Assembly (NCBI GenBank): GCA_022566355.1
Contig: JADFJB010000054.1
Span: 1 to 28,931 of the forward strand
Direction: 5' to 3'
DNA from: a candidate division KSB1 bacterium
Lineage (GTDB): Bacteria > Zhuqueibacterota > JdFR-76 > DREG01
Length of the DNA: 28,931 nucleotides
Under the pieces are notes generated by a model that was not told the origin of the DNA, ran no database searches, and saw only the letters and a list, made by a program, of their open reading frames with translations. The first letter of the stretch is position 1. Every line of letters starts with the position of its first letter. A program made the translations under genes and the position numbers. Of this stretch, positions 1 through 28,931 are shown in pieces.

Positions 1-475
1 GGTCATGGGAAGAGGCCAGAGAAATTCCTCGCGGAGCCGACTCAAAACGCGTCCATACCGAGTACAAACGGTCGCGGAAAGGACTCGCAGGGGCTGGATC
101 CACAGCCAGGGTCGGAAATTGAGGATCGTTGGATATCTCGGCTACAAAGGCCGGCAGCGAAGTGGTGCGACCGCCATCGCTTGAAGTGACCGCCCAAATG
201 CGTCGGGTCTCCAGCAGACGACTATGAGTCCAGGGCGCGAAGTCATACAAAGTAAAAGCCACGGTGCCATCTGATAGTACCACCGGAATCCCCGCCTGAT
301 GAACCAGGTTGGTTGGATTTATTAAGGTCGGATCTGAAAAGGTCCTCCCTTGATCGGTCGAGTGACTCAGGATAATCGGGTGGTAATGGTATTTCGTCGT
401 TTCTGTCTTGGGTCGGAAAGATTGGGTGGCAATCGCATAGATGGTGCCGGAAGACGGACCGTCGGTATGATCCAC
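1..475 (-). CDS. BNR/Asp-box (sialidase-like) protein, internal fragment
   Basis: An uninterrupted minus-strand frame runs off the window edge and is closed on its 5' side by a stop at 479-481, with no start codon near it. It reads as a secreted exo-alpha-sialidase or BNR-repeat beta-propeller. An early stretch is 'DGPSSGTIYAIA', followed by a good Asp-box, 'STDQGRTFSDP' (about 335-361), and a weaker one, 'SSDGGRTTS' (about 165-190). Proteins of this type bind or cleave glycans outside the cell, but catalytic residues cannot be judged from this piece. The first 120 bases are about 58% GC, well above the AT-rich DNA further right, and the homology stops abruptly at about 470. The fragment may therefore come from another replicon or organism, or mark an old rearrangement. 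Confidence 0.55.
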   Translation of the reverse strand, partial: MDHTDGPSSGTIYAIATQSFRPKTETTKYHYHPIILSHSTDQGRTFSDPTLINPTNLVHQAGIPVVLSDGTVAFTLYDFAPWTHSRLLETRRIWAVTSSDGGRTTSLPAFVAEISNDPQFPTLAVDPAPASPFRDRLYSVWTRFESAPRGISLASSHD

Positions 476-914
476 TGGTCAGAATATTTTTTTCGATCAG
501 CGTCGATTTTAAAATCTATATTTTTCTGCTCATCCCATCCGGATAGGTCCCAGGTTATTCTCATATGTGGTTTAAGCATTACTTTAAATCCCAGCTCTTT
601 GGCAAAACGCACCACTTTAAAACTACCCTCGATGGTCTCACCATACCACTGCCCCCGGTACGTAAGAATGATTTTACTTTCAGAGTATTTCTATATGTAA
701 AAGCCTCCGGGATGACGGCTATCCATTTAGCGTTCGAAGGCAAAATATTTTCAACCATTTCCTCTGTGATGGGTGGTTCACCGGGTCCGTCAAAAATGAC
801 TCCTTTTATTTTACCTGTAGCTTTACCTTTTAATGAATCATCAATCGTAGTGCTCGGACAATTAGTTGAAATAAAAACCAGGGTTAATAAAATGGTAATA
901 TTTAGACTTTTCAT
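466..914 (-). pseudogene. GH113-like TIM-barrel glycosidase remnant, frameshifted and 3'-truncated
   Basis: The ATG at 914 opens a protein with a hydrophobic leader ending near a Cys ('LVFISTNC', possibly a lipoprotein). It continues with 'KGVIFDGPGEPPITEEMVE' and 'NAKWIAVIPEAFTY', then must change frame to give 'GQWYGETIEGS' and 'AKELGFKVMLKPHMR'. This order is typical of the N-terminal third of GH113-like beta-mannanase/TIM-barrel proteins (my recognition of the family pattern). Adding one G to the five-G run at 652-656 restores one frame through 'LRTGGQWYGE'. Similarity ends at about 465-480, where the GC-rich BNR fragment begins, so the remaining barrel and its catalytic acids are absent. 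It is either a decayed gene or an intact gene damaged by a sequencing indel and a false join. Confidence 0.55.
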
Positions 915-1108
915 TCTTTTAACTCTTTCAAATGTTGGATCCCGCCTCATCTACTATTATTTGCCGAGAAACCCGTCATCAATCGAGCCCAGGGCGATAT
1001 TTCTCTATCGTGAACCTTTTTCGAAGTCATTGCCGAAATTTTGATATTGGGATTTTTGTTGGCAAATGTTCGCCCCTTAAAAGCCTAATTGTATCTCAAT
1101 TAGCAAAC

Positions 1109-1768
1109 TCATAAATATTTATCTATGACTGATTTAAAAGAGGTATAATCCTTCTTCCCAATCATATATTCTCTTATTATCCCATTTTTATCAATTATAA
1201 CTGTTAATGGGCGAAAGGTTTCTAAGTCAATCCATTTTTCCGATGCAAAACTGCCAACAATCGTTGGGCTTTCTATCTTTTGGACAAATTTCATAATTCG
1301 TTCTCTATTTTCATCGCTCAGAGCGATTACCCATACCTTGTCGGGGTGGTCGGATTCAATCCTTTTTAGATGGGGAAACTCCTCTATACAAGGAGGACAA
1401 TATGTTCCCCAAAAGTTTAGTAAAATTACTTTTCCGGCGAAATCTGATATCTTATATGTGCTGTCTTTTCTCACATCTATAAAATCGAAATCATAAACTT
1501 TTTGTCCAATATTTTTATGCACTTTTGCAATGGAACTGACTATTGGCTTTAGAGGAAAATTGGTCATATAAATGAGAGCACCTAATACGACTGACAGGAT
1601 AAATAATGGTGTTCTTAAAGCCCACTTTTTCAGTCGCGATGTGAATGTTTTTTTAGATAGAAGCCAATCGGTGAAAATGACAATTGCAAACAAAGGAATC
1701 ATCAACCAATTTCCATATGAATTGAAGAATGATGCATTTTCACTAATAAAAAAAGCTAAATATTCCAT
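1109..1768 (-). CDS. TlpA-type membrane-anchored thioredoxin
   Basis: A 219-residue thiol-disulfide oxidoreductase. Two hydrophobic segments (about 20-36 and 52-70) lead into a periplasmic thioredoxin fold. The redox motif is WGTYCPPC, with Cys124 and Cys127, and the conserved cis-proline lies in 'FRPLTV' (Pro187). TlpA/ResA-family proteins reduce disulfides outside the inner membrane, classically to keep CXXCH cysteines of apocytochrome c reduced. That fits the c-type cytochrome encoded about 0.5 kb upstream on the same strand, but the 0.5 kb gap argues against one tight operon. The double membrane anchor is less usual than the single anchor of classic TlpA. The ATG at 1768 has an AGGAAA-like ribosome site. 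Substrate is inferred. Confidence 0.85.
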   Translation of the reverse strand: MEYLAFFISENASFFNSYGNWLMIPLFAIVIFTDWLLSKKTFTSRLKKWALRTPLFILSVVLGALIYMTNFPLKPIVSSIAKVHKNIGQKVYDFDFIDVRKDSTYKISDFAGKVILLNFWGTYCPPCIEEFPHLKRIESDHPDKVWVIALSDENRERIMKFVQKIESPTIVGSFASEKWIDLETFRPLTVIIDKNGIIREYMIGKKDYTSFKSVIDKYL

Positions 1769-1784
1769 CGTTCTAATTTCCTAG

Positions 1785-2279
1785 TTAATAATTAGATCAG
1801 TTTTATTAATGTGAGCATTTTTAGAAATGCTTGCCAACGGTTTCGTATATGTCTTGTAGTGGTTCTAGAACCGCAAACTTGCCAATTTGCAATGAAGTTT
1901 ATTTATATTAAATTGCTCGTATTTAATACTAATCCCGCTAAAAAGGATGTAAAAGAATAAACTTAGAAATAAATATATGACCAAAATTCTTCATAGCCAT
2001 ATTCTGTTTTTATGTAAATAACGAGGCCAGTGTTTGATTTTAGATTGGTTAACAAATCAATCTGAATAATGATTCCAAGAATACCTGAATAAAATGGAAT
2101 ACAAAAGCCTATGTATAACTATTTTGAGAAAATAACGTTTTATCCGCCCTTTATGGAAAAGTTTTGTCTGAGGCGGACATCCTGACAGCACACAATATCC
2201 TCAACAGAAATAATCCAATATTTTTAACATTTACTCCCTTTGATGACTGATAGATAGTTTCAGTGTTCATACTGATCAT
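1785..2279. other. Intergenic region, AT-rich, with a 12-bp palindrome
   Basis: No convincing gene is seen. It holds a perfect palindrome GGTTCTAGAACC (1861-1872), closely followed by AACTT/AAGTT arms around 'GCCAATTTGCAA' (about 1877-1899). TTGCCAAC (1831-1838) is the reverse complement of GTTGGCAA at 1058-1065, so short inverted copies bracket the thioredoxin gene. The rest is plain AT-rich sequence. The palindrome could be an operator for the thioredoxin gene that starts at 1768, but nothing proves it. Confidence 0.4.
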
Positions 2280-3044
2280 TTATTCTTTTTCCAGTGCCTC
2301 GAGTTTCTTTTTCACAAAAGGATTTGGCTGTAATTCCATTACTTTTTCATAGTTTTGCTTCGCCAATGCTTTATCACCTTTCGTCGCATAGAGCTCCGCT
2401 AAGGTAAAGTAACTCAGGAAAGATTTAGGATAATGATCGATATTCAATTTAAGTATTTCGATTGCTTCTTCACTTTGATTTTGCATTGCCAGTTGACTGG
2501 CAAGCCGGGTCAATACATTTTCCCGAAAATCGTAAACAAAACCGCCGTAATAACGTTCCCGCAAATCATGGTATTTCGTGATAGCAGCTTGTATACCTTC
2601 TTCAGAAACGATTGCCGCCAGCACCTCTTCAAGCGTTTGCGGCAGATTCTGACCATGGTGACAGGTTGTACAATTGACTTCAATGGTTTTCTCTCTACCC
2701 AATTTGGTCATATATTGGCTGTTAATTTCTTTGGTCATCTTGAGCATAAACCGGGCAATTTCTTTGGTCTCTTTTTCATCTGCAGGAAAATCGAATTCCG
2801 AAAGCGGCATCCCTTCTTCACCCACATGGCAATGCTGGCATCGCACACCCAGCGCCCTGGTAAAGCCTTTCATATTTTCGATAAGTTCATTGGTGGCTAT
2901 ATCTTTTGGAAACACCTGCAAGTTTTTCAATTCTTTTGGCGGGAACTGGGCATGAACATTAGCTGTGCCGAATAATAAGACCAATAAAATAAATGCCAGG
3001 ATTTTCCTCCATGTTTGTCTTTCGTTTATTTCAGACTTTGTCAT
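2280..3044 (-). CDS. Periplasmic di-haem c-type cytochrome (reaction-centre cytochrome-like) with TPR tail
   Basis: The ATG at 3044 is preferred over the further in-frame ATG at 3083, because AGGAG stands seven bases before it. The 254-residue product has a signal peptide ending near 'ANVHAQ'. Two CXXCH haem sites follow: CQHCH at 69-73 and CTTCH at 125-129. The spacing and 'LKNLQVFPKD' context match the photosynthetic-reaction-centre cytochrome c subunit-like family, common in non-photosynthetic FCB bacteria and acidobacteria. The last 70 or so residues look like TPR helices ('SFLSYFTLAELYATKGDKAL'), suggesting a protein contact. It likely carries electrons in the periplasm; the partner is unknown. 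The neighbouring TlpA-like and DoxX-like genes fit a redox context. Confidence 0.85.
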   Translation of the reverse strand: MTKSEINERQTWRKILAFILLVLLFGTANVHAQFPPKELKNLQVFPKDIATNELIENMKGFTRALGVRCQHCHVGEEGMPLSEFDFPADEKETKEIARFMLKMTKEINSQYMTKLGREKTIEVNCTTCHHGQNLPQTLEEVLAAIVSEEGIQAAITKYHDLRERYYGGFVYDFRENVLTRLASQLAMQNQSEEAIEILKLNIDHYPKSFLSYFTLAELYATKGDKALAKQNYEKVMELQPNPFVKKKLEALEKE

Positions 3045-3178
3045 GAAAAACTCCTTTCTTTTGTAATTTGGATACAAAATCAATTAGTGATTTGTAACAT
3101 TAAATATTGTGAAGTTAATTTCAATCGTTAGTGATAAGATTTCTTCTTAAAGTGGATATTGTTAGTATTCTTTCTCAG

Positions 3179-3562
3179 CTAAGCTGCTTTTTCTTTTCTG
3201 AAATAGATTAAAGTTGAAAGAAAAACAAGGAAAATTCCGGGACGAATAAGTTCTGGCGCTTGATTATTGAAAAGATGAGTCATGGCAGCGCCTAACATAA
3301 CTACGACTAAAAGCATAACAGCATATCTTGTGAATTTAGGAATTGACAATAGGATAGCTGCAATTGTTTCAACAGCGCCAATAACAAGATAGAAGTTGTT
3401 TGGATAGCCCCAATCAAGAAATTTTTGCTGCCATACTTCTCCTGCCAAAAATTTTCCACTTCCTGCGGCCAAAAATAACAAAGCAAGAAGAATTTGAAGG
3501 ACCCATAATAAGATCGTTTTTAATTGAACATTCCTTAATTTAATATTTAAAATAATTTTCAA
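3179..3562 (-). CDS. DoxX-like integral membrane protein
   Basis: A 127-residue protein with four hydrophobic helices and the DoxX signature 'LLALLFLAAGSGKFLAG' in the first, followed by 'VIGAVETIAAILL'. DoxX/DoxD relatives are small inner-membrane proteins linked to quinone or thiosulfate redox chemistry and oxidative stress, but most, including this one, have no assigned reaction. No strong ribosome site precedes the ATG at 3562. A perfect dyad lies about 32 bases upstream (3594-3609), and an AraC-type regulator is the next gene upstream on the same strand, so local regulation is plausible. Confidence 0.75.
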   Translation of the reverse strand: MKIILNIKLRNVQLKTILLWVLQILLALLFLAAGSGKFLAGEVWQQKFLDWGYPNNFYLVIGAVETIAAILLSIPKFTRYAVMLLVVVMLGAAMTHLFNNQAPELIRPGIFLVFLSTLIYFRKEKAA

Positions 3563-3593
3563 TAATATAGCAAAGTAATTTACCTCAATCGCT

Positions 3594-3609
3594 CCACTTT
3601 CTAAAGTGG
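3594..3609. promoter_or_regulatory. Perfect dyad upstream of the DoxX-like gene
   Basis: CCACTTT-CT-AAAGTGG has two 7-base arms and a 2-base spacer. It sits between the AraC-type regulator and the DoxX-like gene, about 32 bases before the latter's start, where an operator would be expected. It lacks a T-run and is short for a terminator. Role inferred. Confidence 0.35.
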
Positions 3610-3685
3610 CACTAAATTATTTTTTATGAAGGTTAAGTTTTATTTTGCTAATTGGTAGGACGATGAAATTGAAGGGTAAAGTAAT

Positions 3686-4822
3686 TTATTGATTAACCCT
3701 TTTGAATTGAGAAGGTGTCATCTGTGTATTTTTCTTAAATGCCCGGTTAAATGCGGTCTTACTATTAAAGCCAACGGAAAAAGCGATAGAAAGGATGGTT
3801 TCATTTGTTGCAGAATTACACAGCTTATGTTTTGCTTCATCCACTCGATAAGTATTAATAAAATCAAAAAAATTCATTTTGTATTGTTCATTTATCACTT
3901 GAGAAAGATTGTATGGCTGAATAGACAAGTTCTTAGCCAACTCATTCAATTTTAGTTCGCTATTGTGATAGGGTTTAGATCCGGCCATATAATCTGCAAG
4001 AAGGGTTTTGTATTTAATCCTGTTTTCAGTTGTCAAGTGAGAATTTTTATATTTGTCATCGGAAAAGTGTAGAAGAATATTTTCTGAAATTATCTCAGGA
4101 TTAATTAGCGTTTTGAAAGCAATGGCATGAATAAAAAAAGTTATAATAAGTGCAAAGACTAATCTTATCTGTTCACCATAAGAGTAATAAATACCCGAAA
4201 TTAAAAGTAAAAAATAGAGAAGCATCAGCGAAAGAAAAATTGTATATCCTTTTAGTAAATATTTAAACCACCGGTTACTGATTTCCTTCAAATTTGAACG
4301 GGTTTGTTTTAGTACTTGAGCCAGGTTCTTGATTGATTTCAGGATCATCATATTGTAAAAAAGCATGTGTAAAAATCGAACAAAAAACAGCAAGTAAATA
4401 GCAATTCGCATGTTTTTGGGATAATTGGATATGATAAATTCCATTTTAGCTGATACACTCTCTGCTAAAAAAGAAAGAGCAAAAAGTAATATTAACAACG
4501 AAGGGATAAAATGAACAAAATATTTTATCGGGGTAAAGTTTCTTTTAAATGAAACTTCTGCATAAAGATATAACAAAGGTCCATAAAGAAAAGGGATTGT
4601 TTGTAACCCGATATATAGCGGGAATGAAATCGACAGGTTGTAGTATTCTACTGATAAATACCTTACAACATTGAAGGAAAGTAGAAGTAACAAAAAAGCC
4701 AATATCCGATTTGCTCTTCTGTTGCCCAGTTTGTGAATGAATAAAACAAAGGCAAGGAAAAATCCCTGCAAGGCTCCAAAAGATAAAACGATAATCCACA
4801 TATTCTTTAAACCGATACTCAA
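3686..4822 (-). CDS. Membrane-embedded AraC-family transcriptional regulator
   Basis: A 378-residue protein. The N-terminal 235 or so residues hold seven or eight hydrophobic helices and no obvious ligand domain. The C-terminal 100 or so residues form an AraC-type double helix-turn-helix ('LNELAKNLSIQPYNLSQVINEQ', then 'ETILSIAFSVGFNSKTAFNRAF' and 'TPSQFK'). This 7TM-AraC architecture is frequent in Bacteroidota and relatives and is thought to sense a membrane or envelope signal while the DNA-binding domain stays in the cytoplasm. The listed start is TTG. An ATG seven codons in (4801) is an equally credible start, since neither has a strong ribosome site. The dyad at 3594-3609, just past its 3' end, is a possible target. 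Confidence 0.85.
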   Translation of the reverse strand: MSIGLKNMWIIVLSFGALQGFFLAFVLFIHKLGNRRANRILAFLLLLLSFNVVRYLSVEYYNLSISFPLYIGLQTIPFLYGPLLYLYAEVSFKRNFTPIKYFVHFIPSLLILLFALSFLAESVSAKMEFIISNYPKNMRIAIYLLFFVRFLHMLFYNMMILKSIKNLAQVLKQTRSNLKEISNRWFKYLLKGYTIFLSLMLLYFLLLISGIYYSYGEQIRLVFALIITFFIHAIAFKTLINPEIISENILLHFSDDKYKNSHLTTENRIKYKTLLADYMAGSKPYHNSELKLNELAKNLSIQPYNLSQVINEQYKMNFFDFINTYRVDEAKHKLCNSATNETILSIAFSVGFNSKTAFNRAFKKNTQMTPSQFKRVNQ

Positions 4823-5223
4823 AAACCTTAAGGTTCACACATTATTTTCTAGCTCTGGCTGCATGTTTAACATCACAAACAGGATAATATATTGAAACCG
4901 AATTCCTATGTTTAATGTACATGCGCAATTGAAGAATGATAATAGTAAAATACCAGCCCAATGTGGTATTCCGATACATTGTCAATAATTATTTATTAAC
5001 CCGATCTATTCATACGGCACACAGTTTATGAAACGGACCATTTAGTTGCTTTATTTTGAATTGAAATTAAGAATTAATTGGCTACTTTTACAAGAAATGG
5101 AATAAAATGGATTTTAATTTTTTTAAACGTCCAAAACTCATTTATCAAGCTTAGAAATGTTCGTTATCAAAAATAAAATATTATTAACCGTGACATTATT
5201 CAAAACAAAGATTAAAAACCAAC
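4823..5223. other. Divergent intergenic region
   Basis: This AT-rich gap separates the minus-strand AraC gene from the plus-strand thioesterase operon and must hold both promoters. Imperfect dyads include AATACC (4949-4954) with GGTATT (4965-4970). I see no convincing gene, RNA or clear promoter consensus. Confidence 0.4.
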
Positions 5224-5670
5224 ATGGCATATGAATTCAAACTAAAAAAGTTGGTTGAGTTTGCAGAAACGGATGCGGCCGGAATCTTGCATTTTTCGAA
5301 TTATTTTCGTTTCATGGAGCTTACCGAACATGCGTTTTTCAGATCGTTAGGTTTTTCGGTGCATGGTGGAACCAGACCCAGGATTGGCTGGCCAAGGGTG
5401 CATGTAAAATGTGATTATCTCAAACCACTCAATTTTGAAGACCTGGTTGAAATACAGCTTTTGGTTAAACAGAAAAAAAGTAAAGCAATCGAGTATCAAT
5501 TTATTTTTCGCAAAATAAGTAATGGTTCTGCTCCATTGGAGGTTGCGCGAGGAACCATGACGGCAGTTTGTATTGGCTTTGATGAAAATGGAATGATTAA
5601 AGGAGCAATCCCGATTCCGGATGAAATATCAAGGTTAATAGAATCTGCACCACAAGAACTATTCGAATAG
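5224..5670 (+). CDS. Hotdog-fold acyl-CoA thioesterase (4HBT/YbgC-like)
   Basis: A 148-residue single-domain hotdog protein. The N-terminal 'FAETDAAGILHFSNYFRFME' is the 4-hydroxybenzoyl-CoA thioesterase/YbgC signature, with the Asp and Tyr positions of that active site present. It should hydrolyse an acyl- or aroyl-CoA thioester in the cytoplasm; substrate is unknown. It is the first gene of a four-gene plus-strand unit, and the next gene begins nine bases after its stop behind a good ribosome site. Since the last gene of the unit is an acyl/aryl-CoA ligase-like enzyme, activation and hydrolysis of the same CoA ester, or editing of a wrong product, is a reasonable inference. Confidence 0.85.
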   Translation: MAYEFKLKKLVEFAETDAAGILHFSNYFRFMELTEHAFFRSLGFSVHGGTRPRIGWPRVHVKCDYLKPLNFEDLVEIQLLVKQKKSKAIEYQFIFRKISNGSAPLEVARGTMTAVCIGFDENGMIKGAIPIPDEISRLIESAPQELFE

Positions 5671-5679
5671 GAGTTAGTT

Positions 5680-6225
5680 ATGACGAATTCAAATCCTGGA
5701 CTTCTCTGGTTAGTATTTGCATTAATGACTGTGATCAATTGGGGGCTGTACGGTGTTTTTCTCCATAACGGTCAAACCGCAATGGCAGATCCTGTCAATG
5801 GACGTTACAAAGCCTTTTTCTACGTTGGGGTTGCTTATGTAGTCATAGCGATTATTGGTTCGGTCATCATGCTGATGATTAACGGTTCGAATTGGTCCTT
5901 TCCGATGAAAGGGATTACATGGTCGGTGATAGCCGGCGTGGTCGGCGCAATAGGCGCTTTCTGCGTGTTGTTGGCTTTTGGCGCGAAGGGATCTCCAATC
6001 GTGGTTATGTCGATTATCTTTGCCGGCGCACCTATCGTCAATGCAATGACTGCATATCTTACGCACCCTCCTCCTGGTGGGTTAAGTAATTTCCGCTGGC
6101 AATTCATTGTGGGAATATTGCTGGCAGCGATTGGCGGTTGTCTGGTTACTTTGTATAAACCAGGGCCTGCAGCCAATGTAAATCCACAGGTTTCGAATGT
6201 CACAAGCATGGAAGACAAAAAATGA
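5680..6225 (+). CDS. DMT/EamA-like integral membrane protein
   Basis: A 181-residue protein with about five hydrophobic helices: 'LLWLVFALMTVINWGLYGVFL', then near 48-66, 80-103, 107-121 and 140-156. The Trp-Gly-Leu-Tyr-Gly turn in helix 1, the Gly-rich helices and 'GAPIVNAMTAYL' resemble one half of a drug/metabolite transporter (EamA) protein. Full members have ten helices, so this may work as a dimer or as a small sensor. The start is supported by AGGAG seven bases upstream. Its stop overlaps the next ATG (ATGA), showing translational coupling. Substrate unknown; possibly the acid handled by the flanking thioesterase and ligase. Confidence 0.65.
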   Translation: MTNSNPGLLWLVFALMTVINWGLYGVFLHNGQTAMADPVNGRYKAFFYVGVAYVVIAIIGSVIMLMINGSNWSFPMKGITWSVIAGVVGAIGAFCVLLAFGAKGSPIVVMSIIFAGAPIVNAMTAYLTHPPPGGLSNFRWQFIVGILLAAIGGCLVTLYKPGPAANVNPQVSNVTSMEDKK

Positions 6226-6983
6226 AAATTGAAAGTTCAAAATGGATTTTTAGCTCGATCTTTGTACTTGCAGCTATCCTTAACCATAATGGCTGTCAAA
6301 GTTTGGATGATCAAAGTTTGATCAAAGAGGATTTGAAAAAGGAGGCACTCGTTGCTGCAGATTCCATGGAGGTGCCACAAGAACTTGACCCACGTTTGAG
6401 TGAATCCACTGCCAGGGTCGCAGAATTAGAAAATCGACTGGAGAATTTAATCTCAGTGCTGGAAGAAAAGGAGAAAACTTTAATCTTCCGTGAAAATAAG
6501 TTATCAGAACTTGATCATTCTTTGGATGAAAAAGCAGCAATATTAGCTGAAAAAGAGATGGCTGTGAGAAGACTGGAAACCATGTCCTGGATTATTTTGG
6601 CAATTGGGTTGTTTGGCATGGTTGCTGGTTTTGTGGTCATAAGACACTACTTCAAAAAACAGGCAAGCCTGGACTCGGTGGTTGAGGTTAATGATCCAAT
6701 CGAACCTGTTAAGTCTGATTTAAAATCTGAAGATAAAAAAGAAATAAAAGCTACTGTTGTGGGTAAGAAGCCAACTCAAACGAGAAAGAGGCAAGTGACA
6801 GCGGCAAAGCCTAAACCTAAAACTGTGACGAAACCGATAGCCGAGTCCAAGCCTAAACCTAAGACTGCGACGAAGTCGAAAACGGAATCCAAACCCAAGA
6901 CGAAACCTAAAGTTGAACCTAAGCCAAAACCCAGGACAAGAAAAACAACCCCTTCAACTAAAAAGAAGTCAACAGACGAATAA
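6222..6983 (+). CDS. Coiled-coil membrane protein with Lys/Pro-rich tail
   Basis: A 253-residue protein I cannot assign to a named family. Visible parts in order: a hydrophobic leader with a Cys at 25 (lipobox poor, 'NHNGC'); an acidic region; a heptad-rich coiled coil (about 60-118, many Glu, Leu, Lys); a clear transmembrane helix (about 121-141); and a strongly basic low-complexity tail (about 170-253) of KPKPKT-type repeats. Two 14-residue units, encoded by 42-base DNA repeats at 6807 and 6849, are nearly identical. The tail resembles histone H1-like or nucleic-acid or polyanion-binding tails. It is translationally coupled to the DMT-like gene by ATGA and ends nine bases before the CoA ligase. 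Topology and function are open. Confidence 0.6.
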   Translation: MKIESSKWIFSSIFVLAAILNHNGCQSLDDQSLIKEDLKKEALVAADSMEVPQELDPRLSESTARVAELENRLENLISVLEEKEKTLIFRENKLSELDHSLDEKAAILAEKEMAVRRLETMSWIILAIGLFGMVAGFVVIRHYFKKQASLDSVVEVNDPIEPVKSDLKSEDKKEIKATVVGKKPTQTRKRQVTAAKPKPKTVTKPIAESKPKPKTATKSKTESKPKTKPKVEPKPKPRTRKTTPSTKKKSTDE

Positions 6984-6991
6984 TTTAACTT

Positions 6992-8281
6992 ATGAGCGAT
7001 AATCTATTGCCGGATCGTGAAGCAATTGAAGCGAATCAGCTTAATAAAATTAATCACCTATTAACGAATCTAGTTCCTTCAAATCAATTTTATACGAGAA
7101 AAATCAACAAAGTTGATCTTCAATTCCCATTTTCTAATTTAAGGGACTATACAAACACCTTCCCGCTAACCATTAAGGAGGAACTGGTCGAGGATCAAAA
7201 AACAAATCCTCCCTATGGCAGTAATTTAACTTATCCATTGGAAAAGTACACAAGGTATAGTCAGACCAGTGGTACTACCGGAATCCCTCTACGTTGGCTG
7301 GATACACCGGAAAGCTGGCAATGGATGCTGGACAATTGGAAGCATGTGTTTTATTCAGTCGACACCAAGCCTGAAGACACCATTTTCTTCGCATTTTCCT
7401 TTGGCCCTTTTCTTGGATTCTGGACAGCTTTTGAAGCAGCTCAGCAATTGCGGTGTCTGAGTATTACCGGTGGAGGTATGAGTACGGTTGCAAGGCTGCA
7501 TTCCATCATTGATAATAAAGTAACCCTGTTATGCTGTACTCCTACATATGTCATCCGGCTGGCTGAAGTCGCCAGAGAGGAAAAGCTCAATTTAGAACAG
7601 GCTGGCGTCCGGGCAATCATTGCTGCGGGTGAACCGGGTTCGAGCATTCCGGCAACTCGACAACAAATTGAAAAATTATGGCCCGGCGCAAGATTGGTGG
7701 ATCATCACGGTATGACGGAAATCGGGCCCGTTACATATGAGTGTTCAAAGAGGCCTGGAGTGTTGCATGTCATCGAATCGGCTTTTATTCCTGAAATCAT
7801 CAATTCTGAGACTGGAAAATCTATTGAGACGGGTGAAGTCGGGGAGTTGGTTCTGACCAATTTAGGGAGAATCGGTTCGCCTTTACTCAGGTATCGAACC
7901 GGAGATATGGTTAAGAATGGCGGCAATAATCTTTGTGAATGTGGGACTTATAACCTGGCGCTCGAAGGTGGGATATTAGGACGGGCAGATGATATGGTTT
8001 TTATCCGGGGAGTCAATGTGTATCCAAGCGTCATAGAAAAAGTGGTTCGCACGTTTCCGGAAATAGTGGAATACCAGGTTGAAGTGAACACCCAATTGGC
8101 GTTACCCGAATTATTGGTTGAAGTCGAATTAGGACCGCAATGCCAGGATTCTACAAAAATAACCTCTAATTTGGAAAAAGCATTTGATGTTTCTCTTTCC
8201 CTGAGAATTCCGGTAAAGATTGCTTCACCTGGTTCTTTGCCTCGCTTCGAGATGAAAGCAAATAGGTGGGTGAAGAAGTGA
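6992..8281 (+). CDS. PaaK-like adenylate-forming CoA ligase
   Basis: A 429-residue ANL-superfamily enzyme of the phenylacetate-CoA ligase type. Motifs: 'SQTSGTTGIP' (phosphate-binding loop, about 90-99), 'DHHGMTEIGP' (adenine-binding, 237-246), 'RYRTGD' (300-305), and 'GRADDMVFIRGVNVYPS' (330-346), the hinge before the C-terminal lid. The lid carries a late Lys in 'FEMKANRW'. It should adenylate a carboxylic acid with ATP and form its CoA thioester in the cytoplasm; aryl, acyl or dicarboxyl substrate cannot be told. No strong ribosome site precedes the ATG, so expression may depend on the upstream reading. It closes the operon that starts with a thioesterase. Confidence 0.85.
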   Translation: MSDNLLPDREAIEANQLNKINHLLTNLVPSNQFYTRKINKVDLQFPFSNLRDYTNTFPLTIKEELVEDQKTNPPYGSNLTYPLEKYTRYSQTSGTTGIPLRWLDTPESWQWMLDNWKHVFYSVDTKPEDTIFFAFSFGPFLGFWTAFEAAQQLRCLSITGGGMSTVARLHSIIDNKVTLLCCTPTYVIRLAEVAREEKLNLEQAGVRAIIAAGEPGSSIPATRQQIEKLWPGARLVDHHGMTEIGPVTYECSKRPGVLHVIESAFIPEIINSETGKSIETGEVGELVLTNLGRIGSPLLRYRTGDMVKNGGNNLCECGTYNLALEGGILGRADDMVFIRGVNVYPSVIEKVVRTFPEIVEYQVEVNTQLALPELLVEVELGPQCQDSTKITSNLEKAFDVSLSLRIPVKIASPGSLPRFEMKANRWVKK

Positions 8282-8354
8282 TGAGCAAATAAATTTTATT
8301 TATTAGATTTAATATCAGATTTGAAAACAGAATAAAACTGTATCTAAAAATATA

Positions 8355-8383
8355 TTGACAATAGGCACACATTTCATTATTTT
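8355..8383 (+). promoter_or_regulatory. Candidate promoter of the BrnT/CopG module
   Basis: TTGACA (8355-8360) and TATTTT (8378-8383) are 17 bases apart. They lie so close to the ATG at 8389 that the transcript would be leaderless or nearly so, and no ribosome site is seen there. Consensus match only. Confidence 0.25.
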
Positions 8384-8388
8384 GGTCT

Positions 8389-8658
8389 ATGAAATACATT
8401 GATTGGAATGATGAAAAAAATGAAGAACTTAAAAAGGAAAGAGGGGTATCTTTCGAGATTGTAGCGAGTTTAATTGAAAGTCAAAATGTCTTGGATGTAA
8501 TTAATCATCCCAATCATAAGAAATATCCGAATCAAAGAATATTTATTGTCGAGATTGACGATTATGTTTATTTAGTTCCGTTTGTGGAAGAAGAAGATAA
8601 AATTTTTCTAAAAACAATAATCCCAAATCGTAAAGCAACAAATAAATTCATAAGGTAA
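8389..8658 (+). CDS. brnT: BrnT-family toxin
   Basis: An 89-residue protein matching the BrnT ribonuclease-toxin pattern: an N-terminal 'DWNDEKNEELKKERGVSFE', then the beta-strand core 'NQRIFIVEIDDYVYLVPFV' and a basic C-terminal 'TIIPNRKATNKF'. BrnT toxins have a RelE-like fold and cleave RNA. The next gene begins four bases after the stop and encodes a CopG-type antitoxin, the usual toxin-first order of brnTA. The module is AT-rich and sits directly beside a second module, typical of mobile or defensive accessory DNA. Family confidence is good; activity is untested. Confidence 0.75.
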   Translation: MKYIDWNDEKNEELKKERGVSFEIVASLIESQNVLDVINHPNHKKYPNQRIFIVEIDDYVYLVPFVEEEDKIFLKTIIPNRKATNKFIR

Positions 8659-8662
8659 TACA

Positions 8663-8932
8663 ATGCCAAAATTTGATGAGTATGAAAAAGAAATAATTAA
8701 GTCATATGAAAATGACGAATGGCAATCTGTAGAAGATCTGGAAACGGAAAAAGTAAAGTATGCGAAATATGCCAGAAATACATTTACTAAGAGTAAAAGA
8801 ATTAATATTCGGATATCCGAACGAGATTTAATAGGACTAAAAATAAAATCGTTGGAAGAAGGGATTCCCTATCAAACTCTTGTATCAAGTATACTTCATA
8901 AATACATATCTGGCCGCCTTGTAGATCGGTAA
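8663..8932 (+). CDS. CopG-type antitoxin paired with BrnT
   Basis: An 89-residue partner of the preceding toxin. 'MPKFDEYEKEIIKSYENDEW' and the ribbon-helix-helix core 'SKRINIRISERDLIGLKIKSLEEGIPYQTL' followed by 'ILHKYISGRL' match the CopG_antitoxin group. The N-terminal half would wrap the toxin, while the ribbon-helix-helix part binds the module's own promoter. Spacing of four bases from the toxin gene implies co-transcription. Confidence 0.8.
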   Translation: MPKFDEYEKEIIKSYENDEWQSVEDLETEKVKYAKYARNTFTKSKRINIRISERDLIGLKIKSLEEGIPYQTLVSSILHKYISGRLVDR

Positions 8933-8998
8933 GCTAGTGAATGACCTATTACATCTTTTCAGATGTCGATATTATCCAAATAACAGAAAATCTTGACA

Positions 8999-9037
8999 TT
9001 GCTTCAAAAAAATCTTAAAGTATGATAATTGATCATA
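8999..9037 (+). promoter_or_regulatory. Promoter with overlapping operator of the RHH/MazF module
   Basis: TTGCTT (8999-9004) and TATGAT (9021-9026) stand 16 bases apart. The -10-like box is also the left arm of a perfect inverted repeat, TATGAT-AATTG-ATCATA (9021-9037). A ribbon-helix-helix antitoxin bound there would cover the -10 region, the standard autoregulation of such modules. A TTGACA just upstream (8993-8998) is an alternative but over-spaced -35. Confidence 0.5.
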
Positions 9038-9054
9038 CCTTCAGGAGATTTTCG

Positions 9055-9297
9055 ATGTCATCTGCAAAAGTAGCAATTACAATTGATAATCAACTTCTTA
9101 AAAAGCTTGATCTCCTTGTAAAGGAAAAAGTTTACCCCAATAGAAGTAACATTATTCAAGAAGCAGTAAAAGAAAAGTTACTCCGCATAGATAAAAGTCG
9201 GTTAGCCAAAGAATGTGCAAAACTTGATCCTCAATTGGAGCAGTCAATGGCTGATGAGGGTTTAAACCAAGAGCTTGAATCATGGCCAGAATATTAA
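9055..9297 (+). CDS. Ribbon-helix-helix antitoxin (MazE/PemI-like role)
   Basis: An 80-residue protein if begun at the ATG at 9055, chosen because AGGAG lies seven bases ahead. The in-frame ATG at 9022 lies inside the operator repeat. The N-terminal '[19 protein letters not shown]' and '[18 protein letters not shown]' form a CopG/MetJ ribbon-helix-helix domain. The acidic C-terminal '[23 protein letters not shown]' is the toxin-neutralising tail. It overlaps the toxin gene by 16 bases, so the two are co-translated. It should neutralise the MazF toxin and repress their shared promoter. Confidence 0.85.
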
Positions 9298-9620
9298 GAG
9301 GTGAGGTCTATTGGGCAGACTTACATTCAACGCGTGGGCATGAGCAAGCAGGTTTTAGACCCGTTCTAATAATTAGCAACAATATTTTTAATGAGAAATC
9401 CGGAACTGTAATTGCATTAGCTTTGACCAGTCAACCACAAAAAGCGGGATTCCCACTAACATTCGAATTATCAGGGTCAAAATTACCCAAACGGTCCTGG
9501 GTGAAAATAAGCCAAATAAGAACCTTATCAACTTTAAGAATCAAAAATAAGTTAGCTACTGTACCACCGGAAGAATTGGAAGACATTATTGAAGGATTTA
9601 ATGAAATTATTAGCAGTTAA
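9282..9620 (+). CDS. mazF: MazF/PemK-family mRNA interferase toxin
   Basis: A 112-residue MazF-type endoribonuclease. The family marks are 'RGEVYWADL', '[13 protein letters not shown]' with the conserved Arg and Pro-Val, '[11 protein letters not shown]' and '[12 protein letters not shown]'. It cleaves mRNA at short sequence motifs when its antitoxin is degraded. The start lies inside the antitoxin gene in another frame. No truncation or frameshift is visible, so the pair seems functional. Confidence 0.9.
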
Positions 9621-9684
9621 TATTTTTTTTACCCGGCAACTGGAAATAAATATCGTCCTTTTCCAAGAATAATATGGCTCATTT

Positions 9685-9780
9685 GTGGCAATTCAACAAA
9701 TTTTACTCAAAACTCTACCAGAAGCTTTGAAAAAACTCGAATCAGGAGAAGAATTAATAGAAATTAGTGATAGTTGGTAA
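9685..9780 (+). CDS. Possible 31-residue antitoxin-like peptide or remnant
   Basis: A GTG-initiated frame encodes 'AIQQILLKTLPEALKKLESG' and ends 'ISDSW'. The composition resembles the N-terminus of small VapB-like antitoxins, and it directly follows two toxin-antitoxin modules. There is no ribosome site and a stop lies just upstream (9670-9672), so it may be the stump of a lost antitoxin or chance. Low confidence. Confidence 0.2.
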   Translation: MAIQQILLKTLPEALKKLESGEELIEISDSW

Positions 9781-9804
9781 ATTATTAGGCTAAATAAATC
9801 ATCC

Positions 9805-12800
9805 ATGAAAAAAAACCTACTCTACTATTGGCGTATTAACCTGGCTGTCTTACTCGGCGCCGCAGTAGCGACCGCTGTGCTTACCGGCGCTCTTTTAGTT
9901 GGGGATTCGGTAAAAGGGAGCCTGCGTGATTTAATTCTGGATCGACTGGGAAATGTGGACCATGCATTAGTAGCGGATCGATACTTTCGTGAGAAATTGG
10001 CAACCGACCTACAAAAAATGAGTGGGTTCGAGAATGATTTTGATGGCATTGCCCCGGGGATTTTAATAACAGGTACAGCAATCAGCGCGAACACAAAAGC
10101 GCGCGCGTCAAATATCAATATTCTCGGAATGGATAACCGGTTCTCCTCACTTTACTTTGGCAAAAAGGTAGATGAAAAAAATAGCGAGCTCTCATTCCTC
10201 AAAAAACAGCCTGACAAGGTTTTTGAATCCATAGTCATTAACCAGGCATTGCAGAGTGAATTGGGAATCGAAGTAGGGGATCAAATATTGCTTCATTTTG
10301 AAAAGCAAAGCGATATTCACCGGGAGTCGCTTTTTGGTAATACTGAATCGTCTGAAATACTTCAATCTGTCCGCCTTGTTTTGACCGCAATTCTGCCTGA
10401 TAACGGAATTGGCCGATTTGGAATTCGGGTCAATCAAAATCTGACCCTGAATGCTTATGTTTCTTTATCTGTACTGCAAAATGCACTTGAGCAAAATCAA
10501 AAAGTAAATGCAATTTTTGTTTCTGACAATTCATCGAAAAATACGCATGAAGAACAAACACCTCAGTTGCAAACATATCTTAAAAATGGCATCACTTTAG
10601 AGGATTTAGGTCTACAATTAAAGATTCGTGAAGATCATTTTGCACTGCAAAGCAACGAGTTTATCTTGAGTACGGCAATATCAAGCAATGCAAAAATGAT
10701 AGCAGAAGAATTGGACATCCAATCATTGCCAATATTTACTTACATGGCAAACACAATTACAGCCAATGGTAAATCGATACCGTATTCTACGATTACTGCT
10801 CTGAATCCTCCCAACGAAATCCCGTTTTTTCAACAAAACCTCCCATTAGAACAAGATGATATTTTACTCAATGAATGGGCCGCAAATGATCTGGCAGCGA
10901 ATGTAGGAGATGAAGTTGATATAGCCTATTATTCAGTTGGATTGAGTGGAGAGCTATCCACAGAACATGCGGTTTTTAAGTTGAAAGGAATCCTTCCAAT
11001 AACAGGACTTGCAGCCGATGCGGATTTAGCCCCGGAATTTCCCGGAATTCATGATTCAGATAATATGGCTGACTGGAATCCTCCATTCCCAATCGATTTA
11101 AAGCTGGTGCGACCGAAAGATGAGAAATACTGGGATGATTTCAAAGCAACACCCAAAGCCTTTGTTTCAGAGGAAGTCGGTCAAAAATTGTGGCGCAGTC
11201 GTTTCGGTAATTTAACTTCGATCCGATTCGGAGCTATGAAGGGCAGTGATATTCAGTCAACCCAAGCAAAATTCGAAGAAATATTTCTCCGTGGATTCTC
11301 TCCTGAAAGAGCCGGATTATTGTTTCAGCCAGTGAAACAGCAAGGCTTGCAAGCCTCGTCCGGTTCTACTGATTTTGGCATGCTTTTTATTGGATTCAGT
11401 ATATTTCTCATCGTGTCGTCCGCACTTTTGGTTGGACTCCTCTTTCGATTAGGGATCGAGCAAAGATCAAGTGAGATCGGTATATTGCTGTCAGTCGGTT
11501 ATAACAATAAACAAATTCGGACACTGTTCTTTAAAGAGGTGCTCCTCATTGGCGGTGTCGGATGCCTCCTTGGTTTGATCGGTGCTATTCTGTATTCTGA
11601 ATTGGTGATGACAGGATTAAGAACCTGGTGGGTTGGCGCCATTGGATCGCCTTTCCTTTTCTTGCATATAACACCTTCGAGTTTAATCATTGGCTACTTC
11701 ATTGCGTTTTTGGTGGTTTTGTTCGCAACCTGGCGAACCATCCGACAATTAGGAAAAATCCCGACGCCATCTCTACTCGCAGGCAGTAAGCAATATGAAC
11801 TTAAACATTCCGGCCGTTTTATGAAAATAAGTGCTGTGGGCAGCCTCATTCTAGCCTTACTTTTGGTTGTTACAGCGATCGTTATGAGGTTGGAATCATC
11901 GGCAATTATGTTCATGTCCAGCGGATCTTTGATGTTGATTTCAGGGCTTTGTTTTTTGTCGATAAAATTTCGAGCGTTGAGAAAACAGGTGAATGTTAAA
12001 AAATTTGTAGATCTGCAATATATGTCCGCCCGAAACTCATCGCGATTTCCGGGAAGGAGTATGATTTGTGTTGCGCTGGTTGCTTGTGCCAGCTTTATGA
12101 TAGTTGCAGTCGGCGCCAATCGTCGTGATTTCAGTAGTGATGTTTTAAAGAAAAATTCGGGGGCTGGTGGATTTGCGCTGGTTGCGGAATCCGATGTCGG
12201 GTTACATGAGAACTTGAATTCAGAAAACGGTAGATTTGAACTCGGTTTTAATGATGACGATTCAGAACAATTGTCCGGCGCCACAGCCATTTCATTCCGA
12301 TTGATGCCTGGAGAAGATGTCAGTTGCTTGAACCTGTATAAACCTCAAAAACCGAGAATTTTGGGTGTGACGGACGAACAAATCCAGAGAGGTGGATTTT
12401 CATTTCAGTCGGTTGCAGAACCTATTGATAATCCCTGGCAACTGCTTGAACAAGAAATCGAACCGGGAGTCATTCCTGCTATCGCTGATTACAATTCGGC
12501 AATGTGGATTTTGAAAGTGGGGCTTGGCAATGATTTAGCCATTCAAGATGAATTCGGAGAAGAGGTAAAACTGCGATTTGTGGGATTGCTGCGAAAAAGT
12601 ATTTTCCAGAGTGAAGTCCTTATTTCCGAATCAAATTTTGTTAAACTTTTCCCCAGTAAAAGCGGCTATTCTTATTTCTTAATTCAAACTGCATTAGAAC
12701 AGCAGGGTGAGATCGCGACGCTCCTTGAGAGCAATCTAAGCAATTTTGGGTTCGATGTAACTTCGACTGCTGAGAAATTAAACAGTTACCAGGTCGTGGA

Positions 12801-13188
12801 AAATACCTATCTTGCGGTTTTTCAAACGCTTGGCGGATTAGGCTTGCTCTTGGGAACTCTTGGATTGGGAATTGTCCTTTTTCGCAATGCATTAGAAAGA
12901 AAAGGCGAGTTAGCTACCATGAGAGCGTTTGGGTTTCGCAAATCCAAATTATCTTTAATTTTATTATTCGAAAATGGTTTTTTGATTTTAGCAGGAATAG
13001 GGATCGGAACTGTTGCCGCCATCATTGCTGTTTTACCTCATATTTTAGCTGACTTCAAGCAGGTTCCGTGGCTGCCACTTGTCATTACTTTAGCGGTGGT
13101 TTTTCTTTGTGGATTAGCGGCAAGCGGTTTGGCGGTAATTTCCGTTCTCAGGTTTCCATTGCTGCCTGCTTTAAAAGCCGAACATTAA
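9805..13188 (+). CDS. Large FtsX-type ABC transporter permease
   Basis: A 1127-residue membrane protein with FtsX/MacB-type permease parts. One helix lies near 12-33, followed by a long extracytoplasmic region (about 40-510). A first FtsX core of three helices is at about 520-650 ('SSEIGILLSVGYNNKQIRTLFFKE' is the coupling loop). Then come middle helices, a second external region (about 780-1000), and a C-terminal FtsX core (about 1015-1120, with 'RKGELATMRAFGFRKSKLSL'). Both coupling loops are present, so one chain supplies both permease halves. Such proteins work with a cytoplasmic ATPase in lipoprotein or lipid handling or efflux. No ATPase is beside it, and the neighbours are toxin-antitoxin genes, so its partner must be elsewhere or lost. 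Confidence 0.85.
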   Translation: MKKNLLYYWRINLAVLLGAAVATAVLTGALLVGDSVKGSLRDLILDRLGNVDHALVADRYFREKLATDLQKMSGFENDFDGIAPGILITGTAISANTKARASNINILGMDNRFSSLYFGKKVDEKNSELSFLKKQPDKVFESIVINQALQSELGIEVGDQILLHFEKQSDIHRESLFGNTESSEILQSVRLVLTAILPDNGIGRFGIRVNQNLTLNAYVSLSVLQNALEQNQKVNAIFVSDNSSKNTHEEQTPQLQTYLKNGITLEDLGLQLKIREDHFALQSNEFILSTAISSNAKMIAEELDIQSLPIFTYMANTITANGKSIPYSTITALNPPNEIPFFQQNLPLEQDDILLNEWAANDLAANVGDEVDIAYYSVGLSGELSTEHAVFKLKGILPITGLAADADLAPEFPGIHDSDNMADWNPPFPIDLKLVRPKDEKYWDDFKATPKAFVSEEVGQKLWRSRFGNLTSIRFGAMKGSDIQSTQAKFEEIFLRGFSPERAGLLFQPVKQQGLQASSGSTDFGMLFIGFSIFLIVSSALLVGLLFRLGIEQRSSEIGILLSVGYNNKQIRTLFFKEVLLIGGVGCLLGLIGAILYSELVMTGLRTWWVGAIGSPFLFLHITPSSLIIGYFIAFLVVLFATWRTIRQLGKIPTPSLLAGSKQYELKHSGRFMKISAVGSLILALLLVVTAIVMRLESSAIMFMSSGSLMLISGLCFLSIKFRALRKQVNVKKFVDLQYMSARNSSRFPGRSMICVALVACASFMIVAVGANRRDFSSDVLKKNSGAGGFALVAESDVGLHENLNSENGRFELGFNDDDSEQLSGATAISFRLMPGEDVSCLNLYKPQKPRILGVTDEQIQRGGFSFQSVAEPIDNPWQLLEQEIEPGVIPAIADYNSAMWILKVGLGNDLAIQDEFGEEVKLRFVGLLRKSIFQSEVLISESNFVKLFPSKSGYSYFLIQTALEQQGEIATLLESNLSNFGFDVTSTAEKLNSYQVVENTYLAVFQTLGGLGLLLGTLGLGIVLFRNALERKGELATMRAFGFRKSKLSLILLFENGFLILAGIGIGTVAAIIAVLPHILADFKQVPWLPLVITLAVVFLCGLAASGLAVISVLRFPLLPALKAEH

Positions 13189-13316
13189 AACTTTCAACTG
13201 GTTGATAATGGCTGCCGGGAAACTGGATCACTTTGATATAAAATTGGGGAATTTCTTTGTTGCTTGCTAAATAGTACTAAAAAAAGTAGAGGAACCCTTT
13301 GATGTTCTAAATTAAT

Positions 13317-13580
13317 TCAAATTTGAACAGTTTTTTTAATATTTGATGAAGTATGCTTAATACCGAGTAATCCATCAATCGATAGATCTTCGTCAATTAA
13401 TGGCCAATGAATTCCATATCCCGATGGAGAAATTTGGTATTTTGCTCTTTCAGTATGTGAAGCATTTGTTAATTTCTTTGAGATCACTGAGAGTTCAAAT
13501 TCATGCTCATCCCCGTCTATTCTGATTTTTAGCTTTTCATTCATAAACTGAACCCATTCTATTTTATGATATTTTTTCAT
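13317..13580 (-). CDS. DUF2442-family protein
   Basis: An 87-residue small protein. 'YGIHWPLIDEDLSIDGLLGI' is the DUF2442 hallmark, here extended N-terminally by about 40 residues. The function is not established. The family is often found next to DUF4160 proteins as two-gene units in accessory DNA, suggesting a toxin-antitoxin-like pair. Its ATG comes two bases after the stop of the repaired DUF4160 frame, as expected for a co-translated second gene. Confidence 0.7.
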   Translation of the reverse strand: MKKYHKIEWVQFMNEKLKIRIDGDEHEFELSVISKKLTNASHTERAKYQISPSGYGIHWPLIDEDLSIDGLLGIKHTSSNIKKTVQI

Positions 13581-13582
13581 TA

Positions 13583-13839
13583 TTATCGTTCCTTCTGAAA
13601 TTTATTCCATTCTTCTTCAATATGCTCAAAATATTTAAAGATAAAGATAATCTTTTTGACCTGTCGTTATCTTTGTTGTTAACATTATAACCATAAGCTT
13701 CATGAACATCAAAATTATCAGTATCCAGCCAATATTTGCATTCTTTCTCGGCCTTTTGACAGTGAATGTGAATCGGTTCATCTCCCTCATTCGCATAGAA
13801 AAAGAATCGCCAACCCATTATGTACAAAACTGTTGGCAT
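13583..13839 (-). pseudogene. DUF4160-family protein, frameshifted by one base
   Basis: From the ATG at 13839 (GGAAG six bases ahead) the frame reads 'MPTVLYIMGWRFFFYANEGD' and 'PIHIHCQKAEKECKYWLD', the DUF4160 signature. It then drifts after 'YGYNVNNKD'. Another frame supplies the expected C-terminus, 'RQVKKIIFIFKYFEHIEEEW' and 'NKFQKER', and stops at 13583, two bases before the DUF2442 start. One extra A in the AA of 'GATAACG' (13663-13675) joins the two halves into 85 residues. The unrepaired frame runs on to 13564 and overlaps its partner. Either a fresh inactivation or a sequencing indel. Confidence 0.7.
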
Positions 13840-13872
13840 ATCAAACTTCCATTGATATGTTTTAACCTGCAC

Positions 13873-14424
13873 TATTCATGAATTTTTGCCACAAAGACTC
13901 TAAGTAACTAAGAATATTAAAGTTATAAAGACAAATTACTATGAACCAATTTTCTGTCAATATAAAGAATCAATCTTTCTTAACCTTTATTTTTTAAAGC
14001 TTTGTGTCTTTGAGTCTTGGTGGCTATGAATTATCCAGGTTAACTAAACTATATTTTTAATAAAAATACTTCATATGAACTTTTAGATCAATAATAATCT
14101 CACCAACCTTTAACTTTAGTTGAATCCATTAATTTTCAAAATGCAAATAAATTAACTTTGCATCAGGTAAGAAGCTATAACAAATTTAAGCAAATGATAA
14201 TCCTCGGTTAATTTACCATATAAAAACGTCTTGAATTTTCTCGGTTTATCATTGGTTTAAATCATTGTGGAGGAAAAAGACACAGCCGGCATGACAAAAT
14301 CCATCACCGATGGTTGAGACTACCTTGCTCATCAAAGAAAATTCTTGAGTATCGGCATTCAATAAATATTTAGAAATTGCTGCACAATACCATTAATAAT
14401 TTTGAAAAAGGCAAAGAAGCGAAA
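13873..14424. other. Intergenic region upstream of queF
   Basis: Apart from the inverted-repeat element at its left end, this is AT-rich sequence without a credible gene. A small CCATC-ACC-GATGG hairpin lies at 14301-14313, about 110 bases before queF. I looked for a preQ1 riboswitch, as queF can carry one, and found no convincing match. An in-frame TTG at 14377 could extend queF but has no ribosome site. Confidence 0.4.
13888..14024. repeat. Short inverted-repeat element (MITE-like)
   Basis: The left end begins GCCACAAAGACTCTAAG (13888), and the reverse complement of the right end begins GCCACCAAGACTCAAAG (from 14024), with AT-rich DNA between. The two arms match imperfectly over about 25 bases. 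Similar CCACAAAGAC/GTCTTTGTGG-ended sequences are widespread non-coding repeats in bacterial genomes. It has no coding capacity, so mobilisation would need a transposase from elsewhere. Confidence 0.5.
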
Positions 14425-14856
14425 ATGACAGACAAACACCCTAACAAGAATCAATTAACAAAACTTGGCGGCAAATCGGAACCCGGCAAGAATTTGGAAG
14501 CATTTCCCAATCAAAATCCGGAGCGTTACTATTTGGTTACGTTGGAAACGGATGAATTTACTTGCCTTTGTCCTGTTACCGGCCAGCCTGATTTTGCCAC
14601 AATACGAGTGGAATACATCCCGGATCAATTGATTGTAGAGTCGAAATCGTTTAGGCTGTATATTTGGTCTTACCGCAATGAAGGTGTTTTTCATGAACAT
14701 GTAACCAATACTATTTTGGACGATCTTGTCAAGACGTTGGATCCGCACTGGTGTAAAGTTACAGGAATTTTTAATATTCGCGGCGGTGTTGATATCATTG
14801 TGAACGCTCAACATATCAAAACAAAAGAAGCGTTGGAGTCGATCGAATACTTGTGA
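14425..14856 (+). CDS. queF: NADPH-dependent preQ0 reductase QueF
   Basis: A 143-residue short-type QueF. It reduces the nitrile of 7-cyano-7-deazaguanine to the amine preQ1 with NADPH in the queuosine tRNA-modification pathway. The key motif 'DEFTCLCPVTGQPDFATI' holds the catalytic Cys (Cys49) and Asp56. 'ESKSFRLYIWSYRNEGVFHE' (72-91) is the QueF substrate-binding signature with the conserved Glu at its end. 'NIRGGVDI' completes the tunnel fold. The ATG at 14425 gives the usual family length. No other queuosine gene is in the window. Confidence 0.93.
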   Translation: MTDKHPNKNQLTKLGGKSEPGKNLEAFPNQNPERYYLVTLETDEFTCLCPVTGQPDFATIRVEYIPDQLIVESKSFRLYIWSYRNEGVFHEHVTNTILDDLVKTLDPHWCKVTGIFNIRGGVDIIVNAQHIKTKEALESIEYL

Positions 14857-14967
14857 TGGTATGCATATACATGAGTCAATAATTTTATTGAATTTACATG
14901 AGTTGTACAATAATTTAAGGAACTCAAAAACTGAAATAGATTTTTATTAGTTTAGGCTTTATAAAGA

Positions 14968-17721
14968 ATGGATAAATTCTCATATATCAATAATGCACAC
15001 CCTGAATATATCGAAGGATTATACAAAGATTACAAAAATAATCCCGCTTCGGTAGATGAAAGTTGGCAGAAATTTTTTGAGGGATTTGAATTTGCTTCAG
15101 CCACCGAATCCAAGATCGCCGAAGCACCGGAATCGGTAAAAAAGGAAATTAAAGTTCTGCGCTTAATTCAAGATTATCGTAGCCGTGGCCATTTCTTTAC
15201 CAAAACCAACCCTGTCCGGGACCGAAGACAGTACTATCCCACACTCGATCCACAAAATTTTGGCTTGGAAGAGTCCGACCTGGATACTGTTTTTGAGGCA
15301 GGGACTGAAATAGGCATTGGTCCGGCTAAATTGGGAGATATCATTCTACACCTGGAGCAAACGTATTGTACCTCAATTGGAGTCGAGTATAGGTTTATCC
15401 GCATTCCGGAAAAACAAAAATGGCTGCAAACCCGAATGGAATCTACCAAGAACACTCCCAATTTTTCTATCGAGGACAAAAAACACATCCTGCGTAAATT
15501 AACTCATGCTGTTCTTTTTGAAAATTTCTTACACACCAAATATCTTGGACAAAAACGATTCGCGCTCTCAGGTGGTGAATCCCTGATCCCGGGGCTTAAT
15601 GCCATTTTTGAAAAAGGCTGTGAGCTTGGTGTGCAAGAATTTGTGATTGGAATGGCGCATCGAGGCAGGTTGAATGTGCTGGCGAATGTTTTAGAAAAAT
15701 CCTATGGGTACATTTTTCGAGAGTTTGAAGGGGACGCCTACGACGATTCCATTTTTGAAGGCGATGTTAAATACCATTTGGGGTATTCCAGTGACATTGA
15801 GTTGAGGAATTGCAAAAAAATGCACTTGAGTTTGGCATCCAATCCATCTCACCTGGAAGCTGTCGACCCTGTAGTAGAGGGTATGGTTCGTGCAAAAATA
15901 GACAAACGTTACAATGGTGATAATAATAAGATTGTGCCGATATTGATCCATGGGGACGCCGCTATAGCATCCCAGGGAGTTGTTTATGAAGTCATTCAAA
16001 TGTCCCTGTTAAAAGGATATCAAACAGGCGGAACGATCCACTTAGTCATTAACAACCAGATTGGATTTACAACCAATTATTTAGATGGTCGATCCAGTAT
16101 TTATTGTACGGACGTAGCCAAGGTTACCCATTCACCTGTTTTTCATGTCAATGCGGATGATGTGGAATCGGTGGTTTTTGCGGTTCAAATGGCAATGGAA
16201 TACCGGCAAAAATTTCACACCGATGTTTTCATTGATCTGCTTGGCTATCGAAAATACGGCCATAATGAAGCCGATGATCCTCGTTTTACTCAACCACATT
16301 TGTATAAAATGATTGCGAAGCATCCCACTCCGAATGATATTTATAGTAAGAAATTAGCTAATAATGGGGAAATCAATGGCGAAGCTGTCGCCATGATAGA
16401 AAAGGATTTTCACGATAAATTAGGCGATTTATTGTCGAAAGCGAAAGACAAGAAAGTTAGACCTGAGATTTCGATATTCGAACAAGATTGGAAAGGTTTT
16501 CGTGATGCAACTGAGGCTGATTTTGAAAATCCTCCCAAAACGGCTGTGGATCATAAAACACTGTTAAGGATAGGGGAAAAGATCTTCACGATTCCTGAGG
16601 ATATGAAAGTACTCAATAAAATCGAAAAAATATACAATGAAAGAAAAGAAAGAATACTAAAAGCGGATAGTTATGATTGGGCATTGGGAGAACTACTTGC
16701 GTATGGGACCCTGGTAAACGAAAATAACCAAATTCGGATAAGCGGCCAGGATTGTGAAAGAGGGACTTTTGCACACCGCCATGCGGTTTTAAAAAGCGAT
16801 GAAATCGAACAGATTTATGTGCCTTTGAACCATATTCAGGAAAATAAGGATCTTTTTAGAATTTACAATTCTCCGCTGTCGGAATATGGTGTTCTCGGTT
16901 TTGAGTTTGGTTATTGCGTGGCTAATCCGCAAGGTCTAACTATTTGGGAGGCCCAGTTTGGCGATTTTGTCAATGGAGCCCAGATTATTATCGATCAGTT
17001 TTTAATTTCGTCTGAAGCTAAATGGAAACGGATGAATGGGCTGGTTTTGTTTCTACCCCATGGATTTGAAGGACAAGGTCCTGAACATTCTTCAGCAAAG
17101 ATGGAAAGATTTTTACAGGCTTGTGCGTATCTGAATATGCAAGTAGTAAACTGCACAACTCCGGCAAACTTTTTTCATGTATTGAGACGACAAATAGCTT
17201 TCCCGTTTCGCATTCCATTGATTTGTATGACTCCCAAGAGTTTGCTGCGCCATCCACTTTGTGTAAGTCCGGTAAAAGATTTCACCCATGGTGGTTTTAA
17301 CTCGGTTATCGATGACGGAAACGTTGATCCCGACAATGTCGAAAAAGTACTCTTTTGCTCCGGTAAGATTTATTACGAACTGTTTGAGCGGCAACAGCAA
17401 GAAAACCGTAAAGATATCGCAATCATTCGTCTGGAGCAGATCTATCCTTTTCCAAAGAAAAGAATGCAAAAGATTGTAGATAAATATGATTCAGCAAAAA
17501 GATTTGTCTGGGTGCAGGAAGAGCCGGAAAATATGGGCGCCTGGTCATTCTTACGCAGCAACTTTACCGCAGTGCGTTTAAATCGGATATCCCGGAAAGC
17601 ACAGGCTACTCCAGCAACCGGATTTCACCGGCACCATGTTAAAGAACAGAATAAAATCCTGGACATTGCATTTGAAAAAGTGACTCAAAAATCCGATAAA
17701 ATTTTTGTAGCTGCAGTTTGA
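14968..17721 (+). CDS. sucA: 2-oxoglutarate dehydrogenase E1 component
   Basis: A 917-residue thiamine-diphosphate E1 subunit that decarboxylates 2-oxoglutarate in the TCA cycle and passes succinyl to E2. The N-terminal domain has the E2-docking segment 'YIEGLYKDYKNNPASVDESW'. Motifs in order: 'GMAHRGRLNVLANV', 'LSLASNPSHLEAVDPVVEG', 'GDAAIASQGVVYE', 'NNQIGFTTN', 'YRKYGHNEADDPRFTQPHLY', then the transketolase-like half with 'GQDCERGTFAHRHAV', 'SEYGVLGFEFGY', 'EAQFGDFVNGAQ' and 'PHGFEGQGPEHSSAKMERF'. Length and order are those of full-size enzymes with no break. It is followed by the E2 gene 39 bases downstream. E3 is not in the window. Confidence 0.97.
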   Translation: MDKFSYINNAHPEYIEGLYKDYKNNPASVDESWQKFFEGFEFASATESKIAEAPESVKKEIKVLRLIQDYRSRGHFFTKTNPVRDRRQYYPTLDPQNFGLEESDLDTVFEAGTEIGIGPAKLGDIILHLEQTYCTSIGVEYRFIRIPEKQKWLQTRMESTKNTPNFSIEDKKHILRKLTHAVLFENFLHTKYLGQKRFALSGGESLIPGLNAIFEKGCELGVQEFVIGMAHRGRLNVLANVLEKSYGYIFREFEGDAYDDSIFEGDVKYHLGYSSDIELRNCKKMHLSLASNPSHLEAVDPVVEGMVRAKIDKRYNGDNNKIVPILIHGDAAIASQGVVYEVIQMSLLKGYQTGGTIHLVINNQIGFTTNYLDGRSSIYCTDVAKVTHSPVFHVNADDVESVVFAVQMAMEYRQKFHTDVFIDLLGYRKYGHNEADDPRFTQPHLYKMIAKHPTPNDIYSKKLANNGEINGEAVAMIEKDFHDKLGDLLSKAKDKKVRPEISIFEQDWKGFRDATEADFENPPKTAVDHKTLLRIGEKIFTIPEDMKVLNKIEKIYNERKERILKADSYDWALGELLAYGTLVNENNQIRISGQDCERGTFAHRHAVLKSDEIEQIYVPLNHIQENKDLFRIYNSPLSEYGVLGFEFGYCVANPQGLTIWEAQFGDFVNGAQIIIDQFLISSEAKWKRMNGLVLFLPHGFEGQGPEHSSAKMERFLQACAYLNMQVVNCTTPANFFHVLRRQIAFPFRIPLICMTPKSLLRHPLCVSPVKDFTHGGFNSVIDDGNVDPDNVEKVLFCSGKIYYELFERQQQENRKDIAIIRLEQIYPFPKKRMQKIVDKYDSAKRFVWVQEEPENMGAWSFLRSNFTAVRLNRISRKAQATPATGFHRHHVKEQNKILDIAFEKVTQKSDKIFVAAV

Positions 17722-17760
17722 TTTTTTGTGTTTGTAAATTCAAATTCTTAGGTTTTAAAA

Positions 17761-18978
17761 ATGTCTTTTGAAATAAAAATACCCGAAATAGGCGAATCGA
17801 TCAACGAAGTTACAATTTCCCGTTGGTTAAAAAATGATGGCGATTATGTTGAAGTCGATGAGCTCATCTGTGAAATCGAGTCAGACAAAGCTACGCTCGA
17901 AATGCCATCTGAAAAAGCGGGGATTTTGAAAATCATTGCCAAAGAAGACGAGACCATCGCAGTCGGCGCAACAATTGCTGAGATTGAAACTTCCGCAAAG
18001 AAGCCAAAGCAAGCGGTTGAAGCTGTTGAGGAAGAGAAAGTCGAGCAATCTCAAAAAGCAATGGAAAAGGGTGCAAAAGTATCACCGGTTGCGGCAAAGA
18101 TCCTGCAAGAAGCCGGTGTATCTATAGAAAATGTAATTGGCTCCGGCAATGGCGGCAAGATCATTAAAGACGACGCATTGGATGCCATCAAACAACGAAA
18201 GGAAATAGCTGATAAATCGACTGATGGCGATATGGAGAAAGAAGCTATTGAAGATATGCCTTCGGTCAAAGCTGGGAGCCGCAATGAAGAAAGGAAGAAA
18301 TTATCTACTTTGCGGAAAACCATTGCCCGTCGTTTAGTCGCAGCCAAAAATGAAACGGCAATGCTCACAACGTTTAATGAGATTGATTTATCGTCAATCA
18401 AACAGATCAGGGTCAATTACAAAGAGATTTTTAAGAAGAAATTTGATATCGGTTTGGGGTTTATGTCATTCTTTACCCGGGCTGCCTGCATCGCTTTAAA
18501 AGAGTGGCCGGCAGTGAATGCTTATATCGAGGATGATGAAATCGTTTATCATGAATTTTGCGATATCGCCATCGCGGTTTCTACGCCCAGGGGGTTGGTG
18601 GTTCCAGTCATTAGGAATGCGGAAGGCTTGCCTTTAGTAGAAATTGAAAGGAAAATCGCTAGTTTGGCCGAAAGAGCCCGTGACAATAAACTCTCGATCG
18701 AAGAGATGACCGGGGGAACATTTACCATTACCAATGGCGGCGTATTTGGCTCTTTGATGTCGACGCCGATCATTAATGCACCGCAATCTGCGATCCTGGG
18801 CATGCACAAAATTATGGATCGACCCATGGCGATTGATGGCGAAGTGGTCATTCGACCGATGATGTATGTCGCCCTATCCTACGATCATCGCATTATTGAC
18901 GGCAGGGAGTCAGTTGGATTTCTTGTCCGCATTAAAGAATTGCTGGAAGATCCCCATCGTATGTTGCTTGAGGTTTGA
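17761..18978 (+). CDS. sucB: 2-oxoglutarate dehydrogenase E2 (dihydrolipoyl succinyltransferase)
   Basis: A 405-residue E2 core subunit that moves succinyl from the lipoyl arm to CoA. Residues 1-77 form one lipoyl domain, with the lipoylated Lys43 in '[10 protein letters not shown]'. A charged Glu/Lys linker follows, then the peripheral subunit-binding domain at about 106-141 ('[20 protein letters not shown]', '[10 protein letters not shown]'). The acyltransferase domain fills the rest and ends with catalytic '[12 protein letters not shown]' (His376, Asp380). All catalytic features are intact. The gene follows sucA directly and they should share a transcript. Confidence 0.96.
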
Positions 18979-19016
18979 TTTTTTTACAAGGACTTTTAAA
19001 AACTCCAAAAACTGTC

Positions 19017-19041
19017 ACCCCCGAATGCTGCTATCGGGGGT
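19017..19041. repeat. GC-rich 8-bp stem hairpin after sucB
   Basis: ACCCCCGA and TCGGGGGT are perfect complements around a 9-base loop, 38 bases after the sucB stop. The position suits a terminator, but no T-run follows on either strand, so it may be a factor-dependent stop, an mRNA-stability hairpin or a dispersed palindromic repeat. Confidence 0.5.
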
Positions 19042-19093
19042 CTTGTTGCGAAATCGAACCTGATAATGAAATTCATAAAAAATGGAAATAGCA

Positions 19094-20560
19094 ATGAGAT
19101 ATCTTAAACCTACGTTTTTCTGCTTTTCGATTTTATGTTATTCCTCGTTACTCGCACAACCTCAACTTGAAGTTGCTTTCCCAGATTTGACTACCTTCGC
19201 TCGTCCTGTAGATCTCCAGCATGCAGGCGATGGTTCGAATCGTATTTTCGTTGTAGAGCAGGCCGGTATTATTCATGTTTTTGAAAACAATAGAGAGGCA
19301 GCTACAAAAAATGAATTTTTAAATATCCAAAGCCAGGTTCGTAGGAACGGTAATGAAGAAGGCTTATTGGGTTTGGCATTCCACCCTGATTATGCAAACA
19401 ACGGTTTCTTTTATGTCGATTATTCTGCTTCGAATCCCCGAAGAACAGTGATTGCGAGATTTCAGGTAGATAATTCGGATCCGGATCTTGCTAATCCCAA
19501 CAGTAGATTAGTACTATTGGAAGTCAACCAGCCTTTCAGTAATCACAATGGCGGCCAGATTGCTTTTGGGCCGGATGGATTTCTTTATATTTCGCTCGGC
19601 GACGGCGGATTGGCGAATGATCCGAATGGTAACGGGCAAAACCGCCAAACACTGCTTGGGGCAATTCTGCGTATCGATGTGGACAACCCGGCTGGCGGCA
19701 AGAATTATGGCATTCCCGGTGACAATCCGTTTGCTGGAAATAATCAAGGGTTTCGCGAAGAAATTTATGCTTATGGTTTACGCAATGTTTGGCGCTTTAG
19801 TTTTGATTTTGAAACTGACAGGTTATGGGCTGCAGACGTCGGCCAGGGTGCAAGAGAAGAAATTGACATTATCGAAAATGGCAAAAATTATGGCTGGAAG
19901 ATTATGGAAGGGGCAATCTGTCGACCATCCACTTCTGGATGTAATCAGTCTGGCTTGGAATTGCCAATTTATGATTATTCTCATAGCTTGGGACAATCTG
20001 TAACCGGTGGTTATGTCTACCGTGGACCAGGTGTGCCAGACCTGCAAGGATCGTACATTTATGGTGATTTTGTTACCGGAAGGATTTGGGCGCTTAACTA
20101 CGATGGCACGAACCTAGCGGAAAATACCGAACTTCTTAATACCAGTCTATTTATTTCATCGTTTGGCATCGATCAGAACAACGAGCTTTACATTTGTGCT
20201 TTTGATGGAAGAATTTATCGTTTCAAGCCAACAGTCACTTCGGAAGATTCAAATTCCGAAATTCCATCGCAATTTAGCTTATTGCAGAACTATCCCAATC
20301 CGTTTTCTGCAAATCTTCAGGGCGGTACTACAATAAGCTTTAGTTTGGCTCAAAGTAGTGACGTCTCCATTCAGATCTATAATTTACGGGGAGAATTAGT
20401 CAGAAGATTTTCTCCTGGAATGTTATCAGCCGGTGAGTTTACAGTTTTCTGGAATGGAAAAAACGATCGGGGAAGTCAGGTGGCAGCAGGAATTTACTTT
20501 TATAGGTTGATTGTAGATCATTCAATCAGACACATAAAACGGCTAACCATGCTAAAATAA
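19094..20560 (+). CDS. Secreted PQQ-dependent glucose/sorbosone dehydrogenase-like protein with C-terminal sorting domain
   Basis: The ATG at 19094 is preferred over that at 19082 because GGAAAT precedes it at proper distance. The 488-residue product has a signal peptide ending near 'YSSLLAQ'. A six-bladed propeller of the glucose/sorbosone dehydrogenase family follows: 'LQHAGDGSNRIFVVEQAG', 'NEEGLLGLAFHPDYANNGFF', 'NHNGGQIAFGPDGFLYISLG', 'LRNVWRFSFD', 'VTGGYVYRG'. Such proteins oxidise sugars with PQQ, though many have unknown substrates. The last 90 or so residues are a beta-sandwich sorting domain of type IX secretion or FlgD-like kind ('LLQNYPNPFS', 'GTTISFSL', 'AAGIYFYRL'), implying export to the cell surface or medium. 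Confidence 0.88.
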   Translation: MRYLKPTFFCFSILCYSSLLAQPQLEVAFPDLTTFARPVDLQHAGDGSNRIFVVEQAGIIHVFENNREAATKNEFLNIQSQVRRNGNEEGLLGLAFHPDYANNGFFYVDYSASNPRRTVIARFQVDNSDPDLANPNSRLVLLEVNQPFSNHNGGQIAFGPDGFLYISLGDGGLANDPNGNGQNRQTLLGAILRIDVDNPAGGKNYGIPGDNPFAGNNQGFREEIYAYGLRNVWRFSFDFETDRLWAADVGQGAREEIDIIENGKNYGWKIMEGAICRPSTSGCNQSGLELPIYDYSHSLGQSVTGGYVYRGPGVPDLQGSYIYGDFVTGRIWALNYDGTNLAENTELLNTSLFISSFGIDQNNELYICAFDGRIYRFKPTVTSEDSNSEIPSQFSLLQNYPNPFSANLQGGTTISFSLAQSSDVSIQIYNLRGELVRRFSPGMLSAGEFTVFWNGKNDRGSQVAAGIYFYRLIVDHSIRHIKRLTMLK

Positions 20561-20620
20561 GGTTCTTTAAGGGATAAGTTGGAAAGTACTCTTATTTGAA
20601 GTTTATGTTTTTTGGGGAGC

Positions 20621-20634
20621 GGTTTTATAAAACC
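20621..20634. repeat. Perfect 14-bp palindrome
   Basis: GGTTTTATAAAACC equals its own reverse complement. It lies between the converging dehydrogenase and RelE-type genes. With no T-run it could be a weak bidirectional stop or a protein site. Confidence 0.3.
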
Positions 20635-20691
20635 TGAATAATTATATCGTGCTCCGCAAAGGAAAAGTTGTCTTTAAGAAAAAAGTTGACC

Positions 20692-21059
20692 CTATTTTTG
20701 TTTCACACTCTCAAATTCTACTATTGTACTTCGAATCTGTGCGACTGAAACATCTCCCTGCTCTGTTTTTGAATATATAGTTACTAGGACAATTCTATTT
20801 TTTTTAATGATGTAGTAAATCAACCTGTAACCAGATCGTTTTCCTTTTTCCAAATCAGTATTTCTGACTCGTAATTTGCAAACCGTATATCCAACACTTT
20901 GAATCCGGTCTCCCAAAGTTCGCCCCGATTCTAAATCTTCTATCACTGACTGAATATCTGATTTTATATGTCGATATTTTTTTGAGAGATGCCTTTATTT
21001 CTCTTAAATTCAGGAGTAAACTCTACTTGTCTAATATCAGCTGTATCTTCATTCGGCAT
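20692..21059 (-). pseudogene. RelE/ParE-superfamily toxin, frameshifted by one base
   Basis: From the ATG at 21059 the frame reads 'MPNEDTADIRQVEFTPEFKRN' and stops early. A second frame continues 'LSKKYRHIKSDIQSVIEDLE', 'GYTVCKLRVRNTDLEKGKRS', 'GYRLIYYIIKKNRIVLVTIY' and ends at 20692. Together they make a standard RelE-like ribosome-dependent ribonuclease of 122 residues. Adding one A to the AAA run at 20994-20996 (in 'AATAAAGGC') joins them as 'KRNKRHLSKKYRHI'. As written the toxin is dead; as an indel error it is intact. It overlaps the antitoxin gene by 11 bases, the normal antitoxin-first order. Confidence 0.7.
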
Positions 21060-21267
21060 CTATTCCGTCCCACAGTTCTGAAACCGGTTTCGTTTCTCCT
21101 TTTAATGTTTCCATCCACCCTTGTTTAAAGCTTTCTTCTGCAGATTTCAAGCTTGTACTTTCTCGAAATATACGTATTATTTGCAACAGGTATGGAAGTT
21201 GTTCTTCTGGTGTCTTATCTATTTCTTCTAATACTAACTCATGGTATCTGGAAATGTTAGTAGCCAT
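21049..21267 (-). CDS. Antitoxin partner of the RelE-type toxin
   Basis: A 72-residue protein. Two ATGs are adjacent, and the second (21267) has a better distance to GAGG. 'LPYLLQIIRIFRES' and 'AEESFKQGWMETLKGETKPV' followed by 'SELWDGIDAE' are typical of small acidic antitoxins that precede RelE-like toxins. It ends inside the start of the toxin gene. The toxin it should neutralise is frameshifted in this sequence. Confidence 0.65.
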   Translation of the reverse strand: MATNISRYHELVLEEIDKTPEEQLPYLLQIIRIFRESTSLKSAEESFKQGWMETLKGETKPVSELWDGIDAE

Positions 21268-21420
21268 CATAACCTCATTTTTTTTAACCTACATTAATTC
21301 TGGTTGAAAATCAAATAGAGATTATAAGATTATTGATTCTCAATGTGCCATTTAATGCTCAACCTAGTAGCTCTTAGATCTTTAACTATTAAAAGTAACA
21401 TTCACTATATAACAAAATAG

Positions 21421-21603
21421 CTACTTCCCAGCAAGCATTCCTTTAATTTTTTTCTCTAATTCAGGTCTGAAATGTTTGGCAGCAATATTTTTTAGGCTTG
21501 CCAATTGTTGCTGCCAATAATCTTGCTCTGTTACTCCCGATTTCCAATGGGATTTTGAATCATATACAAAATAAACATCCCGTGGACTAACTTCCGTTTT
21601 CAA
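21421..21603 (-). CDS. Small hypothetical protein, possibly the 3' part of a broken gene
   Basis: A 60-residue frame from a TTG codon, not recognised. The C-terminal half, 'YWQQQLASLKNIAAKHFRPE' and on to 'KIKGMLAGK', looks like an amphipathic helix. The N-terminal half has 'RDVYFVYDSKSHWKSG'. Upstream, in another frame, is a coding-like stretch 'VGKLGYFVYIDANLKKTLAH' that stops exactly where this frame begins. A one-base change would fuse them, so it may be another frameshifted gene. It lies among toxin-antitoxin remnants. Confidence 0.3.
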   Translation of the reverse strand: MKTEVSPRDVYFVYDSKSHWKSGVTEQDYWQQQLASLKNIAAKHFRPELEKKIKGMLAGK

Positions 21604-21767
21604 AATAAAGATGGATGAGCAAGAGTTTTTTTCAGATTGGCATCGATATATACAAAATACCCAAGCTTACCAACTGTCACATTGTGCACTATCGTCTGTG
21701 AAATAAAGCTGCAAAGGTTTCATTTGTCTGATTGTAAAATCATGTTATTATGGTTACTCAGAAAAGA

Positions 21768-22055
21768 TTATTGAATATAGCTATCTAGTGAAATTGTATA
21801 TTGTGGAAACGCTTTTAATACTTTTTTATCCAAAGTAATTAATGGAATGTCAAGATCTTTTGCTAATGCCACAAACTCATAGTCATATGCAGAACATTCT
21901 GATAACTCAGCTAATTTCAAAACATCTAATGAAGTTACATCATATTCATTTTCATTCATCAGGGTTGCTGCTTCATTCATAATTTTTATGGCTTTATCGA
22001 GTTCTAAGCTTTGATTTCGAATATAAAATGCTAAAACATTTCTAAATTCCGTTTC
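21768..22055 (-). pseudogene. VapC-type PIN-domain toxin, C-terminal half only
   Basis: The frame reads 'ETEFRNVLAFYIRNQSLELD', then 'LSECSAYDYEFVALAKDLDI' and 'PLITLDKKVLKAFP', the second half of a VapC PIN ribonuclease with its conserved Ser-Ala-Tyr-Asp and Thr-x-Asp metal-site region. The N-terminal strand with the first catalytic Asp ('VDTN') is missing. Reading back past about 22055 enters the truncated tldE gene, whose TTG at 22076 merely gives a formal start. No VapB antitoxin is present. The toxin should be inactive, left by a deletion or formed by an assembly join. Confidence 0.75.
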
Positions 22056-23047
22056 CCGGGGACGGAGTGGCTTCAACGCCTTTATCTTTTGCCCAAAATC
22101 GAGAATAGAATAGATTCTTTACAACGCCATTTTCTATCCAGTAGGTTTTCTTTCTCGGCCGCCCATCCTGGGTCCATGTCGATGTCGGCACATCCGGATG
22201 AGTCGGGTCCGAATACATGGTTATGCGTTCATCAACTATTTTCTCTCCGAGTTTGGTGCCGCCGCCCTTTTTAGCCATAAAACTCCGGCCTTCATCCGCT
22301 TGTCTTGCATTGAAGCTGAAAATCATATTTTGCAGTAAGCCTATGGAAGCGGCAGGTTCGAGGACCACAGTGTATTTTCCCGGTTCAATTGCTTTTGCAT
22401 CTCTGGACATATCCGCTTTTTCGATCGCAATTTGGGATGCCCTGCCGGTATCGAGTTTATTCACATCATTATAATCTCTTGTGGCATATCCGGATCCGGT
22501 ACCATCTTTGGTTCTAACAGTAATCGAAAAATCAATTCCGGTGGATGCATGATAGGCAAATAGACCAGCAGTGTTGATCATTGCCTGGAAATTCGCACTG
22601 TCCTGCAAAAACCCGGCCGCAATCAAATCTTTTTCCCTGCATGGCTTGATGCTGTTCAGCGCTGCCTGGGCGCGAAATTCAGGATTTATATTTGCGGTGG
22701 ATTCCATAATAAGCTTTGGATTTTAAGTATTGCTGGGGACCCAATACATCGACAAATTCAGGGTTTTCCGGCGCGAGTTTGGCAAGTTCCTCCGACCTTC
22801 TAACTACCTTCTCAACAGAGGCGTCATCGAACTCATTAATCGTTGCTGTTCCCATTTTTTTGCCATAATTGGATTGAACGATTAAGGTAAGATCGCTCTC
22901 TCTCCCGCTGGTTGTCACTGTATTACGGGCATATCGAATATTTCCGCCAACATTACCGTTCACGTTAGACTCAAAGCCGTCGGCTTTCGAGAAGCTCATG
23001 GCTTTTTCAAGAATTGCACGTGCATCGTCTTTTGATAATATTGCCAT
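22056..23047 (-). pseudogene. tldE: TldE/PmbA-like metalloprotease subunit, frameshifted and 3'-truncated
   Basis: The partner of TldD, starting 37 bases after tldD on the same strand. The first frame gives 'MAILSKDDARAILEKAMSFS', 'YARNTVTTSGRESDLTLIV', and after about residue 110 must shift one base at the GG of 22704-22705 to continue 'ESTANINPEFRAQAALNSI'. The second frame keeps typical TldE sequence to 'YSRFWAKDKGVEATPSPG' and then stops. Normal TldE/PmbA continues for roughly another 90 residues. TldE lacks the catalytic motif of TldD but is required for the heterodimer's protease activity. Two separate lesions make this copy non-functional unless both are sequence errors. Confidence 0.8.
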
Positions 23048-23084
23048 AATGTTAAACCCTTAATTTTTTATGATCAATTCTCAA

Positions 23085-24710
23085 TTATACTTTTCGTTCT
23101 GTGTTAATTACATTTACTCCGTTGAACCTGGATGTCGAGCAGCCATGTGAAACAGCGCTGATCTGGCCGGGTTGTCCCTTGCCGTCAAAAAACGAACCAC
23201 CGAACCGATAATCACGCTCATCGCAAATTTGGACGCAGGAATTCCAGAATTCCTGGGTATTGGATTGATAAGCGACGTCGCGAAGGATGCCGGTAATTTC
23301 ACCGTTTTTAATCTCATAAAACAACTGACCGCCAAATTGGAAATTATAGCGCTGCTGGTCAATTGAATAAGAACCCCGGCCCATAATATAGATGCCCTTT
23401 TCAACATCTTTGATCATTTCATCGACCGAAAGTTTTTCCTTTCCTGCAGCTAAAGAAACATTGGGCATGCGTTGAAACTGGATTGAACTCCAGCTATCCG
23501 CATAACAGCAGCCGTGGGATTCCTTTTCTCCCAAAATATGTACCTGGTCGCGGATGGCCTGGTAGTTCACCAAAATGCCATCTTTTACCAAATCCCAGCG
23601 CTTGCACTTGACGCCTTCATCATCGTAACCAACTGCTGCGAGGGAGCCTTTTTGGGTTTTATCTGCAAAAAAATTAACGATTTTGCTGCCATAGTTAAAC
23701 GATTTTGATTGCCATTTATCCAGTGTGGCAAAACTGGTTCCGGCAAAATTGGCTTCATAACCAAGCACACGATCCAATTCCAGGGGATGTCCGACCGATT
23801 CGTGAATGGTAAGGAAAAGGTGGGTCGGATCCAGGACCAGGTCATACTTTCCAGCCTCAACCGATTTAGCTTTGAATTTTTCCACAACCTGCTTTGCGGC
23901 TAGCACAGCATCTTCCTGCATATCATAGTGAAATCCATATCTAGTCGTAACGCCGTGAATTTTGGCGGATTCGCGGATATCCATGTATTCAAAGCCCATA
24001 CCCATAGGTGAACTTAGAGAGTTCCGGGTTTCGAACTTACCGGTTGAAGAATCTATACCGGTAACTGTAAATGTCGGCCACATCCTATGGATGTCCTGGT
24101 CGATGTAAGAACCGTCTGTTGAGGCAAAGTATTTTTGCTCGTTTACCATAAACAGGCGAGAATTGACGAACTTGGCGCCGTTATCCAGTGCAGCTGCATT
24201 GACGGCCATAAGCAAGTCTACTTTTTCGGAAATGGGTATATCGAATGCATTTTTCTCAATGGGTGTTTTCCAGGTAACTTCCCCATGTCCGTTATCAGAA
24301 GCTAATTGAACCGGTTCTTCCTGAATTTTAGAGTTTGCTTTTGCTATCGCGACTGCCTGATTAGTAATTTCTGCAATGTCATCTTTTGTCACATTACTTG
24401 TAGAGGCAAAACCCCAGGTTCCGTTTGCGATTACACGAACTCCGGCGCCGAATGATTCGGTATTACGGATATTTTGGACTTTGTTTTCCCTGGTAATGAC
24501 GAATTGGTTTAAATATCTCCCGATACGAATATCGACATAGGTTGCCCCGTTTTTTGTTCCCGTATTGAGGGCAATATCCGCCAGGGCTTTTTTGTCACTG
24601 GTTGGAATCGATGTGATGGCGCCGTTAAATGTTTTGCTGTTTAAATGAACGGGAATGAATAATGCGCCAACTCCGGCACCGCCAATTATTAAGAATTTTC
24701 TTCTTCTCAT
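23085..24710 (-). CDS. tldD: TldD-like metalloprotease subunit with Tat-type leader
   Basis: A 541-residue TldD-family protein (U62/PmbA-TldD). The HExxxH zinc motif is 'IHESVGHPLELDR' (His303, Glu304, His308), and a further conserved metal-site Cys is in 'SHGCSTSRFNG' (about Cys524). TldD with TldE degrades unfolded peptides and trims modified peptides such as microcin precursors. Unlike cytoplasmic E. coli TldD, it begins 'MRRRKFLIIGGAGVGALFIP', a twin-arginine-type signal, predicting export or membrane attachment. That explains the extra length over the usual 480 or so residues. Its stop is 37 bases before tldE. A strong hairpin precedes the gene. No peptide substrate gene is evident nearby. 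Confidence 0.9.
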   Translation of the reverse strand: MRRRKFLIIGGAGVGALFIPVHLNSKTFNGAITSIPTSDKKALADIALNTGTKNGATYVDIRIGRYLNQFVITRENKVQNIRNTESFGAGVRVIANGTWGFASTSNVTKDDIAEITNQAVAIAKANSKIQEEPVQLASDNGHGEVTWKTPIEKNAFDIPISEKVDLLMAVNAAALDNGAKFVNSRLFMVNEQKYFASTDGSYIDQDIHRMWPTFTVTGIDSSTGKFETRNSLSSPMGMGFEYMDIRESAKIHGVTTRYGFHYDMQEDAVLAAKQVVEKFKAKSVEAGKYDLVLDPTHLFLTIHESVGHPLELDRVLGYEANFAGTSFATLDKWQSKSFNYGSKIVNFFADKTQKGSLAAVGYDDEGVKCKRWDLVKDGILVNYQAIRDQVHILGEKESHGCCYADSWSSIQFQRMPNVSLAAGKEKLSVDEMIKDVEKGIYIMGRGSYSIDQQRYNFQFGGQLFYEIKNGEITGILRDVAYQSNTQEFWNSCVQICDERDYRFGGSFFDGKGQPGQISAVSHGCSTSRFNGVNVINTERKV

Positions 24711-24727
24711 TTTATTCCTTGGTCAAA

Positions 24728-24760
24728 AATGATACCATCGCTCTAAGCGATGGTATCATT
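24728..24760. repeat. Perfect 15-bp stem hairpin between the DUF2283 gene and tldD
   Basis: AATGATACCATCGCT pairs perfectly with AGCGATGGTATCATT around a CTA triloop. It overlaps the last codons of the DUF2283 gene and lies 18 bases before tldD, so it could end or attenuate transcription between them, though no long T-run follows. The triloop design resembles the hairpins at 25.0-25.2 kb. Confidence 0.65.
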
Positions 24761-24992
24761 AACGTGTACTTGCATTCAAAATAGTTAGACCTATTATTTT
24801 ATCTTTTTCATATCGAATAATAATATCATTATCCGTCAATTCACTGTCAGTAGCATGGCTGGGTTTCTTGAAGTTAATATAAAGCACATCCGCTTCTGCA
24901 TCGTAAGAGGACCATAGATATTTTTCAGGAGCATGTTTTACAGCAGGGATAAGTTGTAAATAATCTTTAATTTCGAGCGTCATGTTGGCCAT
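24759..24992 (-). CDS. DUF2283-family protein
   Basis: A 77-residue small protein. 'SSYDAEADVLYINF' and 'DNDIIIRYEKDKIIGLTILN' are the DUF2283 pattern ('YD.eaDvLyi' and 'GieIl'). Members are small beta-rich proteins common in accessory DNA, sometimes paired with DUF4258 or other small toxin-like genes; function is unknown. AAGGAAG six bases before the ATG supports the start. No partner is adjacent, the next upstream sequence being a repeat-rich gap. Confidence 0.75.
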   Translation of the reverse strand: MANMTLEIKDYLQLIPAVKHAPEKYLWSSYDAEADVLYINFKKPSHATDSELTDNDIIIRYEKDKIIGLTILNASTR

Positions 24993-25015
24993 ATTTGCTT
25001 CCTTTTATAATTATT

Positions 25016-25032
25016 AATCCTCTACGAGGATT
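25016..25032. repeat. REP-like hairpin copy 1
   Basis: AATCCTC-TAC-GAGGATT, a perfect 7-bp stem with a TAC loop. It shares the CTC-TAC-GAG core with the copy at 25069. Confidence 0.6.
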
Positions 25033-25068
25033 GGAAAACCTTGATCAACTCTATATCTACAAAAATAA

Positions 25069-25083
25069 AACCTCTACGAGGTT
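25069..25083. repeat. REP-like hairpin copy 2
   Basis: AACCTC-TAC-GAGGTT, a perfect 6-bp stem with further AT pairing outside, preceded by 'TATATCTACAAAAATA'. Confidence 0.6.
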
Positions 25084-25141
25084 ATTTATGATCGATTTAT
25101 AACTTAACTCATAAGGAATGTGCTATCCACAGATTTGAGTT

Positions 25142-25156
25142 ATCCTCGTTTAGGAT
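25142..25156. repeat. Short hairpin, possible degenerate copy
   Basis: ATCCT-CGTTT-AGGAT has 5-bp arms. It fits the cluster by position and by TCCTC content but has a different loop. Confidence 0.35.
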
Positions 25157-25182
25157 GGATTTATAAGATCTTGCATAACTAA

Positions 25183-25199
25183 AAACATCGTAGATGTTT
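25183..25199. repeat. REP-like hairpin copy 3, opposite orientation
   Basis: AAACATC-GTA-GATGTTT, a perfect 7-bp stem with the complementary GTA loop, followed by 'AATTATTGTAGAAAT', the inverse of the tag beside copy 2. Confidence 0.6.
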
Positions 25200-25429
25200 A
25201 ATTATTGTAGAAATGAAGTTCCCTTATTTGAACATATCCGTTGGCTGACGGATACATAAAAAGGTGGATACATATCATTTTGTAATATTCTTCATCCTGA
25301 CATAATGTTTTACGCTTTAGTCTGTGTTAGTCTGTGGCAAGAATAAGTACGCATTATTAGGATGATCCTTTTTTCAACTACTTCATCCAAAGGCTCGAAG
25401 AAAAACTAAAATGGTTTGAAATTAGGGTT

Positions 25430-25472
25430 AACAAAAAAGGGTTTGTCTCTGTGAATTTGAAACAAACCCTTT
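25430..25472 (-). terminator. Intrinsic terminator of the M28 peptidase gene
   Basis: AAAGGGTTTGT (25436-25446) pairs with ACAAACCCTTT (25462-25472). Read on the minus strand the stem is followed by a six-T run. It lies 36 bases after the peptidase stop. A second hairpin, ATTCTATT/AATAGAAT (25479-25500), lies between. Confidence 0.85.
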
Positions 25473-25507
25473 ATTACTATTCTATTTCATCGAATAGAAT
25501 GGTAAAT

Positions 25508-27067
25508 CTAAAACCGTTGCGCTGTTTGCGACTGAACTGTTGGTAACGCTTTCCGCGGAATTTTATCATCCCGCATAGCCGCATGATAAACAAAAGACGC
25601 CATGATAACCGCATTTTGCATCAGGTCACTGTTGATTGTGTAATCGTAAGCATCCATATTTGTGTGATGAGTACGAGTGCTATACTCAATCCGATCCTGG
25701 ATGAATTGAAATCCCGGCAGACCCACTGCATCAAATGCTAAGTGGTCTGTACCACCGGTAGTACGAATTGTCAGCGTTTTTGCGCCAAGATCGTGAAATG
25801 GTTTCAACCATTGTTCGAAAATCGGGCGAACAGCATCGTTGCCTTGCAGATAGACACCACGGAATTTTCCGGTACCGTTGTCCATATTAAAATAAACCGA
25901 GAAATTTTTATGGTCTTTTTTCAGATCCATGGTTCTTCTATCTGCAAAGTGATTTTTCACATATGCCCGGGAACCGAGCAGTCCTTGTTCTTCACCACTC
26001 CATAAAGCGATACGAATGGTTCGGCGTGGTTTGATGCCAAGTTCTTGTAAAATTCGGACAGCTTCCATAGCAACTGCGCAACCTGAAGCATTATCAGTCG
26101 CGCCAGTGGATGAATGCCATGAATCAAGATGTCCACCCAACATGACCAATTCTTTTTTCAATTTCTTATCGGTACCCGGGATTTCACCAACAACATTGTA
26201 TGCCAGTGAATCCTCCTTATGGAATGTATTTTGAATATCGATTTCCATTGAAACAGGCATATCCATATCCAAAAGCCTGGCGATCCGGTTGTACTGTTCG
26301 ACTGCTACTACCAGGGAAGGAAGTGTAGGTTGAGCCGTTAAGCTTTGGGAGCCTCCTCGACTAACAAAAACAGTACCATGCTCTCCACGGCTGGGTTCTA
26401 CCAGAACTGCCACACCTTCATCCTTAAAAAATTTGGTCGTTTTATTTCGCAAAGCTCTCCTTTGCCTAAACTCAGCTCTTCGACCTGCGAAGCGTGATCT
26501 GGCGCCGGGTATGGGGGCTTGCATTAATTCAGTTAAATCTTCTTCAGATCGTCTTGTAGCATCGGCTTCAAAATGGTTATTTGCATCCCGGGCTGCCTGG
26601 ACAAGAACAATTTTACCATTTAATGTGCCTTTATACTGATCCAGATCTTCCTCGGAGTTAATTGTGAGAAGAACCGGAGAACCCTTAATGACACCATTAG
26701 TCCCAGGTGTCCATGCTTTTGGATAGGCGATCATAGGCATATATTGTGGCGCTGTCATAGCTACATAAACTCTCTCATTTGTCCATCCATGACCAAACGT
26801 GCCCCAGGCTTCAATATTTGTATTTGTTAACCCCCATTCGTTTAACTTTTCCACAATCCATTCGTTGGCTGATGCTAAACCAGGCGATCCGGTCAAACGT
26901 GGACCATGGACATCCGTGAGATAACTCAACAACTCCATAACCTGGGAATGATTAAATCCCTCGGCTTTAATTTCCGATATTTTTTGCCAGTGTATCGGTT
27001 CCTGGGCGTTTACTATGCAAACCAGCATCAGTAAACTGATCAAAATAAATGGTGCTCGTTTTTTCAT
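25508..27067 (-). CDS. Secreted M28-family zinc aminopeptidase
   Basis: A 519-residue protein with a signal peptide ending near 'LVCIVNAQ'. The M28 fold has its metal and catalytic residues: 'GGHLDSWH' (His313, Asp315), 'TGATDNASG' (Asp325), 'WSGEEQGLLGS' (Glu359-Glu360), 'FNMDNGTG' (Asp396) and 'TRTHHTNMD' (His467/468). A PA-like insert lies at about 100-285, with an Arg-rich stretch at about 188-208. It should release amino acids from peptides outside the cytoplasm, like other secreted M28 enzymes of FCB bacteria. TAAGGAGA before the ATG is a strong ribosome site. A terminator ends the gene, so it is probably monocistronic. The foreign archaeal-type DNA begins just beyond its start. Confidence 0.93.
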   Translation of the reverse strand: MKKRAPFILISLLMLVCIVNAQEPIHWQKISEIKAEGFNHSQVMELLSYLTDVHGPRLTGSPGLASANEWIVEKLNEWGLTNTNIEAWGTFGHGWTNERVYVAMTAPQYMPMIAYPKAWTPGTNGVIKGSPVLLTINSEEDLDQYKGTLNGKIVLVQAARDANNHFEADATRRSEEDLTELMQAPIPGARSRFAGRRAEFRQRRALRNKTTKFFKDEGVAVLVEPSRGEHGTVFVSRGGSQSLTAQPTLPSLVVAVEQYNRIARLLDMDMPVSMEIDIQNTFHKEDSLAYNVVGEIPGTDKKLKKELVMLGGHLDSWHSSTGATDNASGCAVAMEAVRILQELGIKPRRTIRIALWSGEEQGLLGSRAYVKNHFADRRTMDLKKDHKNFSVYFNMDNGTGKFRGVYLQGNDAVRPIFEQWLKPFHDLGAKTLTIRTTGGTDHLAFDAVGLPGFQFIQDRIEYSTRTHHTNMDAYDYTINSDLMQNAVIMASFVYHAAMRDDKIPRKALPTVQSQTAQRF

Positions 27068-27086
27068 ACATTTCTCCTTATTATGG

Positions 27087-27656
27087 ATGAAAGATTACTT
27101 TGAATTGTTTTTCCAGGGTACTTGCAACAAAAAAGAGGGGATTAAAATAAGAAGAAAATCCAAAAAAGCGCAATTTGCATCACAAATCTTTATCTTTATT
27201 TTAGCAATAGTTATTGCATCATTGATATTTTTGTATGGTTATAAGGCCATTACCAATTTAACCGTAAGGACTGAAGAAATATCCCTTATTAGATTCGAAA
27301 CTCAACTACAGACTCAAATCAGGAGTATTGCTACTGATTTTGGAAGTGTAAAAAAGCTGGAGTTGTATGTTCCTTCAAATCATCAGCAAGTGTGTTTTGT
27401 GGATTTCAAGAAATCTCCTGAGCTGTTTGGATTATGTCAGCTAAATCATCCAGATTATAATCCTATTGTTTGTGATGCCTGGACAGATCAGACAGAAAAT
27501 GTATTTTTGATTCCACCTTCTCCAAAATCCATTAAAGTTCCTTCTATTGATGTAGATGATGGTTATTTGTGTTTAAGAACTGTCAATGGAAGAATTGTGA
27601 TTAGATTAGAAGGTAAAGGAAAATCAGCACTTATAAGTAAATGGGATGCAGGATGA
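27087..27656 (+). CDS. Archaeal pilin-like protein with class III leader (DPANN-type hypothetical)
   Basis: The conserved part begins at about 27,141: a basic stretch 'IKIRRKSKKAQF', then the helix 'IFIFILAIVIASLIFLYGY', then a soluble domain with paired Cys ('VCFVDF', 'FGLCQL', 'PIVCDAW', 'YLCLRTVNG'). 'KKAQF' plus a helix is the archaeal prepilin-peptidase pattern. The series of motifs, down to 'NGRIVIRLEGKGKSALIS', matches proteins I recall from Woesearchaeota/Pacearchaeota. The ATG at 27087 adds about 20 residues that look like translated junction DNA, so the native start is probably lost or is a rare codon near 27,141. It overlaps the next gene by ATGA. Role inferred: secreted or pilus-like surface structure. 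Confidence 0.65.
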   Translation: MKDYFELFFQGTCNKKEGIKIRRKSKKAQFASQIFIFILAIVIASLIFLYGYKAITNLTVRTEEISLIRFETQLQTQIRSIATDFGSVKKLELYVPSNHQQVCFVDFKKSPELFGLCQLNHPDYNPIVCDAWTDQTENVFLIPPSPKSIKVPSIDVDDGYLCLRTVNGRIVIRLEGKGKSALISKWDAG

Positions 27657-28693
27657 GGAAAGCTCAACTTTCCGTACAATTCAATTGGATTTTTGTTACG
27701 ATTGCAGGAGCAATCATTCTCCTTTTTTTTGTTGGGTTAGTCTTTAAACAAAAGGAGGTTTCTGATACCAATCTGATTGCATCTGTTTCAGAAGAATTTA
27801 AAGCAATATTAACCGGGGCCGGATTGAGTACAGGAACGACAAATGTAATCCAGATCCCTAAAATTGAGATAAAGTTTGCCTGTGAAGATGGAGATGCCTG
27901 GTTTGGGGTAGATTGGGAGCGGACGGGAATAAGGACTCCCTTGCCCTTTGAGGTGATTTTTGCTCCAGACATTGTTAAGGGGAGGGAAATTATAACGTGG
28001 GCATTAGATATTTCTGCTCCTTTTAAGATTCTTAATTTGCTGCATGTTACAAGTCCTGAAATAAGATATATCTTTGTTGGGAATAATAAATTTGCTGACG
28101 AAGTATTTTCAAAAGTTCCTAAGGAGATTCTTAAGGAGAGAATGATCAGTGCTGATGATATGGATAGTGTTATCGATAAGAAACATGATAAGGTGAAATT
28201 TATTTTCTTTTCAACTGCCCCCGAATACATTTCTTTACCTTCTTTCTTTAAAGATGTAGACGTTTCTGCTGTTCAAATCTTTTCGGAAAGAATTGTATTT
28301 TATAAGAAGCAAGGATTGAGTTTAATTGCTGAAGGAGATGTGTTTTATCTGGATGAAAGATTAGTCTATGGGGCCATTTTCTCAGAAGATTTGGATTATT
28401 TTAAATGCAATCTTCAGAAGATGTATAAAAGACTTAGTTTTGTTGTTGACATTTATGCTCAAAGAGAAAGAGCTTTGATCGATTATTATGCGTTGAATCC
28501 AATTGATCCTAAAGCAAGATGCAAGGATTTTTATTGGATCAGTGATGAAAAGACCTATTTGGATCTGTATAAAGAACGTGCAGATGCATGTTCTTTGGAT
28601 ATAGAGAAATGTTCACTTTTGAAATCAGATATTGCAGATGTGAAAAGCAATAATAAGGTATTAAAGCAAAAATCATGTCCTTTATTATATTAA
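27653..28693 (+). CDS. Archaeal pilin-like protein with long exported domain (DPANN-type hypothetical)
   Basis: A 346-residue protein starting at the ATG of an ATGA overlap. The in-frame ATG 12 bases earlier is less likely. The leader 'MRKAQLSVQFNW' and the helix 'IFVTIAGAIILLFFVGLVF' form a type IV pilin-like class III signal. The remainder (about 35-346) is exported: 'STGTTNVIQIPKIEIKFACE' and 'ITWALDISAPFKILNLLHVT' resemble a recurrent DPANN family without assigned function. The last third is Cys-rich ('CKDFYW', 'CSLDIEKCSL'). Arg is mostly AGA/AGG, unlike the CGN-containing bacterial genes to the left. A minor pilin or pilus assembly role is inferred from leader and context only. Confidence 0.7.
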   Translation: MRKAQLSVQFNWIFVTIAGAIILLFFVGLVFKQKEVSDTNLIASVSEEFKAILTGAGLSTGTTNVIQIPKIEIKFACEDGDAWFGVDWERTGIRTPLPFEVIFAPDIVKGREIITWALDISAPFKILNLLHVTSPEIRYIFVGNNKFADEVFSKVPKEILKERMISADDMDSVIDKKHDKVKFIFFSTAPEYISLPSFFKDVDVSAVQIFSERIVFYKKQGLSLIAEGDVFYLDERLVYGAIFSEDLDYFKCNLQKMYKRLSFVVDIYAQRERALIDYYALNPIDPKARCKDFYWISDEKTYLDLYKERADACSLDIEKCSLLKSDIADVKSNNKVLKQKSCPLLY

Positions 28694-28694
28694 A

Positions 28695-28931
28695 ATGAAA
28701 AAAGCACAAATAAAGATGTTTGAGACCATAGCAATACTTTTTGTATTTTTTATGCTAGTTATTTTTGGATTTATCTTTTATGCTAAACTTCAGAAGATCA
28801 CTTTTACAGAAGAAAGAGGAGAGGTTTCTATTCTGAAAGCAATTCAGGTTGCGGAAAGAACTTCATTTTTGCCTGAGATGCAATGCAGCTTTGATAATGT
28901 TCCTGATGATGATTGCATTGATATTGAAAAG
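28695..28931 (+). CDS. Archaeal pilin-like protein, 5' part only (DPANN-type hypothetical)
   Basis: The ATG follows the previous stop by one base, and the gene runs off the window after 79 codons. 'MKKAQIKMFETIAILFVFFM' is again a class III leader plus helix. The early soluble part has 'VAERTSFLPEMQCSFDNV', resembling a DPANN family that in my memory accompanies the two preceding genes. Three such genes in a row, nearly without spacing, argue for a genuine archaeal operon rather than chance. Fold and function of the missing part cannot be seen. Confidence 0.7.
   Translation, partial: MKKAQIKMFETIAILFVFFMLVIFGFIFYAKLQKITFTEERGEVSILKAIQVAERTSFLPEMQCSFDNVPDDDCIDIEK

Follow-up and report, generated by a model that had tools for sequence, protein, structure and literature searches.

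The contig analysed here, whose complete 28,931 bp constitute the window, joins two segments of different taxonomic origin, the left one being bacterial and the right one, the last ~1.8 kb from about position 27,124 to the contig end at 28,931, Woesearchaeotal. An archaeal origin of this terminal stretch is shown by homology and conserved gene order as well as by codon use and composition. The contig belongs to a bacterial genome assembly of 213 contigs and 4.62 Mb (98.5% complete, 0.21% estimated contamination) that is probably a metagenome bin. In line with what the first-pass annotation had considered the simplest explanation, the contig is very probably a chimera produced as an assembly or library artefact, and the archaeal segment is almost certainly not a real feature of the bacterium.

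The boundary and its bacterial flank

To locate the switch, two fifth-order Markov models were compared, one trained on contigs of the host and the other on loci of Woesearchaeota. The cumulative log-likelihood ratio of these models is lowest at 27,124, and the composition changes abruptly at this one point (Table 1). The segment to its right scores +0.0216 per base, which is higher than all 366 held-out host windows of 1.8 kb (mean -0.034, sd 0.015, maximum -0.0025; z ~3.8) and lies at the 57th percentile of left-out archaeal windows. The value is likewise not reached by any of 1,779 additional windows taken from the 57 readable other contigs of the bin (maximum 0.011). Codon use follows the same division and bears out the richness in AGA and AGG arginine codons previously attributed to the right-hand genes: of the arginine codons, these two make up 91% to the right of the join (21 of 23) and 35% in seven genes to its left (76 of 218; Fisher p=1.3e-7). 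Both the composition and the codon use of the archaeal segment are without amelioration. Two ribosome sites, one on either side, set a bracket of 27,083-27,134 for the join, in agreement with the first-pass annotation, which had described a passage from bacterial to DPANN-type sequence within about 50 bases. Inside this bracket, no terminator pattern stands above the shuffled background.

The last clearly bacterial element before the join is the ribosome site TAAGGAGA of a gene for a secreted M28 aminopeptidase, so that the left flank is indeed the start region of such a gene, as had been proposed. The nearest homologue of this protein is 58% identical and comes from a bacterial genome of the same family, and the bin has M28 paralogues on further contigs. 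Because the sequence upstream of the gene has no sigma-70-type promoter pattern that exceeds the shuffled background (the promoter type of the host may differ), its own promoter may perhaps have been left behind at the join. The M28 homologue in genome G002 has other neighbours, namely a helicase upstream and a receptor-like protein downstream, and the true upstream neighbour of the M28 gene is therefore not predictable from host synteny.

Two further observations concern the bacterial part of the contig. A second TldD/PmbA-like gene (22042-23047) adjoins a TldD-like gene (23085-24710) and is broken into a pair of overlapping frames (22679-23047 and 22042-22707), in a way that suggests a frameshift or a sequence error. 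In addition, the small gene pairs at 8389-8932 and 9022-9620 are presumably toxin-antitoxin modules of the BrnT/BrnA and MazF types.

Table 1. Features on both sides of the join, in window coordinates.
Feature	Position	Strand	Basis or remark
Secreted M28 aminopeptidase, host gene, 519 aa	25508..27067	-	Pfam Peptidase_M28 PF04389, E=1.3e-35
M28 ribosome-binding site TAAGGAGA	~27,075-27,082	-	read directly from sequence
Join region, best estimate of change point 27,124	27083..27134		cumulative Markov log-likelihood ratio minimum
g1 ribosome-binding site GAGGGG	27135..27140	+	sequence; arrangement as AAAGAGG-AACC-ATG in Woesearchaeota homologue L012
g1, Woesearchaeotal membrane-anchored protein, ~169 aa	27147..27656	+	homology to archaeal g1
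g2, single-helix-anchored protein of no known family, 346 aa	27653..28693	+	archaeal homologues
g3, first 79 codons of a ~160-aa protein	28695..28931	+	homology; cut by contig end

The archaeal genes and their operon

To the right of the join, g1, g2 and the beginning of g3 follow one another in the order and on the strand in which they occur in Woesearchaeota loci. In DPANN genomes, these genes belong to an operon that runs from a giant multi-domain surface protein (~1,000-2,000 aa) through g1, g2, g3 and g4 and, in several genomes, on to small proteins that start with KxQGxSxNxIIxAAxAL and have a pilin-like look. The resemblance to Woesearchaeota families reported in the first-pass annotation thus extends to gene order, the homologues of all three genes being archaeal and arranged in the same way. 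The g1 protein shares 27-46% identity with archaeal g1 proteins encoded directly upstream of g2, and the g3 fragment 37-55% with archaeal g3 proteins encoded directly downstream of it. Common to the window and the Woesearchaeota operon (e.g., JACPMR010000015.1 and JACPMW010000029.1) are order, orientation, near-overlapping spacing and an N-terminal K-A-Q followed by a hydrophobic helix, a start found in all of g1-g4. However, the Woesearchaeota operon comprises g1-g4 and flanking genes, whereas the window carries just g1, g2 and half of g3. The gene for the giant surface protein is not upstream of g1 in the window; its place is taken by the opposite-strand M28 gene, as a cut here would lead one to expect. 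In the relatives this giant gene ends anywhere from 4 bases inside g1 to 75 bases before it, which places the join at the end of this gene or very close to it.

The start of g1 required a closer definition than its open reading frame provides. The 213-aa frame that opens at 27,015 is a mechanical extension, since homology to archaeal g1 begins only at about residue 44 (~27,144), and the alignment places the beginning of the homologous sequence at ~27,144-27,150. Homologues of g1 open with M, a short basic stretch, KAQ and then the hydrophobic helix. At the corresponding start position (27147-27149), 6 nt after GAGGGG, the window has ATA instead of ATG, GTG or TTG. The gene itself is, as the alignment shows, essentially complete relative to its homologues. 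The earlier claim that its N-terminus is junction DNA translated as a result of a cut inside an operon has to be amended, because the cut lies upstream of the GAGGGG site. The ATA may serve as a rare start codon, or it may reflect a point difference or an error in the consensus. Judging from position, it is probably not due to the join, because the change point is located 23 bases further left and the join to the left of 27,135.

The distribution of g2 is distinctly archaeal. A search of 84,980 species genomes yielded 12 confirmed loci, 12 of 12 archaeal (by record title ten Woesearchaeota, one Nanoarchaeota and one archaeon), with 24-44% identity in the best segment, and of 378 genomes sampled from the archaeal class to which one of these loci belongs, 228 contain a g2 match. 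Over its full length, g2 shares no more than 39% identity with any relative found, and the source archaeon therefore lacks a close genome among those searched; in the g2 tree, the window protein has no resolved position among Woesearchaeota. Bacterial relatives of the right-hand genes, which the first-pass annotation had named as evidence against a foreign origin, did not appear for g2: there was no match among 38 genomes of the host's phylum, and a profile search of 82 phylum genomes (the host and 81 others) gave no true homologue outside the window. The lone weak match within the phylum (genome G010, E=4e-5) is confined to 67 residues of membrane helix in an unrelated protein. That the right-hand genes come from a phage, plasmid or virus was also considered and rejected, since searches of phages, plasmids and IMG/VR gave no match.

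No Pfam family was found for g2, nor in a scan of g1, g2, g3 and g4 representatives. In the good AlphaFold model of g2 (pLDDT 81.8, pTM 0.78), one long helix at the N-terminus is followed by a mixed beta-rich domain and by a helical part at the C-terminus. No PDB structure matched this fold convincingly in Foldseek, and VIA-align gave Z values below 6 only. The likeliest role of the operon would be an envelope-anchored, possibly pilus-like assembly, because g1-g4 share the K-A-Q and helix start and a giant surface protein is encoded next to them. This widespread DPANN operon without a Pfam family (seen at L004, L012, L080, L085 and other loci) is thus a candidate surface structure that deserves separate study.

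Origin of the join

In the most probable reading, the true end of the bacterial contig lies just upstream of the M28 gene and was wrongly extended at ~27,124 with 1.8 kb from a Woesearchaeota genome in the same sample, either via the assembly graph or via a chimeric library molecule. We infer that the join arose outside the cell, either in silico or in vitro. Internally, the sequence left by a true transfer would look the same as that of a chimera, the two being distinguished by read support. The chimeric reading is favoured on indirect evidence, because the foreign part is terminal, one-sided and unameliorated, because it represents a partial operon that has no integration marks and is absent from relatives, and because the rest of the operon is not found in the bin. 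In fact, the contig ends inside g3 and bacterial DNA is not resumed. Neither the upstream giant protein nor the rest of g3 was found elsewhere in the bin, in which the g3 fragment is the only copy; the only bin match to the missing parts, on contig C28, was a 42-residue repeat match. Of 60 other contigs taken for the scan, three are masked as N, and none of the 57 readable ones contains a comparable archaeal-type stretch. Archaeal 16S had no match in the bin, a negative that is uninformative because the model also matches bacteria and detected no SSU at all here. The ORF list and a repeat search around the join revealed no integrase, IS element, mobile element or long repeat. The contig thus resembles chimeric metagenome contigs (GUNC, PMC8201837) in carrying two distant lineages, a single sharp boundary and a foreign part at the contig end. 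Misassembly is a named source of chimeric contigs in metagenome bins, although rated relatively rare (PMC8201837), and assembly problems have been reported at contig ends (PMC8172020). In our judgement, chimeric contigs are still commoner than recent transfers from DPANN to bacteria of which just one edge is seen.

Two observations count against a chimera. Firstly, no shared sequence that would be long enough for a graph error is visible at the join. The longest exact match between the join region and the archaeal part is a direct repeat of 14 bases (TGGATGAAAGATTA, 27,084-27,097 = 28,350-28,363), equalled in 2 of 400 dinucleotide shuffles. This repeat is suggestive but is given little weight, because its position in g2 does not fit a simple template switch; no sequence similar to the contig end region occurs elsewhere in the bin. 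Secondly, both flanking ribosome sites are intact, which a random cut would seldom leave. For these reasons a slim chance is left to a genuine recent inter-domain transfer, in which the bacterium would have integrated at least 1.8 kb of Woesearchaeota DNA directly upstream of the M28 gene. A sharp join that spares the ribosome sites of both M28 and g1 would fit such an event, as would the lack of in-frame stops in the archaeal genes and a bin that is otherwise clean, in its low estimated contamination as in the scan for other archaeal-type stretches. Archaeal genes on a bacterial contig are also what horizontal gene transfer between DPANN and bacteria produces. However, this contig differs from such cases in having no second boundary, no amelioration and no integration mark, and in holding a partial operon. 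Transfer would have to be recognized from one edge alone, with neither mobile element nor repeats found at the boundary, and would have delivered an operon fragment without known use alone. The insertion is absent from two same-family genomes, the nearest relatives compared, and from the rest of the phylum. Were it nevertheless a true transfer, it would be a very young archaeon-to-bacterium case involving DPANN envelope genes, caught before amelioration. The idea that the host lineage itself is the source of the three genes, and that they merely look archaeal, is scarcely credible, as nothing was found in favour of it once the G010 match was explained as a membrane-helix stretch, and the lack of homologues in 38 and then 81 other phylum genomes, the 228 g2-positive archaeal genomes, the conserved archaeal operon and the composition switch at 27,124 all argue against it.

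A chimeric contig of this kind carries a practical warning. Even a near-complete bin with 0.21% estimated contamination can have DNA of two domains joined at the end of a contig, and automated surveys of inter-domain transfer would count the end of this contig as archaeal genes in a bacterium. As a separate observation, L114 (G000:C189) comes closest to an archaeal composition of all other host contigs scanned, at positions 1401-4000 (GC ~0.31). Its neighbours are, we presume, a radical SAM-like gene and an HPr-kinase-like gene, which probably makes the region a locus for peptide modification and not archaeal DNA.
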